In this document: positions 1-61,271 of the stretch, piece after piece
Numbering within the stretch: the first letter of the stretch is position 1
Layout of the letters: each line of letters starts with the position of its first letter
Source: Thermaurantimonas aggregans
GTDB lineage: Bacteria > Bacteroidota > Bacteroidia > Flavobacteriales > Schleiferiaceae
Reading direction: 5' to 3'
Assembly (NCBI RefSeq): GCF_003851885.1
Contig: NZ_BHZE01000016.1
Location: 1 to 61,271 of the forward strand
DNA length: 61,271 nucleotides
Notes under the pieces: generated by a model
The model's input: only the letters and a program-made list of their open reading frames with translations
The model's database searches: none
What the model was told of the DNA's origin: nothing
Translations under genes and position numbers: made by a program

Positions 1-124
1 TTGCCGGGTTGCTGTTTAAAGACTACTCGCCTCACTTAAAATGTCTATGATGGCTCTAATTTACTTCAATTAAGGGTTTTATCAAAATAAAAAAGAAGGC
101 GTCCTTTACTTTTTGGACACCTTC
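1..124. repeat. Left copy of 124-bp terminal inverted repeat
   Basis: Every base is the reverse complement of 61146-61269. The inner boundary is sharp: after position 124 the two flanks no longer match. The inner end is an imperfect palindrome (95-124) and the outer end runs off the window. The copies sit at the extreme ends, which suggests a dispersed element such as an insertion-sequence end where assembly stopped. No transposase is visible inside the window. Confidence 0.9.
89..124 (-). terminator. Terminator hairpin reading leftwards
   Basis: Read on the minus strand, a 10-bp stem (gaaggtgtcc / ggacgccttc, with one U-G wobble) with a 10-nt loop is followed by six T residues. On the plus strand the same hairpin has a C-A mismatch and is followed by a T-rich stretch, so it may work weakly that way too. 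An identical structure lies at the right end of the window. Confidence 0.6.
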
Positions 125-143
125 TTTCTTTTTATACTTGCGC

Positions 144-626
144 ATGAATAAAAAGGAAATTCACCTCCACTACACCACCCTGCACCTCACTGAAGCAGAT
201 CGCGAAACACAAGATTTGGTACAGGAAGCACAGAGGGCAGCAAGTAGAGCACATGCTCCGTATTCGAAATTTAAAGTAGGTGCTGCTTTACTCCTAAGCG
301 ACGGTACTATAATAACAGGCAGCAATCAAGAGAATGCCGCGTACCCCAGCGGACTCTGCGCTGAGCGCGTGGCGCTCTTTCAGGTAGGCCATTTATGCAA
401 TGGTCAATCGATCCGAAAAGCAGCCATTGCTGTACCTCACGTCATGGGAGAGCAAATTATCCCACCATGTGGCGCATGCTTGCAAGTATTTGCTGAATAT
501 AGAAATGCACAAGACTCTGAGATACAAGTCATTCTAGCCAACGGGAGTGGTCATTTATTAGTTGCCCCCGACATAAGCACTTTTCTTCCTTTTTCGTTTA
601 CTAATAAGCACCTCAGTAGCGATTGA
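144..626 (+). CDS. cdd: Cytidine deaminase
   Basis: Zinc-dependent hydrolysis of cytidine or deoxycytidine to uridine in pyrimidine salvage, in the cytoplasm. The 160-residue protein has the family signature: CAE at residues 72-74 (zinc Cys72, proton-shuttle Glu74) and PCGAC with the other zinc cysteines at 109 and 112. The substrate-binding segment SKFKVGAAL starts near residue 41. Length fits a homotetrameric-type CDA with a slightly long N terminus. I chose the ATG at 144; an in-frame TTG at 138 would add two residues. It is monocistronic, just inside the terminal repeat, and ends 107 bp before the acyl-CoA dehydrogenase. Confidence 0.93.
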   Translation: MNKKEIHLHYTTLHLTEADRETQDLVQEAQRAASRAHAPYSKFKVGAALLLSDGTIITGSNQENAAYPSGLCAERVALFQVGHLCNGQSIRKAAIAVPHVMGEQIIPPCGACLQVFAEYRNAQDSEIQVILANGSGHLLVAPDISTFLPFSFTNKHLSSD

Positions 627-680
627 GATTTAGCCAGTTTCGGATAAATTTTCTCCTCATTCGTTAAAAAACAATTATTA

Positions 681-694
681 TTATGCATGCATAA
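681..694. promoter_or_regulatory. 14-bp perfect palindrome (candidate operator)
   Basis: TTATGCATGCATAA is an exact palindrome lying 10 bp upstream of the TATATTTG -7 element of the acyl-CoA dehydrogenase promoter. That position is typical for a repressor site. The regulator is unknown; a TetR- or FadR-type fatty-acid regulator is only a guess. Confidence 0.4.
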
Positions 695-704
695 CTTTTT
701 TAAG

Positions 705-712
705 TATATTTG
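705..712 (+). promoter_or_regulatory. -7 element of acyl-CoA dehydrogenase promoter
   Basis: TATATTTG matches the Bacteroidota primary-sigma -7 consensus TAnnTTTG and lies 21 bp before the start codon. No good TTTG -33 box is seen, which is compatible with an activator or with the palindrome at 681-694 having a regulatory role. Confidence 0.5.
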
Positions 713-733
713 GGGCAATAAAATCCTTTCAAT

Positions 734-2533
734 ATGGAAACAACGACAAAAATTCCCATCAAAGGAGGTGAGTTTATAATACGAACACAGTCTTGGCAAG
801 AAGTATTTACACCTGAAGACTTCACCGAGGAGCAGCTGATGATGGCAAATGCCTGTACTGAATTTATCGACAAAGAGGTATTGCCACAAAGACACAGATT
901 TGAAGAGAAAGATTACGATTTCACCCTACAGATTATGAAAAAGTTGGGTGAACTGGGTATGCTCGGTATTTCAGTACCCGAAGAATACGGAGGCTTAGGC
1001 ATGGGATTTAATACATCTATGCTGGTATGCGACCGAATTTCGGGGATATCTGGTTCACTTTCTACAGCGTATGGTGCACATACTGGTATTGGCACTTTGC
1101 CTATTTTGTTATATGGCACTGAAGAGCAGAAGAAAAAATATCTGCCAAAACTGGCAACCGGAGAGTGGATGGGTGCCTATTGCCTTACTGAACCAGGCGC
1201 TGGATCAGATGCTAACTCAGGAAAAACCCGCGCTGTGTGGAATGAAGCTGACCGCACTTGGAGCATCACAGGACAGAAAATGTGGATTTCTAACGCTGGC
1301 TTTGCCGACTTGTTCATTGTATTTGCCCGTATTGAAGACGATAAATACATCACAGGCTTCATTGTGGAGCGCGGTACGCCAGGCATGAGTTTCGGTGAGG
1401 AAGAAAACAAATTAGGTATTAGAGCCTCCTCTACGCGTCAGGTATTTTTTAATGACTGTAAAATACCCGCTGAAAACATGCTCGGTGAGCGCGGGGGCGG
1501 TTTTAAGATAGCGATGAATGCCTTAAACGTAGGCCGCATAAAACTGGCTGCTGCTGTAATGGACTCTTGCCGCCGAGTTACTTCGTTAGCTGTGAAGTAT
1601 GCCAATGAACGCATACAATTCGGTGTGCCGATTTCGAGCTTTGGAGCTATACAGCAGAAGTTAGCTGATATGGCTACGCGTTCATGGGCCAGCGAATCAG
1701 CCACATATCGTGCTGGCCAAGACATAGAAGACAACATTGCTCGCCTGGAGGCTTCAGGACTCTCACCTCAGGAAGCAAAACTTAAAGGGGTAGAAGAATA
1801 TGCCATCGAATGTGCCATTCTGAAAGTTCATGGTTCTGAAACGGGCTCTTTTGTAGCTGATGAAGGTGTGCAAATCTACGGTGGTATGGGGTACTCTGCC
1901 GATACTCCTATGGAGGCTGCATATCGCGATGTGCGCATTGCACGTATTTACGAGGGTACAAATGAAATAAACCGTATGCTTTCGGTAGGCATGTTGCTGC
2001 GCCGGGCACTGAAGGGACAACTCGATTTAATGACTCCGGCTATGAAAGTGGCCTCTGAACTCATGGCTATTCCATCGTTTGATACACCTGATTACAGCCA
2101 GCCCTTGGCTCAGGAGCTCGAGATCATCAATAATCTGAAAAAAGCCTTTCTGATGGTAGCCGGTAAGGCAGTTGAGAAATTTGGAATGAACGTGGAGGAT
2201 GAACAAGAGGTGCTAATGAATGCAGCCGATATTTTAATTGAGACCTATGTGGCCGAATCAGCTGTGCTTCGCGCACTTAAGATTCTGAATACAAAAGGAG
2301 AAGAAGCCGCAAAATACCCAATCAAAATGGCGCAACTGTACACCTATTTGGCAGTTGAAAAAATTCAAAAAGCCGCTCGCGAAGCCATCTACAGCTTTAC
2401 CGAAGGCGATGAGCAACGCATTTTGCTCATGGGGCTAAAGCGCTTTACCAAGTACCAACAACCGGTGAATCCGAAGGCACTACGTCGGGAAATAGCTGTT
2501 AAGCTCATTGCAGAGGGCAGATATTGCTTTTAG
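734..2533 (+). CDS. Acyl-CoA dehydrogenase, VLCAD-like with C-terminal extension
   Basis: FAD-dependent alpha,beta-dehydrogenation of acyl-CoA, the first step of beta-oxidation. Residues 30-430 form the classic fold: LTEPGAGSD at 151-159 (flavin/substrate loop), QKMWISNAGFAD, then GGMGY and YEGTNEI, where Glu407 is the expected catalytic base. About 170 further residues follow, as in VLCAD/ACAD9-type enzymes and in the roughly 600-residue Bacteroidota dehydrogenases, so the protein is full length. Chain-length specificity cannot be read from sequence. It is a single-gene unit with its own promoter (705-712) and terminator (2561-2592). A second, short-chain paralogue (glutaryl-CoA type) lies at 15139-16317. 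Confidence 0.93.
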   Translation: METTTKIPIKGGEFIIRTQSWQEVFTPEDFTEEQLMMANACTEFIDKEVLPQRHRFEEKDYDFTLQIMKKLGELGMLGISVPEEYGGLGMGFNTSMLVCDRISGISGSLSTAYGAHTGIGTLPILLYGTEEQKKKYLPKLATGEWMGAYCLTEPGAGSDANSGKTRAVWNEADRTWSITGQKMWISNAGFADLFIVFARIEDDKYITGFIVERGTPGMSFGEEENKLGIRASSTRQVFFNDCKIPAENMLGERGGGFKIAMNALNVGRIKLAAAVMDSCRRVTSLAVKYANERIQFGVPISSFGAIQQKLADMATRSWASESATYRAGQDIEDNIARLEASGLSPQEAKLKGVEEYAIECAILKVHGSETGSFVADEGVQIYGGMGYSADTPMEAAYRDVRIARIYEGTNEINRMLSVGMLLRRALKGQLDLMTPAMKVASELMAIPSFDTPDYSQPLAQELEIINNLKKAFLMVAGKAVEKFGMNVEDEQEVLMNAADILIETYVAESAVLRALKILNTKGEEAAKYPIKMAQLYTYLAVEKIQKAAREAIYSFTEGDEQRILLMGLKRFTKYQQPVNPKALRREIAVKLIAEGRYCF

Positions 2534-2560
2534 CACATAAAATTTACTCTTTATAAATCG

Positions 2561-2592
2561 ATCCAGACTTCTTGGGAAGTCTGGATTTTTTA
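2561..2592 (+). terminator. Rho-independent terminator of acyl-CoA dehydrogenase
   Basis: Perfect 10-bp stem (atccagactt / aagtctggat) with a 6-nt loop, followed by a T-run, 27 bp after the stop codon. Confidence 0.85.
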
Positions 2593-2718
2593 TTACAAAT
2601 ACTTCTACTTCGTACTGCTCAAAAACTGATTGGTATAAAGAGACAAGTGCTGTTCATAATTCAGATAAGTTTGTTTCTAAGGAATTGATACGTTTTTAAT
2701 AGTTATCGGTTTTAAAGG

Positions 2719-3903
2719 TTAGAGTCGTACGCCTAATACTGAGTTTGTACGGCCCACCACGCGTGTGCCCCATCGGGCATTTAGCCGATCGAGAGCGCTA
2801 TAGAGGCGTTGTAGGTGTTCCTCTTGCTCGTCGAACAGATCGAGCTGACATACTCCGTGAATGAGCTTGCTAAACTTTACTCCGACCAGTCGTATTCGGA
2901 GTCTGCGGTCATAGAGTCGGTCGAAGAGGCTGTGCACCACAGGAATGAGCTTGTGATCGGCCTGGGTATAGCCTATGATCTGCTGGCGGCTTACCGTCTC
3001 AAAAGTGCTGTAACGAACCTTCACGGTCACGCAACCGGTCATGCGCTTTCGGTTACGCAGCTGCTGCGCCAGCTCTTCCGTCATGCCGGCTAATAGTCTT
3101 TTTACGGCCTGGTGGTCGATGGTATCGCGTTCGAAGGTTTGCTCTGAGCCCATAGACTTAGCCTCACTGTAGGGTTCTACGGGCGAAGGGTCGATGCCGT
3201 GTGCCTTTTTCCAGACATCTAAGCCATTGGCTCCGAAGGTGTGTTCGATAAGCCTGGCTGGCATCTGCTGTAGGGTGGCTATGCGCCGTATGCCGAGCTC
3301 ATAGAGGGTGTTTTGCATCTTTTGGCCCACACCAGGGATGCGCTGTACAGGCAAAGGCGCCAGAAAGGGGCGCTCTGACCCGCGCTCTACCCGCAGGTAT
3401 CCGGCGGGCTTAGCCTCGCCGGTGGCAATCTTGGCTACGGTTTTGTTTACAGAATAGCCCATGGATATTGGTAAGCCCGTCTCGCGCACAATGCGCTGCC
3501 TCAGCTCGCAGGCCCACCGATAGGCGTCGTAAAAGCGATCCATACCTGTGAGATCGAGGTAAAACTCATCGATCGATCGCTTTTCGTAAATGGGTGCAGC
3601 CTCGGCGATGATGTCGGTGACCAGGCGAGAGTACCGGCTGTACTCGTCCATATCACCACGTACAAAGACTGCATCGGGGCAGAGCTGTCGGGCCATCTTC
3701 ACTGGCATGGCTGAGTGTATGCCATACTTGCGCGCTTCGTAGCTGCACGAAGCTACTACGGCGCGGTCGCTGCTGCCGCCTACTACCACGGGCAGTCCGT
3801 TGAGTTTGGGATTTTTAAGCCGCTCTACCGATACAAAGAAGGTATCGAGGTCCATGTGTGTAACGATTCTGTTGTCGCGCGCTGCAAGCTCCAGCATGTC
3901 CAT
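2719..3903 (-). CDS. dinB: DNA polymerase IV (Y-family)
   Basis: Error-prone translesion polymerase. The 394-residue protein has the Y-family palm motifs: HMDLDTFFVSVE with metal ligand Asp18 and the FF steric gate at 22-23, and SIDEFYLDL with catalytic Asp112-Glu113. A helix-hairpin-helix thumb (RIPGVGQKM) and a little-finger domain follow. The C terminus lacks an obvious beta-clamp peptide of the QxxLF type, although LDLFD near residue 355 could serve. It stands alone on the minus strand, convergent with the acyl-CoA dehydrogenase. The upstream DNA is very AT-rich; no SOS box was recognised. Confidence 0.95.
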   Translation of the reverse strand: MDMLELAARDNRIVTHMDLDTFFVSVERLKNPKLNGLPVVVGGSSDRAVVASCSYEARKYGIHSAMPVKMARQLCPDAVFVRGDMDEYSRYSRLVTDIIAEAAPIYEKRSIDEFYLDLTGMDRFYDAYRWACELRQRIVRETGLPISMGYSVNKTVAKIATGEAKPAGYLRVERGSERPFLAPLPVQRIPGVGQKMQNTLYELGIRRIATLQQMPARLIEHTFGANGLDVWKKAHGIDPSPVEPYSEAKSMGSEQTFERDTIDHQAVKRLLAGMTEELAQQLRNRKRMTGCVTVKVRYSTFETVSRQQIIGYTQADHKLIPVVHSLFDRLYDRRLRIRLVGVKFSKLIHGVCQLDLFDEQEEHLQRLYSALDRLNARWGTRVVGRTNSVLGVRL

Positions 3904-4280
3904 ACCGCATCTCTTTTTTGTTAATTATATAATCAATTAATAGAGTACAATATAATCATTTTGAGTGGTTGGAACAAGATGTAGAGGATAAGCCTGAGAA
4001 TTTTTAATCGCTTGGAAATGGTTATGTTAAAGAGAAAGTTGAAGAGATGTGTATGGTAAGTGATGGTCGGCCACATGGACTGCATGTAGGCTAAGACTAA
4101 CAGCCGTGGAGCATTACTTGGGAAATATCGCTGCTTGGGAGCAAAAGGTTGATATGTGCCGAAGATGCTGGTAGCATATGGCTCTGAAGGGTCTTTTATT
4201 TAACATTGGTGAAAATCTGTGGATAAGTCTGCGCAAATCTGTATTCTCAGTTTTAGTTTTCGATAAAAGTAAGGTTTTAT
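3904..4280. other. Intergenic, no gene seen
   Basis: This stretch between divergent dinB and the carboxylase gene is AT-rich near dinB (short inverted repeat TTAATT / AATTAA around 3919-3940). It has no convincing coding region. The minus-strand open frame across 4114-4530 looks accidental because it runs through the structured element next door. Confidence 0.6.
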
Positions 4281-4484
4281 AGAGCGGCCGGAGGCCGCTG
4301 CTGCGTGAGGGATAGGAGCGGATATGAGCCGCAGCGGGTGGGCAGCAGCACTCTGGGAGCGGATGGCTGGCCCAAAGGGCAGACAACGCACCCAGACAGT
4401 GATGCGCCCACGCGCAAGGCGAATATGAGCGGATAGCCCGACCCGAGCAGCTGCCTGCAAGGGCAATGCTGCGAGGGGCACGCC
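4281..4484 (+). other. GC-rich structured intergenic element (candidate ncRNA or dispersed repeat)
   Basis: About 200 bp of markedly GC-rich DNA in AT-rich surroundings. It opens with a perfect 7-bp hairpin (AGCGGCC 4283-4289, GGCCGCT 4293-4299). It contains three copies of GAGCGGAT (4316, 4357, 4427) and the segments GCGTGAGGGATAGGAGCGG and GCCCGACCC. It closes with a two-part hairpin at 4447-4472 and GGGCACGCCC. From memory, similar GCGTGAGGGAT...GCCCGACCC...GCACGCCC elements recur in intergenic DNA of other Bacteroidota, but I cannot verify this here. Strand is arbitrary. It ends about 90 bp before the carboxylase start codon. Confidence 0.5.
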
Positions 4485-4575
4485 CAAATAAATAACAAAG
4501 AAAAGAAAATGAAATTGGAAATGAGTGCATAGGCTGTAATTTCGGGCACTGAACTAAGGGAATTGTTAACTACCG

Positions 4576-6213
4576 ATGACACCGATTGAATTGGAACAGA
4601 ATAAAAACGAGGATTCGCTGAAGCTGCTGATTGGCGAGCTGAAAAGCCGACTTGATAAAGTAGCCCTGGGTGGAGGAAAATCAAAAATTGAAAAACAGCA
4701 CCAACAGGGCAAATTGACTGCACGGGAGCGCATCGAACATCTGCTAGATAAGGATGCGCCCATGCTTGAGATTGGGGCATTTGCCGGTTGGGAAATGTAT
4801 AAGGAACACGGTGGCTGCCCTGCGGGTGGTGTGGTGGTGGTGATTGGCTATGTGAGTGGCCGTTTGTGTATAGTAGTGGCCAATGATGCCACGGTAAAGG
4901 CCGGGGCGTGGTTTCCAATAACTGGTAAAAAGAATCTGCGGGCGCAGGAGATTGCGATGGAGAACCGCATACCGATCATTTACCTGGTAGATAGTGCAGG
5001 AGTGTATCTGCCGATGCAAGATGAAATTTTTCCGGACAAGGAGAACTTCGGACGTATCTTTCGGAATAATGCGATCATGTCGTCAGAGGGCATTACACAG
5101 ATAGCAGCCATCATGGGTAGCTGTGTGGCTGGTGGAGCGTATCTGCCCATTATGAGCGACGAGGCCTTGATCGTAGAAAAAACTGGTTCCATCTTTTTGG
5201 CAGGTTCGTATCTGGTGAAAGCAGCCATAGGCGAAGATGTAGACAACGAAACGCTGGGTGGTGCGACAACGCATTGTGAAATATCGGGGGTAACGGATTA
5301 CAAGATGCCGGATGACCCTACGGCTTTGCAAACCATTCGCAAGATTGTGGACAAGTTGGGTCACGAGCCAAAAGCGGGCTTCGATCGCGCAGAGGCTAAA
5401 CAACCGGTGCGCGACCCGAAAGACATCTACAAAATACTGCCCGCCGATCGATCTAAACCGTTTAAAACCCGGGAAATCATTGAATGCCTGGTAGATGCTG
5501 ACAGCTGGGTGGAGTACAAAGAAGGCTACGGCAAGACCATCATAACGGGCTATGCACGCATCGACGGCTGGGCTGTGGGCATAGTAGCCAACAATCGTGA
5601 AATTGTGAAGAACAAAAAAGGCGAAATGCAGTTTGGTGGTGTAATTTATTCAGATTCGGCTGACAAGGCAACGCGCTTTATTGCCAACTGCAACCAGAAG
5701 AAAATACCACTCGTCTTTTTACAAGATGTAACGGGCTTTATGGTGGGTAGCCGTTCGGAACACGGGGGCATCATTAAGGACGGAGCCAAAATGGTAAATG
5801 CCGTAGCTAACAGCGTAGTGCCGAAATTTACGGTGATTATTGGAAATTCGTTTGGAGCGGGAAATTACGCAATGTGTGGCAAGGCATATGACCCTCGCTT
5901 AATTGTAGCATGGCCTACAGCTCAAATAGCCGTGATGGGTGGCCAACAAGCTGCCAGCGTATTGCTGCAGATCGAAAAAGCTAATCGCGCGGCAAAGGGC
6001 GAACAACTCTCAGAAGAAGACGAAAAGGCCCTGCTGGAGAAGATCAAGAGCCGATACGATAGCCAAATGAGTCCGTACTACGCAGCTGCTCGACTTTGGG
6101 TAGATGCCATCATCGACCCGGTGGATACACGCAAGTGGATATCAATGGGCATAGAGATGGCTAATCACAACCCGAACATTAAAAAATACAATCCTGGGGT
6201 GATACAGGTGTAG
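4576..6213 (+). CDS. Acyl-CoA carboxylase carboxyltransferase (beta) subunit, MccB/PccB type
   Basis: Transfers CO2 from carboxybiotin to an acyl-CoA. The 545-residue protein has both crotonase-like halves. The N half has GGCPAGGVVVVIGYVSGR and the acyl-CoA/oxyanion region GGAYLPIMSDEA (about residue 190). The C half has GFMVGSRSEHGGIIKDGAK and NSFGAGNYAMCGKAYDPR. The YAMCGKAYDPR and FLAGSYLVKAAIGE segments resemble 3-methylcrotonyl-CoA carboxylase more than propionyl-CoA carboxylase, so a leucine-degradation role is possible but unproven. No biotin-carrier alpha subunit is encoded nearby. Start ATG 4576. Confidence 0.9.
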   Translation: MTPIELEQNKNEDSLKLLIGELKSRLDKVALGGGKSKIEKQHQQGKLTARERIEHLLDKDAPMLEIGAFAGWEMYKEHGGCPAGGVVVVIGYVSGRLCIVVANDATVKAGAWFPITGKKNLRAQEIAMENRIPIIYLVDSAGVYLPMQDEIFPDKENFGRIFRNNAIMSSEGITQIAAIMGSCVAGGAYLPIMSDEALIVEKTGSIFLAGSYLVKAAIGEDVDNETLGGATTHCEISGVTDYKMPDDPTALQTIRKIVDKLGHEPKAGFDRAEAKQPVRDPKDIYKILPADRSKPFKTREIIECLVDADSWVEYKEGYGKTIITGYARIDGWAVGIVANNREIVKNKKGEMQFGGVIYSDSADKATRFIANCNQKKIPLVFLQDVTGFMVGSRSEHGGIIKDGAKMVNAVANSVVPKFTVIIGNSFGAGNYAMCGKAYDPRLIVAWPTAQIAVMGGQQAASVLLQIEKANRAAKGEQLSEEDEKALLEKIKSRYDSQMSPYYAAARLWVDAIIDPVDTRKWISMGIEMANHNPNIKKYNPGVIQV

Positions 6214-6237
6214 AAGCTTAACTAAAAGTACTCTCAC

Positions 6238-6564
6238 TCAATCGAACTCTTCACCCCAGAAACCCCTGCCTTTCTCGGCCTTGCCATCGTCAAGCAAATG
6301 AGTTTGACAGGCAAGGCGAAGACCTTTTTTTAGTCCATTTTTGAAGGGAGGGAAGTTTAGACGCCACTTTTCTAGAGGCGTGGGTTCGGAGCACAGAGCT
6401 GAGTCGATGCGAATACAACAGGTGCCGCAAGTGCCAAGGCCTTTGCAATTAAGCCATTGACTTTGGCCGTTGTGTGGCGAAAGGCCGGCCTCGATCAGCT
6501 GGTTTCGCAGTGGTTTGTCTGTAGTGATTACAAGGGTTTTTCCCTTAAATTCGAGTATTGGCAT
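6238..6564 (-). CDS. Small [2Fe-2S] ferredoxin-like protein
   Basis: A 108-residue plant-type ferredoxin fold. The cluster ligands are visible as Cys40, Cys46 and Cys49 (C-x5-C-x2-C, in NCKGLGTCGTC) and Cys86 (RLACQTHL). It probably carries electrons to an unknown partner. I chose the ATG at 6564, which begins directly with the beta-grasp strand MPILEFKG; an upstream in-frame start at 6594 would add ten unlikely residues. It is convergent with the carboxylase (24-bp gap) and alone on its strand. Confidence 0.8.
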   Translation of the reverse strand: MPILEFKGKTLVITTDKPLRNQLIEAGLSPHNGQSQWLNCKGLGTCGTCCIRIDSALCSEPTPLEKWRLNFPPFKNGLKKGLRLACQTHLLDDGKAEKGRGFWGEEFD

Positions 6565-6712
6565 GGATAAGTCACTTTTGAAAAGTACGAGCAATTGGTT
6601 TTAAATGTTTTTGAGAAACATCTCATTCGCGTAGAAATGCTTAGTTAATACAAAAAAGGCAATAAGGATTTTTAATAAATCTTTTACATTTCTGCCATCG
6701 AATAGGTTTGGC

Positions 6713-7372
6713 ATGAAAAAAATTCTATCTCTTGGCCTTTTTATTAGTGGCATTCAGTTATCTGCACAGTTTTACGATGCCGACACCTGGTATTACTCTT
6801 TTACGCTGGGTGGTGTCGCGAGTTATTTAAGTCATCAATACACATTTAATTCGGATATGTTTGATGCCCAGATGAAGCTAAATGTATCAGCCGGAGGTAA
6901 TATTCATTATCGCTTGACACAAGATGTAAGCATTTTCGGAGGGGTGTACTATTTGAGGGCAGGAGGTAATTATGTCATCAATCGGCTAAATGCGCCTGCT
7001 TTTCGGCATTTTTCAATGAATTATTTTCAAATTCCCATCGGCATACAATTTCAGCCAAATAGATGGCTTTTTGAAGCAGGAGGCTATGCAGCTTATTTGC
7101 TTGCTTCGCGCGTGGTGATATACCGCGATGAGCAGATGGGCAGTCGAACGATCCATCTGTTTAACGATACCAATCTCTTTGACGGCGGAGTATTTGCCGG
7201 AGTAGGATATGGTTTTCAGCTTGAGTCAGATGCCTTTTTTACGGCAGGATTGAGGTATTATCAAGGGTTAAATGATGTTTTTGCTCCTGATTTTGGTCGG
7301 CGAGAAGCCAACTACAAAACGACCTTTCACCAGATTTTTTACCTTTATTTGCAAGCAGCTTACAGTTTTTAG
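6713..7372 (+). CDS. Predicted outer-membrane beta-barrel protein
   Basis: Residues 1-18 form a signal peptide (MKKILSLGLFISGIQLSA, cleavage before Q19). The remaining 200 residues alternate in polarity with many aromatic residues at strand ends, as in 8-strand OmpA/PorT-like barrels, and the last residue is Phe. No function can be given. The stop codon is immediately followed by the ATG of the acyltransferase, so the two are co-transcribed. Confidence 0.65.
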   Translation: MKKILSLGLFISGIQLSAQFYDADTWYYSFTLGGVASYLSHQYTFNSDMFDAQMKLNVSAGGNIHYRLTQDVSIFGGVYYLRAGGNYVINRLNAPAFRHFSMNYFQIPIGIQFQPNRWLFEAGGYAAYLLASRVVIYRDEQMGSRTIHLFNDTNLFDGGVFAGVGYGFQLESDAFFTAGLRYYQGLNDVFAPDFGRREANYKTTFHQIFYLYLQAAYSF

Positions 7373-8008
7373 ATGCAAAAGCCTTTTTATCTGTTTGGCG
7401 CAGGAGGATTAGGAAAAGAATATTATCACTACATTCTCCAAACGTTTGACTTTGAAAGCGATTATGTTTTTAAAGGCTATTTAGACGACGCTGCATCAGG
7501 TCTAAGCTTTCGCAATCATCCGATTTTCAAGACTGAAGAAGCTAGTTTAGGTGATGAATGCGCTATGCTCTTCGCGGTGGGAAGCCCACAAGTAAAACGA
7601 GAACTCGATGAACGATATAAAAGCATTCGCATAGAATTTCCGGTGCTGGTTCATCCAAGAGCGATTCTTGTAGATCTCAATGGCATTAAAGTAGGTGAGG
7701 GCGCTGCTATCTGTCCCGGATCAGTGCTTACAACTGAAATCGTTGTGGGTCGTCATGTTCTGATCAATCTCAACTGCACAGTGGGCCATGATGCTCAAAT
7801 AGGTGATTACAGCAGTCTGATGCCGGGCGTGCACATTTCAGGGCAAGTGCGTATAGGCAAGGAGGTGATGATTGGAACCGGCGCAGTAGTGTTGAATGGC
7901 GTTACCATAGGCAATGGCGCTACTGTAGGTGCAGGGGCTGTGGTGAACAAAGACGTGCCGGAGGGAGCAACGGTAGTAGGTGTTCCAGCTAAGCCTATAC
8001 AGCGTTAA
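7373..8008 (+). CDS. NeuD/PglD-family sugar O-acyltransferase
   Basis: A 211-residue protein with an N-terminal Rossmann-like PglD_N domain (LFGAGGLGKEYYHYI, residues 7-21) and a left-handed beta-helix of hexapeptide repeats from about residue 90. The repeat region includes NLNCTVGHDAQIGDY with the likely catalytic His, and ends VPAKPIQR. Such enzymes acetylate UDP-sugars or sialic acid for surface glycans. No glycan locus adjoins it, so the substrate is unknown. It starts on the base after the preceding stop, and its TAA overlaps the stop of tonB on the opposite strand. Confidence 0.85.
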   Translation: MQKPFYLFGAGGLGKEYYHYILQTFDFESDYVFKGYLDDAASGLSFRNHPIFKTEEASLGDECAMLFAVGSPQVKRELDERYKSIRIEFPVLVHPRAILVDLNGIKVGEGAAICPGSVLTTEIVVGRHVLINLNCTVGHDAQIGDYSSLMPGVHISGQVRIGKEVMIGTGAVVLNGVTIGNGATVGAGAVVNKDVPEGATVVGVPAKPIQR

Positions 8009-8811
8009 TCTTTTAGAGCAAAGCGGATGGGCAATGCGTAGCGTACATTTACTGGGCGATTGTTTTGACGGCCAGGCGACCAGGCGGGCATGTTTTTTAC
8101 AACGCGCAGCGCTTCCTCATCACAGCCGCCACCAATGCCTCTGGCTATTTCCACATCTCTGATTTGGCCACTTTTATCTACAGTAAATTGTACGATTACT
8201 ACACCTTGAATGTTAAGCTCGCGGGCTATTTGTGGGTATTTGATGTTTTCGGCCAAATAGCGCATCAGCGCTTCCCTACCCCCAGGAAATTCAGGTTTAA
8301 TCTCAACCACAGCAAAGAGCACATTTTCTGATTCATCTTCTTTCACTTTCACGTTTTGCTGATCGATCACCACGCTGTCGATGCCTTTTACTGTTTCTGT
8401 ACCCGGATTAGCTTTTTGAAATTCTTCTTGCGTAGGCACGTAGGTTTCTTCGCGCACTTCCTCGTCTTTTTTGATTTCCGGCTTTACAAATTTTATTGTA
8501 GATACCTCTGCGGGTTTTTCGATGGTTTGCTGGGGTTGATTTACCATTTCAATGGGAGGTGGTTGCAGTAGCTGGGAATAAGAAACGACCGTAAGTTGTT
8601 CTACTTTGATGGCGTCCTTTTCGCGGGCTGATTTGATCTTGTACACTAACAGCGGACTACCATAGATGGCAAGTATTAAAACACCCGACACGAAGAGTCC
8701 TATCCATTCGCGTTTCCAGATTTTATGGCGCTCTACAAAACTTCCGTACAGCTTATTGCGTCGGTAGTAGAGCCATTCTTCCCATTGTTTTAGTTCATCA
8801 GGAAGTTTCAT
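8005..8811 (-). CDS. tonB: Energy transducer TonB
   Basis: Couples inner-membrane proton-motive force to TonB-dependent outer-membrane receptors. The 268-residue protein has one membrane segment (about residues 36-57), a short periplasmic linker with PPP and acidic stretches, and a C-terminal TonB domain from about residue 185. That domain includes YPQIARELNIQGVVIVQFTV and CDEEALRVVKNMPAWSPG, the conserved W-P-G turn. The cytoplasmic N-terminal 30 residues are longer than in E. coli TonB, as is usual in Bacteroidota. It is the last gene of exbB-exbD-exbD-tonB, and its start overlaps the preceding exbD by 4 bp. Confidence 0.93.
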   Translation of the reverse strand: MKLPDELKQWEEWLYYRRNKLYGSFVERHKIWKREWIGLFVSGVLILAIYGSPLLVYKIKSAREKDAIKVEQLTVVSYSQLLQPPPIEMVNQPQQTIEKPAEVSTIKFVKPEIKKDEEVREETYVPTQEEFQKANPGTETVKGIDSVVIDQQNVKVKEDESENVLFAVVEIKPEFPGGREALMRYLAENIKYPQIARELNIQGVVIVQFTVDKSGQIRDVEIARGIGGGCDEEALRVVKNMPAWSPGRQNNRPVNVRYALPIRFALKD

Positions 8812-9308
8812 GGTTGTAAAAATTTGGATTCCTGATCGTTGAGTTCATCGAGGGCATACCGGTTGAGCCCGTGGTTATTCAGCGCGTCGATGGTGTGTAC
8901 TACTGTTTCATAAGGAGCTGATGCTGTGGGCTTTATGAAAATTACTGGATCTTTTACTGAATTTTTAAAGGCAGTAAAAAAGTTTTCTGTTTGTTGGACG
9001 TCGTAAAGGAGCAGTTTTTTGAAATCTCCTTCGGGAAGTCCTTGATAATAAAGCACTGTATCTTGCTTGTACGGTATCAGAACCAATACCCTGGAGGCTT
9101 TAATAGCCGGACGCTCGCTCTCTTGTTGTTTCTCTTCAGCAGGCATAATCAGCTCCATGGCAAAGGGTCGTGTTAATGTAGTGGTGAGCATGAAGAAGGT
9201 GAGCAACAAGAAAGCCATATCCACCATGGGATTCATGTCGAGGTCAACCCCCGATTCGAGTATTTTCTTTCGCCAGCGCTGGGCTTTTTTAGAGGTGGTT
9301 TCTTTCAT
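8808..9308 (-). CDS. exbD: ExbD biopolymer transport protein (second copy)
   Basis: A 166-residue ExbD with a single membrane helix (DMNPMVDMAFLLLTFFMLTT, from residue 24) and a periplasmic domain. Asp30 is the conserved membrane aspartate that takes part in proton flow. It is translationally coupled by 4-bp ATGA overlaps to the ExbD upstream and to TonB downstream. Tandem non-identical ExbDs are normal in Bacteroidota. Confidence 0.92.
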   Translation of the reverse strand: MKETTSKKAQRWRKKILESGVDLDMNPMVDMAFLLLTFFMLTTTLTRPFAMELIMPAEEKQQESERPAIKASRVLVLIPYKQDTVLYYQGLPEGDFKKLLLYDVQQTENFFTAFKNSVKDPVIFIKPTASAPYETVVHTIDALNNHGLNRYALDELNDQESKFLQP

Positions 9309-9907
9309 GGCTGTTTTTGAGAGGGCATTTTTTCGGTCAGCAGGTTGAAGCGAAGTATTTTGTTGTCGAGCAGCGTCTTAATCACTTTTTTCACGTGCTG
9401 GTACTCAGTGGCTTTATCTGCCTTAATGGCAACGCGTATGGATGGATTTACAACGCGTGCATATACTACCCAATCGGCCAATTCATTCGAAAGGCTATCG
9501 GTAGGTATCCCCTTCATCGGGTAAAACTTAAGATTTTCCCGGTCATTCAGAAGGTTTGGTAATTCTGAGATAGGCACACCAAAGCCGCTCAAAAGCGAAA
9601 AGTTTTCGATCTGATACTCTGAGAGTTCTAATTCATACCGACGGACTATGTGCTCGATGAGTGCCTTTTTTGAAAATTTGCCATCTATACCAAAAAACAC
9701 TTGTCCGGAGGGATTTACGTAGATTGTCATCACACTCACTTCTGGCATGTGGATTTCGGCATTAGAAGTAGGTAAAATCACTTCAGTGGGGTCGTCGGTG
9801 CGAAAGGAAGTGGACAACATAAAAAAAGTGACCAGCAGAAAGGCCATGTCCACCATGGGATTCATGTCGAGCTTTACAATTTTGGGACGAGCCTTTTCAA
9901 TAGCCAT
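9305..9907 (-). CDS. exbD: ExbD biopolymer transport protein (first copy)
   Basis: A 200-residue ExbD. The helix begins LDMNPMVDMAFLLVTFFML at residue 13, with Asp20 as the proton-carrying residue. The periplasmic part is longer than in its neighbour and differs in sequence, so the pair may form a heteromeric stator. It lies 2 bp downstream of exbB and overlaps the next exbD by 4 bp. Confidence 0.92.
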   Translation of the reverse strand: MAIEKARPKIVKLDMNPMVDMAFLLVTFFMLSTSFRTDDPTEVILPTSNAEIHMPEVSVMTIYVNPSGQVFFGIDGKFSKKALIEHIVRRYELELSEYQIENFSLLSGFGVPISELPNLLNDRENLKFYPMKGIPTDSLSNELADWVVYARVVNPSIRVAIKADKATEYQHVKKVIKTLLDNKILRFNLLTEKMPSQKQP

Positions 9908-9909
9908 TT

Positions 9910-10701
9910 TCAGGCAGTTTGAAGTTTAAAATATTGAGCGATGGAAAAGTTGAGTTCGTCTATTGAGTAAATAATTTGCTCAATTTGAGTGGCTAAGTAG
10001 TTGTAAACAATAATGCCGACAGCTGCGGTTGGAATACCTAAAGCTGTAGTAACCAGTGCCTGAGAAATACCGTTAGCCAAACCTACAGCATCGGGCGCCC
10101 CTACGCGAGCCATCGAGGCAAAGGCTACAATCATACCCGTAACCGTACCCAACAGACCGATTAAAGTAGAAATCTGGGCAAGGGTAGAAATGACAACCAT
10201 ATTTTTTTGCAGGATGGGAATTTCGAGCTGAGTTGCTTCTTCGAGCTCGGTTTCGATCCAGGCAATTTTTTCGGCTTGAGTAGCTTCAGGATGCGCTTGT
10301 TCCCACTGATGATATGCCTGCAGAGCAGATTTTACTACATTTCCCAGTGCACCTCTGTGCTGATCGCATAGCGCATAGATGTCTTCCCACTTTTTTTGTT
10401 TCAAGAGGTTTCGAACCTCTGACACAAAAAGCTGAGTTTGAATCTGACCATATGCTCTGCGAAGTGTAATGAGCCTTTCGACGGCATAAGCGATAAGAAT
10501 AATTTGAAAGGAAATAAGCACCACGACCAATGGCCCCCCTTTGTACATTACACCGAGATAATTGCCCTTGATGGGTTCTCCCGTATTAACACCCCCTACA
10601 AAGTTGCTTCCTGCACCAAGAATCTTTTCATAAATCAACCAAGCCAGCACGAGAGCAATTGGAATGACAAGTGCGGCAAACCAACGTTGGTAATTTTTCA
10701 T
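9910..10701 (-). CDS. exbB: ExbB/TolQ/MotA-family proton channel
   Basis: A 263-residue inner-membrane channel subunit. Hydrophobic segments lie at about residues 9-30, 55-76, 163-190 and 205-235. The family core is GLLGTVTGMIVAFASMA followed by ISQALVTTALGIPTAAVG. It has an extra N-terminal helix and a GGVNTGEP loop relative to E. coli ExbB, as Bacteroidota proteins do. First gene of the operon; a -7 element (TAGCTTTG) lies 20 bp upstream. Confidence 0.93.
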   Translation of the reverse strand: MKNYQRWFAALVIPIALVLAWLIYEKILGAGSNFVGGVNTGEPIKGNYLGVMYKGGPLVVVLISFQIILIAYAVERLITLRRAYGQIQTQLFVSEVRNLLKQKKWEDIYALCDQHRGALGNVVKSALQAYHQWEQAHPEATQAEKIAWIETELEEATQLEIPILQKNMVVISTLAQISTLIGLLGTVTGMIVAFASMARVGAPDAVGLANGISQALVTTALGIPTAAVGIIVYNYLATQIEQIIYSIDELNFSIAQYFKLQTA

Positions 10702-10720
10702 TTTTATTTTTTTAGTAAAG

Positions 10721-10728
10721 CAAAGCTA
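10721..10728 (-). promoter_or_regulatory. -7 element of exbB operon
   Basis: TAGCTTTG on the minus strand fits TAnnTTTG, 20 bp before the exbB ATG. No good -33 box was found at the usual spacing. Confidence 0.45.
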
Positions 10729-10780
10729 AAAATCCTCTTACAAGATATGACGATTGTCAGATATTGATGTGTATAGAATA

Positions 10781-10803
10781 AAAAAACCGGCCCAAGGCCG
10801 GTT
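10781..10803 (-). terminator. Terminator between bpuR and exbB
   Basis: Perfect 8-bp GC-rich stem (AACCGGCC / GGCCGGTT, 3-nt loop) followed on the minus strand by seven T residues. It separates the BpuR transcript from the exbB operon. Confidence 0.9.
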
Positions 10804-10833
10804 AGTAAAGATCAAAAAGTGAGAATGGGAATT

Positions 10834-11190
10834 TTATAGATCTTCAAAATCGAGAGACTTTTCTGACCGACGAGAAGAGAAATATTTTTCTTTATTGAAG
10901 TTTGGATCGTGTTTTTCAGAAATTACTTCTTCGCCTTTTTCATTGATGATAAATTCTGTAATATCGTCAAGCATCTGTTTGAAGGCGTTAAAATCCTCTT
11001 TGTAGAGATAAATTTTGTGTTTTTTGTAATAAAACTCACCTGAACCTTCAGTTAATTTTTTGCTTTCAGTAATGGTGAGATAGTAATCGTTAGCTTTAGT
11101 TGCACGCACGTCAAAAAAGTACGTTCTGCTTCCAGCTCTTAGAACTTTGGAATAAATTTCCTCTTTGTCCATATTGTCTTTCTCCTGCAT
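10834..11190 (-). CDS. bpuR: PUR-family DNA/RNA-binding protein (DUF3276, BpuR-like)
   Basis: A 118-residue single-PUR-repeat protein. The core is SKVLRAGSRTYFFDVRATKAND followed by YYLTITESKK, then KHKIYLYKEDFNAFKQML. Family members bind single-stranded nucleic acid and act as regulators. The acidic tail SEKSLDFEDL is typical of Bacteroidota members. The start could also be the internal ATG at 11172 (MDKEEIYSK), which fits family length better. It has its own near-ideal promoter and a terminator. Confidence 0.88.
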   Translation of the reverse strand: MQEKDNMDKEEIYSKVLRAGSRTYFFDVRATKANDYYLTITESKKLTEGSGEFYYKKHKIYLYKEDFNAFKQMLDDITEFIINEKGEEVISEKHDPNFNKEKYFSSRRSEKSLDFEDL

Positions 11191-11212
11191 GATGGTTAGT
11201 GTTGATATGCCA

Positions 11213-11243
11213 CAAAAATATTTTTTTCCCTGAAAACAACAAA
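11213..11243 (-). promoter_or_regulatory. Full consensus promoter of bpuR
   Basis: On the minus strand, TTTG, 19 bp, then TATTTTTG: an exact match to the Bacteroidota housekeeping promoter. It starts 23 bp before the upstream ATG. Confidence 0.75.
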
Positions 11244-11305
11244 TGAAATTTGGTAGATGTGTGGCTCAGAAATAAAAAATTCCGCTAACAGAGCGGAACT
11301 GGAAG

Positions 11306-11389
11306 TGCCCAGGACTGGACTCGAACCAGCACGCCCGAACGGGCACCACCCCCTCAAAGTGGCTTGGCTACCAATTTCAACACCTGGGC
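11306..11389 (-). tRNA. tRNA-Leu (GAG)
   Basis: 84 nt. The 7-bp acceptor stem (GCCCAGG / CCTGGGC) has discriminator A. The anticodon stem CCACT/GGTGG encloses loop TTGAGGG, giving anticodon GAG. There is a long class II variable arm (GCCCGTTCGGGC) and a TTCGAGT T-loop. CCA is not encoded. Strand minus, 17 bp downstream of tRNA-Lys. Confidence 0.95.
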
Positions 11390-11406
11390 AAAATATTTTG
11401 GGGGAG

Positions 11407-11479
11407 TGACTCGGCTGGGGCTCGAACCCAGGACCCCAACATTAAAAGTGTTGTGCTCTACCTGCTGAGCTACCGAGTC
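11407..11479 (-). tRNA. tRNA-Lys (TTT)
   Basis: 73 nt. Acceptor stem GACTCGG / CCGAGTC with discriminator A. Anticodon stem CAACA / TGTTG encloses loop CTTTTAA, giving anticodon TTT. The T-arm GGGTTCGAGCCC is canonical. CCA is not encoded. It is transcribed before tRNA-Leu, probably as one transcript. Confidence 0.96.
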
Positions 11480-11672
11480 TTGAGTTGTTATCTCGTTGTT
11501 TGGGGCTGCAAATATATGGCGATTTTTTATCTTTAATAGCCTCAATTTCCTTTTTAGAAAAATTTCACAATCTCGGGTTTAAGGCATCATTTCAATTCTA
11601 CGCTTTGATTCATGTTATGAATTTTTAAACGCGTGCAACCATTTGCATATCCCAATGCATCTTACAGGTGAG

Positions 11673-11680
11673 TATTTTTG
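11673..11680 (+). promoter_or_regulatory. -7 element upstream of ECF sigma gene
   Basis: TATTTTTG fits TAnnTTTG, 20 bp before the GTG start. A TTTG at 11642 is too far away for a standard -33 box, so the promoter is likely weak or activated. Confidence 0.4.
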
Positions 11681-11700
11681 AAAGTAATACGTGAATTGTC

Positions 11701-12255
11701 GTGAAGATAAGTGAGGATGAACTGATTGAGGCATTAAAAAAAGGCAAGGTGGAGGCACAAGAACGATTTTACCAGCGCTTCGCACCTAAAATACTTGCAG
11801 TGTGCTACAGATATCTGACTGATGAAGATGAAGCCGAAGATATGATGATTCAGTCGCTGTTAAGGGCGCTGCAAAATATTGCATCCTATAAAGCTGTAGG
11901 CACATTAGAAGGATGGGTAAAGCGCATAGCTGTAAACGAATGTCTGAAACAGCTCAGGAAAAAGTCTGCATTTCAAATGGTGCCACTTCACGAAGTAGAA
12001 GAGGAAGACAACGATTTTGCATTTGAAGATGCCGACATCACATATCTGCTCGACCTTATTCGCAGTTTACCAGAAGGCTATCGAACAGTCTTTAATCTCT
12101 ATGTCATTGAAGGCTACAGCCATTCGGAAATCGCTGGGATGCTCGGTATTAGTATGGGCACATCAAAATCCCAGCTCAGCCGAGCAAGGGCTATTCTGAA
12201 GGAAAAACTTATGAAAACCCATCAAATTAATCGCTCAAATGAAAGGGAATATTGA
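11701..12255 (+). CDS. ECF-type RNA polymerase sigma factor
   Basis: A 184-residue sigma-70 family protein. Region 2 spans about residues 20-95 (ERFYQRFAPKILAVCYRYL and DEAEDMMIQSLLRAL, the -10-binding helix). Region 4 is at about 125-175 (LPEGYRTVFNLYVIEGYSHS and EIAGMLGISMGTSKSQLSRA, the helix-turn-helix). There is no region 1 or 3. The start is GTG at 11701. The last 17 bp overlap the next gene, implying translational coupling to a probable membrane-bound regulator. No extra C-terminal domain. Confidence 0.92.
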   Translation: MKISEDELIEALKKGKVEAQERFYQRFAPKILAVCYRYLTDEDEAEDMMIQSLLRALQNIASYKAVGTLEGWVKRIAVNECLKQLRKKSAFQMVPLHEVEEEDNDFAFEDADITYLLDLIRSLPEGYRTVFNLYVIEGYSHSEIAGMLGISMGTSKSQLSRARAILKEKLMKTHQINRSNEREY

Positions 12256-12982
12256 TCGATTTTTTAAAGAAAAATTGGAGGATTTAGAAATACAGCCAAG
12301 GCAGGAATCGAAAACCATTTTTCTAAAAAAAGCAGCTCAACATAAATCAAAGCAAATGTTTCGAGTTGCCACTGGTGCTTCAGCTGCTGTTATCTTGATT
12401 TTATCTAGTGGTTATTTCCTGATTAAAGATGTAGTTCAAACTCCAAAAACATCACTAACTATTTTCAAAGAAAATGAGAAATCTTCAGATGAAAACTTTA
12501 AACCTGGAGCATATAAAATTATTGATAAAGAAAATCATTCTACTGTGATCTATTCTAATGAAAAAAGGGTATATTCAAGAGGGAAATATGCCACAATAAA
12601 AAATGACAATCCAATTGAGGACAATTCTTTAGTTTTTTCACAGGTAAGTGATTTTAATTTTAAAGATACTACAGTGACGGAAACCACCGAAAATATTTCT
12701 CCAGCAAAGCCTGAAATAGAAATAAAAGTTACCGGTTTTTCAGAACAAATTGTCCATTATGCCATGGCTGAGTCTATGGAAAAGCAAACACAAATCACTT
12801 TTCAGCTATTAAATCAAAAATTTATCGTTCAATCGCCTGTAATCGAAGAAGTTGATCAGGCGTATCATCAATTGAAAAAAGGTATTAAAGATTTCTCTTT
12901 AGCTGATGCCAGCCGGACTATTTCAAATAATCTTTTTGATCGAATTTCATCAAGAAAAAACCAAAATCAAAATAATAATTAA
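12239..12982 (+). CDS. Single-pass membrane protein, probable anti-sigma factor
   Basis: A 247-residue protein with a charged cytoplasmic N-terminal 38 residues, one membrane segment (about 39-62) and a low-complexity, Lys/Asn/Glu-rich periplasmic part. No zinc-binding anti-sigma motif (HxxxCxxC) is present, so the assignment rests on position: it overlaps the sigma gene by 17 bp and is followed after 2 bp by an outer-membrane-type protein. It is AT-rich compared with its neighbours. Family not recognised. Confidence 0.65.
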   Translation: MKGNIDRFFKEKLEDLEIQPRQESKTIFLKKAAQHKSKQMFRVATGASAAVILILSSGYFLIKDVVQTPKTSLTIFKENEKSSDENFKPGAYKIIDKENHSTVIYSNEKRVYSRGKYATIKNDNPIEDNSLVFSQVSDFNFKDTTVTETTENISPAKPEIEIKVTGFSEQIVHYAMAESMEKQTQITFQLLNQKFIVQSPVIEEVDQAYHQLKKGIKDFSLADASRTISNNLFDRISSRKNQNQNNN

Positions 12983-12984
12983 TT

Positions 12985-14166
12985 ATGAAAAAAGTTCTGT
13001 TAACAGCAACGGTGCTATTCGGCACACATTTTATGACCAATATGGTAGCTCAGCAAAGAGGTTCTACTACTGATACAGTACCCAAAGTATCCATTAAAAT
13101 AGAGGTGGACGGTACCCAAATAGCCATCAATACGCCAGACATACGCACAATCAGTGAGAAAGAACTCGACGAAGTCATTAAAAAGATTACCCGAAATGCT
13201 CAAAAAATTGCACACAAAATGCAGTTAATGATTCAACGGATTGAGTACTTGCGCGAACAGAATGCTCTGGATCCCCGTGAGGCTGATTCTCTTTTAAAAG
13301 AAATTGTAGAAGCAGTGGATGAGGGCTTAGCGTTCAGCAAGATGTCTAAAGACAATTGGAAAACGTATCTCGATGACCATTTTGAGAAAACAAATGATCA
13401 ACTCGAAAGAATAGAAGACCGCATACAGGAACTCGAAAATGGTGCAGGTATAGCTTATCAGCCGCCTGCTGGAAATTTAAAAAAACCTGATAAACCTGGA
13501 CTCTATTTCAAACGCGACTCTGTCCATGAATTTAAATTTCCGAAATACAGTTCAGGACATAAAGCATCTGTCTTCCATTTTTCATTTGGGGTCAATCAAT
13601 TAGGTGATAACAGTATTTTAAACGCCGATTTGTTGCGCTCATGGACTTTTGCCATAGGCTTGCACGGCAATCGAAAATTTACCAAAACTAGTGTTGCAGG
13701 CCTGTATTACGGTCTCTCTTACCGATGGACAGCTTTTGGTTTGCCAAACGAAGTGCGCATGGTAGCAGCCCCTTCAGGTATTCAGTTTGTAAACGATCCA
13801 CAATCCACAGCTACGCACAGCCGGCTAAGAAGTCAATCGATCGAAGTTCCACTACTGCTCACATTTTCGCACAAAAAAGGCTTCATCGACGGTTTTTATT
13901 TCGGTTTGGGCATGTTCGGCGGCTGGAGATTTAACAACAGTACATTCGTACGAGACCTTACAGCCAACAACGATATGAAGCGAGAAACAGTGACTTATGC
14001 AAATTTTCACATAAATCCACTCTACGCCGGTGCAAGAGCCATTTTTGGCGTTCGAGGCGTCACAGCCACGGTATCCTATGAATTTTTTTCTTATTTCAGA
14101 GAAAGAGCAAATCTCCCAACATTAAATCTTCTGAGTTTTACACTGGGTATTGATCTAACTGATTGA
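12985..14166 (+). CDS. Predicted outer-membrane beta-barrel protein with coiled coil
   Basis: A signal peptide (about residues 1-22, ending MVAQ) is followed by a coiled-coil region at about 55-150 (heptads in KELDEVIKKITRNAQKIA, DQLERIEDRIQELEN). A beta-barrel-like C-terminal half has alternating strands and ends LGIDLTD. It may be the target or output of the upstream sigma/membrane protein pair. No family name can be given. Confidence 0.6.
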   Translation: MKKVLLTATVLFGTHFMTNMVAQQRGSTTDTVPKVSIKIEVDGTQIAINTPDIRTISEKELDEVIKKITRNAQKIAHKMQLMIQRIEYLREQNALDPREADSLLKEIVEAVDEGLAFSKMSKDNWKTYLDDHFEKTNDQLERIEDRIQELENGAGIAYQPPAGNLKKPDKPGLYFKRDSVHEFKFPKYSSGHKASVFHFSFGVNQLGDNSILNADLLRSWTFAIGLHGNRKFTKTSVAGLYYGLSYRWTAFGLPNEVRMVAAPSGIQFVNDPQSTATHSRLRSQSIEVPLLLTFSHKKGFIDGFYFGLGMFGGWRFNNSTFVRDLTANNDMKRETVTYANFHINPLYAGARAIFGVRGVTATVSYEFFSYFRERANLPTLNLLSFTLGIDLTD

Positions 14167-14205
14167 ATTACACCCTTTTTTTCTGATTTATGTAAATGTC
14201 ACTTG

Positions 14206-14231
14206 CCCCGGTTTCCAAACCGGGGTTTTTC
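14206..14231 (+). terminator. Terminator of the sigma-factor operon
   Basis: Perfect stem CCCCGGTTT / AAACCGGGG with a tiny loop, then TTTTT, 40 bp after the last gene. Confidence 0.88.
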
Positions 14232-14253
14232 CTGTATTTATAGAAAAAAACTA

Positions 14254-14285
14254 TTGGAAGTAACTTTTAAGTGTATGTACATTTG
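14254..14285 (+). promoter_or_regulatory. Promoter of pirin gene
   Basis: TTG at 14254, a 21-bp spacer and TACATTTG (14278-14285), 28 bp before the start codon. Confidence 0.5.
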
Positions 14286-14313
14286 TTTCAAATAAAATTT
14301 TAAAAATTAAAAT

Positions 14314-15027
14314 ATGAAAATCAACATTTTAAAATCAGAAAATAGAGGAAAAGCTGATTTAGGTTGGCTCAAAACCAGATATAGTTTTAGTTTTTCAAAT
14401 TACTTTAATCCTAGTCGAATGCATTTCGGCATGCTGCGTGTGCTCAACGATGATCACATCGCCGGAGGTATGGGCTTCGGCATGCACCCACACGACAATA
14501 TGGAAATCATTACCATCCCTACCGCAGGAGGATTGCGTCATCGCGACAGCATGGGCAATAGCGCCACCGTACACGCCGGTGAAGTGCAGGTGATGAGTGC
14601 TGGCAAAGGCATTTACCACAGCGAAGTAAATCCATATCATGAGCCGGTTGAGCTTTTTCAGATCTGGATTTTCCCCGACAAGGACAATGTAGAGCCGCGC
14701 TATGATCAGAAGGCTTATACAGAAATGCTACATCCAGGAGAGTGGACGCTCATTGTCGGTCCGCAAGGTGCATCAGATGAGGCCCTCTGGATTCATCAGA
14801 ATGCGTACTTGTCGTTGCTAAAGGGCACAGATACAGCCCTTACAACTGAGTATCGTCCTTTTACTGAAGGACAGGGACTTTATTTGATGGTGATTGAAGG
14901 AAGCGCTACAGTAGAAGGAATGCCACTCAGCCGACGCGATAGCATAGAAGTGACAGAATTCGAAAAACTTCAGCTTGAAATAGCACCCAACACACAACTA
15001 CTGGCTATCGAAGTACCGATGCGTTAA
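14314..15027 (+). CDS. Pirin family protein (YhhW-like bicupin)
   Basis: A 237-residue bicupin. The metal-binding set of the N-terminal cupin is intact: His58, His60 (GMHPHDNMEII), His102 and Glu104 (GIYHSEVNP). This matches quercetinase-active YhhW-type pirins. The C-terminal cupin is degenerate, as usual. The physiological role of bacterial members is uncertain; quercetin 2,3-dioxygenase activity is a property of the family, not proven here. Monocistronic, with its own promoter and a terminator shared with the convergent dehydrogenase. Confidence 0.92.
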   Translation: MKINILKSENRGKADLGWLKTRYSFSFSNYFNPSRMHFGMLRVLNDDHIAGGMGFGMHPHDNMEIITIPTAGGLRHRDSMGNSATVHAGEVQVMSAGKGIYHSEVNPYHEPVELFQIWIFPDKDNVEPRYDQKAYTEMLHPGEWTLIVGPQGASDEALWIHQNAYLSLLKGTDTALTTEYRPFTEGQGLYLMVIEGSATVEGMPLSRRDSIEVTEFEKLQLEIAPNTQLLAIEVPMR

Positions 15028-15074
15028 TTACTCGCTTTTGATTTGCATAAAAAGAAAAAGCTGGTTAAAAGAGA

Positions 15075-15112
15075 AAACCCTGAAGGCTTTCTACGAGTAG
15101 ACTTCAGGGTTT
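15075..15112. terminator. Hairpin between convergent pirin and glutaryl-CoA dehydrogenase genes
   Basis: 11-bp stem AAACCCTGAAG / CTTCAGGGTTT with a 16-nt loop. The adjacent T-runs are short, so strength is uncertain in both directions. Confidence 0.6.
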
Positions 15113-15138
15113 ACAGTCTTAAACCTTTGTAAAGAAAA

Positions 15139-16317
15139 TTATTTAAAAGCCTGGATACCGGTAATGTCAGCACCAGTAATCAGCAAGTGAATGTCGTGGG
15201 TACCTTCGTAGGTAATCACTGACTCTAGATTCATCATGTGGCGCATGATTGGATAATCGCCGGTGATGCCCATTCCGCCCAGTATCTGGCGAGCTTCACG
15301 AGCAATTTTGAGAGCCATTTCCACATTGTTGCGCTTAGCCATTGAGATTTGGGCAGAAGTGGCCCTGTCTTCATTGCGAAGTACACCCAATCGCCAGGCT
15401 AACAGCTGCGCTTTGGTAATCTCGGTGATCATTTCAGCCAGTTTTTTTTGCTGAAGCTGAAACGCTGCAATTGGTTTATCAAACTGTATGCGCTGTTTGG
15501 CATAGCGCAATGCAGTATCGTAGCAATCCATAGCAACGCCAATAGCGCCCCAGGCGATACCGTAGCGAGCACTGTCGAGACATGAAAGGGGGGCGCCTAA
15601 ACCAGAACGACCTGGAAGCAGATTTTCCTTTGGCACGCGCACATTGTCGAAAACCAGCTCTCCGGTAGCACTGGCGCGCAGGCTCCACTTATTTTTTGTT
15701 TCAGGTGTAGTAAATCCTTCCATTCCGCGCTCTACGATCAGCCCGTGAATTCGGCCCTCTTCGTTTTTTGCCCATACTACGGCAATGTCGCAGATCGGAG
15801 CATTGCTGATCCACATCTTGCTGCCGTTGAGCAAGTAGTGGTCGCCCATGTCGCGGAAGTTGGTCACCATGCCGCCGGGATTAGAGCCATAATTAGGCTC
15901 AGTGAGACCGAAAGCTCCCAAATATTCCCCGGAAGCGAGTTTTGGAAGGTATTTGCGCTTTTGTTCTTCAGTGCCGTATTTGTAAATGGGAAACATCACC
16001 AGCGACGACTGTACTGAGCAGGTAGAGCGAATACCGCTGTCACCGCGCTCGATCTCCTGCATCATTAGCCCGTAAGAAATGTAGTCAAGGCCTGCTCCGC
16101 CGTATTCCTGAGGTATAAATGGCCCATAGGCACCGATCTCTGCTAAACCTTTTCTCAAATGCGCCGGAAATTCAGCACGCTGGGCGTACTCTTCGATGAT
16201 GGGTGTCACTTCGCGTTTCACCCATTCACGGGTAGTATCGCGCACCAGTTTGTGCTCTTCGCTCAGCAATTCATCCACCAGATAGTAATCCGGCGCTTGA
16301 AACAAATCGTTACTCAT
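15139..16317 (-). CDS. gcdH: Glutaryl-CoA dehydrogenase
   Basis: Oxidative decarboxylation of glutaryl-CoA to crotonyl-CoA in lysine/tryptophan catabolism. The 392-residue protein carries the hallmarks that separate GCDH from other acyl-CoA dehydrogenases: RGDSGIRSTCSVQSSLVM, whose Arg97-Ser98 match the glutarate-carboxylate binding pair; LTEPNYGSNP; and the C-terminal YEGTHDIH with Glu371 as base, ending ITGIQAF. I chose the ATG at 16317 (MSNDLFQ); an upstream start at 16362 would add 15 residues with no conserved features. One oddity is Asn in place of the usual Asp in the GSD flavin loop. Confidence 0.93.
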   Translation of the reverse strand: MSNDLFQAPDYYLVDELLSEEHKLVRDTTREWVKREVTPIIEEYAQRAEFPAHLRKGLAEIGAYGPFIPQEYGGAGLDYISYGLMMQEIERGDSGIRSTCSVQSSLVMFPIYKYGTEEQKRKYLPKLASGEYLGAFGLTEPNYGSNPGGMVTNFRDMGDHYLLNGSKMWISNAPICDIAVVWAKNEEGRIHGLIVERGMEGFTTPETKNKWSLRASATGELVFDNVRVPKENLLPGRSGLGAPLSCLDSARYGIAWGAIGVAMDCYDTALRYAKQRIQFDKPIAAFQLQQKKLAEMITEITKAQLLAWRLGVLRNEDRATSAQISMAKRNNVEMALKIAREARQILGGMGITGDYPIMRHMMNLESVITYEGTHDIHLLITGADITGIQAFK

Positions 16318-16461
16318 ATCACATTGCGTTAATCCTTGGCAAATGTACACGCCCTTACGCATCCTTTTTCCTAACTCTTCAGCACCTTAATAGTTTGTAA
16401 TAAATTGAATTTCAGAAAACTTTTTTAAAAGGTAAACATCTAAAGAGATTGATGTTGCCTA

Positions 16462-17412
16462 TTAATTATTCAGTTTTATTGTCTCCACAATGGTTGATAG
16501 GATGCGGAAGGCAGCTTCGCCCATGGCATTGCCCTTGTCGTCGAGCACAGGATTGATTTCGGTAAACTCGAGGCATACGACGCGGGGGTCTTCGAGCAGG
16601 CGATTAATGATGGCGGTAGCCTCTTCTTCGTAAAGTCCGCCGGGCACAGGCGTGCCTGTGCCGCGTGATACAGAGGGGTCCATACTATCTACATCAAAAG
16701 AGATGTAAAGAATGTCGCACTCCGAAAGGTATTGAAGAGCCTGTTCGGCAGCGCGTACGGGTCCCGATTCGCGTACATGCTCTACTTTGATCACACGCAC
16801 CTTATTTCGAAAGATAAGATAATCTTCAGGCATCTCGGTGCTGCGCAGAGCTATGAAAACCAGGTCGCTGTACTGTATTCGGGGCGACTTGCCTTTGAGC
16901 TGATTCCAGTACTGCAGTGTACTTTCGGGCACTTTCTTGAGCTTGCAGTCCAGATTGTCTTCAGAGAGGGCGGTAGCCAGGGGCATTCCATGTACATTGC
17001 CTGAAGGAGAAGTGTAGGGCGAATGCAGATCGGCATGGGCGTCGATCCAGATTACACCCAGGCGTTTGTCAGGATAAGCACTTTTTATACCTGCGATGGT
17101 GCCTCCGGCATTGGAATGGTCGCCTGAAATGACGATGGGGAAAAAGCCGTTTTCAAGCACTTCGACGAGCTTCTCCTCGATGCGCTGGTACATGGTAACG
17201 ATGCCGTCGAGCCGCTTGGCATATGGGGTGACATCTTCTTCGAAGAGCATGTTGTTGAGGTGTTTTACCTCTTCGACTTTGTATTTTTTAAAAAATTTTG
17301 GATTGAGTTTAAAAGAAGCAATGCGCATTGCGTCAAGGCCTAGGCTGGCACCGCGCGTGCCTGCCCCAAGCTCACTCATCACGCTTACAAGTCGTATTTT
17401 CCGTTTGGCCAT
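16462..17412 (-). CDS. Arginase
   Basis: Hydrolyses arginine to ornithine and urea with a binuclear Mn centre. All metal ligands of the ureohydrolase fold are seen in the 316-residue protein: His99 (SGDHSN), Asp124, His126 and Asp128 (WIDAHADLH), Asp240 and Asp242 (SFDVDSMDP). GNVHGMPLA (His141) favours arginase over agmatinase or formimidoylglutamase. It lies 9 bp downstream of purK on the same strand, probably in one operon. No urease or ornithine genes are nearby. Confidence 0.9.
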   Translation of the reverse strand: MAKRKIRLVSVMSELGAGTRGASLGLDAMRIASFKLNPKFFKKYKVEEVKHLNNMLFEEDVTPYAKRLDGIVTMYQRIEEKLVEVLENGFFPIVISGDHSNAGGTIAGIKSAYPDKRLGVIWIDAHADLHSPYTSPSGNVHGMPLATALSEDNLDCKLKKVPESTLQYWNQLKGKSPRIQYSDLVFIALRSTEMPEDYLIFRNKVRVIKVEHVRESGPVRAAEQALQYLSECDILYISFDVDSMDPSVSRGTGTPVPGGLYEEEATAIINRLLEDPRVVCLEFTEINPVLDDKGNAMGEAAFRILSTIVETIKLNN

Positions 17413-17421
17413 AAAGTGCAG

Positions 17422-18579
17422 TTAGGTTGAAATGACGTGAATGGTATTTTTAATTTTCTGAATTTGAGAAAGTAACTCATTTATATCACTGCCTATCGCA
17501 GTGATGTGACCCATCTTGCGGTAGGGCTTGGTAGTGCTTTTGCCATAGAGGTGAAAATAGGTTTGGGGCATAGAGAGCACATGTTCAGCCCCGGCATAAT
17601 GCACAGGCCCCTGATGGTCGGGATGCCCGGTAAGATTAAACATTACAGCAGGGTGAAGAAGCGATGTGTCGCCCAGCGGTAATCCGGTTATGGCACGCAG
17701 GTGCTGCTCAAATTGGGACGAAGCTGTGGCCTCAATGGTCAGATGACCTGAATTGTGCACACGGGGTGCAGCCTCGTTGATGAGTACACGCTGATCTGTT
17801 GTGACAAAAAACTCTACCGCCAAAGTACCTACGAGGTTGAGTTCTCCGGCCAGCTTCATGGCCAGTTCGAAGCATTGCCGTTCAATATCAATGCTTAGCC
17901 GGGTAGGAACGTAAACGAGCTCTACAAAGTGGGCCATGGGGTGAAATTCCATTTGCACCACAGGCTGGCAGGCGATCTGGCCTGAGGCTGATCGGTGTAC
18001 AATTACCGCTGTTTCTGCCCTGATGTCAATCAACTCTTCGACGATGCAAGGAGTATCAGGCATCTGCTGTGCTTCGTCTAAGGAGTGGAGCTTACGCACA
18101 CCGCGACCGTCGAATCCGCCCCGGGCTGCCTTCCATATCAGGGGGTATTGAGCATTTGACTGCTTCAAGAAGTTCAACAGCTCTTTTTTGCTTGAAAATT
18201 CCCGGTAATAAGGTGTGGGCAGCTCGTGCTTAATGTAAAACTGCTTTTGCCGCTGCTTGTCCTGAAATATTTCGATGATTCCAGGCTGTGGATAGACTTT
18301 TTTCCTGAGCTTCTCGAGTTCGTAGAGGGCTTGAGTATTGACGTCTTCGATTTCGATGGTAATGACTTCACAATCAAGGCCAAAATTGAGCACAGTCTGA
18401 TAATCGCGAAAGTCGCCAAATACAAATTCCTTTACATAATGTTGACAAGGGGCATCGGGAGCGGGATCAAGCACCTTTAGATACAAATCCCAAGGAGCAG
18501 CCGCAAGGGCCAGCATTTTGCCGAGCTGTCCGCCACCGAGTATGCCGATTTTATTTTGGGTAGAAAAGTACGAATTCAT
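17422..18579 (-). CDS. purK: 5-(carboxyamino)imidazole ribonucleotide synthase
   Basis: ATP-grasp enzyme of purine synthesis that converts AIR plus bicarbonate to N5-CAIR. The 385-residue protein starts with the PurK N-domain (KIGILGGGQLGKMLALAA), continues with the ATP-grasp core (KAARGGFDGRGVRKL, near residue 150), and has EFFVTTDQRVLINEAAPRVH near 265, where Glu and Asn bind Mg-ATP. The C-terminal domain has KMGHITAIG. The purE partner is not in the window. Confidence 0.94.
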   Translation of the reverse strand: MNSYFSTQNKIGILGGGQLGKMLALAAAPWDLYLKVLDPAPDAPCQHYVKEFVFGDFRDYQTVLNFGLDCEVITIEIEDVNTQALYELEKLRKKVYPQPGIIEIFQDKQRQKQFYIKHELPTPYYREFSSKKELLNFLKQSNAQYPLIWKAARGGFDGRGVRKLHSLDEAQQMPDTPCIVEELIDIRAETAVIVHRSASGQIACQPVVQMEFHPMAHFVELVYVPTRLSIDIERQCFELAMKLAGELNLVGTLAVEFFVTTDQRVLINEAAPRVHNSGHLTIEATASSQFEQHLRAITGLPLGDTSLLHPAVMFNLTGHPDHQGPVHYAGAEHVLSMPQTYFHLYGKSTTKPYRKMGHITAIGSDINELLSQIQKIKNTIHVIST

Positions 18580-18635
18580 AAAAACACCTGAGAATCAGTG
18601 AAAATTTTTGAGCTGCGACATCAACAAACCGCGCT

Positions 18636-18643
18636 CAAAGGTA
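18636..18643 (-). promoter_or_regulatory. -7 element of purK promoter
   Basis: TACCTTTG on the minus strand, 56 bp before the ATG. A TTTTC lies roughly 17 bp further upstream as a possible weak -33. Confidence 0.45.
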
Positions 18644-18844
18644 AGGCAGGCAGGGGATGGGAAAACCCAGTATAAAAATGCTATGTAAGTCTTAAGAGAT
18701 AATTCAAGTTTCCTTAAAGTGAGAGCTTTCATTGCATTTAAAGCGAGATAGGGCTAGTAATTGGGAATATACATTCAATTAAATGTCCAGTTTTTTATTT
18801 AATAAATTAGACAAATAAATTACCGTTGTCATACCTAAATCGCT

Positions 18845-19506
18845 ATGAAAATTTCTGAATACATTCGTGATAAAATAGATAAGCTTTCCAAAGGCTATGT
18901 ATTCACCTGTACAGACTTTACCGCCGGGGTAAATCAAAAAGAAGCAGTCATAAAATCCCTGAACAGATCGGTAAAAGCAGGTAAAATTACTAAACTATCT
19001 AAAGGATAATATTATAAGCCCGAAACCCGTTCTTTTGGCAATCTACTGCAGGAACGATAACAAGTGGTAAAAGACCTTTTGGAAGATAACGGAAAAATTA
19101 CCGGCTAACTTACAGGGTACAGCGCATTAAATCAATTGGGGTTGACTACTCAAGTAAGTAATACCATACACATCGGTAAAAATGAGGTGCGTCCTGGCTT
19201 TCAAAGAAGATGTTACACGATTGCTTTTATAAACCAAATAAATACCATCATCTGAGAGAATATTTATTACAACTTTTGGACGCTATCCTATACATCAAAA
19301 AAATACCTGTTACAAAGGTAGCATCATCGTGCCAGCGCTTATTGACCATCGTAAAAGAGTTAAGTGTCAAAGAAATTAAAACAATTGTTCGCTTGGCGCT
19401 GAAATATCCCTCAGCGACAAGAGCTTTGCTGGGAGCCATGTTAGATGAATTGAAAAGAGGAACAAGAAACCGCACCCCTTTTCAAATCATTAAATCTGAT
19501 TACTAA
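18845..19506 (+). pseudogene. Decayed AbiEi-family antitoxin (DUF6088-like)
   Basis: Conceptual translation from ATG 18845 gives a winged-helix start (MKISEYIRDKIDKLSKGYVF) typical of AbiEi/DUF6088 antitoxins, which repress and neutralise the partner nucleotidyltransferase toxin. The frame is broken by TAA at 19007, two further TAA codons and a TGA. A frameshift then leads into a 98-codon open stretch (19210-19506) that carries the C-terminal repressor-like part (LSVKEIKTIVRLALKYPSATR). All parts are collinear with an intact protein, so this is a recent pseudogene. It is followed by the broken toxin gene. Confidence 0.8.
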
Positions 19507-19563
19507 ATAAAAAATTCCCGGGGCAGCAAAAGTTTTAATTTATGCAAAAAAATGGAATATTAT

Positions 19564-20394
19564 ATGAAACTGCACCAGGATACAAAACTCTATTAACAAA
19601 CGCTGCGGACAGCATCACAATATCTGGACATCAAATTGGAATTCGTAGAAAAAGATTATTGAATTACTAGTGTGCTAAAACGTTTGGCAAAAAGTAACTA
19701 CAGGAGCCAGGCAGTTTTTAAAGGTAGAACCTCTTTATCAAAAGCATGTAATTAATTGACCGATATTCAGAAGATGTAGATATTGCCATCATTTATAAAG
19801 AATACCAAACAGAAAATGTAATAAAAACAATCATAAGAAATATTCAAAAAGAAATAACTACAGATTTAAAGGAAAAGGAAATTCAAGGCATAACGAGTAA
19901 AGATTCAAGTTTTAGGAGATCTGTTTTTGAGTATATAGCAATAGTAAAAAACAACTCAAAAAATAAACTATTGGTTGAAATAAATTCACTTGCTAATCCT
20001 TTTCCCTTTCAAGCAAAGATAATTACGAGTATGGTCTCTGAATTTTTAATTCATAAAAAGCATGAAAAATTCATAGATGAATATGAGTTACATCCTTTTG
20101 AAATGAATGTTTTAAGCAAGGAAAAAAACTTTAATAGAAAAACTGGTGTCGCTGATTTGATTTTCATTTTTGGAAAATTCATTGGCAGCAATTTCCGGTA
20201 AGATTCGACACATTTATGATTTGCATTATTTAGTAAATGATCCAGATTGAAAGGAATTTATAGCATTTGATTCATTCAAAAAAGAATTTACAAATGTTTT
20301 ACAATTTGACAAACAAACATTTGATAAACATACAGGATGGAAAACAAAGGATATTTCAGCGTCTTCAATAGTGAAAAACATTTCAGAATTTTAG
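19564..20394 (+). pseudogene. Decayed AbiEii-family nucleotidyltransferase toxin
   Basis: Reading ATG 19564 through its lesions gives MKLHQDTKLY, stop, then a segment ending EKDY-stop-ITSVLKRL and FKGRTSLSK, then after a frameshift LIDRYSEDVDIAII. This is the nucleotidyltransferase signature EKDYW...FKGGTSLSK...SEDVDIAI of AbiEii (DUF1814). Lesions are TAA 19594, TGA 19660 at the expected Trp, Gly to Arg in the FKGG motif, TAA 19753 with a shift, a second shift near 20190, and another TGA. The tail GKIRHIYDLHYL is the conserved C-terminal motif. No activity is expected. Confidence 0.8.
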
Positions 20395-20928
20395 AAATTA
20401 TTAGGTGATAAATATAACAAATAACATTCAGCACATCATAGCTACCTATCCCCAATAAAGATGAAACAGAAAAGAGCTTTTTGAAGCTTTTAAAAAGAAT
20501 TTTATGAAATTTTACTTTATCTAATAAAATTAAAATCATTGATTTAAAAAATTAATTTTTAATACTATTACTTTTTAAATGTTTTAAAAGTATTTAATTT
20601 TAAAATAAAAGGATATTTGGAAAATAATACAATATTTATTATTGAAGAAATTCATTAAATAAATTCAACTTTAAAAATTAGAAATTACAGCTTTCTTTCT
20701 TTCATTTAATCATGAATTTTTTATGAAAAAAATTTGAATAGTTTATGATTTCATCCCTTATATGGGGATTTTAAAAAATTTTTTCAAACATCTTTTAATG
20801 ATTTAGAAATCAGATATACTTACTTGCTCGTGCTTTATAATACACATATTAACAACCCCATAATAGCCTTTCCAACTAATTTTGCAAACCTTTTTAATGC
20901 TATTTACAAAACTGATAGCCAGCAGCTT
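20395..20928. other. AT-rich intergenic region upstream of obgE
   Basis: Very AT-rich, without coding potential. It holds a CCCTTATATGGGG-containing motif (20755-20780) that resembles one at 26642-26670, and the obgE -7 element at 20877. It probably represents eroded DNA left by the AbiE insertion. Confidence 0.55.
20877..20884 (+). promoter_or_regulatory. -7 element of obgE promoter
   Basis: TAATTTTG fits TAnnTTTG, 45 bp before ATG 20929. It lies inside the extended open frame from TTG 20824 and therefore argues for the ATG as the true start. Confidence 0.5.
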
Positions 20929-21921
20929 ATGTCGGGATCAAACTTTGTGGATTACGTGAAAATATGGTTTGCCAGCGGTAAGGGTGGGGCCGGGTCGGCT
21001 CATCTGCGCCGTGCCAAGTACGTGCCCAAGGGCGGACCTGACGGCGGTGACGGCGGTCGCGGGGGGCATGTGATCCTGAAGGCCAATCCGCAATTGTGGA
21101 CACTGCTGCACCTCAAATACCAAAAACACATCAAGGCCGAAGCCGGCGCAAACGGATCGTCGAACAACTGTACCGGCCGCCAGGGCAAAGACGTTGTGGT
21201 TGAAGTACCTCTCGGCACTGTGGTGAAAAATCCCGATACCGGCGAAGTGCTAGCGGAGCTCACCGAGCCCGGCCAAGAATACATCGTGATGCGCGGTGGC
21301 AAGGGCGGTCTAGGTAATACGCACTTTAAATCGCCAACCAACCAAACTCCCCGCTATGCACAACCAGGTGAACCTGGTGAAGAAGGCTGGCGCATTCTGG
21401 AATTGAAAATCCTGGCAGATGTGGGCCTGGTAGGTTTTCCGAACGCCGGAAAATCAACCCTGCTGGCCACTATCACTGCAGCTAAGCCTGAAATTGCAGA
21501 TTATCCGTTCACTACGCTGGTGCCCAACCTGGGAATTGTTGCCTATCGGGATTTTAAATCGTTTGTGATGGCCGACATTCCGGGTATCATCGAAGGGGCT
21601 GCTGAAGGTCGAGGATTGGGTCATCGCTTCTTGCGCCACATCGAGCGCAACAGCGTTTTGCTCTTTATGATTCCAGCCACGAGTGTAAGCATTACGAAAG
21701 AATACAAAATCTTACTGAACGAATTAAAAAAATACAACCCCGAATTGCTCGACAAACGCCGGCTGCTTGCCATCACCAAGTGCGACCTGCTGGACGAAAA
21801 GCAACTGAAAAACCTATGGCGACGTGTACCAAAGGAAATTGACTACGTGCCTATCTCATCGGTCGCGCAAATGAATCTTGATGTACTAAAGGACAAACTC
21901 TGGAATCTGATCCATGAATGA
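20929..21921 (+). CDS. obgE: GTPase ObgE/CgtA
   Basis: Essential ribosome-associated GTPase of 50S assembly and stress control. The 330-residue protein has the glycine-rich Obg fold at 1-160 ([32 protein letters not shown]). The G domain has P-loop GFPNAGKST at 169-177, switch [11 protein letters not shown] and TKCD. There is no C-terminal OCT domain, as in other Bacteroidota. ATG 20929 is preferred because the Obg domain starts there. It overlaps the PAP2 gene by 8 bp. Confidence 0.95.
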
Positions 21922-22495
21922 TTTTATCCAATGGTTTACCACAGGCGATGAACAGCTGCTTCTGACCATCAACGGCGGGGGCACACCGGCTATGGACGCC
22001 TTTTGGCTCTTTGTGACAGGCAAATGGAATTGGCTACCGCTGTATGCCCTGCTACTAGCATGGGTATGGAAGGTGGCCGGTAAGCAAGGTTTCATAGCCT
22101 TTGTGGTGCTGGTAGGCATAGGGCTCCTGCTCAGCGACGGAGGGTCAGTTTGGTTGTTTAAGAACACATTTAAGCGCCTTCGGCCTTGCCATGTAGAGGC
22201 TTTAGCTACTCAACTGCGGCTGCCGGGCGGTTGCGGTGGACTGTACGGGTTTGTATCTAGCCATGCGGCTAACAGCTTTATGCTGACGGGATTGATGCTG
22301 GGGTTATTTCACAAGCGTTATCGCTGGATTTGGCTAATGCTGCTGTGGGCGGCTATGGTTGGATACAGTCGGGTGTATTTGGGTGTTCACTACCCTACCG
22401 ATGTACTTTTTGGGGCGGTGTACGGTGGTGCAGTTGGGGTCTTTCTCGGTTTGAGGGGACAACATCTGGTTATCGACTATGCCAATAGACCATGA
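21914..22495 (+). CDS. PAP2-family membrane phosphatase
   Basis: A 193-residue polytopic protein with the complete phosphatidate phosphatase signature: K-x6-RP (KNTFKRLRP), SSH (SSHAANS) and SR-x5-H-x3-D ([12 protein letters not shown]). Five or six hydrophobic helices surround these. Likely substrates are undecaprenyl pyrophosphate or phosphatidate/PGP; this cannot be resolved from sequence. It overlaps obgE by 8 bp, so it is in the same operon. Confidence 0.9.
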
Positions 22496-22689
22496 TGCAT
22501 TATTGGCAATACATCCCAAACGAAAGGCAAATGATAGCAGGGTGTAGTTCTTTTAATCCTCTTTTCGGAAGTATATGTGCCGGAAACTCCCCCTTAGAGG
22601 AAGCTCAAATACTCCAAAATTCATTTTATTAAATTGATGGAGCGAGAGACAATGAATGTGACGCGCGACCACAAACTATTAAGTGCAAC

Positions 22690-23400
22690 ATGAGAATTGA
22701 TATCATAACGGTGCATCCCGATTTACTAACAGGGCCCTTCAGTCACAGCATCCTCAAGCGGGCACAGGAGCGCAAACTGGCCGAGGTAGTAGTACACGAC
22801 CTTAGGCCGTGGGGCCTAGGAAAGCATCAGCAAGTAGATGACTACCAATATGGTGGCGGTGCCGGTATGGTGATGATGATTGAGCCGATTTACAATTTGG
22901 TACAACATCTTAAGGCGCAGCGCAAATACGACGAAGTGATTTACATGACTCCTGACGGGGAGCGCTTCGACCAGCACACGGCCAACAAGCTGTCGCTCAA
23001 AGAAAACCTCATCATTCTCTGTGGCCATTACAAAGGTGTGGATCAGCGAGTACGCGATATGCTGGTGACAATGGAACTCTCCATCGGTGACTTTGTCATC
23101 TCTGGGGGTGAGCTGGCTGCCGCTGTGGTAGCTGATGCGGTGATTCGGCTGATTCCTGGGGTACTTAACGACGAGACCTCAGCACTGACCGATACCTTTC
23201 AAGACGGCTTGCTGGCTCCTCCGGTTTTTACGAGGCCACCAGAATTTATGGGACACCGTGTGCCTGAAGTACTGCTGAGTGGCCATCAGGCCAAAATAGA
23301 ACAATGGCGCCTCGAACAGTCGCTGCAGCGAACACGAGAGCGTCGTCCCGACTTATATCAAAAATTCATCGAAACTGACCATGCGAACGAAAAGCATTAA
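22690..23400 (+). CDS. trmD: tRNA (guanine-N1-)-methyltransferase
   Basis: Methylates G37 of tRNAs that read CNN codons, using SAM. The 236-residue protein has the trefoil-knot motifs: [13 protein letters not shown] near residue 54, [12 protein letters not shown] near 110, and [14 protein letters not shown] near 130. It ends with the C-terminal DNA/tRNA-binding helices (RRPDLYQKF). Its last 20 bp overlap rimO, giving translational coupling. The usual rpsP-rimM-rplS neighbours are absent. Confidence 0.96.
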
Positions 23401-24688
23401 AAAGAAGACAATCAACGTCATTACACTCGGCTGCTCTAAAAACCTGTATGACAGCGAAGTACTTATGGGCCAGTTGCGCGCCAATGGCAAAGAGGTAGTA
23501 GCCGAAGCGCCAAAAGGCGACATTATCGTGATCAACACGTGCGGATTTATCAATAACGCCAAACAAGAAAGTATCGACACCATTTTACACTACGTGGATC
23601 TGAAAGAGCGCGGCAAAGTAGAGAAAGTGTATGTAACAGGCTGCCTCAGCGAGCGGTATAAGCCAGAGCTCGAAAAGGAAATTCCGGAAGTGGACCAATA
23701 CTTCGGCACGCGCGACCTGCCGCGGCTGCTTAAAGTGCTGGGTGCCGACTACAAACACGAGTTGGTAGGCGAACGCCTGCTCACCACACCTGCCCACTAT
23801 GCCTACATGAAAATTTCTGAAGGTTGCGACCGCCCTTGCAGCTTCTGCGCCATTCCATTGATGCGCGGTGGCCATAAGAGTACGCCCATCGAAGACTTGG
23901 TAAAACAAGCTGAATCGCTGGCTGCTAAAGGGGTGAAGGAACTGATCTTGATCGCACAAGACCTGACTTACTACGGCCTCGACCTATACAAAAAGCGCGA
24001 ACTCGCCCGCCTGCTCACAGAGCTTGTGAAAGTAGAAGGCATCGAGTGGATCAGGTTGCACTACTTGTATCCAGCTGGCTTTCCGGAGGATGTACTCGAT
24101 GTAATGGCCCGTGAGCCGAAGATTTGCAAATATGTGGACATTCCCTTGCAGCATATCAGCGATCCTATCTTAAAGAGCATGCGCCGGGGCACTACACGTG
24201 AAAAGACCGATCGCTTACTGGCACTCATGCGCGAAAAAGTACCGGGAATTGCCATACGCACCACTCTGATTGTCGGCTATCCTGGGGAGACAGATGAGGA
24301 TTTTGAAATATTGAAAGAATGGGTGCGCCAAACGCGCTTCGACCGTCTGGGGTGCTTCACTTATTCGCACGAAGAAAACACCCACGCCTATCAATTAAAA
24401 GACGATGTGCCTGAAGAGGTGAAACAAGCCCGAGCAGCCGAAATCATGGCTGTACAACAACGCATCTCTGAAGAGCTGAACCGACAAAAAGTGGGTAAAA
24501 CCTTCCGCGTCCTCATCGACCGAACTGAGGCAGGTCACTACATCGGCCGAACAGAATTTGACTCGCCCGATGTAGACAACGAGGTGCTCATTCCTATAGA
24601 ATCAGCAGAATACCTGCGCATTGGCGACTTTTACAACGTGCGCATCACCGACAGCACGGAGTACGATTTGATTGGAGAAGTTGTTTAA
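23381..24688 (+). CDS. rimO: Ribosomal protein S12 methylthiotransferase
   Basis: Radical-SAM enzyme that methylthiolates an Asp of ribosomal protein S12. The 435-residue protein has the N-terminal MTTase domain with its three cluster cysteines ([20 protein letters not shown]), the radical-SAM motif [11 protein letters not shown] near residue 150, and a C-terminal TRAM domain. [10 protein letters not shown] and CAIPLMRGG point to RimO rather than MiaB. It overlaps trmD and is followed by a strong terminator. Confidence 0.95.
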
Positions 24689-24718
24689 AGTATAGATTTT
24701 CTGTTATAGTTTAAATAA

Positions 24719-24750
24719 AAAGCCCGGCTTTGCGGAGCCGGGCTTTTTTA
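24719..24750 (+). terminator. Terminator of trmD-rimO
   Basis: 9-bp stem AGCCCGGCT / AGCCGGGCT with a 6-nt loop and a run of T. A-rich DNA on the other side means it can also serve the convergent LruC gene region. Confidence 0.92.
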
Positions 24751-24771
24751 CATGGAAACACCTCGAAACTA

Positions 24772-26178
24772 TTAAGGTCGTTGATAAATCTTGGTAGCGT
24801 CGCGATAACCCGTCAAGTTTAAATACCAATCTGGGAATAAAACGCCGTTACTTATTGCCCATTGGCTAAATTTCAGATAAGCGCTGGTTATGGGAGTCTT
24901 TTCGATGGGATAATCAAACGTTCCTGGAATATGGATAGCCCACGGAAGGTTCTGCTTGTTCTTATAGTATCTACCTGCTCCAGGATTTGAATCATCGTCA
25001 CCAGTGCCAAATAAGGTCATATTCGCAAGAGAAGTAGGAGCTTTGTCTGGTAAGTGTATTTCCCGACCCCGTGTCAGATTAGAGAAAATAAACGGATTGA
25101 AACCAGCAAGATTTAGTTGGGCCAGCGTGTATAAAGGGGTACTAAATGTGATTTCAACCGTCAGTGTTTGTGGTTCGCGATACACAGTCCCCGGAGTTGT
25201 GTTTACGCCAATTGCCCCCTGGCCTGGATGAGGCATAATGGCATAAGCATTATCAAATACAATTACAGTGGGAATGCTTTGTCCGGCTTCAAGGCCATTA
25301 GGGGTAAGATTAACAATATTTTCAGTGAGTTGATATCCCGATATAGTAATCAAACTTTGATTTATTGATGAATTGCCAAACTGAAAACCAAATCCGTTTT
25401 TGAAGCCAGCACCAAAAGCTTTAAGTTTAAAAGTAGCAATTAGATCTTTTACCTTATTCTGACTGTTTGTGATAGCGTTAAACTTATACTCAATTACCAT
25501 ATCATTGAAATCATAATCGCCATTAAAAGGCCAAAGATCTTCATAAGCAAGTGTACCTTGAGCGGCAACGGAAGAGAAAGCTCTATCGGGATCTGTAGGA
25601 TATTCATCTTGTCCATCAGGTACGCCATCGCCATCAGTATCGGCAGGTGCCGGTGTGCATCCTGTTCCGTTACAATTCATCACATAAGTGAAATCAGCCA
25701 CGGAGAAGTTAACGATTTGTCCACTACTACCTGCTTTGGCTGATACGCGTTGATTTTGTAAAGAAGTGAGCGTATAAGTAATTCGAAGTAAACCTGCTCT
25801 ACCTCCACCTATTTTTTTTGTATTATCAAACTTAAAACCTTGGAAAGGATCAGAGCCGAGGTTGGGCCCCATTACCAAATTCCCTCCTGTCATACTCCCT
25901 GAAAGTACCTGCAAGCTAATGTTAGAATACGTACCCGGTGCAGCTTCGATTGACAAGTGAGAAAGTTCTTTACACTTTGGTCCGCCACAGCCATTGTGAG
26001 AAACGTGCAGAACAATAGTGTAAGTGTTGTTAGGATTACAAACGACAGAACTTATCGTGGTTGAGAATCCACCCCCGTTAATTTTTGTAATTTCACAAGC
26101 CGCAGATTGAGCATTTGAGGTTACTGCGTATGTTAAAAAAGAAAGAGCAAATGATACTTTCTTAATAAATGATTTCAT
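24772..26178 (-). CDS. Secreted LruC-domain protein with Ca-binding repeat
   Basis: A 468-residue exported protein with a signal peptide (residues 1-23, ending NAQS). A Cys-containing N-terminal domain follows (CGGPKCKELS near residue 60). Next comes a thrombospondin type 3-like calcium loop DTDGDGVPDGQDEYPTDPDR near 180, then the LruC domain (YEDLWPFNGDYDFNDMVIEY and the long beta-rich rest). LruC proteins are surface or lipoprotein-associated; molecular function is unknown. No T9SS tail is seen. It lies 7 bp downstream of the small lipoprotein and forms an operon with it. Confidence 0.8.
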   Translation of the reverse strand: MKSFIKKVSFALSFLTYAVTSNAQSAACEITKINGGGFSTTISSVVCNPNNTYTIVLHVSHNGCGGPKCKELSHLSIEAAPGTYSNISLQVLSGSMTGGNLVMGPNLGSDPFQGFKFDNTKKIGGGRAGLLRITYTLTSLQNQRVSAKAGSSGQIVNFSVADFTYVMNCNGTGCTPAPADTDGDGVPDGQDEYPTDPDRAFSSVAAQGTLAYEDLWPFNGDYDFNDMVIEYKFNAITNSQNKVKDLIATFKLKAFGAGFKNGFGFQFGNSSINQSLITISGYQLTENIVNLTPNGLEAGQSIPTVIVFDNAYAIMPHPGQGAIGVNTTPGTVYREPQTLTVEITFSTPLYTLAQLNLAGFNPFIFSNLTRGREIHLPDKAPTSLANMTLFGTGDDDSNPGAGRYYKNKQNLPWAIHIPGTFDYPIEKTPITSAYLKFSQWAISNGVLFPDWYLNLTGYRDATKIYQRP

Positions 26179-26185
26179 GGGATGT

Positions 26186-26545
26186 TTAATTTAAGGTGAA
26201 TTGGATATTTGTATTGTCTAGAGAGATTTCATAGCTGTTGCCTAAAAATTCAGCTTTTACCGTTTTTTGGTGAGCTGGAAGTTGGAGTATTGTTTTATAT
26301 CCCACGTTTTTAGTCAGCATTGCTTGATGAAGGATGTTTCCATCCATATCTTTAATTTTCAAAACAGAATTTGCATAGCCGATGATTTCTATTTCATAAG
26401 TTTTTGCTGCATTCCAATCAAAATGGTTACCTACTTTCAATTCTTTGATATCTACAGGTTCGGTAGGTATTTGCATTTTTTCCTCCTTATTACAGCTCGA
26501 TAAAATTGAGCCAGCAGCTATTAAGACTAAAACAACTTTTTTCAT
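26186..26545 (-). CDS. Small lipoprotein
   Basis: A 119-residue protein with a type II signal peptide (MKKVVLVLIAAGSILSSC, lipobox LSSC, Cys18). The mature part is about 100 residues and beta-rich (DWNAAKTYEIEIIGYANSVL). Acidic and charged residues after the Cys do not let me decide surface versus periplasm. It is first in a two-gene operon with the LruC protein, a pairing that suggests a shared surface structure. Family not recognised. Confidence 0.7.
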   Translation of the reverse strand: MKKVVLVLIAAGSILSSCNKEEKMQIPTEPVDIKELKVGNHFDWNAAKTYEIEIIGYANSVLKIKDMDGNILHQAMLTKNVGYKTILQLPAHQKTVKAEFLGNSYEISLDNTNIQFTLN

Positions 26546-26885
26546 TACTTTACATTTTTATGAATTATAACAAAACATCAGTCCAAAATTTTAATATATT
26601 GATTATCAGATATTTTCTAAAATGAAAAAATCTTTTGTTTTCCTATAATGGGATTTTTTAAATATTTTTTCCAATTTTAAGATTTTATCTGTCTTTGATT
26701 TTTTACATATTCATCCTGTGAGTTCTGCCTGGTTAGTAATTAGCATAAAGTTCTTTTCGATTTTGAAGATCTTACAATTTATTGTTAATAAACAGGATGT
26801 ATATAAAATCAAAAGTGTATAGTGTACACTTATTTTCACGACAAATCATGAGCATATTTGCACCCACATATCATAAACGATTACA
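26546..26885. other. Divergent intergenic region, lipoprotein/glgP
   Basis: 340 bp with no gene. It contains a CCTATAATGGG motif followed by T-runs (26642-26670) that resembles one upstream of obgE, and an inverted repeat close to glgP (26813-26831). Confidence 0.55.
26813..26831. promoter_or_regulatory. Inverted repeat upstream of glgP (candidate operator)
   Basis: AAGTGTA-N5-TACACTT, with a nested perfect AGTGTACACT palindrome, 55 bp before the phosphorylase start. The regulator is unknown. Confidence 0.4.
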
Positions 26886-28577
26886 ATGGCAGTCTCAGAA
26901 TACAGTAATTGGAAAATGCCTTATACACCAGACGAAAAGTACTCAAAGCGAGTAGCCTACTTTTCCATGGAATTTGCCATCGATCAAAGCCTTAAAATAT
27001 ACAGTGGCGGCCTGGGCTTTTTGTCAGGCTCACATATGCGCTCGGCATACAACCTCAAACAAAATTTAATAGGTATAGGAATCCTCTGGAAATATGGATA
27101 TTACGATCAAAACAGAAATCACGACCAAACCCTAAGAGTAGATTTTATTGAAAAAAACTACACCTTTTTAGAAGATACAGGAATTGTAGTAGATGTACAA
27201 ATCTTCGACAACCCCCATGTTAAGGTAAAAGCCCTTGTTTTAAGACCAGAAATTTTTAAAACCGTACCTATTTATCTGTTAACCACTGATATGGACGACA
27301 ACGACCATCTCTCCCGTACCATCACCCATCGCCTGTACGACGACAATGAATTTACTCGAGTAGCACAAAGCATTGTTCTTGGGCAAGGTGGAGCGAAAGT
27401 AGTAGAAGCATTAGGCGGGGCTGACATCTATCACCTCAACGAAGGGCATGCTCTTCCGGCATTTACCTATTTGTATGGAAAAGCAAAAGACAAAGAAGCC
27501 GTAAAAAGGCAATTTGTCTTCACCACGCACACACCTGAACAGGCTGGGAATGAAGAGCGATCTTTAGAGTTACTTCAAAAAATAAACTTTTTCCCAAATT
27601 GGAACAAAGCAGAAATTGAAAAAATTACGCACCAAACACCCGGTAGGGTAAATTACACCCTTACAGCCCTGCGATTAGCCAAAAAAGCCAACGCCGTAAG
27701 CAAACTGCATGGCGAAGTTTCGCGCGAAATGTGGAAAAACTACCAAGATATTTGTGAGATCGACCACATCACCAATGCTCAGAGTCTGTCATACTGGGGC
27801 GATAAACCCATGCAAGAAGCCTTAGAAGCCGATGATTATCAAGCCATCGTAACCCGTAAAAAAGAGCTGAAGCACAATCTCTTCAAAGTCGTGGCCGACC
27901 AAACAGGCAAACTCTTCGATCCGGAAGTAGTGACCATCGTATGGGCACGCCGATTTGCAGCATACAAAAGGCCAAATCTGATCTTTAGAGAGATGGAGCC
28001 ATTTATGGAACTGTTAAACAACAAAAAATATCCGGTGCAAATCATCTGGGCTGGTAAACCCTACCCTACTGATTACAATGCGATCGAGATTTTTAATCGC
28101 ATTGTTCACTTGACCAAGCAACTTCCCAATGCCTGTATTCTCACAGGGTATGAACTTGCCCTATCGCGCATACTCAAAAATGGCACCGATGTATGGCTCA
28201 ACACTCCTCGAAAACCGCGTGAAGCATCAGGTACCAGCGGCATGACTGCGGCTATGAACGGAGCCGTTAATTTTTCAATAAATGATGGTTGGATGGTAGA
28301 ATTTGGAAAACATCGGCACAACTGTTATTTGATACCCGATACTACAGCACCGGGAATTGTTGACATTCAAGACAAAGAGGATTTTGAAAATCTTTACAAG
28401 GTTTTAAACAACGAATTACTCCCCGACTTTTACGACGGAAAAGGCATGTGGAAAAAGATTATGATGAACTCTATGAAAGAGGTTTTAACCTACTTTAGAT
28501 CTATCAGAATGGCCGACGAATACTACTCAAAACTCTACTTATACGAACCTGCATCGAAAAAAAAGACTTCCAAATAG
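26886..28577 (+). CDS. Alpha-glucan family phosphorylase (GT35), atypical PLP site
   Basis: A 563-residue GT35-like protein related to the short phosphorylases of Thermus/Thermotoga type, which release glucose-1-phosphate from glycogen. Seen are the N-terminal segment RVAYFSMEFAIDQSLKIYSGG, the HLNEGHALPAF region near residue 180, TTHTPEQAGNE, and the C-terminal SGTSGMTAAMNGAVNFSINDG. In canonical enzymes this last motif reads SGTSGMKAAxNG or GTGNMK, where the Lys binds the pyridoxal phosphate. Here residue 454 is Thr (codon ACT, 28245). The enzyme may therefore be PLP-independent, inactive or changed in reaction. Monocistronic. Confidence 0.82.
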   Translation: MAVSEYSNWKMPYTPDEKYSKRVAYFSMEFAIDQSLKIYSGGLGFLSGSHMRSAYNLKQNLIGIGILWKYGYYDQNRNHDQTLRVDFIEKNYTFLEDTGIVVDVQIFDNPHVKVKALVLRPEIFKTVPIYLLTTDMDDNDHLSRTITHRLYDDNEFTRVAQSIVLGQGGAKVVEALGGADIYHLNEGHALPAFTYLYGKAKDKEAVKRQFVFTTHTPEQAGNEERSLELLQKINFFPNWNKAEIEKITHQTPGRVNYTLTALRLAKKANAVSKLHGEVSREMWKNYQDICEIDHITNAQSLSYWGDKPMQEALEADDYQAIVTRKKELKHNLFKVVADQTGKLFDPEVVTIVWARRFAAYKRPNLIFREMEPFMELLNNKKYPVQIIWAGKPYPTDYNAIEIFNRIVHLTKQLPNACILTGYELALSRILKNGTDVWLNTPRKPREASGTSGMTAAMNGAVNFSINDGWMVEFGKHRHNCYLIPDTTAPGIVDIQDKEDFENLYKVLNNELLPDFYDGKGMWKKIMMNSMKEVLTYFRSIRMADEYYSKLYLYEPASKKKTSK

Positions 28578-28579
28578 CA

Positions 28580-28876
28580 TTAGTTCATCAACGGAAAATT
28601 TACATAAATATTTGATTTTATGATTTTTAGCTTAGCCCCATATTTCTTTATATGGCGCTGAACCTCCACGCTTGCTCTTGCTGGTAGCACCACCTTTTTA
28701 GTAAAGACAAGAGCTATTTTTTTACAGTTTATTATGCTATGAGCCTCAGGCTTATTGATGGTACTGGCACGTAGGTATTTTTTAAGATTCCAACGGCTGA
28801 AAGAAGCTGCACGATAGAATTTTACCTTAAACTTTAAAGTTTCTCTGATCCGTATAGCCAAAAAGAGACATTTCAT
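28580..28876 (-). CDS. Hypothetical small basic protein (doubtful)
   Basis: An open frame from ATG 28876 (98 residues, MKCLFLAIRIRETLKF) that can extend to 29011 (143 residues). The protein is Lys/Arg-rich and has no recognised domain. It ends 2 bp from the glgP stop (convergent). The longer version would cover the promoter of the next plus-strand gene, so the shorter one is preferred. It may be spurious. Confidence 0.3.
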   Translation of the reverse strand: MKCLFLAIRIRETLKFKVKFYRAASFSRWNLKKYLRASTINKPEAHSIINCKKIALVFTKKVVLPARASVEVQRHIKKYGAKLKIIKSNIYVNFPLMN

Positions 28877-28953
28877 AAGCGATTTTAAGTGGTTGACTAA
28901 AAAAAATTTGTTATTTGTGAAATTTCGCTGAAAGAAAAATTTTTTAATTCTTT

Positions 28954-28961
28954 TAAATTTG
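28954..28961 (+). promoter_or_regulatory. -7 element of hypothetical gene at 29002
   Basis: TAAATTTG fits TAnnTTTG, 40 bp before ATG 29002. Confidence 0.4.
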
Positions 28962-29001
28962 TCCATTGGAAAACGAACTAACCTTTTAAAAAGCAAACAC
29001 C

Positions 29002-29334
29002 ATGAAAACAATTGTAAGCCAACGTTCCGTACAATTCCTTAATAAAAGCATTGCTCATCAAGCAACTGTTACCAATTCAGCCTTAGCAATGGCTGTACAG
29101 CAACTCAGTTTGGGCAACTTCACTCCGCTTGAAAACTATTTGCGCGAAAAACTCCTTTTGATCGACGATCAAGAGATGCGTGCCGATGTGATAACAAACT
29201 TTTTTAATAAGGTAGAAAATCTCATAAACACCCTTCGCCACAAGGCGGCCATGGAGCACGACATCTTTGAGATCGAAAACATGGAAAAAGCCTCCATTTA
29301 TCTGCCAATGCTGAAGAAAAAATTTATCCGATAA
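29002..29334 (+). CDS. Hypothetical helical protein
   Basis: A 110-residue cytoplasmic protein with no signal peptide, mostly alpha-helical by composition. Recognisable stretches are NSALAMAVQQLSLGNFTPLE and FFNKVENLINTLRHKAAMEH. No family was recognised. It has its own -7 element and a strong terminator that lies inside the convergent ggt gene, which together support it as a real gene. Confidence 0.6.
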   Translation: MKTIVSQRSVQFLNKSIAHQATVTNSALAMAVQQLSLGNFTPLENYLREKLLLIDDQEMRADVITNFFNKVENLINTLRHKAAMEHDIFEIENMEKASIYLPMLKKKFIR

Positions 29335-29352
29335 CTCATAAGTTTTTCTCAA

Positions 29353-31017
29353 CTATAGTCCTCCGGCGGCTGAATTTCCTTTGCGATGGAAATCAGCCGC
29401 CGGAATCATTTTTTTATCCTGTATTTCAATTCCGTTAAAAATTCCGATCTGTTCGATTTCCTGAACATTATATCCCATACGGCTCAATTTTCTCAATTTT
29501 TTTGGCGTGAGTGCACCTTTTTCGACAATCAAATCTTCGGGCAACCACTGGGCGTGTAATTTTTTCTGATCAATAGCCGACTGCAGCCCCCAGCCTCGTA
29601 TCATTAACTCAATTACCTGAAAGACGTTTGTAATAATCGTACTTCCACCTGGCGTGCCAAGTGCAGCAATCGGTTTTCCATCTTTTACAACGATGGTAGG
29701 CGACATACTACTCAGCATTCGATGGCCAGGGCGTACTTTATTGACTTCGGAATACGGAAGTCCAAATTGATTGCTGTGTCCTGGGGCAGTCGAAAAGTCA
29801 TCCATTTCGTTGTTAAAAAACATGCCTTTGTAATACAGCTTGGAGCCAAAGTAGCCATTCAGGGTGGTGGTAATGCTGACAATCAACCCTGAAGAATCAG
29901 CTGTACAGTAATGCGTGGTTTGAAAACTTTCGATCTTGCCCGACTGAGAAGCGCCGAGCTCATCAGATGGAGTTATTCGCCGTTTAGAAATAGAAGCTGC
30001 TCTCGATTTTAAGTACTTTTCTGATTGAATTTTTTGAATTTCAATTTGATCGACAGCCATGGGATCGCCGAGGTAGCGTTGGCGGTCAGCATATACGCGT
30101 TTGGCCATTTCAGCAAAAAAATGTGCATATTTAACTGTGTAAGGCTTCACGCGATTAAAACAAAGTAACTCAGCCATTTTCAGGAATTGATGCAATCCAA
30201 TGCCACCCGCCGAAGGCAAGGGCATGGTGTAAATGGAATAGCCGCGATAGCTGATCAATTGCGGTTTGCGCCATAATGCTCTGTATAGGGCAAAATCTTC
30301 ATGAGTATGACGCCCACCTTTTGATTTAAGAAATTCAGCCATCTGCTGAGCGAATGTACCTAGGTAAAAAGAATCGGATCCAAAAACTGCGATGCTCTCA
30401 AGCGTTTCAGCAAGCTCAGTTTGAACAAGCCAATCTCCCTCTTTGAATGGCACATATAAGTTGAGAAACGAAGGCAGCTGACCATTGATGCGCAGCATTT
30501 CCTTCGCGTTATTGTTCCAGTGGTCAGCCATGTATTTTGTGAGTTTATGCCCTTTAGCCAACTCGATGGCAGGTTGTAAACATTCTTGCCAACTCACACA
30601 TCCGAGTGAATCGTGAAGCATCTTCATACCGGCCACCGTGCCGGGTATGCCTACGGAAGGGGCACCGTCTAGGCTCGCCCGTTTAATGGGCTTTCCGTTG
30701 GAATCAAGATACATATCGGCTGTAGCGGCCATTGGCGCTGTCTCGCGAAAGTCGAGAGCCAATACCTGCCCCTCAGGTATGTGTACCACGGCAAATCCAC
30801 CACCCGCAATATTGCCTGCTACCTGATATACCGCGGCTAAAGCAAAGTGAACCGCCACTGCAGCATCTATGGCGTTCCCTCCTCGTCTCAACATCTCCAC
30901 ACCAGCCTCTACCGCCAGCGGATGTGCAGCTGAGATTGCTCCGACACTGTAGGTTTTATGTTGAGCTTTTAAAGTGATTACTAATACCTCCAAAAGGCCT
31001 AGTAGAAAAAACCTCAT
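29353..31017 (-). CDS. ggt: Gamma-glutamyltransferase
   Basis: Periplasmic N-terminal nucleophile hydrolase that cleaves gamma-glutamyl bonds of glutathione and related compounds. The 554-residue precursor has a signal peptide (about 1-18) and the large-subunit start SVGAISAAHPLAVEAGVEML. The autoprocessing and catalytic site is TTHYC with nucleophile Thr367. MLSSMSPTIV and GTPGGSTIITNVFQ line the oxyanion site. I chose ATG 31017 because it begins the signal peptide; 31050 adds eleven residues. The final codons form half of a long inverted repeat that terminates the opposite gene. Confidence 0.93.
   Translation of the reverse strand: MRFFLLGLLEVLVITLKAQHKTYSVGAISAAHPLAVEAGVEMLRRGGNAIDAAVAVHFALAAVYQVAGNIAGGGFAVVHIPEGQVLALDFRETAPMAATADMYLDSNGKPIKRASLDGAPSVGIPGTVAGMKMLHDSLGCVSWQECLQPAIELAKGHKLTKYMADHWNNNAKEMLRINGQLPSFLNLYVPFKEGDWLVQTELAETLESIAVFGSDSFYLGTFAQQMAEFLKSKGGRHTHEDFALYRALWRKPQLISYRGYSIYTMPLPSAGGIGLHQFLKMAELLCFNRVKPYTVKYAHFFAEMAKRVYADRQRYLGDPMAVDQIEIQKIQSEKYLKSRAASISKRRITPSDELGASQSGKIESFQTTHYCTADSSGLIVSITTTLNGYFGSKLYYKGMFFNNEMDDFSTAPGHSNQFGLPYSEVNKVRPGHRMLSSMSPTIVVKDGKPIAALGTPGGSTIITNVFQVIELMIRGWGLQSAIDQKKLHAQWLPEDLIVEKGALTPKKLRKLSRMGYNVQEIEQIGIFNGIEIQDKKMIPAADFHRKGNSAAGGL
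29362..29415 (+). terminator. Terminator of 29002 gene embedded in ggt coding sequence
   Basis: 17-bp stem with one bulged A (29362-29379 with 29388-29404), 8-nt loop, then seven T residues at 29409-29415 on the plus strand. It lies within the last codons of ggt, so the hairpin sequence is also protein-coding on the other strand. Confidence 0.75.
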
Positions 31018-31106
31018 AAGCTGCGTTTTGTCATAGCATAGATACTTCATGATTGCAAACCTTCGTTACTAACTTAATCTGTTTTATTCCAGTAATTTTA
31101 TTCTGA

Positions 31107-32711
31107 ATGAATTTTAAGAATGCTCTATCAATCTTTGGTCTTTTTGTCGCAATGAGCTTTTATCTCAATGGACAAAATGCCCTGAATGTAGCAGTTACAG
31201 AAGCCGAAGTTTATTCAAACGGCTATGCCCAACTTTACCTACAGCACGAAACTACTTTGAAAAAAGGCGTAAATGCCGTAACAATTCTTTTACCCGGTCG
31301 AGAAATACAGCAGCAAACCCTTGCAGTCGAAATAATGCCTTTTGGAAAAATTGCACGCATAAGTGAACCGATGGAGCTGACTTGTAACGAAGACGACAGT
31401 TGTCGATACTACACAGAACAAGTAAAACTCTTTCGCGAAAAAATTTTAGCAAAATCTCTCGAACTAGAAAAACTCGATGCCCAGGAGAAACTGCTCATGG
31501 AAAATTCGCGCATTACAAACAGTAATAATTTGAATATGCAACTGCTGCGCGATGCTCTTTCATTTTTGCAAAAGCAGCTCGTAGAGATTAAAGAAGCTCG
31601 TTTAAAGACAAAACATCAACTCGATGAGTTTCAGAAAGAATATCAAACACTTCAAAATCAACTGAATCAACGTACAAACTACATAAAACAATCTTTCAGA
31701 AAAGTATCAGTATTGGTGGATGTAAAAACCGATGGTTTGTATAAGCTCAATTTCAGTTATGTATCTTCAGGCGTGAGATGGAACCGACAACAAGAGATAG
31801 ATATCGCAGAAGCTGAAGAAAAGGCGTATTTGAAAAATCTAGCCCAGGTGCATTCGGATTTTCAAGAGACTTGGCGAAATATAAAACTTACATTGATCGA
31901 CAAGGCATTTGAATTTTCAGAAAAGCCACTTCAAATACGTCCATTAAGAGTAGTATTTCACCATCGAATTATCACTTCAAGTGACCGGAGTGAAAGCTCC
32001 AGTCGCTATATGGCTAAGGTTTTAACACCTACTGCTGTGCAAGGAGCTTTTTCGCCCGAAGATGTAGTAGACGTTCAAACAAATAAGCAACAAAGAATGG
32101 ACGGAGAAATATTCATTTTAACAGGTGCATACACGCTATCTTCTACCAAACCTTTGCAAGCTGAATTGTCAACGGATACACTTTCCATCAAATTGCACTT
32201 TTTGGTAGCTCCCTACATAGTCAATAAAGTGCAAGTGCTCGGCATCGTACGCGAGCGCACTGAAGACATCAGTGAAACTCCATCAGTCGTAAGATTAAAC
32301 GGCAGACCTGTAGGCATTAACACTGCTCCTGTACTATATAGCAGTGATAGTGCCGCTTTTCAATTAGGCTACCTTAAAGATGTAACCATACAGCGTAAGC
32401 GCGAGAACCCTTACTCTTCCCGATCCTTTTTTGGCAACACACAGCGCGATTCCTTCGAATACACCATAAGCATTGCGAATCGACGATCTACTCCCATTTC
32501 ACTTACCATCATCGATCGAGTACCGGTAAGCACCGATAGCCAAATCGATGTGAAATTTAAGAAGGCAGATGGTGTTCAACCCGATCGCAACGGAATACTG
32601 CGCTGGAGCATATCTGTACCTCCCGGAAGACAGAATTCTGTATCTTTCGCCTTCGAAATATCATATCCTAAAGGCCGCACTGTCACCTTTATAGAAGGCA
32701 ACGAGGATTAA
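31107..32711 (+). CDS. DUF4139 domain protein (MuiA-like)
   Basis: A 534-residue exported protein with a signal peptide (about 1-22, ending NGQ). The N-terminal domain (DUF4140-like, VTEAEVYSNGYAQLYLQ) is followed by a coiled coil at about 110-200 (LQKQLVEIKEARLKTKHQLD) and the C-terminal DUF4139 beta domain (YKLNFSYVSSGVRWN, RKRENPYSSRSFFGNTQRD). The mucoidy-inhibitor A name is historic; function is unknown. Divergent from ggt, alone in its unit. Confidence 0.85.
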   Translation: MNFKNALSIFGLFVAMSFYLNGQNALNVAVTEAEVYSNGYAQLYLQHETTLKKGVNAVTILLPGREIQQQTLAVEIMPFGKIARISEPMELTCNEDDSCRYYTEQVKLFREKILAKSLELEKLDAQEKLLMENSRITNSNNLNMQLLRDALSFLQKQLVEIKEARLKTKHQLDEFQKEYQTLQNQLNQRTNYIKQSFRKVSVLVDVKTDGLYKLNFSYVSSGVRWNRQQEIDIAEAEEKAYLKNLAQVHSDFQETWRNIKLTLIDKAFEFSEKPLQIRPLRVVFHHRIITSSDRSESSSRYMAKVLTPTAVQGAFSPEDVVDVQTNKQQRMDGEIFILTGAYTLSSTKPLQAELSTDTLSIKLHFLVAPYIVNKVQVLGIVRERTEDISETPSVVRLNGRPVGINTAPVLYSSDSAAFQLGYLKDVTIQRKRENPYSSRSFFGNTQRDSFEYTISIANRRSTPISLTIIDRVPVSTDSQIDVKFKKADGVQPDRNGILRWSISVPPGRQNSVSFAFEISYPKGRTVTFIEGNED

Positions 32712-32756
32712 TATGTGAATAGCTTTAGGTTTTATAAAGCTTTTAATGAAAAATGT

Positions 32757-32786
32757 TTTGAAAAACAGATGTTTCCCCTATTTTTG
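32757..32786 (+). promoter_or_regulatory. Promoter of rpsF-rpsR-rplI
   Basis: TTTG (32757), 18-bp spacer, TATTTTTG (32779-32786): near-perfect consensus, leaving a leader of about 50 bp before rpsF that could house autoregulation. Confidence 0.7.
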
Positions 32787-32842
32787 CAGCCCTTAATTGA
32801 AAAATAGTATCAATCAACTAAAGTAAATTAAATCAACAGGTT

Positions 32843-33181
32843 ATGGTTCAACAGTACGAGACTGTTTTCATTTTAAATCCCGTCTTGTCAGAAGAGCAGA
32901 CAAGGGAAACAGTCGAAAAATTCAAGGGCATCATCGAAGCCAAAGGCGGAGAGGTGACCCACGTAGAACACTGGGGATTAAGAAAGCTCGCTTACCCCAT
33001 TCAGAAAAAACGCAGTGGCTTCTACCACCTGCTGGAGTTTAAAGCTCCCGGTGAACTGATCGACACCCTCGAAACCGAACTCAAGCGCGATGAACGCGTG
33101 ATGCGCTACCTCACTGTTCGCATGGATAAAGATCACATCGAGTACGCTAAGAAAAGAAGACAAAAACTTCAAAACGCTTAA
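32843..33181 (+). CDS. rpsF: 30S ribosomal protein S6
   Basis: A 112-residue ferredoxin-like ribosomal protein that binds with S18 at the 30S platform. QYETVFILNPVLSEEQ and HWGLRKLAYPIQKKRSGFYH are characteristic. First gene of rpsF-rpsR-rplI, 3 bp before rpsR. No priB/ssb gene is present between them. Confidence 0.97.
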   Translation: MVQQYETVFILNPVLSEEQTRETVEKFKGIIEAKGGEVTHVEHWGLRKLAYPIQKKRSGFYHLLEFKAPGELIDTLETELKRDERVMRYLTVRMDKDHIEYAKKRRQKLQNA

Positions 33182-33184
33182 AAA

Positions 33185-33490
33185 ATGGACATCACTAACG
33201 AACTAGAAGCATCAGTAACCGGGGGAGGTAAAGGTGAAATCCGCTACCTACAGCCCATTGCAATAGACACTACCAAGAAGAAGAAGTATTGCCGCTTTAA
33301 AAAGTATGGCATCAAGTTTATAGACTACAAAGACCCTGATTTTCTGCTTCGCTTCGTAAACGAACAGGGAAAAATACTACCCCGTCGTATCACTGGTAAC
33401 TCACTGAAGTACCAGCGCAAGCTGGCTCAGGCAGTAAAGAGAGCTCGTCATTTAGCCTTGTTGCCCTTTGTAGCTGATAACCTTAAATAA
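33185..33490 (+). CDS. rpsR: 30S ribosomal protein S18
   Basis: A 101-residue S18 partner of S6. [20 protein letters not shown] and [20 protein letters not shown] are diagnostic. The first 30 residues are a Bacteroidota-type extension rich in Gly and Lys. No CxxC zinc motif. It sits 8 bp before rplI. Confidence 0.97.
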
Positions 33491-33498
33491 GATAGGCC

Positions 33499-33948
33499 AT
33501 GGAAGTAATACTGAAGACAGACGTTGAAAACCTGGGTTTCAAAGATGATATTGTAGATGTAAAACCAGGATACGCTCGCAATTACCTCATTCCACAGGGC
33601 ATGGCCATCTTAGCTACGGAATCAGCTAAAAAAGTCTTGGCCGAAACCCTCCGCCAAAGAGCGCACAAAGAGGCTAAAATCGTTGAAGATGCTCGCAAAC
33701 TGGCGGAAAGTATGCAGGCTGTTGAAATTAAGCTGCCAGTAAAAGTCGGAAAAGGAAACAAACTCTTTGGCTCCGTATCAAATGCCGATTTGGCTGCTCA
33801 TCTTGCTGGTATGGGCTTTCATGTAGATAAAAAGTACATCTACATTCCCGGTTCAGTTATTAAAAATACTGGAAAATACACAGCAAAAATTCGCCTGCAC
33901 CGCAATGTGCAGTTTGATCTGGAGTTTGAAGTTGTAGCTCAGCAATAA
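33499..33948 (+). CDS. rplI: 50S ribosomal protein L9
   Basis: A 149-residue bilobal protein. The N-domain with DVKPGYARNYLIPQGMA binds 23S rRNA; a connecting helix (about 45-75) leads to the C-domain (LFGSVSNADLAAHLAGMGF). Last gene of the operon, followed by a strong terminator. Confidence 0.97.
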   Translation: MEVILKTDVENLGFKDDIVDVKPGYARNYLIPQGMAILATESAKKVLAETLRQRAHKEAKIVEDARKLAESMQAVEIKLPVKVGKGNKLFGSVSNADLAAHLAGMGFHVDKKYIYIPGSVIKNTGKYTAKIRLHRNVQFDLEFEVVAQQ

Positions 33949-33965
33949 AAGTTTTTTATAATCGC

Positions 33966-33998
33966 AAAAAGTCGCGGCTCATTGGTCGCGACTTTTTT
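33966..33998 (+). terminator. Terminator of the ribosomal protein operon
   Basis: Stem AGTCGCG / CGCGACT with a 10-nt loop and a T6 run, 17 bp after rplI. Confidence 0.9.
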
Positions 33999-34018
33999 AT
34001 TTACACTCCTGCGATTGA

Positions 34019-34026
34019 TACCTTTG
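34019..34026 (+). promoter_or_regulatory. -7 element of gatC
   Basis: TACCTTTG, 20 bp before the gatC ATG. Confidence 0.5.
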
Positions 34027-34046
34027 CATCATCTTTTGAATGAAAA

Positions 34047-34334
34047 ATGAAAATTAGTAAAGAAGAAATTTTAAAAATTGCCGCTCTGGCCAAATTATCG
34101 CTCGACGAAGAGCAACTCACCTCGATGGAGGCAGATATGAATAAAATCCTCGCTTTTGTAGAAAAAATAAACGAACTCCCGTTGGAAGGCATTGAACCCT
34201 TAGAATATGTAAACGAAGACACGAATGTTTTGAGAGACGACCAAGTTGTTTATACCGTAAGTCAATACGATGCTCTTAAAAATGCCGCTTTAAAAGACAC
34301 CGACTACATTAAGGTTCCTAAAGTTTTAGGGTAA
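34047..34334 (+). CDS. gatC: Asp-tRNA(Asn)/Glu-tRNA(Gln) amidotransferase subunit C
   Basis: A 95-residue belt subunit that stabilises GatA in the GatCAB transamidase. ILKIAALAKLSLDEEQ and MNKILAFVEKINELPLEGIE are diagnostic, and the C terminus DDQVVYTVSQYDALKNAA follows family pattern. gatA lies 25 kb away on the other strand and gatB is not in the window, so the complex is encoded at scattered sites. Confidence 0.95.
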   Translation: MKISKEEILKIAALAKLSLDEEQLTSMEADMNKILAFVEKINELPLEGIEPLEYVNEDTNVLRDDQVVYTVSQYDALKNAALKDTDYIKVPKVLG

Positions 34335-34522
34335 ACAAATTTTTTACACAGAGCATAAAAGTCACCATTTTTTATTCGCTCTACTTTTACTGATTGCTTA
34401 AAAATTCGGATCAGCATATTTCTCCTACCCTTTTTTTATTGGATTAAGAAACAGGGTTTCAAATAAAAAACCCGAAATCCGAGCTTTGCTCCGAAATTTG
34501 CCGACCAATTAAAGACGTACTA

Positions 34523-36295
34523 ATGAACGAACTCAAACAAACGCTTTCTTCCATACTTCTTCAGATTTTACAAAAGGATTACTCAAACGAAATTCAACAT
34601 GTTGACCTTCAGCCCACGCGTAAAGACTTTGAAGGCGATTTAACCTACACCGTTTTTCCACTTGTAAAAATTACTCGCAAAGCTCCCGAACTACTAGGCC
34701 AAGAAATTGGCGAAAAACTGCTTGTCAGCACACCTGATTTGGTCGAAAAATTCAACGTCATAAAAGGATTTTTAAACATATCTATTCGAAAGAGCTATTT
34801 TCTTACAAAACTTGTAGAACGCTACCAGTCAGGCCACTTTATAAGCGCGACGGCTGAGCCACAACACATCATGGTGGAATATTCATCGCCAAATACCAAT
34901 AAACCTTTGCACCTGGGGCACATTCGCAACTGCTTGCTTGGCTGGTCGGTATCACGGCTTTATGAAGCAATTGGTCATACGGTTTACAGAGTTCAGATCA
35001 TCAACGACCGGGGCATTCATATTTGTAAGTCAATGGTAGCCTGGCAAAAATTTGCCAACGGTGCTACTCCGGCATCTACAGGTATTAAGGGCGATCACTT
35101 TGTTGGGGATTACTACGTTCTATTCGAAAAAGAGTACAAGCAACAGGTCAGTGAACTCATTCAGCAAGGTGTGCCAGAAGAAGAAGCCAAAGAACAAGCG
35201 CCCATCATGCGAGAGGCTCGCGAAATGCTGGTGCGCTGGGAACAAAACGACCCAGCGACCCTTGAGCTTTGGAACAAAATGAACTCCTGGGTGTACGAGG
35301 GTTTTGATCGCACGTATGCCCGCCTCGGAGTGAGCTTTCACAAAAACTATTACGAAAGCCAAACCTTCCTGCTCGGTCGCGACATAGTACAACATGGATT
35401 GGAAAAAGGTATTTTTTACAAAAAAGAAGATGGCTCTGTTTGGATCGATCTAACGGCCGATGGCCTCGACCACAAGCTTCTGTTGCGTAGAGATGGTACA
35501 TCGGTGTACATCACGCAAGACATTGGTACCGCTATAGCTCGTTTTGAGGAATTTCCCATTCAAAAACTGATTTACACTGTTGCCAACGAGCAAGACTATC
35601 ACTTTAAAGTACTTTTTCTCATCTTAAAAAAACTTGGCTACAGCTGGGCTGATCACCTCTACCACTTGAGCTACGGGATGGTAGAATTGCCACACGGCCG
35701 AATGAAGAGCCGCGAAGGCACCGTGGTAGATGCCGACGACCTTCTCGACGAGATGGAAAAAACCAGTGCTGAACTCACAGCGCAGTTTGGAAAAGCTGAA
35801 GGCCTACCCGAGGACGAAAAACGCCAACTTTACACCACCATTGGCCATGGTGCCCTTAAGTATTTTATCTTAAAGGTCGATCCGCGCAAGAAGATGATCT
35901 TCAATCCCGAAGAATCGATTGACTTCAACGGACATACAGGGCCCTTCATTCAATACACTCATGCGCGCATCAGCTCATTGCTTCACAGAGCTGAAAGCGT
36001 TTCCATTCCGACTGAATCAACTGAATTAAACGAAGAAGAATATCACTTACTTAAATCGCTCTTGCTCTACAGCGATACCGTACACAAAGCTGCGGCTGAG
36101 TACAACCCTTCTGAATTGGCCAATTATCTGTATGAGGTGGCAAGGCTCTATAATTCTATGTATCAAAAGCACAGCATACTTACAGCTGAATCAATTGAGA
36201 AGAAACAACTCAGAATTTTTTTAAGCGACTGCACCCGCATTGTGCTAAATCAAGGTCTTGATCTATTGGGCATCAAAACGCCGGAGAGAATGTAA
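34523..36295 (+). CDS. argS: Arginyl-tRNA synthetase
   Basis: Class I synthetase. The 590-residue protein has the Arg-specific N-terminal domain, the HIGH box as HLGH (NTNKPLHLGHIRN, near residue 131), the KMSKS-equivalent GRMKSREG near 395, and a DALR anticodon-binding C-domain ending GIKTPERM, the usual end of the family. It has no genetic link to gatC beyond proximity. Confidence 0.97.
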   Translation: MNELKQTLSSILLQILQKDYSNEIQHVDLQPTRKDFEGDLTYTVFPLVKITRKAPELLGQEIGEKLLVSTPDLVEKFNVIKGFLNISIRKSYFLTKLVERYQSGHFISATAEPQHIMVEYSSPNTNKPLHLGHIRNCLLGWSVSRLYEAIGHTVYRVQIINDRGIHICKSMVAWQKFANGATPASTGIKGDHFVGDYYVLFEKEYKQQVSELIQQGVPEEEAKEQAPIMREAREMLVRWEQNDPATLELWNKMNSWVYEGFDRTYARLGVSFHKNYYESQTFLLGRDIVQHGLEKGIFYKKEDGSVWIDLTADGLDHKLLLRRDGTSVYITQDIGTAIARFEEFPIQKLIYTVANEQDYHFKVLFLILKKLGYSWADHLYHLSYGMVELPHGRMKSREGTVVDADDLLDEMEKTSAELTAQFGKAEGLPEDEKRQLYTTIGHGALKYFILKVDPRKKMIFNPEESIDFNGHTGPFIQYTHARISSLLHRAESVSIPTESTELNEEEYHLLKSLLLYSDTVHKAAAEYNPSELANYLYEVARLYNSMYQKHSILTAESIEKKQLRIFLSDCTRIVLNQGLDLLGIKTPERM

Positions 36296-36347
36296 TTTTT
36301 TCTTATTAGATGCAGATTTACCAAAAGTCAGTAAGCTATTTTCTTAA

Positions 36348-36378
36348 AAAATGGGGGCTTTTTTGAAACCCCCATTTA
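36348..36378. terminator. Bidirectional terminator, argS / S46 peptidase
   Basis: 9-bp stem AAATGGGGG / CCCCCATTT, 11-nt loop, with T-rich tracts on both sides when read in each direction. It lies between convergent genes. Confidence 0.85.
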
Positions 36379-36419
36379 TTCTTTATCATACAAGCAACTA
36401 CAGACTAAAAAGAGCAGAA

Positions 36420-38597
36420 TTATTTACCATAAACAAGCTCCATTTCGTCGAGCAGGTAACCCGCACCAGCATATACATCTACCACCCACAAGATGTAACG
36501 CACATCGACCATGATGTTGCGGCATCTACTGATGTCGTAATTGATATCACTCATGGTTCCTTCCCACAAGCGGTCGAAGTTTAAGCCAATTAAATATCCA
36601 TCGGCATTAAGGGCTGGGCTGCCAGAGTTTCCTCCGGTGGTGTGATTGCTGGCGATAAAGCATACCGGCAATCTGCCGCTGGCATCAGCATAACGGCCAA
36701 AATTCCGAGCTTCGTACAGCTCAAGATAGCGCTTGGGTAGGTCAAATTCGTAATCGCCCGGCTTGTATTTCTGCTTTACGCCCTCTGCGTAGGTTTGGTG
36801 GTGATACCATATGCCATCGCGCGGCATCATTCCTTCGACCTGTCCGTAGCTCACTCGCAGTGTTCCATTGGCATCTGGATAAAAGCGACGCTCCGGAAAG
36901 GCCTCCATCAGAGCCTTCATGTAGTCAGCTTGTAAGTCTCTGGCAATGAGACTGAGGCTGTCGTAGGGTTTATTGATATCGCTTAAAAAGTAGCTGTACA
37001 TATCTGCTGAGAGGCGATACAAGGGGTCTTTTTCGAGCTTTTTTAATGCAGCAGTCCATTGGCGATCGGTATATTCCGGTGCTTCAGTCAATAAAGTGTG
37101 TAAGTAAGAGCGATCGTACACGGCGCGACGAACTTTTGAACGATCGCGATTCAATGCTTTCTTGTAGCGCATTAAAGCAGGTGCAGGGGCAATCTTAAGG
37201 TCAGCATTTACGTACATGTGCATCAGGTGTTCGAATGCCTCACCGTCGGCATCTCTGTCAAAATCTTTCACAAATTCTTGAATGGAGGCAAGTAATTTCT
37301 CCCGATTTTCAAGTAAGTGTTTAAAACGAGTAGAATCTGGCAATTGATAAATGCTGATGAAGTTTCGAGCGAAGTTCATTAATTCTACCCCCTGAATAGC
37401 TGTTTCGATGTAGTAGTCACGAGCCAGTTGATAGGGCACCAGATCGTCATAAGCTTTTTTTAGGGCAGTTAACGTACCGGTGTACGTACTGCTGAGTTTC
37501 GGACTTTGTGCAATTTTCAATTCAAATTCAGCTTCAAATCGCTGTTTGCGCTCCACACCTTTGGTTTCGCGCACGCCTTCGGTTTCGCCAATCCACTTTT
37601 TCCAGGCGTTAGCTATGCGAGCATATTTAGCAGCGTATTTAATACGTACCTCATCACTGGTGCGCATGCGACGATCAAGCAGCGCAAGCAGCGTGTCGCG
37701 AATCTGAATTTTTACTGGATTGTACACATTTACAATATTGTGCACCTCATTCGACGGCAAATACTGATTGGTACGACCCGGAAAACCAAACACCATTGTA
37801 AAGTCGCCGGGCTTTACACCACTCATATAGATTTTTAAAAAATTGCGCGGTACGAAAGGTTTGTTGTTGTCTGATATTTCGGCTGGCTTGTTATCAGGCC
37901 CAGCATACACTCGAAAAATGGCAAAGTCGCCTGTATGGCGCGGCCACACCCAGTTATCGGTATCGGCTCCATACTTGCCAATGGCAGAGGGAGGTGTACC
38001 TACCAGTCGAACATCTTTATACGTCTCAGTGGCAAAAAGAATGTATTGATTGCCTTGATAGAAGGGGCGCACGATGTAGTCATAGCCTTCTTGCACCTTT
38101 TTACGGCGAATCAGTACCTGAATGTTTTCTTGCAATTTTTTCTGCCGTTCAGCGCCTTTGAGCTCATGTGTGCCTTTTAGTACATCGTTGGTTACATCTT
38201 CCATGTAGCGCACAAACATGGCTGTGAGACCAGGATTTTTGAGCTCCTCAGCTTGCGACATAGCCCAAAAACCGTTTTTCAGCAGATCGCGTTCTACCGT
38301 ACTATGGTATTGAATCTGTCCATATCCACAGTGATGATTTGTCAGCAAAAGTCCTCTTGGTGAGATGATCTCTCCAGTACATCCCCCTCCAAATTGCACG
38401 ACAGCATCCTTGAGTGAAGCCTGATTTACACTGTAAATATCCTGAGCACTTATTCGCATGCCAAGGGTCTTCATCTCACCCTCGTTGAGCTGTGCGAGCA
38501 GCATCGGTAGCCACATGCCTTCTATAGCCCAGGCAACAGAAGCATGCAAGAAAAACCATGCAAAAAGCGAAATGCGTATCAAACGTTTTAATAGCAT
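36420..38597 (-). CDS. S46-family dipeptidyl-peptidase, DPP11-like
   Basis: Periplasmic serine exopeptidase removing N-terminal dipeptides in peptide-based nutrition. The 725-residue precursor has a signal peptide (about 1-24, ending AWA). The chymotrypsin-fold catalytic His89 lies in TNHHCGYG, and nucleophile Ser658 in GGNSGSP. The residue 18 positions after the nucleophile is Arg676 (NFDRLWEG). In characterised S46 enzymes Arg at that site gives DPP11 (Asp/Glu) specificity, and Gly gives DPP7. Length fits the family. Monocistronic. Confidence 0.9.
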   Translation of the reverse strand: MLLKRLIRISLFAWFFLHASVAWAIEGMWLPMLLAQLNEGEMKTLGMRISAQDIYSVNQASLKDAVVQFGGGCTGEIISPRGLLLTNHHCGYGQIQYHSTVERDLLKNGFWAMSQAEELKNPGLTAMFVRYMEDVTNDVLKGTHELKGAERQKKLQENIQVLIRRKKVQEGYDYIVRPFYQGNQYILFATETYKDVRLVGTPPSAIGKYGADTDNWVWPRHTGDFAIFRVYAGPDNKPAEISDNNKPFVPRNFLKIYMSGVKPGDFTMVFGFPGRTNQYLPSNEVHNIVNVYNPVKIQIRDTLLALLDRRMRTSDEVRIKYAAKYARIANAWKKWIGETEGVRETKGVERKQRFEAEFELKIAQSPKLSSTYTGTLTALKKAYDDLVPYQLARDYYIETAIQGVELMNFARNFISIYQLPDSTRFKHLLENREKLLASIQEFVKDFDRDADGEAFEHLMHMYVNADLKIAPAPALMRYKKALNRDRSKVRRAVYDRSYLHTLLTEAPEYTDRQWTAALKKLEKDPLYRLSADMYSYFLSDINKPYDSLSLIARDLQADYMKALMEAFPERRFYPDANGTLRVSYGQVEGMMPRDGIWYHHQTYAEGVKQKYKPGDYEFDLPKRYLELYEARNFGRYADASGRLPVCFIASNHTTGGNSGSPALNADGYLIGLNFDRLWEGTMSDINYDISRCRNIMVDVRYILWVVDVYAGAGYLLDEMELVYGK

Positions 38598-38691
38598 AAC
38601 TATGAGATTTTAAAAAGCAAGTATAAGGCAAGGCAATTTATTTTTAGCCGACTGATTGCGATCAAAAAATCTTCAACGCCAATAGCCCTTT

Positions 38692-40035
38692 ATGTCCAAT
38701 TTGTATGCTGTAGTAGATGTAGAGACGACAGGCTCCCGCCCGGGTTTAGCTGAAATTACTGAAATAGGTATTGTACTAACCGATGGAACGAAGATATTAG
38801 AAACTTGGAGCTCACTGGTAAAACCTTCGGTACCTATACCTTCAAACATCATAGCCCTCACAGGCATTACCAACGAAATGGTACAATCAGCCAGACCCTT
38901 TGAACAGCTGGCTGATGAAGTTTATTCCTTGTTAAAAAACAAGATTTTTATAGCGCATCATGTACATTTTGATTACGGATTCATCAAAGCTGCATTTGCA
39001 GCCAGTGGAATACATTGGGAGGCTGAAAAAATTTGTACCTCAAGGCTTTACAGGAAGCTTTATCAATCCGATAAATCCTCACTTGCCTGGATTTGCACTC
39101 AACTTGGCATTGTAAACACACGTCCTCACCGAGCCCTACCCGATGCTTTAGCTACCGCTGAAGCCTTTGTGAAAATGCTCCATCACTATCGAAATATCTC
39201 TGGAAAGCAATTCACAACGGGTGTATTGCGCTATACATCGCCTAATACCCTTACAGATCAACTACCCAACTCGACAGGAGTATATTATTTAAAAAATGAA
39301 ACGGGTAAAATACTCTACGTCGGAAAGGCTTTAAATATCAAAAATCGAGTCTATCAACACCTGCGCGATCCTGAAAAAAGTCGCTTTATCGCTCAAGTGT
39401 CATTTCTCGAAACTCATAGTCATTGGTTAGCTCTTTTAGTTGAAGATTCTGAAATACAGCGCTTATGGCCACCTTTTAACAGCGCTCAGCGAAGACCTCT
39501 GAAAAATTGGGGAATCATCTATTACTACGATGGTTTTGGAAACATCCGATTGGGAATAACCCTAGAGGAAAAAAGACACTCTTCACTCGCCTATTTCCAA
39601 AACTACAGACAAGCTCAAGAATTCTTACTTACACTTGTAGCAGACTATAACCTCAATCCGGCTATGTGTGGTGCATCGGCTGCTTCGGCAAAATATTATG
39701 ACCCACAGCACAATCAAGTCGCTGAAAAAGTGATTCGCGATCTCCTGGCTGTAAAGGAGGTTTACTCTCACTTTACAGGATGGGTTGAGCTAAAAGACCA
39801 TTCATGGAGCGGCAAAGTCTTTTTGTGTTTTTTGGAAGGTATTCTAATCGGTTATTCGATAACGGCTAAAGGCAAACCCGAAGTCTCAAACCTTAAGCGC
39901 CTTCGTATAGGTATTCATACACCTTACCTCTTGAGAGCGCTATTTTCGCAAGCATCACCATCTGATTTTACCTATGATCCAACACTTCAACAAGCCTTTG
40001 ACCATCAGGAATATCCGTTACTTCGGTTTTGTTAA
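38692..40035 (+). CDS. DnaQ-like exonuclease fused to GIY-YIG nuclease domain
   Basis: A 447-residue fusion. Residues 1-170 form a DEDDh exonuclease (VVDVETTG with Asp/Glu metal ligands, HFDYGF, HRALPDALATAEAF). Residues about 200-275 form a UvrC-type GIY-YIG domain (GVYYLKNETGKILYVGKALN, NRVYQHL, LLVEDSEIQRLWPPFN). About 170 residues at the C terminus are undefined. The middle exonuclease motif has His instead of Asn (AHHVHFDYG). Probably a repair nuclease resembling the Cho/UvrC N-terminal part. The last 62 bp overlap the amidohydrolase. Confidence 0.88.
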   Translation: MSNLYAVVDVETTGSRPGLAEITEIGIVLTDGTKILETWSSLVKPSVPIPSNIIALTGITNEMVQSARPFEQLADEVYSLLKNKIFIAHHVHFDYGFIKAAFAASGIHWEAEKICTSRLYRKLYQSDKSSLAWICTQLGIVNTRPHRALPDALATAEAFVKMLHHYRNISGKQFTTGVLRYTSPNTLTDQLPNSTGVYYLKNETGKILYVGKALNIKNRVYQHLRDPEKSRFIAQVSFLETHSHWLALLVEDSEIQRLWPPFNSAQRRPLKNWGIIYYYDGFGNIRLGITLEEKRHSSLAYFQNYRQAQEFLLTLVADYNLNPAMCGASAASAKYYDPQHNQVAEKVIRDLLAVKEVYSHFTGWVELKDHSWSGKVFLCFLEGILIGYSITAKGKPEVSNLKRLRIGIHTPYLLRALFSQASPSDFTYDPTLQQAFDHQEYPLLRFC

Positions 40036-41647
40036 GCTATTTGTATTTGCCCTATTCTTTCACGCATGCACATCTCGCCAAAATGCTGATCTTCTATTGA
40101 CCAATGTACAATTAATCGGCGCTGAAGGGGCACTCGAGGGAGATTGTATCGCAATAAGTGGCGACACAATATCTGCAATAGGTCATTACCAAGAGATAAA
40201 AAAACACTGGAAAGCAGCCCAAGTCATCGACTGCAAAGGGGCAACCGTTTTGCCAGGCCTTATCGACGCGCATGCACATTTTTATGGATTAGCGCTTAAC
40301 ATGACCTCAGCCGACTTGCGTGGAGCATCTTCGCCGGAAGAGATAGTAGAGAGGCTAAAAAAATTTTATGCTGAAAATCCCGGTCAATGGCTTACCGGTC
40401 GCGGTTGGGATCAAAATCTGTGGCCTGATGGGCAAATGCCTTTACCAGAATACTTGGACACTGCTTTTCCTAATATACCTGTTTATCTCACCCGTATCGA
40501 TGGACATGCACTGTGGATCAACCAAGCAGCTGCACGATTGCACGGCATTACGGGTAATGAACAAGTAACAGGCGGAAAACTCGAAAAACGCGATGGACGC
40601 TTCACCGGGGTGCTGGTAGATGAAGCCATGAAACTCGCCCCTGTGCCTAAACCAGCTATGGACCAACTCCTCCCATATCTTCAGAAAGCTGAGCAACAGC
40701 TCTTCGAAGCAGGAGTTACTTCTCTTACAGATGCAGGCCTGCCTTGGGATGTAATTGATGGGTTTCGACAGTTCTATAGACGAGGTCTTCTGCGCATCGG
40801 ATTGCACGCTTTAGCCGCCGATGATGACAAAACCTTTGAAAATCTTCTAACACATGGCCCTATCACCGAGGGGGAATTCAGCGTAACGGGTATGAAGTTC
40901 TACAGCGATGGGGCGTTAGGATCTTACGGAGCGTGTCTTTTGAAGCCCTACACCGACAGGCCTGATCAATACGGACTATTGCTGCGCGACCCTGAATATT
41001 TTGTAACGCGGTTCGACAAGCTTCGCTCATATGGCCTACAAGTAGCTACTCATGCGATTGGTGACAGTGCCAATCGACTCATTTTAAAAATCTACGACCA
41101 GCTACTGAAAGGATACGAAGACCAAGACCTCCGCTGGCGAGTAGAGCATTGCCAGGTAGTTCATCCTGAGGACTTAATATATTTCAGAAACCCCAACATT
41201 ATTCCGTCTATACAACCTACGCACGCCACCAGCGATATGATGTGGGCCCCACGCCGATTGGGCGAGCGACTCAAAACAGCCTATGCCTACCGCAGTCTTT
41301 TAGAAGCATCAGGCATGGTAGCTCTCGGAACTGATTTTCCCGTTGAAAACATTTCACCCATTTACACTTTTTATTCAGCTACCTATCGAAAAAATCCACA
41401 GCGCGAGCCTGCAGAAGGTTTTTTAATCAATCAGGCAATGAGTCGCCAGCAGGCCATAAAAGGTATGACCCACTGGGCAGCCTACAGCATGTTTCAAGAA
41501 CACAAAAAAGGGGATTTAAAAATCGGTTTAAAAGCTGATTTAACTGTGCTTAATAAAAATTGGCTAACCTGTAATCCCGATGAAATTCTTAACTCTAAAG
41601 TGATTATGACCATTAAAAATGGAAAAATTGTACATGTAACCGAATAA
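39974..41647 (+). CDS. Amidohydrolase-family lipoprotein (YtcJ-like)
   Basis: A 557-residue metal-dependent hydrolase of the amidohydrolase-3 group. The N terminus carries a type II signal ending FFHAC, so it is membrane-anchored. Metal-binding motifs include GLIDAHAHFYG near residue 95, HAIGDSAN near 358 and VALGTDFPVE near 450. Substrate unknown; YtcJ relatives are often annotated as exoenzymes. It starts inside the preceding gene (62-bp overlap), indicating coupled expression. Confidence 0.86.
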   Translation: MIQHFNKPLTIRNIRYFGFVKLFVFALFFHACTSRQNADLLLTNVQLIGAEGALEGDCIAISGDTISAIGHYQEIKKHWKAAQVIDCKGATVLPGLIDAHAHFYGLALNMTSADLRGASSPEEIVERLKKFYAENPGQWLTGRGWDQNLWPDGQMPLPEYLDTAFPNIPVYLTRIDGHALWINQAAARLHGITGNEQVTGGKLEKRDGRFTGVLVDEAMKLAPVPKPAMDQLLPYLQKAEQQLFEAGVTSLTDAGLPWDVIDGFRQFYRRGLLRIGLHALAADDDKTFENLLTHGPITEGEFSVTGMKFYSDGALGSYGACLLKPYTDRPDQYGLLLRDPEYFVTRFDKLRSYGLQVATHAIGDSANRLILKIYDQLLKGYEDQDLRWRVEHCQVVHPEDLIYFRNPNIIPSIQPTHATSDMMWAPRRLGERLKTAYAYRSLLEASGMVALGTDFPVENISPIYTFYSATYRKNPQREPAEGFLINQAMSRQQAIKGMTHWAAYSMFQEHKKGDLKIGLKADLTVLNKNWLTCNPDEILNSKVIMTIKNGKIVHVTE

Positions 41648-41746
41648 AAAGAGTATTATAAAAAAAGCATTAACAATTCTGTAACATTAATCACGAAAAA
41701 AATTGATTTTTTACGAAAAAATTGCCAATATTTAACAATAAAAGAC

Positions 41747-43453
41747 ATGCACTCAGAAAAAAGAAGAAGTTTTCTAAAGAAGTTGGGTTTATTGGGTTTA
41801 GGTGTTGGAAGTGGATGGATGAATGGATTAATGGCTTCTGATTTCATAAAGGAAGATTTTGAACCAGAAAGTTTGTCAGAAGATGGCAACCGCAGCTCAC
41901 GCACTATCCTAAATATTTTACAAACAACTGACGTACACTGCCAAGTATTTCCTCACGATGAGCTTTTCTGGGAGAACAATCAAGCCGTATTTCGCCAATG
42001 TGGTGGATACGCACAGCTAGCCACTTTTTTCAAAGAAGAGCGCAAGCGCTACAAAAACACTTTTATAATCGATACAGGCGATATGTTTCAGGGCAGTGAG
42101 CTCTCGGTAAAAACCACCGGAAAAGCCCTTGTTCCTATATTGAACGCCTTAGGGTATGACCTCTATTTGCCCGGCAACTGGGAGGTAGTGTACTACAAAG
42201 CGGCCATGCAAGACCTCATGGGTTCGCTCAACGCCCCTAAGGTTTGTGCCAACATGTATCACGATCTCGGAAATGGCAAGCGAGGGGAACTCATATTTCA
42301 ACCCTATTACATTTGGCATGTAGCTGGAGTAAAAATCGGTTTTTTAGGGTATACAGATCCGCTGGTGCCAAAGCGCCAATCGCCTAATTACAGCAAAGGC
42401 ATTATCTACACAGATCCTGAAGAAAATCTGGAACACTACGTAAAAGTGCTGCGCGAGCAGGAAAAATGCGCTTATGTGATCATCGTAGCTCATTTAGGGC
42501 TTTCGCAACAAATACACCTCTCCAATCAGCCTGCTTGTGAAGGGGTGGACATCATTCTCGGCGGTGATACACATGAACGTGTGCGAAAACCAATTGTAGG
42601 CAAATATTCGAAAGTAGTAGAACCGGGAGCCTTCGGCTCATTTGTGGGCAGACTTCAGCTGGTAATCGAAAATGGAAGAGTAGTAGATGAAATTTATAAG
42701 CTCGAAGAAGTATCACCTAAAAAATTAAAGGCTGATCCAATAGTTCAGAAAATCGTAGAAGAGAGCGAAAAACCCTTTATCGACGACCTCAGAACGGTAA
42801 TTGGCTACAGTACTATTCCGCTGTACAGATATTTTGTGATCGAAAATACCATAGACACCCTCATCATCGATGCTCTGCGCTGGAAAATGCCAAACATCGA
42901 CATTGTTCTATCGAATGGTTTCCGATTCTGTCCACCACGTGTACAGCGCGATACAACGGGGAATATTCCCATAACAAGTGCCTACCTCTACGACATGTTG
43001 CCCGTCGACAGCACTGTGAGAATGGGCTATGTAACTGGAAAACAAATCCAACAGTGGATTGAGCGCGAATTGCACAACGTTTTTGCTGAAAAAGCTAAAG
43101 AGCGCTTCGGCGGATGGGTGGTGAAATTTGATGGCATGAAAGTCAAGTTCAAGGCATACGCACCCTTTGGCAGCAGAGTACAAGAACTTACAGTTGGGGG
43201 CCAACCCATTGACCCGGATAAAACCTATTCAATAGCAGCCTGTGAACGCGACGGTGACCCCGCTGATGTGCTCTGCCGGTTTACTGGTGTGAAAGACGCT
43301 AGAAATATGGATTTCTCACTTCATCGGATGATCAAAGAATACCTCAAAGCAAATTCACCTGTAACCCCAACTCCTAAGGGCAATGCAGTGGCAATCGATG
43401 CTCCATCCAACTTACTTACACAAGTGTACGGTGTAGATTACCAATTTATTTAG
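41747..43453 (+). CDS. SoxB-like metallophosphoesterase / 5'-nucleotidase family protein
   Basis: A 568-residue two-domain protein. A Tat signal (KRRSFLKKLGLLGLG) is followed by a calcineurin-like domain (TTDVHCQVF, DTGDMFQGSE, VAHLG, GGDTHE) and a 5'-nucleotidase C-terminal domain from about residue 340. The usual GNHE motif is GNWE here (residues 143-146), replacing the catalytic His by Trp, as I recall for SoxB thiosulfohydrolases. No soxYZ, soxA or soxX genes are near. It is exported by Tat; a tatA gene lies at 60684. The next gene, an OprD-like porin, starts 31 bp later. Confidence 0.82.
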   Translation: MHSEKRRSFLKKLGLLGLGVGSGWMNGLMASDFIKEDFEPESLSEDGNRSSRTILNILQTTDVHCQVFPHDELFWENNQAVFRQCGGYAQLATFFKEERKRYKNTFIIDTGDMFQGSELSVKTTGKALVPILNALGYDLYLPGNWEVVYYKAAMQDLMGSLNAPKVCANMYHDLGNGKRGELIFQPYYIWHVAGVKIGFLGYTDPLVPKRQSPNYSKGIIYTDPEENLEHYVKVLREQEKCAYVIIVAHLGLSQQIHLSNQPACEGVDIILGGDTHERVRKPIVGKYSKVVEPGAFGSFVGRLQLVIENGRVVDEIYKLEEVSPKKLKADPIVQKIVEESEKPFIDDLRTVIGYSTIPLYRYFVIENTIDTLIIDALRWKMPNIDIVLSNGFRFCPPRVQRDTTGNIPITSAYLYDMLPVDSTVRMGYVTGKQIQQWIERELHNVFAEKAKERFGGWVVKFDGMKVKFKAYAPFGSRVQELTVGGQPIDPDKTYSIAACERDGDPADVLCRFTGVKDARNMDFSLHRMIKEYLKANSPVTPTPKGNAVAIDAPSNLLTQVYGVDYQFI

Positions 43454-43484
43454 AATTTCAAAATACACAGCTCTCGTGGTAAAA

Positions 43485-44855
43485 ATGGTTGGTAAATTCC
43501 TGTTTCTAGTCTTATCGGTTTCATATGCTTTTGCAGGAACAGTTGATACTACCCAATCGAGTCTGCAAAATTTCTTTAAAAGAGGAAAAATGAGTGGCCA
43601 TATGCGCAACTACTTTATGGCCACCAACAATTATGGGCCGTTAACCGACTATTATTCACTTGCTGTAGGCGCCGGAATAGGCTATCAAATGCCTGAATTC
43701 AAGGGCTTTTCTACCGGATTTAGTGGATTTTTCTTATTTAATGTTTGGTCAAACGATCTTGGATCCATTGATACACTCGGCAAAGGACGAAGCCGCTACG
43801 AGCTGGGTAATTTTGATTTTCAAGATCCAGGTAACCGCAACAATCTCGAACGACTTGAAAGCCTATTCCTCAAATACCGCTATAGGAAAACTTCTCTCAC
43901 CATAGGCCGCCAAAACCTTTTAACTCCATTTATTAACCCACAAGACGGAAGAATGCGTCCGTCGCTTCAGGATGCCTTCTGGCTCGATGTGCAAGAGCTC
44001 AAATGGCTGGAATTCAGGGCAGGTTACATTTATGGAATGAGCCCGAGGTCTACAGTTAATTGGTTTACTGTTGGAAAAAGCATAGGTGTGTATCCGGTAG
44101 GAAAAGGTGTAGATGGCAATCCGTCGGGCTACAGAAACTCGGTAGAAAGCAAATACGTGTTTCTTGGGAATCTCCAAATAAAACCCTTCAACAGCCTAAA
44201 AATAAACTACTGGTTCTACCATGTTGACAATGTTTTTAATCTACACTTTGTCCAAACTGATCTCAATTATCCGTTCTCATCAGACAGAGCAAGCGTCATA
44301 GCAGGTTTACAGTACGGTATACAGTCAAGCAGCGGGAACGGCGGAAACTCCAATCAAGCCAAAGCATATCTACTGCCTGGCCATTCTTCAGGTTTTATCA
44401 GTTCCCGCCTGGGCATGCGTTGGCTCAACAAAACCTTCTCACTCAACTACACCCACATCTTTGACCGGGATAGATTTCTGTTTCCTAGGGAATGGGGGAT
44501 TGAACCTTTTTACACCTTTATGGCTCGTGAGCGAAATGAGGGCTCTGCCAATACCCATGCCTTCACCTTTCGCTCAGAATATCAGCTAAACAACACACTT
44601 AGAACAGGTGCAGCCTTCGGCTATTTTTTGATGCCCGATGTTTTAAACTTTCGCCAAAACAAAAATGGTATGCCCTCGTTCAATCAGCTCAATTTGTTTT
44701 TAAATTACAGTTTCAAAGGATATTTAAATGGATTGAATTTACAGGCGCTCTATGTATATAAAGGCCTCGCAGGCGAAACCTATAATGATTTACAGTACGT
44801 ATTTAATCGGGTGATGATGTCTAATTACAACCTAATCGTAAACTATTCTCTTTAA
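43485..44855 (+). CDS. OprD-like outer-membrane porin
   Basis: A 456-residue protein with a signal peptide (to about residue 18, ...YAFAG). Its beta-barrel fits OprD-family porins: MSGHMRNYFMATNNYG, FNVWSNDLGS, LESLFLKYRYRKTSLTIGRQ, and PFINPQDGRMRPSLQDAFW, a typical OprD segment. It ends in an aromatic-rich strand (NLIVNYSL). Likely a channel for small substrates, perhaps products or substrates of the adjacent Tat-exported phosphoesterase. Start: ATG 43485 (GTG at 43476 is possible). Confidence 0.8.
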   Translation: MVGKFLFLVLSVSYAFAGTVDTTQSSLQNFFKRGKMSGHMRNYFMATNNYGPLTDYYSLAVGAGIGYQMPEFKGFSTGFSGFFLFNVWSNDLGSIDTLGKGRSRYELGNFDFQDPGNRNNLERLESLFLKYRYRKTSLTIGRQNLLTPFINPQDGRMRPSLQDAFWLDVQELKWLEFRAGYIYGMSPRSTVNWFTVGKSIGVYPVGKGVDGNPSGYRNSVESKYVFLGNLQIKPFNSLKINYWFYHVDNVFNLHFVQTDLNYPFSSDRASVIAGLQYGIQSSSGNGGNSNQAKAYLLPGHSSGFISSRLGMRWLNKTFSLNYTHIFDRDRFLFPREWGIEPFYTFMARERNEGSANTHAFTFRSEYQLNNTLRTGAAFGYFLMPDVLNFRQNKNGMPSFNQLNLFLNYSFKGYLNGLNLQALYVYKGLAGETYNDLQYVFNRVMMSNYNLIVNYSL

Positions 44856-44996
44856 CATCACGTCAAAAGAATTCTATAAGTGGCCTATACTACTTGAAGA
44901 ATTTCCTGATTTTTACATTGAGTTTTTGATTAAATTCCGTAAAACAAAACTTTTAACCGGCATTGAGTCTTATCTTAGTAGCAAGTATTGCAGCTG

Positions 44997-47660
44997 ATGT
45001 TAAGATTTTTTGCCGGTTTGATTCTTTACAGCTTTGTACTACATGGCACTCACAACAGGGCCGGCGAAATCACATATCGTCATATTTCTGGTCTTACGTA
45101 TGAAATTACCATAACTACATATACAAAAGAATCAAGTGTAGCAGCCGATAGGTGCAGCCTTACGGTTTGGTGGGGCGATAATACTACTTCAGTACTCAAC
45201 CGGCTCAATGGGCCGACGAATCTTAATTGCGGCCCGGGTATAGGCATGGGTGTAAGCCTCGCCAATGCCAACGACGTGAAGTTAAACATCTATCGCGGTA
45301 CCCATACCTATCCCTCGGCAGGCATTTACACCATAAGCATGGAAGATCCAAACCGCAACGGTGGTGTGAGCAACATCCCGGGAAGCATCTCCGTGCCCTT
45401 TTATATTCAAAGCGTTTTAATCATCAATCCCATACTTGGTCCCAACAATTCAGTAACGTTGCTCAATCCACCCATCGATGATGCTTGTCTTAATCAGCCC
45501 TATATCCACAATCCGGGAGCCTTCGATCAGGATGGTGACTCCTTGGCCTTCACATTGGTAAATTGCCGTGGAGCAGGAGGAGTAGAATTTCAAACCACTT
45601 ATGCGCCCAACCTTGTACAAGACCCTGTATCCATCGATCCTGTAACGGGTGACTTTCAATGGAACATCCCAAAAAATCAAGGTCAATACAATTTTGCTAT
45701 TTTAATTTCTGAGTTTCGCAAGACTGCTTCCGGTCAGTGGGCTCTCATTGGCCAAGTGACACGCGACTTGCAGATTACCGTAGGCCCTTGCAACAACAAG
45801 CCACCGGTAATCCCACCGGTTGGTCCATTTTGCGTAATAGCAGGCCAAACGCTGCAATTTTCGGTAGCAGCCTTCGATCCCGACTTCCGAAATGTAACCC
45901 TCACAGCCACCGGCGGTCCTTTTGTACTGCCACCACCAGCAACCATGTTGGGAGCCTCTACTGACTCAGCATCGGTCACGCGCATCTTTCGATGGACTAC
46001 TTCCTGCAACCATGTACGACCTCAGCCCTACCAAGTATTTTTCAGAGCTGAAGATCAGCCATCTAATCCATTTGAAAATCCTCTGTCAGCCTATATGACA
46101 ACGGATATTGTAGTGATCGGTCCTCCTCCTCAAAATTTACAAGCCGTCGGTACAGCTGGTCGCATCGAGCTATCATGGAATCTATACAGCTGTTCAGACA
46201 TGGTAAAACGCTATAAAATTTACCGTCGTGAAGGCCCCTCGGGTTTTACCCCTGACTCATGTCAAACAGGCTTGCCGCCTTCTACGGGTTTTGCCCTCAT
46301 CGGATTTTCCGATGGCAGCCAGGCTACAAGCTATATGGATTCGCTCGTTCCAAAAATGGGTGTTAAGTATTGTTATAGAATTGTAGCTGAATTCGAAAAT
46401 GGAGCCGAAAGTATAGCCTCAAACGAAGCTTGCAGCGAAGTGGTGCGTACCGCGCCGGTTCTTACAAACGTAGATGTAGAAAACACCTCTCAAACGCAAG
46501 GCATCATCCACATCCGTTGGACACCCCCAAAAGAAATCGATACTTCTAATTTTCCACCGCCCTACTCGTATCGCCTATACCGCACCATAGGCATTGATGG
46601 ATCCGACTTTCAGCCAGTTAAAGACTTTTCTTCTTTTATTGATACTGTTTTTACCGACTCTCTTCTTAATACAGAGGGTTTGTTATATCGCTATACGGTT
46701 GATTTTCTGTCAGGTCAAAATCAAAAAGTAGTTGGAAGAGCTTATCCGGCAACTCAACCTTTTTTAGAACTAACGCCATCGAACAGGGCTTTACGTTTGA
46801 GCTATCAATACGACGGACCATGGCAAAACGATAGTTTTGTAGTATATCGCCGTGAAGCGGGCAGCATCACCTTTGACTCCATTGGCCTGAGCACTGAGCC
46901 CTCGTACCTGGATACTGGTCTTACAAATGGAAGTAGTTACTGTTACTATATAAAAACCATAGGTGCATTTACCGGTGCAGGAATGCCTGCACCAATACTC
47001 AATCGTTCACAGATCGCCTGCGGAGTGCCAATGGACACTGCGCTGCCCTGTCCACCTAGAGTAAAGGTTGATTACAGGTGTGAAGAAAAGTATCTGGAAT
47101 TTCAATTTACTTTCAACGATACCGGTTCTTGTCCTACAGATGTGAATTTTTTGTACTACAACATGTACTTTAAAAACCGGAAATCAGACGAATATCCCAC
47201 TACCCCCTCAGTATCGAATATAACACAACCTACCTACCAACTTCAAAACATGAATTTGTCTGGTTGCTATGCCTTTACGGTGGTTACAGTTAATCCACAA
47301 GATCCTGCACAGCCCACAAAAGAGAGTCGAAAATCACCAGATATATGCCTATCGCCCTGTCCTGAGATTCAAATGCCCAACGTATTCACTCCTAACAGCG
47401 ATGGGCAAAACGACCTTCTGTTACCTATTAAATGGTCAGATGTGCTCAGTGGAACAATAACCATATTTAATCGCTGGGGACAAATCGTTTATCTGTCTGA
47501 GGCTAATGTGTTTGCTGAAAAAGGCTGGGATGGCATCGATCAGAGTAGTGGCCGACCCTGTCCAGAAGGCACATATTTTTACACCATTGCTGTACAAATA
47601 AATACGGAGGATGGACCACAACCTGTAGATTTTAAAGGAAACATTACCCTTTTTAGATAA
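44997..47660 (+). CDS. Large secreted protein with FN3 domains and T9SS type B sorting domain
   Basis: An 887-residue surface or secreted protein. A signal peptide (about 1-20) is followed by a Bacteroidota-typical N-terminal beta domain (RAGEITYRHISGLTYEIT, ...GGVSNIPGSI), then Ig/FN3-like domains at about 380-470, 480-590 and 595-680. The C-terminal CHU_C / gliding-motility-associated domain starts near 800 (MPNVFTPNSDGQNDLLLP, IFNRWGQIVY, GTYFYTI). Exported by type IX secretion; no function is assignable. ATG 44997 is preferred over TTG 44988. Monocistronic. Confidence 0.88.
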   Translation: MLRFFAGLILYSFVLHGTHNRAGEITYRHISGLTYEITITTYTKESSVAADRCSLTVWWGDNTTSVLNRLNGPTNLNCGPGIGMGVSLANANDVKLNIYRGTHTYPSAGIYTISMEDPNRNGGVSNIPGSISVPFYIQSVLIINPILGPNNSVTLLNPPIDDACLNQPYIHNPGAFDQDGDSLAFTLVNCRGAGGVEFQTTYAPNLVQDPVSIDPVTGDFQWNIPKNQGQYNFAILISEFRKTASGQWALIGQVTRDLQITVGPCNNKPPVIPPVGPFCVIAGQTLQFSVAAFDPDFRNVTLTATGGPFVLPPPATMLGASTDSASVTRIFRWTTSCNHVRPQPYQVFFRAEDQPSNPFENPLSAYMTTDIVVIGPPPQNLQAVGTAGRIELSWNLYSCSDMVKRYKIYRREGPSGFTPDSCQTGLPPSTGFALIGFSDGSQATSYMDSLVPKMGVKYCYRIVAEFENGAESIASNEACSEVVRTAPVLTNVDVENTSQTQGIIHIRWTPPKEIDTSNFPPPYSYRLYRTIGIDGSDFQPVKDFSSFIDTVFTDSLLNTEGLLYRYTVDFLSGQNQKVVGRAYPATQPFLELTPSNRALRLSYQYDGPWQNDSFVVYRREAGSITFDSIGLSTEPSYLDTGLTNGSSYCYYIKTIGAFTGAGMPAPILNRSQIACGVPMDTALPCPPRVKVDYRCEEKYLEFQFTFNDTGSCPTDVNFLYYNMYFKNRKSDEYPTTPSVSNITQPTYQLQNMNLSGCYAFTVVTVNPQDPAQPTKESRKSPDICLSPCPEIQMPNVFTPNSDGQNDLLLPIKWSDVLSGTITIFNRWGQIVYLSEANVFAEKGWDGIDQSSGRPCPEGTYFYTIAVQINTEDGPQPVDFKGNITLFR

Positions 47661-47964
47661 AAAAATTGTTGAATGTGCATGTTAAAGATGGTTTACAAAC
47701 CTAATTTCTCTCACCTATTTAAACAAAATCAATAATAAAGTCTTAGTCATTTACACTTTTTAAAATTTCGAAGTATTAAGAATCCTCTCTGAATGCTCTG
47801 AAGGTTAATTTTAAGTTTAAAATCTTCTCCCAAACAGCGTTTCATTAAAAACAGAACAAGTTCAAATTATTTTAAAAGGCAGAAATCATCTGCATTAGAA
47901 TTAAATTTAGACGAGAAAAGATTCAATCTTGTAAAGGAAAAAGCATCGTTTATGTAAAATATAA

Positions 47965-47979
47965 TTGTCATATTGACAA
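47965..47979. promoter_or_regulatory. 15-bp palindrome, likely operator of the XRE regulator
   Basis: TTGTCA-TAT-TGACAA is an exact inverted repeat lying between the -33 TTG (47965) and the -7 TACTTTTG (47988) of the promoter for the membrane protein/XRE pair. This is the textbook place for autorepression. Confidence 0.55.
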
Positions 47980-47995
47980 ATTTGTTTTACTTTTG
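47965..47995 (+). promoter_or_regulatory. Promoter of membrane protein/XRE operon
   Basis: TTG at 47965, 20-bp spacer, TACTTTTG at 47988-47995, 18 bp before ATG 48014. Confidence 0.55.
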
Positions 47996-48013
47996 AACAA
48001 AAAAAGAGGTGCC

Positions 48014-48484
48014 ATGAATTCCTCATTTCTTCTTCCACATCGATTCAAGCAAATCGGATGGATTTTATTGAGCATAGGTATACTAGCCGGATTATACTGG
48101 CTATTGATCGACTCTGAACCAACGTGGTCGAATTCAAAAGTCTTTGTCATTTACGAAGATCAACCTATAGGAAAGGACCTTTGGTTTACATTTCAAGAAA
48201 ACACTATTCTCGACGAGGTGGCCTCAGTACTCCTGATCGTAGGTGGATGGCTGGTAGCATTTAGTCGTGAGACGGTAGAAGATGAATTTATTGCTAGAAT
48301 ACGGCTTGACTGTTTGGCTTGGGCTATTCACATCAACTACCTAGTTCTACTTATCACAATCGCTTTTATATACGGCATGAAGTTTTTTTATGTAATGGTG
48401 TTCAATATGTTTACACCACTACTCTTTTTCATCATTCGATTCAGGTGGTTGATTTGGAAACATTCCAATAAAATTGAGGCATGA
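48014..48484 (+). CDS. Small multi-pass membrane protein of an XRE-paired module
   Basis: A 156-residue inner-membrane protein. Hydrophobic segments lie at about residues 14-32, 70-83, 100-120 and 125-142. A soluble loop between the first two contains SEPTWSNSKVFVIYEDQPIG. Start ATG 48014 has an AGAGGTG Shine-Dalgarno-like sequence, unusual here; the upstream TTG 47993 would place the start inside the promoter. It overlaps the XRE regulator by 4 bp. Small membrane proteins coupled to a short XRE regulator are known from many bacteria, but the function is unclear. Confidence 0.7.
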   Translation: MNSSFLLPHRFKQIGWILLSIGILAGLYWLLIDSEPTWSNSKVFVIYEDQPIGKDLWFTFQENTILDEVASVLLIVGGWLVAFSRETVEDEFIARIRLDCLAWAIHINYLVLLITIAFIYGMKFFYVMVFNMFTPLLFFIIRFRWLIWKHSNKIEA

Positions 48485-48690
48485 AAAATCGCCTACGTGT
48501 AGAAAGGGCGGAAATCAAACTTTCGCAAGCCGAACTGGCACAAAAGGTAGGAGTGAGTCGCCAAACCATAAATGCCATTGAGCGGGGTGATTACAATCCA
48601 TCAGTAGCCCTTGCCCTTAAAATTGCCCAAGTATTTGGAAAGCACGTCGAACAAATATTTCAACTCGAAGATTCCGACTGGCAGAGGTAA
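48481..48690 (+). CDS. XRE-family helix-turn-helix regulator
   Basis: A 69-residue stand-alone HTH of the Cro/C1 type. The HTH lies in ERAEIKLSQAELAQKVGVSR followed by QTINAIERGDYNPSVALALK. Ends KHVEQIFQLEDSDWQR. It is the second gene of a two-gene operon (ATGA overlap) and probably binds the palindrome at 47965-47979. Confidence 0.9.
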   Translation: MKNRLRVERAEIKLSQAELAQKVGVSRQTINAIERGDYNPSVALALKIAQVFGKHVEQIFQLEDSDWQR

Positions 48691-48700
48691 GACCAGTAAC

Positions 48701-48708
48701 TACCTTTG
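48701..48708 (+). promoter_or_regulatory. -7 element of rlmD
   Basis: TACCTTTG, 8 bp before ATG 48717, so a nearly leaderless transcript if used. Confidence 0.35.
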
Positions 48709-48716
48709 CGATCAGA

Positions 48717-50147
48717 ATGAACATAAAAAAAGGAACTCAACTCACTCTCAAAATCCAATCAGCCGGGGCACAGGGTATGGGAGTGGCACGTACTGCAGAA
48801 GGGCAAGTAGTTTTTGTGCCCTTTGGCATTCCAGGTGATTTGGTAGAAGTAACTGTTGTAAAGTCGAAAAAAAAATTTCTCGAAGCTCAAATTGATAAAA
48901 TTTTAAAGCCATCACCAGCTCGCATACCTCCAAAATGTTCACATTTCGGAACTTGCGGAGGCTGCAAATGGCAGCACATGGACTACGAAGCCCAACTTGC
49001 TCATAAAAAAGCCGAAGTAACCAGCAATCTGAAACACCTCGGAGGTCTTCAGTTGCCAGAACCTGATCAGATATTGGGATGCAGCGAAATATTCGGCTAC
49101 CGAAATAAGGTCGAATTTTCTTTCAGTTCTATGCGCTGGCTCTCAGAGGCGGAGGTTGCATCCACTTATGCACTCGATCGTCGAGCTCTCGGCTTTCACA
49201 TCCCAGGTCGTTGGGACAAAGTGCTCCACATCGATTACTGCCATTTGCACGATGCATATTCCAACGAAATTAGGAATTTCATCTTTAAATATGCCGTTGA
49301 ACACAATTTGACTTTTTGGAATCCTCGCGAGCAGCGCGGCCTACTTCGCACTTTAATGCTGCGAATCAGCACCACAGGCCAATACTTGGTTTTGATACAA
49401 TTTGGAGAAGACAATCAGCGAGATATCCATTCACTGCTTAGTCGATTGTTAGAGGCATTTCCTAAAATTTTCACTTTAATATATGCTGTCAATATTAAAG
49501 GAAATGACGCTATTTACGACCTCGACCTACACACCTTCAGCGGGCCTGGCTACATCGAAGAGAAATTGAAAGCCTACAATGAAGGTGATCCCGACCTCAT
49601 CTTCCGAGTAAGTCCTAAGAGCTTTTACCAAACAAATTCACTGCAAGCCGAACGACTCTATCGCCGTGTGTTAGACTATCTGCAGCCTGTAGGTAACGAA
49701 AACATCTACGACCTCTATACAGGAACCGGTACAATAGCCCTCTACATGGCTCGTTATGTAAAAAGCGTTACAGGAATTGAACTTGTACCTGATGCCATAA
49801 CCGATGCTCACATAAATGCTGAACTAAACGGTATCAGAAATGTAGATTTTATAGTGGGCGATATGAAGACCGCTTTTTCAGAAGATTTTATCTCTCACTA
49901 TGGACACCCAGACGTAGTAGTGGTCGATCCGCCTCGAGATGGGATGCATCCTGCAGTGGCATCACAGTTAGTTCGCCTTAAGCCACAACGCATCATCTAC
50001 GTAAGCTGTAACAGTGCTACTCAGGCAAGAGACATTGCTCTAATGAAAGACCATTACACCATAGAGCGTTACGGCCCTGTCGATATGTTTCCACACACCC
50101 ATCATATCGAAAATGTGGCTTTACTCAAAGCCACTCACTCAATTTGA
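48717..50147 (+). CDS. rlmD: 23S rRNA (uracil-5-)-methyltransferase RlmD
   Basis: SAM-dependent methylation of 23S rRNA U1939. The 476-residue protein has a TRAM domain (about 8-60), iron-sulfur cysteines CSHFGTCGGCKW (C-x5-C-x2-C) with a fourth Cys in DYCHLHD, SAM motif YDLYTGTGTIALYMA, and VDPPRDGMHP. The catalytic Cys is in YVSCNSATQARD. Could be the RlmCD/RumA-like paralogue, but only one copy is in the window. Confidence 0.93.
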   Translation: MNIKKGTQLTLKIQSAGAQGMGVARTAEGQVVFVPFGIPGDLVEVTVVKSKKKFLEAQIDKILKPSPARIPPKCSHFGTCGGCKWQHMDYEAQLAHKKAEVTSNLKHLGGLQLPEPDQILGCSEIFGYRNKVEFSFSSMRWLSEAEVASTYALDRRALGFHIPGRWDKVLHIDYCHLHDAYSNEIRNFIFKYAVEHNLTFWNPREQRGLLRTLMLRISTTGQYLVLIQFGEDNQRDIHSLLSRLLEAFPKIFTLIYAVNIKGNDAIYDLDLHTFSGPGYIEEKLKAYNEGDPDLIFRVSPKSFYQTNSLQAERLYRRVLDYLQPVGNENIYDLYTGTGTIALYMARYVKSVTGIELVPDAITDAHINAELNGIRNVDFIVGDMKTAFSEDFISHYGHPDVVVVDPPRDGMHPAVASQLVRLKPQRIIYVSCNSATQARDIALMKDHYTIERYGPVDMFPHTHHIENVALLKATHSI

Positions 50148-50243
50148 AAGGCTAACTCAATTTAAACTCCACTGCCTTTTAAAAAGCGTTTTTACTCATT
50201 TACAAAATTCTTTCCAGGTTAAACAAATTTTAAGAACTTTTGT

Positions 50244-50251
50244 TACATTTG
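50244..50251 (+). promoter_or_regulatory. -7 element of gene at 50275
   Basis: TACATTTG, 23 bp before ATG 50275. It argues against a start further upstream, where the open frame would overlap rlmD. Confidence 0.45.
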
Positions 50252-50274
50252 CGTTAACAAACCATAGCCAAACT

Positions 50275-51033
50275 ATGAAAGCCGAAATCATACAAGCCAT
50301 TTCTCTTTTTCATGAAATGGAATTGGCTCCTAATCCAAAGGAAATTTACAATCACATCGACACAGATGTCGATTTTACCAGTTTTACATCAATGCTTTTT
50401 CAAATGGCAGAAGAAGGTGAACTCCTGTATGAAAATAACAGATATGCATTACCGGGTAAGCTCAATTTAATTGATGTAAGCTGGAACAGAGAATTAGAAA
50501 TCCAATATTTCATCAATCAATTTCGAGCAGTAAGCCAATTTTTAAGACTTTTTCCTTTTATCAAAAGTGTTAGTATAAGTAAGACTAGTTTTTACAACAA
50601 TTCAAATGAAGTTTTTCTGAATTTAATCGTAGAGAAAGATACTGTTTATACCACTTATTACCTTGTAAAAAAACTGCTGAAATTTTTTGACAAATATTCC
50701 ATTTTTGACACTAAAATTCTCTTTGTACTAACTCCAGATGCAAGTTTTGAAAAGGAAGACTCAGAAGCCTTTTTGATTCAAGAAGTTTACGAAATTTCTG
50801 GTGATTACACATTCAAAAACATTGTGAATAATCACTTTGAAGATTTAAATAAAAAAAATAATTCGACCCTTTTTGGTAAAATCATAGCATTTCTATTTGA
50901 AAAATACTTTAAAATAAAATTTGAACGAGTGAGTATCAAACGAAAAGGTATTATTACCTTTACTGACATTAATCGATTTTTAGAGAAAATTTCGTTTACC
51001 AAGAATTTAAATCAGCTCATTTACCGGACTTAA
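50275..51033 (+). CDS. Hypothetical protein, possible degenerate nucleotidyltransferase
   Basis: A 252-residue protein. Residues 1-60 look like a winged-helix domain (MKAEIIQAISLFHEMELAPN, ...GELLYENNRYALPGK). The next part (RAVSQFLRLFPFIKSVSISK, then NEVFLNLIVEKDTVYTTYYL) follows the layout of Bacteroidota nucleotidyltransferases that read PFIKxVxxSGS...SDIDLFIIT. Here the catalytic Gly-Ser and the Asp-x-Asp are missing. This is my inference from pattern memory, not a family match. It converges with a methyltransferase gene, with 27 bp of coding overlap. Confidence 0.55.
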   Translation: MKAEIIQAISLFHEMELAPNPKEIYNHIDTDVDFTSFTSMLFQMAEEGELLYENNRYALPGKLNLIDVSWNRELEIQYFINQFRAVSQFLRLFPFIKSVSISKTSFYNNSNEVFLNLIVEKDTVYTTYYLVKKLLKFFDKYSIFDTKILFVLTPDASFEKEDSEAFLIQEVYEISGDYTFKNIVNNHFEDLNKKNNSTLFGKIIAFLFEKYFKIKFERVSIKRKGIITFTDINRFLEKISFTKNLNQLIYRT

Positions 51034-51855
51034 AGTCGCTATTGTCATCACGGTATTATTGTCACCTACTTTGATCATACGATCAATAAGATTTAAAATC
51101 AACAAGATAGGTGTTAATCCTAATATGCCAAACGAGCTGATAAGTTTAATTGCTACTCGATGATCTTTTACAAAAGGAATATAAAACACCAAAAATATTT
51201 CGTGCGAAATACTATAAATTTTAATTGCGTATTTTTTACAACTATCAATAGTATAACCAGCTGACTTAAGTAATTGTAATAAATCAAATTCCGAGTAAAG
51301 TCTCTTAATATTTACTTCCTTTTCATAATGCTCATAGCTTTCGATAAAATTATGAAGTAAATTTAAATATCTTTTGTAACGCACAGGTTGATAAAGAAGT
51401 AATTTGCCGTTTGGCTTCAAAAGATTTTTAATTTTTAACAATATTTCCATATCATTTTCTACATATTGAAGCACTCCAACCATATATACAAATTCAAAAG
51501 AATCGGCAGAAAGTGCACGAAAATCACTATCGTTTAAAAGGTGAACATTCTTTAATCTAAAAAGGGCACAAAATCTATCAACAAAAAGGCGGTTCTCCTC
51601 TCGAACATCGTATCCGTAGAAAGTATTTTTTCTGTAGCGCAATGCAAAAAGAATCAAGTGAAGGCCCTCTCCAAATCCAATTTCTAAAATCTTTTTAGAA
51701 CGTTGGTTTTTAATATGTCTGCTAAATTCGAAAATGAAAATCAGGTATCTTGGGTAGTAAAGTAGAACAAATAAATAGTAAAACACTATGAGCCACGGAT
51801 GCTCAAGCAAAGCCTTCGGATAGTAATGAGACCTAAAGACAAATTTTTTATTCAC
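51007..51855 (-). CDS. Class I SAM-dependent methyltransferase
   Basis: A 282-residue protein with the SAM-binding motif I KKILEIGFGEGLHLILFALR (about residue 54), YGYDV (acidic motif II), and FVYMVGVLQYVEND (motif IV). A hydrophobic N terminus (about 20-42) and a C-terminal helix (about 245-262) suggest membrane association, so a lipid, quinone or glycan substrate is plausible. Substrate unknown. The 3' end overlaps the convergent gene by 27 bp. Confidence 0.82.
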   Translation of the reverse strand: MNKKFVFRSHYYPKALLEHPWLIVFYYLFVLLYYPRYLIFIFEFSRHIKNQRSKKILEIGFGEGLHLILFALRYRKNTFYGYDVREENRLFVDRFCALFRLKNVHLLNDSDFRALSADSFEFVYMVGVLQYVENDMEILLKIKNLLKPNGKLLLYQPVRYKRYLNLLHNFIESYEHYEKEVNIKRLYSEFDLLQLLKSAGYTIDSCKKYAIKIYSISHEIFLVFYIPFVKDHRVAIKLISSFGILGLTPILLILNLIDRMIKVGDNNTVMTIATLSPVNELI

Positions 51856-51942
51856 TGATTTTCAGAATTATAACAAATTAACAATTTAATTATCCCCGGC
51901 CATTTAACGTAAAATTTAACCCGTAGCGTCAGTCGAAGTATG

Positions 51943-51950
51943 TACATTTG
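51943..51950 (+). promoter_or_regulatory. -7 element of parA
   Basis: TACATTTG, 18 bp before ATG 51969; no clear -33 box. Confidence 0.45.
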
Positions 51951-51968
51951 CAATCAAAAATACACTGT

Positions 51969-52760
51969 ATGGGTAAGGTAGTAGCCATAGCCAATCAAAA
52001 GGGTGGAGTAGGTAAAACCACAACTGCTGTGAATTTATCAGCAAGCCTTGGCGTATTGGAACAAAGAGTGCTGCTCATCGATGCTGATCCTCAGGCGAAT
52101 GCCACCTCCGGTTTAGGTGTCGACCCGCAGTCAGTAACGTTGGGCACCTATCAATTGATTGAGCATCAAGTAAATCCCAAAGATGTTATTATAAAAACCA
52201 ATACACCTAACGTATGGCTTATACCTTCCCAAATCGACCTTGTGGCTGCTGAAATCGAGCTCGTAGATAAGGAAAGACGTGAATACATGCTTCGGGCTGC
52301 CTTATCCGAAATTCGAGATGACTTTGATTATATCATAATCGATTGTGCCCCTTCTTTAGGTTTAATCACAATTAATGCGCTCACTGCTGCCGACAGCGTG
52401 ATCGTGCCCATACAGTGTGAATATTTCGCTCTTGAAGGTTTGGGTAAGTTGCTTAATACGATACGTAGCGTACAATCGATTCACAACCCTGATCTCGATA
52501 TCGAAGGCTTATTGCTCACCATGTACGACTCGCGCTTGCGACTGAGCAATCAAGTAGTGGAAGAAGTAAAAACCCATTTCCAAAACATGGTCTTTGACAC
52601 CATCATTTCGCGGAATGTAAAACTCTCAGAAGCACCATCATTCGGCGAAAGCATTGTAGTGTACGACGCTACCAGCCAAGGTGCAGCAAATTACCTGAAC
52701 TTAGCACGCGAATTTTTGAAAAATAACACGGCATCAACCGAAAACTCTACTGCCAAATAG
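51969..52760 (+). CDS. parA: Chromosome partitioning ATPase ParA (Soj)
   Basis: A 263-residue Walker-type ATPase that drives origin segregation with ParB. It has the deviant Walker A KGGVGKTTTAVNLS (about 9-22), LLIDADPQANATSGLG, and Walker B IIIDCAPSLGL. There is no N-terminal HTH, the chromosomal type. ATG 51969 was chosen because the Walker A strand starts right after it. 38 bp before parB. Confidence 0.95.
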   Translation: MGKVVAIANQKGGVGKTTTAVNLSASLGVLEQRVLLIDADPQANATSGLGVDPQSVTLGTYQLIEHQVNPKDVIIKTNTPNVWLIPSQIDLVAAEIELVDKERREYMLRAALSEIRDDFDYIIIDCAPSLGLITINALTAADSVIVPIQCEYFALEGLGKLLNTIRSVQSIHNPDLDIEGLLLTMYDSRLRLSNQVVEEVKTHFQNMVFDTIISRNVKLSEAPSFGESIVVYDATSQGAANYLNLAREFLKNNTASTENSTAK

Positions 52761-52798
52761 CGTATTTTTGATTTTTTAACGGTTTTGACTTCTTTAAA

Positions 52799-53698
52799 AT
52801 GGCGGACACTAAAAAACAAGTGCTCGGCAGAGGTTTATCAGCTCTGCTAAAAGATCCAGCTACCGATATTAAATCTGCATCAGATAAAAATGCTGAACAG
52901 CTGGTAGGATCAGTGGCTGAGATCGACATCGATGCTATTCATCCAAATCCTTATCAGCCAAGATCAAATTTCTCTCAAGAAGCTCTCGACGAATTGGCAC
53001 AATCAATCGCCCAATTGGGTGTAATTCAACCAATAACTGTAAGAAAAACAGGATTTAATCAATACGAAATCATAAGTGGTGAGCGCCGATGGAGAGCTGC
53101 ACAAATGGCAGGTTTAAAAACTATACCAGCTTATGTGCGCTTAGCTGATGACCAAAACATGCTCGAGCTCGCACTGGTTGAAAACATCCAGCGCGAAGAC
53201 CTCGACCCCATCGAAATAGCCATCAGTTATCGCCGACTCATCGAAGAAATTAACCTTACTCAGGAAAAGCTCAGTGAGCGCGTGGGTAAAAAACGCTCAA
53301 CCGTGACAAACTACCTTCGCTTGCTCAAGCTGCCCGACCTGATACAGGTGGGCCTGCGCGACCGCCTTATCAGCATGGGACATGCCCGCGCACTCATAAA
53401 CATCGAAGACGAGGAAGCTCAAATTGAGATTTATAAAAAAATCGTGGCTAAGGAGCTCTCTGTAAGACAAGTAGAAGAACTTGTAAAACGCTATAAGCAA
53501 AAAGGAGAGCTCGAACCAGAGCGAAGTCAAGGTAAAAAATCCATTGATGAAGAATTAGACGCCATCAGAGAAGTGCTCTCGCGCGCTCTGCGCACAAAGG
53601 TAGAAATCAGCAAAAAGCCCGATGGCAAAGGACGAATCATCATCAACTTTGAAGACGCAAACGACCTGGAAAGAATACTCGCCATCGTACAACAGTAA
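52799..53698 (+). CDS. parB: Chromosome partitioning protein ParB (Spo0J)
   Basis: A 299-residue CTP-dependent DNA clamp binding parS. The N-domain has NPYQPRSNF and the CTPase box SGERRWRAAQMAGL (GERRWRA). The HTH follows in LTQEKLSERVGKKRSTVTNY, and a C-terminal dimerisation domain ends the protein (FEDANDLERILAIVQQ). I did not find a parS consensus by eye in the window. The next gene starts 4 bp after its stop. Confidence 0.95.
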   Translation: MADTKKQVLGRGLSALLKDPATDIKSASDKNAEQLVGSVAEIDIDAIHPNPYQPRSNFSQEALDELAQSIAQLGVIQPITVRKTGFNQYEIISGERRWRAAQMAGLKTIPAYVRLADDQNMLELALVENIQREDLDPIEIAISYRRLIEEINLTQEKLSERVGKKRSTVTNYLRLLKLPDLIQVGLRDRLISMGHARALINIEDEEAQIEIYKKIVAKELSVRQVEELVKRYKQKGELEPERSQGKKSIDEELDAIREVLSRALRTKVEISKKPDGKGRIIINFEDANDLERILAIVQQ

Positions 53699-53702
53699 AG
53701 CC

Positions 53703-54314
53703 TTGCGAGCGCTGTGTATTCTTCTTCTTCTAATGGGTTTTCTTTCAAACGCCCAAGGTCAGTTAGACTCGTTAGAAAAAGAAAAGCCATCACAAGAAAA
53801 ACGCCTCATATCCAGGATTTTTAAAAACCCTGAGCGACACTCGGTACAGCGTGCCGTAGTGTATAGTGCACTGGTTCCGGGGCTTGGTCAGGCGTACAAC
53901 AAGAAATACTGGAAGATACCACTCGTATATGCTGCACTGGGCGCTACGGGATATTTTGTCTTAGAAAACGACCATCAATATCGCTACTACTACGGCGGAT
54001 TAGAGCGTTTGGTACTCGACAGTGTCGATATTTTCGAAGGTAGATATTCTCCCGAAAATCTCATTTTCATCGCCAATACGTACAGGCGCTGGCGCGACCT
54101 ATCGGCACTGCTGTTCATAGCTGCATATGGCCTCAATATCCTTGACGCTTACGTAGATGCACATTTTTATTATTACGACATCTCTGATAAACTCAGTCTT
54201 CGCATAAAACCGAGCTTGCAGCAAGTACACACAGCTTTTATTCCAGGAGTGCAGATTACTTTTATTTTTGACTCCGGAATTTCAAAAAAATCACAAAATC
54301 TGTCACAGTTTTGA
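53703..54314 (+). CDS. DUF5683 membrane-associated protein
   Basis: A 203-residue exported or membrane protein. TTG 53703 is taken as start, giving a signal peptide (LRALCILLLLMGFLSNAQG) directly after parB; ATG 53733 would truncate it. The core is SVQRAVVYSALVPGLGQAYN and KKYWKIPLVYAALGATGYF, the DUF5683 signature, followed by more hydrophobic segments. Its place between parB and dapB is conserved in Bacteroidota. Function unknown. Confidence 0.85.
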   Translation: MRALCILLLLMGFLSNAQGQLDSLEKEKPSQEKRLISRIFKNPERHSVQRAVVYSALVPGLGQAYNKKYWKIPLVYAALGATGYFVLENDHQYRYYYGGLERLVLDSVDIFEGRYSPENLIFIANTYRRWRDLSALLFIAAYGLNILDAYVDAHFYYYDISDKLSLRIKPSLQQVHTAFIPGVQITFIFDSGISKKSQNLSQF

Positions 54315-55021
54315 AAATCATACTCATCGGATACGGAAAGATGGGAAAGATGATCGAATCGCTTTCCCTTGATACTCAAGATGAAATCATAGCGCGCATT
54401 ACTAAGACTGAAGACATAGCAGCATATTCGAAACAGGCAGATGTAGCCATAGAATTTACGAGACCAGAGGCAGCCGTTGACAATATTCACGAATGCTTCA
54501 AGGCAGGCATACCAGTAGTATGCGGCACCACTGGATGGTTTCAGCATTTGCCAAAAGTGATTGAACTGGCTGAACAGCACGGAGGCGCATTGCTGTATTC
54601 GTCGAACTTTAGTATCGGCGTGCAACTTTTTTTTAAGATAACAAACAAAGTTTCAGAAGTTTTATCCACTTTTTCGCAATACAAGCCGAGTATTCGCGAG
54701 ATCCACCATACGCAGAAATTAGATGCCCCCAGCGGCACCGCCATCACCCTTTCCCAACAAATGCTGCCACATTATCCCCAATTGAGAGGCTATTCGCTCA
54801 ATGAATCAGAAGAAAATACCCTTAGAATAGATGCCATACGCGAAGGAGACGTTACAGGAATACATGAAGTAAAGTTTACCTCTGATGTAGATGAAATAAC
54901 CTTAAGGCACGAAGCGTTTTCACGTGTGGGTTTCGCTCAGGGGGCTTTAGCTGCTGCACGTTGGCTTGTAGGGCGAAAGGGAGTTTTCACGATGGATGAC
55001 ATGCTTAACATAAATTTTTAA
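54311..55021 (+). CDS. dapB: 4-hydroxy-tetrahydrodipicolinate reductase
   Basis: NAD(P)H-dependent step in lysine/diaminopimelate synthesis. The 236-residue protein has the Rossmann motif LIGYGKMGKMI (residues 5-15), the CGTTGW loop, and the catalytic HHTQKLDAPSGTA. Shorter than the E. coli enzyme (273), as is normal in Bacteroidota. The start is TTG, overlapping the previous stop by 4 bp (TTGA). It is followed by lepB after 12 bp. Confidence 0.93.
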   Translation: MKIILIGYGKMGKMIESLSLDTQDEIIARITKTEDIAAYSKQADVAIEFTRPEAAVDNIHECFKAGIPVVCGTTGWFQHLPKVIELAEQHGGALLYSSNFSIGVQLFFKITNKVSEVLSTFSQYKPSIREIHHTQKLDAPSGTAITLSQQMLPHYPQLRGYSLNESEENTLRIDAIREGDVTGIHEVKFTSDVDEITLRHEAFSRVGFAQGALAAARWLVGRKGVFTMDDMLNINF

Positions 55022-55033
55022 CCGCATATACAC

Positions 55034-56677
55034 ATGCACCAAAGCAATTTTTTTACTTTTTTCATCATACTTGAAGTTTTTACATTTCTCTACACATTTC
55101 GCTTTTATGAGGCAGCGGGCCGAAAGGCATGGGAAGCAGCAATACCTGTGTATAAAACCTACGTGCTGCTGAAAATCATTAAAAGACCTACATGGCAGAT
55201 ATTTCTCTTCTTTATCCCGGTGGTGAGCAACCTAATGACCCTTGTGGCTTTGTACGAACTTCTTCACGTATTTAATCACCGCAAGTGGAAAGACTTTTGG
55301 ATCAGCACATTTACCCTTGGTGGATACTTGCTCTACTTGCAATTTTCAACTCAACTCCAGTACGTGGGCCGCGATAATGCCTACATCAAAAAACACGTAG
55401 GCGAAACGCTAAACTCCCTTGTATTCGCAGTGGTGGTGGCTTCAGTTCTGAGAGCTTTCACCTTCGAAGCTTATGTGATTCCCACACCATCCATGGAAAA
55501 AACATTGCTTGTAGGCGATTTTCTATTTGTAAGCAAAATGCACTACGGCAATCGACTTACCATCACACCACTCTCTATACCCTTGATGCACAGCAAAATA
55601 CCTATGCTAAATGTCGATTGCTTTGTCGATTGGGTGCAGCTACCTTATATCCGATTGCCCAAATTTGAAGACATAAAGCGCTTTGACAACGTGGTTTTTA
55701 ACTGGCCAATGGAGAGCGACCTGCCCATCGACAAGCGGATGAACTACATAAAGCGATGTGTCGGCTTACCCGGCGATACCCTTGAGATAAAAGACCGCGA
55801 GCTAATCATCAATGGTCAAAAGCCTACCTATCCTGACCGCACCCGACTGCAGTTCGAATACTACGTGCGCACCAATGGAGCACCCTTCAACAGACGCATG
55901 CTGCACGACAAACTCGATATTTACTACTCCAAGGACCTTGTACCGGGTGAAAATGACTTTTCGCAAGTAAGACAAATCAATCAAAACGAGTATCTGTTCT
56001 TTATTCCTGAGGATAAAGTTGACCAATTTAAATACCTGCCAAATGTAGAAGAGGTAATACCCGTAATAGCGCCAAGAGAGCCTGGATCATATGATGCTAG
56101 CGCGCCTATCGTCTTAAAGAACTACATAGACCGCTACCTCGTGCCAAACAGCGAGATGTTTCCAAACCGATTCCACTCCGACATCATTAAATACACCAAT
56201 ACTCGTGATAATTACGGGCCTGTGTATATTCCTAAAAAGGGAGTAACGGTACAAATCTCACCAGACAACATCGAGTGGTACGAACGCATTATCTCCGTCT
56301 ATGAAGGCAACGATCTGCAAGTAACGGATAGCCTCGTTTATATCAATGGTAAACCAGCTGATGCATATACTTTTAAGCAAAATTACTATTGGATGATGGG
56401 CGACAACCGCCACAATTCGCTCGACTCGCGCTATTGGGGATTTGTACCCGAAGATCACATCGTCGGTAAGCCTGTATTTATCTGGATGAGTTATGACAAA
56501 ACGGCCGAAAAGCTCACCGATCGAATACGCACAAAGCGCATATTTACGACAGTACATGGCGAAGGCAAACCGAAATCGTACTTCTGGCACTTTGTAGTGG
56601 TTGTTGCCATGCTTAATTTGCTTTGGAAATACGTGATAAAAAAGATTAGAGATAAGAAGCGCAATCTACCTGCATAA
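55034..56677 (+). CDS. lepB: Signal peptidase I
   Basis: Cleaves Sec signal peptides at the membrane. The 547-residue protein has three or more N-terminal hydrophobic segments. The catalytic Ser is in IPTPSMEKTLLVGDFLFVSK, the Lys in MNYIKRCVGLPGD, and the last box in GDNRHNSLDSRYWGFV. A long insert between the Lys and C-terminal boxes, and a C-terminal membrane helix, make it much larger than E. coli LepB (324), which is usual for the phylum. Confidence 0.94.
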   Translation: MHQSNFFTFFIILEVFTFLYTFRFYEAAGRKAWEAAIPVYKTYVLLKIIKRPTWQIFLFFIPVVSNLMTLVALYELLHVFNHRKWKDFWISTFTLGGYLLYLQFSTQLQYVGRDNAYIKKHVGETLNSLVFAVVVASVLRAFTFEAYVIPTPSMEKTLLVGDFLFVSKMHYGNRLTITPLSIPLMHSKIPMLNVDCFVDWVQLPYIRLPKFEDIKRFDNVVFNWPMESDLPIDKRMNYIKRCVGLPGDTLEIKDRELIINGQKPTYPDRTRLQFEYYVRTNGAPFNRRMLHDKLDIYYSKDLVPGENDFSQVRQINQNEYLFFIPEDKVDQFKYLPNVEEVIPVIAPREPGSYDASAPIVLKNYIDRYLVPNSEMFPNRFHSDIIKYTNTRDNYGPVYIPKKGVTVQISPDNIEWYERIISVYEGNDLQVTDSLVYINGKPADAYTFKQNYYWMMGDNRHNSLDSRYWGFVPEDHIVGKPVFIWMSYDKTAEKLTDRIRTKRIFTTVHGEGKPKSYFWHFVVVVAMLNLLWKYVIKKIRDKKRNLPA

Positions 56678-56751
56678 ACGAGTAAAAAAAAATTCGTCCG
56701 CGAAAGTAATTTCTCATTTTAAAGCTTGGGCTTGGAATAATAACATCTGGA

Positions 56752-57357
56752 ATGCCATCGAATACAAAAGGTTTTCCTCCCTTTTTGTTTCCCTCAACTT
56801 CTTGGTTTAGCAAATGGTTAAAATGCCCGGATAAATGCATTGTGACAGACTGGCCCTGGCAAAAGCAATCCGCCTTTAACCGCTTTTACATCGATGGACC
56901 AAACGGTCAGCAAATACTCACTGTACCCGTAAAACACCCTGAAAAGGATGCGTTGGCAAGCCAAATTCAAATATCCTATCACACCGATTGGCCATCACTT
57001 CACCTAAAAACCCTGCATTCTACCTACAACAACAGTCCTTTTTACGAATTTTTGCAAAATAATCTTGAAGATTTATACAAAAATCGTCCGGTTTACTTAA
57101 TTGAATTTATAATCCAATCTATTGATTTGTGTCTGTATTGGTTAAAAGAAAAAAAAACTGAAAGATGTGATCAAAAGACTTGCAAATTACTTCAACTAAC
57201 TGATATTGAGCTAAAAAAGGGATTTTTTAACGATGAAAAGACAAGGGAATATACACAAGTTTTTTCTTACAAAAACGGCTTTATGCCCAACGTCTCGTGT
57301 CTGGATTTAATTTTTAACGAAGGACCTTTGGCTAAGGCTCATCTTATTGACTTTTAA
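56752..57357 (+). CDS. WbqC-family protein
   Basis: A 201-residue protein of the WbqC-like family. SAFNRFYIDGPNGQQILTVP resembles the family core (QRNRI-type region, here degenerate), followed by YNNSPFYEFLQNNLEDLY. WbqC members sit in glycan loci but also behind lepB in Bacteroidota, as here (74-bp gap). Function unknown; possibly transfer to a polysaccharide or protein. No signal peptide. Confidence 0.75.
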   Translation: MPSNTKGFPPFLFPSTSWFSKWLKCPDKCIVTDWPWQKQSAFNRFYIDGPNGQQILTVPVKHPEKDALASQIQISYHTDWPSLHLKTLHSTYNNSPFYEFLQNNLEDLYKNRPVYLIEFIIQSIDLCLYWLKEKKTERCDQKTCKLLQLTDIELKKGFFNDEKTREYTQVFSYKNGFMPNVSCLDLIFNEGPLAKAHLIDF

Positions 57358-57365
57358 ATAATTGA

Positions 57366-57373
57366 TATTTTTG
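57366..57373 (+). promoter_or_regulatory. -7 element of SH3-like protein gene
   Basis: TATTTTTG, 14 bp before ATG 57388. A TTG lies 16 bp upstream (57347), a short but acceptable spacing. Confidence 0.45.
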
Positions 57374-57387
57374 CAAAAAAAGAAATA

Positions 57388-58539
57388 ATGTCCTTGAAAT
57401 TGTTTTCAGTAAAAACGAAAACTTTACTCCTACTATACATCCTTTCAAATCAATCGTTTGCACAGAATACCCAGTGTGCATTTACCGAAGTGCTTCAGAT
57501 AGAAGCACAGTCGGGCATGCGTATACGCGAAAAGCCAGATGCAACAGCTAAAGCCATCGGAGGGGTGCCGTACAAGTTTAAAATCGAAGCTTGCGCTGAA
57601 ACTTTTGGAAAAGCCACTTTCGAAGGAATTGAGGGTAATTGGAGATTAGTACGCTATAAGAATACTATTGGATACATGTGGGATGGTTTATCGGTGTTGG
57701 TATCCTCCTATAAACCTCAGGTAACACAACAAAAATTCACTGTAGAAAGCCAACCTCAAACTGCTCAAGACGACTATCGCATCACTGAGGCCTCGGCATC
57801 ATCTACCGCGGTATCACAAGCACCAACAATAGTCTCTTCTCAGCAAACAAGTACTAAGCCTAATACCTCTCCTTTTACTGAAGTAAAGCTGATCACCGAA
57901 AGCTATCCGTACTGCAGAGACATTACGGCCATCGATCGCACTTTGTATTACTACGCAGTGATGGTGGAAGATGAGTATTACGTCATAAAACCTATAGATC
58001 TAACTATTGAGCTTCGAAAAAATAGCCCAAAAAACAAGCTACACTTTGACATAAAACCTTCTGAGGGCGATGGTTCTTTGTTTATAATTGGATTACCCAC
58101 TCCCTTCAAAAACTGGAAAAAAATTCGAAACAACGATTATGTATTAACGCAGTACAACAGAAAATTGACACCTGGTGTACGCCTAGAGCTCTATGCCAGC
58201 GAGCCTGGTAATTCGTTGGGGAACATTAAGATAATGGCTGCTGGAACGGTGAAGTCATACAATCATGATTGTCCCGTGGTTGAAAATTACAAACTTTTAG
58301 TAGAGTTGATGTTAAATGAAAAAGAAGTCTTTGATGTTTCGAAGCAAATCTCACATCCAGGTGCATGTGGCGTACCAGATCTATTTTGGTTTGGGGATTT
58401 AAATCAAGATGGCTACACAGATTTTATTTTGGTAGGTGAATATCCGAAATACACAGCTTTTACTTTGTTTTTTTCGCAACCGGATAATCCGCAGCGCTTT
58501 AAAAAAGTGAGCGAGTGGGTGGTGGAAGATTGTGATTGA
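57388..58539 (+). CDS. Secreted protein with SH3-like domain
   Basis: A 383-residue exported protein. The signal peptide is about 1-26 (ending SFAQ). A bacterial SH3-like domain spans about 35-110 (SGMRIREKPDATAKAIGGVP, NTIGYMWDGL). A Ser/Thr/Gln-rich linker covers about 115-165, followed by a C-terminal beta domain. That domain ends with a calcium-loop-like WFGDLNQDGYTDFILVGEY, resembling an FG-GAP or type 3 repeat. No T9SS sorting tail. Function unknown; a cell-wall or matrix-associated role is only a guess. Confidence 0.6.
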   Translation: MSLKLFSVKTKTLLLLYILSNQSFAQNTQCAFTEVLQIEAQSGMRIREKPDATAKAIGGVPYKFKIEACAETFGKATFEGIEGNWRLVRYKNTIGYMWDGLSVLVSSYKPQVTQQKFTVESQPQTAQDDYRITEASASSTAVSQAPTIVSSQQTSTKPNTSPFTEVKLITESYPYCRDITAIDRTLYYYAVMVEDEYYVIKPIDLTIELRKNSPKNKLHFDIKPSEGDGSLFIIGLPTPFKNWKKIRNNDYVLTQYNRKLTPGVRLELYASEPGNSLGNIKIMAAGTVKSYNHDCPVVENYKLLVELMLNEKEVFDVSKQISHPGACGVPDLFWFGDLNQDGYTDFILVGEYPKYTAFTLFFSQPDNPQRFKKVSEWVVEDCD

Positions 58540-58757
58540 TTATGTTCTATAATCCCCCACTACTCTTTCTAAAACTCTTATATTTAAGAAGTTAGGATCT
58601 TGTTATACAATTAAGACAAATATGTGCAGATCTTTGATTTAATCTCTTTAAATCTGCGTACCAAAACCATAGGTGATTGATAAGGTAAGCTGATAACTCG
58701 TTTAAGCAGTGTAAGTTACTATTGTATTCTTGGAAAATACAAAAGGGAGCAAAAAAT

Positions 58758-59189
58758 CTATTGAACAATCTCCCAAGTGTGGTCGGCTAAGAGTTTTACG
58801 CTGTATACGTATGAGCCGGGAGTTTTGGAGCGTCCCCATTCGTTTGGGCCTATCATGCTAAGCATGTGTGAACCGTCTGGCCGCTGGTAGAGATGATAAA
58901 TATGATTAATTTCGGGACGGAAGCGGATCTCACAACTGTAAATGATGTGTGCTAGCTTCTTGCGTTGCTGTATGGCATCGGCCTGGCGCATGAGAAGTTC
59001 GACTTGTTCTTTGATTTGAGCGAGCTGCAAGTCGGTTTGATGCTCCATGGCTGCTACTGCTCTCCCTATGGTCTTGCCTAGGTCGAGGGGCTTGATGACT
59101 GCACTACCTACGTGGTGAGCGTACGGCAGTGTGGAGGGTTTTTCGGCAACCTTATCAGCGTCGATGGGATTTTTAAATTCTTCAGCCAT
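58758..59189 (-). CDS. DUF2452-domain protein
   Basis: A 143-residue cytoplasmic protein. The N terminus FKNPIDADKVAEKPSTLPYA and YHLYQRPDGSHMLSMIGPNE are characteristic of DUF2452. A helical middle part has QTDLQLAQIKEQVELLMRQA. Function unknown. It lies 36 bp downstream of gatA, third gene of tatA-gatA-DUF2452. Confidence 0.8.
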   Translation of the reverse strand: MAEEFKNPIDADKVAEKPSTLPYAHHVGSAVIKPLDLGKTIGRAVAAMEHQTDLQLAQIKEQVELLMRQADAIQQRKKLAHIIYSCEIRFRPEINHIYHLYQRPDGSHMLSMIGPNEWGRSKTPGSYVYSVKLLADHTWEIVQ

Positions 59190-59225
59190 GCTCTTTGTAA
59201 CAGTTGTGAGGTTGAATTGTTGGCT

Positions 59226-60650
59226 TCAGGTATTAATGCTTCTGAGCTGGGCCGCAAGTTCAAAGAGTTGGAAGTCGTTGTATTTGGGTGCCATGAGCTG
59301 GATGCCGATCGGCAAACCGCTGGAATGGCGACCTGCGGGTATGCTAATGGCGGGTATGCCCGTAATGTTTGCCAATACGGTGAAAACGTCTTCAAGGTAA
59401 AGTTTGGTGGGGTCGTCAAATTTCTTTTCTATGGGAAAAGCTGTACCAGGCGTGGTGGGGGTGAGGAGGAAATCGCACAACTGAAATAGTTCATTAGTGG
59501 TATCGGTAATGAGTCGTCGAGCACGCTGTGCACGGCCATAGTAAGCATCGTAGAAGCCGGAGGAGAGCACAAAGGTACCAAGCATGATTCTGCGCTTCAC
59601 CTCAGTGCCGAAGCCTTCGGTACGAGTGAGCGTGTACACCTCGTCCATAGTTTTGGCATTGGGACTGCGATAACCGAAGTGCACTCCATCGTAACGGGCA
59701 AGGTTGCTCGAAGCTTCAGCGGTAGCAATGATGTAATATATTGGTGTGAGATAATCGAGATAAGGCATATGTACCTCTACCACCGAATGTCCTTGGCTGC
59801 GAAGCAGTTCGAGTGTATCGAGGGTCTTTTGGCGAATTACAGGGTCAAGGCCAGGGTGATTGAGCGTTTCTGCCAAATAGCCGATGGTGAATTTTTGTTC
59901 GGATTGCAAGGCTTTGCTAAAGGCTTCTACTGGACGCGAAGAAGATGTAGAATCCATGGGATCTTTGCCGGCCATCACTTCCATAAGGAGGGCCATGTCT
60001 TCTAAATTGGTGGTCATAGGACCAACCTGATCAAAAGAACTGGCAAAAGCGATCAATCCATACCGCGAAAGACGTCCGTAGGTGGGCTTAAGGCCGTATA
60101 TGCCACAGAAGGCAGCCGGTTGGCGCACACTACCACCAGTGTCGCTACCGAGAGCTGCATGACAAAGACCAGCAGCTACCGCTGCGGCTGAGCCTCCAGA
60201 CGACCCCCCGGGCACCATAGCTGGGTTGTGCGGATTTTTGACCGGTCCGTAGTAAGATGTCGTGTTGGATGAGCCCATGGCAAACTCATCCATGTTGAGC
60301 CGACCAATGATGATGGCGTCTTCTTTGACCAGACGCTCAACAACGGTAGCTGTATAAAGGCTCTCAAAGCCATCTAAAATTTTTGAGCCAGCCGATACAT
60401 GATGGTCCTTTAAACAAAGGTTATCTTTAATGCCTATTATCATGCCCGCAAGCTTGCCTGCAGTGCCGTAGCGCAGTTTTTGGTCGATCACTGTGGCACG
60501 CTCACGAGCTTCGCCGTAGAAGATTTCAACAAAAGCATTGTGTGTATCTTTTTCAATGTGTTCGATGTAGTGATTTACTGCCTCGAGGCAGGAGAATTCG
60601 CCTTTTTTCAGGGCAGACTGCCATTCATGCAGATTGGTGTATTCCATCAT
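59226..60650 (-). CDS. gatA: Asp-tRNA(Asn)/Glu-tRNA(Gln) amidotransferase subunit A
   Basis: Amidase subunit that supplies ammonia from glutamine for transamidation of mischarged tRNA. The 474-residue protein carries the amidase signature: GIKDNLCL (catalytic Lys), GGSSGGSAAAVAAGLC and GSDTGGSVRQPAAF (cis-Ser and nucleophile Ser). It ends in GLPIGIQLMAPKYND. Start ATG 60650; the next codon is also ATG. Second gene of the tatA operon, 33 bp from tatA. Confidence 0.95.
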   Translation of the reverse strand: MMEYTNLHEWQSALKKGEFSCLEAVNHYIEHIEKDTHNAFVEIFYGEARERATVIDQKLRYGTAGKLAGMIIGIKDNLCLKDHHVSAGSKILDGFESLYTATVVERLVKEDAIIIGRLNMDEFAMGSSNTTSYYGPVKNPHNPAMVPGGSSGGSAAAVAAGLCHAALGSDTGGSVRQPAAFCGIYGLKPTYGRLSRYGLIAFASSFDQVGPMTTNLEDMALLMEVMAGKDPMDSTSSSRPVEAFSKALQSEQKFTIGYLAETLNHPGLDPVIRQKTLDTLELLRSQGHSVVEVHMPYLDYLTPIYYIIATAEASSNLARYDGVHFGYRSPNAKTMDEVYTLTRTEGFGTEVKRRIMLGTFVLSSGFYDAYYGRAQRARRLITDTTNELFQLCDFLLTPTTPGTAFPIEKKFDDPTKLYLEDVFTVLANITGIPAISIPAGRHSSGLPIGIQLMAPKYNDFQLFELAAQLRSINT

Positions 60651-60683
60651 GCCACTTAATACTAGTTTGGGCTGAATAAGGTC

Positions 60684-60866
60684 TTATTTCGTATCGTCCT
60701 TTTTTTCGGGATCTTTCATAGCGTCTTTAAATTCTCTAACGCCTGATCCGAGGCCGCGCATGAGTTCAGGAATTTTTTTACCTCCAAAGAGCAACAGAAC
60801 GATTACCACAATCAACACAATCTGCCAAGGCCCTACCATGCCAAGGAATATAGACAGAAAACTCAT
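60684..60866 (-). CDS. tatA: Twin-arginine translocase subunit TatA/TatE
   Basis: A 60-residue protein. A short N-terminal membrane helix (about 12-28, [18 protein letters not shown]) is followed by the amphipathic helix [20 protein letters not shown] and a charged tail. This is the TatA architecture; the FGGKKIPE hinge is diagnostic. tatC is not nearby. It probably serves substrates such as the Tat-signal phosphoesterase at 41747. Confidence 0.93.
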
Positions 60867-60892
60867 TTTTGGTTGAATATTCGATTTGTGTG

Positions 60893-60900
60893 CAAAGGTA
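60893..60900 (-). promoter_or_regulatory. -7 element of tatA-gatA operon
   Basis: TACCTTTG on the minus strand, 26 bp before the tatA ATG; no clear -33 box. Confidence 0.45.
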
Positions 60901-61145
60901 TGAAGGAATGCCTTGTATGGAGAGTTAACTTAATACAATACCTAATATTTAAAAACTGATTGAGCAATCCAGGGAGTGAACCAAGAGAAGTAGCAATGAA
61001 GAGTTAAGAGTTTGTAATAATCGAACAGACATTTTTAAAGCTACTACCAGCTTACACATATTTACAATTATTAAAAGTAGCAAGACAACTTTTTATATAA
61101 AGAATAGGAAAAATTTAAACATTTTTTTGAAAATCAGCAAAAAAT

Positions 61146-61181
61146 GAAGGTGTCCAAAAAGTAAAGGACGCCTTCTTTTTT
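61146..61181 (+). terminator. Terminator hairpin at right end
   Basis: Stem GAAGGTGTCC / GGACGCCTTC with a 10-nt loop and six T, reading out of the window. It is part of the terminal inverted repeat. Confidence 0.65.
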
Positions 61182-61269
61182 ATTTTGATAAAACCCTTAA
61201 TTGAAGTAAATTAGAGCCATCATAGACATTTTAAGTGAGGCGAGTAGTCTTTAAACAGCAACCCGGCAA
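61146..61269. repeat. Right copy of 124-bp terminal inverted repeat
   Basis: Exact reverse complement of positions 1-124. Two further bases (61270-61271) lie outside the match because the left end of the window stops first, so the repeat may continue beyond the window. Confidence 0.9.
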
Positions 61270-61271
61270 AT

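Follow-up and report, generated by a model that had tools for sequence, protein, structure and literature searches.

A conserved GT35 subfamily in Bacteroidota without the PLP-binding lysine

The alpha-glucan phosphorylase homologue of Thermaurantimonas aggregans belongs, with near certainty, to a monophyletic and strongly conserved GT35 subfamily in which the PLP-binding lysine has disappeared, most simply through a single loss, and which has been kept as a functional protein. Its gene is located on contig NZ_BHZE01000016.1, the whole stretch of 61,271 nucleotides analyzed here being referred to as the window. As a tentative reading of its function, we consider that the protein has stayed a retaining alpha-1,4-glucan phosphorylase, which would use storage glucan as its substrate and work without covalently bound PLP; the substrate, the direction of the reaction and the absence of PLP are all points that we infer.

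GT35 is described as consisting exclusively of phosphorylases and, among phosphorylases, the requirement for PLP as unique to this family (PMC4336185). In E. coli MalP, PLP sits on K646 (PMC11046441). A preceding sequence-only reading of the window had assumed that all GT35 enzymes use PLP, in agreement with both reviews. Among the open-licence papers searched, none was listed as describing a GT35 without the lysine or without PLP. Either the rule that GT35 needs PLP has an exception, or the glgP annotations name the wrong reaction, and modelling of glycogen breakdown in these bacteria is affected. The lysine-less clade represents a natural system to study the contribution of PLP and the question whether nucleotide sugars can be taken up again at this site.

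A GT35 protein with threonine at the PLP-lysine position

Re-reading of the ORF and of the codon upheld the coordinates and the residue number of the sequence-only reading; the frame starts with ATG and has exactly the boundaries given in Table 1. In its catalytic-loop motif, the window protein reads EASGTSGMTAAMNGAVN (also given as EASGTSGMTAAMNG), with Thr at the PLP-lysine position. Its best sequence match in the PDB, the Segatella copri glycogen phosphorylase 9l6i (28-31% identity), reads SGTSGEKAEMNG, the lysine of which pairs with Thr454.

Table 1. Features of the GT35 gene and protein, with positions counted from the first letter of the window
Feature	Position	Strand	Basis
CDS, 563 aa, homologue of alpha-glucan phosphorylases derived from GT35 (TIGR02094), PLP lysine absent	26886..28577	+	ORF and profile match
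N185, E186, H188, active-site motif common to lysine-bearing relatives	27438..27449	+	alignment
His215, conserved in clade and lysine-bearing group	27528..27530	+	alignment
R356 to K361, conserved Arg/Lys pair	27951..27968	+	aligned with R295/K300 of GT5 synthases
G421-Y422-E423, conserved Tyr flanked by clade-specific G and E	28146..28154	+	alignment
E446-T454, EASGTSGMT, catalytic-loop motif	28221..28247	+	E446 aligns with GT5 glutamate of EPCG
Codon ACT, Thr454, PLP-lysine position (E446+8)	28245..28247	+	alignment
Clade-specific motif-segment residues E218, Q299, V352, W353, P392, Y393, G421, E423, K431, F473			

By descent, the protein belongs to GT35/TIGR02094. It scored 426.9 bits against NCBIfam TIGR02094 (alpha-glucan family phosphorylase, cut-off 191.7) and 60.1 against Pfam Phosphorylase PF00343 (cut-off 27), did not reach the classical phosphorylase model TIGR02093 (53.1 bits versus a cut-off of 552.9), and, of the N-terminal DUF3417 region, matched no more than a short end. 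None of the GT5 and GT4 models was matched in the Pfam and NCBIfam scans, and no match to the GT3 glycogen synthase model PF05693 was listed. The earlier impression of an otherwise intact protein is borne out by the TIGR02094 score and by the AlphaFold2 model (pLDDT 91.7, pTM 0.91). Since the lysine test fails, classification among the PLP-dependent glycogen phosphorylases (EC 2.4.1.1) would be inappropriate. A promoter and terminator scan yielded nothing in excess of shuffled sequence.

Compared with known systems, TIGR02094 (more_P_ylases) enzymes such as 9l6i resemble the clade in descent, GT-B fold and catalytic residues bar the lysine, whereas the clade lacks the PLP lysine, has its own motif residues and shows the short DUF3417 end. 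Classical GT35 enzymes (TIGR02093), e.g., MalP 1l5v, share the fold and active-site plan of the window protein, which is however shorter and carries Thr instead of Lys. The GT5/GT4 enzymes (GlgA, 2qzs) are similar to the clade in size, GT-B fold, catalytic Glu, Arg/Lys pair and G-Y motif, but their family models, like those of GT3, do not recognize the window protein. A precedent in concept for retaining phosphorolysis outside GT35, and thus without the cofactor described as unique to that family, is the retaining trehalose phosphorylase included in GT4 (PMC8950772 and PMC4336185), which is from another family with another substrate and is likened here by description.

Distribution and origin of the lysine-less clade

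The PLP-lysine site was read in 120 clade loci, giving Thr in 113, Ser in five, Ala in two and Lys in none. These comprise 110 aligned loci (T 104, S 4, A 2, K 0), namely the window, 29 loci from a phylum genome collection and 80 from named genome records, as well as ten further loci (L144-L147, L165, L166, L175-L178; T 9, S 1, K 0). A few loci (L013/L070 and L015/L074) stem from the same genomes present in both collections, and 73 of the 110 loci were left once near-duplicates had been removed by an 85% identity filter. Together with the pairing of Thr454 to the 9l6i lysine, these counts confirm that the PLP lysine is missing; they also answer the question whether Thr variants are common in Bacteroidota, which the sequence-only reading had raised as a possibility and which turned out to be correct. 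With lysine absent in 120 loci, a sequencing or assembly error as the cause is ruled out.

Searching 296 genomes from the phylum brought up a distinct group of proteins of about 550-575 aa (600-737 bits, 51-60% identity), confined to the window's own order or class, and the best match outside this group (334 bits) has the lysine. At least 80 clade loci were found in the scan of named genomes. The matches listed include the genera Schleiferia, Pontibacter, Rufibacter, Maribacter, Winogradskyella, Zobellia, Chryseobacterium, Algoriphagus and others, as well as the families Chitinophagaceae and Saprospiraceae; no record titled as Bacteroidales appeared among them. Schleiferia thermophila is the closest relative among the matches listed (80% identity). 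Within 159 genomes of the class, 15 carried the lysine-less type, 14 the lysine-bearing type, none both and 130 neither, the site having been read in all 29 carriers. The lysine-less type is also found on plasmids of Pontibacter actiniarum and Runella rosea, both copies being annotated as glgP. For this plasmid sample, ten of 33 records with a match were fetched, and the motif was not found in one of them (L172).

Two of the records call for a remark. The Algoriphagus formosus locus (L061, 10001-10283) matches over the whole protein and yet seems to have its frame interrupted toward the 5' end; it was used unaltered. Another record (L106) is titled as a Sphingomonadales MAG, which is probably wrong because its neighborhood matches that of a Chitinophagaceae locus (L101).

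Outside the clade, lysine was present in all 19 readable outgroup TIGR02094 proteins (20 loci were fetched, L122 giving no readable GT35), in nine of nine classical GT35 proteins read, and in seven of eight plasmid-borne GT35 proteins from Chlamydiota, Pseudomonadota, Cyanobacteriota, Deinococcota and Bacteroidales, the eighth being unread. An IQ-TREE phylogeny rooted on the classical GT35 was calculated from 37 clade sequences (34 of 72 representatives drawn at random, the window and two plasmid copies), 29 lysine-bearing and nine classical sequences; L161/L126 and L162/L113 are each the same gene. The lysine-less clade was monophyletic (support 100, stem 1.02), with a lysine-bearing protein of 574 aa (L113) as its sister (support 98). 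Since the clade is nested among lysine-bearing enzymes, the lysine was lost, most simply in one event. The rooted tree gives no support to an ancestral PLP-free relic, the lysine-less state being derived.

Conservation and co-changed residues

That the protein is under selection, as had been supposed, is reflected by dN/dS values of 0.011-0.048 in 11 close pairs, which are rough values since dS exceeded 1 in nine of them; 12 pairs were considered and the window-Schleiferia pair was left out as saturated. With an intact ORF and dN/dS of 0.01-0.05, a local pseudogene is ruled out. A large part of the active site is conserved in the clade as well as in the lysine-bearing set, including G41, G42, N185, E186, H188, T214, H215, N297, W304, R355, R356, Y360, K361, K391, Y422, E446, S448, G449 and T450. 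Among these, we assign E446 as the catalytic Glu and R356/K361 as the Arg/Lys pair which we take to bind phosphate, in keeping with the alignment with GT5. His215 is presumed to correspond to His377 of glycogen phosphorylase (numbering of the rabbit enzyme).

These conserved positions bear on the question of a non-catalytic glucan-binding or regulatory protein. Such a role might be suspected from the loss of the cofactor-binding residue and from the solitary position of most gene copies. Pseudo-enzymes usually lose catalytic residues, however, and here the catalytic Glu, the Arg/Lys pair and the His are conserved under a dN/dS of 0.01-0.05, making this role very improbable. Of the three options put forward in the sequence-only reading, the regulatory pseudo-enzyme is consequently disfavored, whereas PLP-free catalysis and another reaction are both still candidates.

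The difference to the lysine-bearing relatives goes beyond the single position. At 27 of 544 comparable sites, at least 95% of the clade share one residue that never occurs in the 19 outgroup proteins, and ten of these sites (last row of Table 1) fall within the 86 sites of the catalytic-motif segments (Fisher p 0.005, the segments being hand-picked). The lysine-bearing sister L113 has the clade residue at none of the ten; therefore, those changes share a branch with the loss of the lysine. In addition, the position of W470 is occupied by I, V, M or L in the clade. Gly421 was found in 106 of 110 clade loci, compared with N or D in all 19 lysine-bearing outgroup proteins; across positions 421-423, the lysine-bearing relatives read N/D-Y-D/N/S and GT5 reads G-Y-D. 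As conserved lysines of its own, the clade has K90, K325 and K431. In the AlphaFold2 model, helix 450-457 carries T454 in its second turn, and K431 is close to the end of helix 424-433. Judged from Rossmann topology, K431 would face away from the site, and none of the three lysines appears to be an obvious replacement.

An ordinary phosphorylase could also bind PLP non-covalently, with no Schiff base and with the phosphate-binding part of the site kept. This would fit the conservation of G41, G42, W304, R355, K361, Y422 and T450, which we equate with the PLP contacts of glycogen phosphorylase. It would also fit the part of the PLP phosphate as acid/base in ordinary enzymes (PMC11046441). Nevertheless, we regard it as improbable because the mere loss of an anchor needs no joint changes of the kind seen at Q299, V352, W353, P392, Y393, G421, E423 and F473 (in at least 95% of the members) and also at W470.

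Similarity to nucleotide-sugar transferases

In its sequence profile, the clade is shifted toward NDP-sugar transferases. A clade profile of 54 sequences (the window protein plus 53 of the 79 sequences from named loci) was compared with an alignment of GT5-type synthases consisting of four sequences only, and gave a probability of 94.6 (E 6.5e-8) over 438 columns; the lysine-bearing profile reached 39.6 (E 3e-4) against the same alignment. In a Pfam scan with E up to 10, Glycos_transf_1 was matched by 21 of 54 clade versus one of 19 lysine-bearing proteins, Glyco_transf_5 by 31 versus one, and Glyco_trans_1_4 by 16 versus none listed, these being counts over related sequences and thus no independent trials. 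In the GT5 alignment, E446, R356, K361 and G421-Y422 pair with the catalytic Glu, the Arg/Lys pair and the G-Y motif, respectively.

Structural comparison of the AlphaFold2 model by VIA-align resulted in Z 34.9 for 9l6i (rmsd 2.7, 541 residues), Z 32.2 for E. coli MalP 1l5v (539 residues) and Z 31.1 for E. coli glycogen synthase 2qzs (442 of 477 residues). Related GT-B folds align with each other, so that the predicted fold alone does not discriminate between phosphorylase and synthase; the folding covered the lysine-less window protein.

The motif changes together with the profile similarity favor occupation of the former PLP site by a nucleotide sugar. In the resulting main alternative to a phosphorylase, a nucleotide fills this site and the protein is an NDP-glucose-dependent alpha-glucosyltransferase, like GT5/GT3 glycogen synthase or with another acceptor; in other words, a GT35 that again uses nucleotide sugars, as most GT-B enzymes do. 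The clade profile being nearer to GT5, the more frequent glycosyltransferase matches, Gly421, which replaces N/D and restores the G-Y of GT5, and the alignment of the model with 2qzs all argue in its favor. It is in line as well with a proposed proto-GT35 in which a nucleoside monophosphate gave way to PLP (PMC11046441), and if true, it would allow this idea of a former exchange of nucleotide for PLP in the fold to be tested in nature. On the other hand, the Glyco_transf_5 matches that were read are below the cut-off and located in the N-terminal, acceptor-side half rather than in the nucleotide-binding one, the window protein has no such match, the GT5 comparison depends on four sequences, and the rooted tree renders the lysine-less state derived instead of an ancestral relic. 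Considering in addition the genome data below, we judge this alternative as possible but somewhat less likely than the phosphorylase.

Genome setting, gene neighborhoods and proposed reaction

The window genome (2.67 Mb, 57 contigs, 99.93% complete) encodes one GT35 only. It further contains GlgB (887 bits), a GT3 glycogen synthase as a separate gene (605 bits), GlgE (155 bits, PF11896) and, at 82% identity, a counterpart of the putative maltokinase gene of Schleiferia, and lacks a GlgC above the cut-off (76.9 versus 424.9). Extension to 56 genomes revealed 33 with the lysine-less type, three with the lysine-bearing type, none with both and 20 without any GT35. Hence, the clade member is the sole GT35 in 33 of 33 carriers, and a second, lysine-bearing GT35 was found in none of them. 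By chance, co-occurrence would be expected about 1.8 times in these 56 genomes and 1.3 times in the 159 genomes of the class, i.e., the zero overlap is not significant alone.

A dedicated route of glycogen synthesis is present in 30 of the 33 carriers, represented by GlgC in 23 (at least 415 bits, two just below the cut-off) and by GT3 in seven. A full-length GT5 accompanies GlgC in 22 of these 23, the exception being G118 with a shorter GlgM-like gene. In the other three carriers (G076, G111, G194), which have neither GlgC nor GT3, a weakly matching GT5-like gene (433-464 aa) is all that was seen. GlgB exceeded the cut-off in 28 of 33 carriers. Given that the synthesis route already exists in 30 of 33 genomes, the slot left unfilled is that of a phosphorylase. 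This counts against an NDP-glucose-dependent transferase, and the clade protein as the missing glycogen synthase is rejected as a general explanation. Specificity for the GlgE pathway was not apparent either, with GlgE in eight of 33 carriers and in four of 20 genomes without GT35 (no clear association).

The gene neighborhoods contribute in part. In two Flavobacteriaceae MAGs (L037, L043), the lysine-less gene is located in an operon-like run with a GlgM-type synthase, GlgC, GlgE, GlgB and a GH31 glucosidase, and in Schleiferia thermophila (L033) a gene for a putative maltokinase is found 0.6 kb downstream (TIGR02457, 337.9 bits, below the cut-off of 375). On the Pontibacter plasmid, a type II GAPDH and a DUF1622 gene precede the lysine-less gene, and one or the other of these also occurs near lysine-bearing copies in L170, L168 and L116. 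Similarly, a phosphoketolase lies 0.7 kb from a lysine-less gene (L152) and adjoins a lysine-bearing copy in L167. Neighborhoods in common with lysine-bearing phosphorylases, which suggest the same role and thereby speak against the transferase alternative, thus rest on two clade copies. Most other copies, including that of the window, have no glycogen genes nearby, and when the GlgM, GlgC, GlgE, GlgB and GH31 proteins of L037 were used as queries against 89 loci, relatives came up in only two, and some of these relatives were short.

Based on the functional slot and the neighborhoods in common with lysine-bearing copies, we favor phosphorolysis without covalent PLP. In such a mechanism, the site formed by Arg356/Lys361 and the glycine loop, which is retained, would take up inorganic phosphate, while the proton transfer normally done by the PLP phosphate would fall to side chains in the remodelled pocket. 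A second phosphate may perhaps sit at the former place of the PLP phosphate. Against a phosphorylase it has to be considered that the changes exceed one substitution and that the profile is shifted toward NDP-sugar transferases, which favors the transferase alternative. Furthermore, most copies are solitary and a phosphorylase is not obligatory, because GlgB exceeds the cut-off in 17 of the 20 genomes that lack a GT35.

Regarding the surroundings of the gene, two opposite-strand genes (468 and 119 aa) are located upstream of the GT35 gene at positions 24775-26545 of the window. The same gene order is found in Schleiferia (L033:8130-9657; 386 and 118 aa), with N-termini similar to those of the window pair, and this kept order suggests a vertically inherited place. 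A different arrangement was seen on the Runella plasmid (L166:11642-12079) and in genome G190 (L147:8600-9037), where a Pyridox_ox_2 gene (pyridoxamine-5'-phosphate-oxidase family) lies approximately 30 bp downstream of the lysine-less GT35, a curious neighbor for an enzyme whose PLP anchor is gone. The two Pyridox_ox_2 copies are 94.5% identical, and together with the GT35 gene they are possibly a transferred pair.

The genomes also encode a short protein (roughly 260-400 aa, mostly 270-290) with an N-terminal GT5 domain only, e.g., at G000:C9:3591-4169 outside the window, which was found even in genomes without GlgC and GlgB (G029, G053). This protein is already known: a fragment of the GT5 gene kept in Bacteroidetes is mentioned, with no function given, in PMC11046441. 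Finally, frames of 1337-1360 aa in four genomes (G395, G365, G332, G422) contain a lysine-bearing TIGR02094-like phosphorylase and are possibly fusions with another enzyme.
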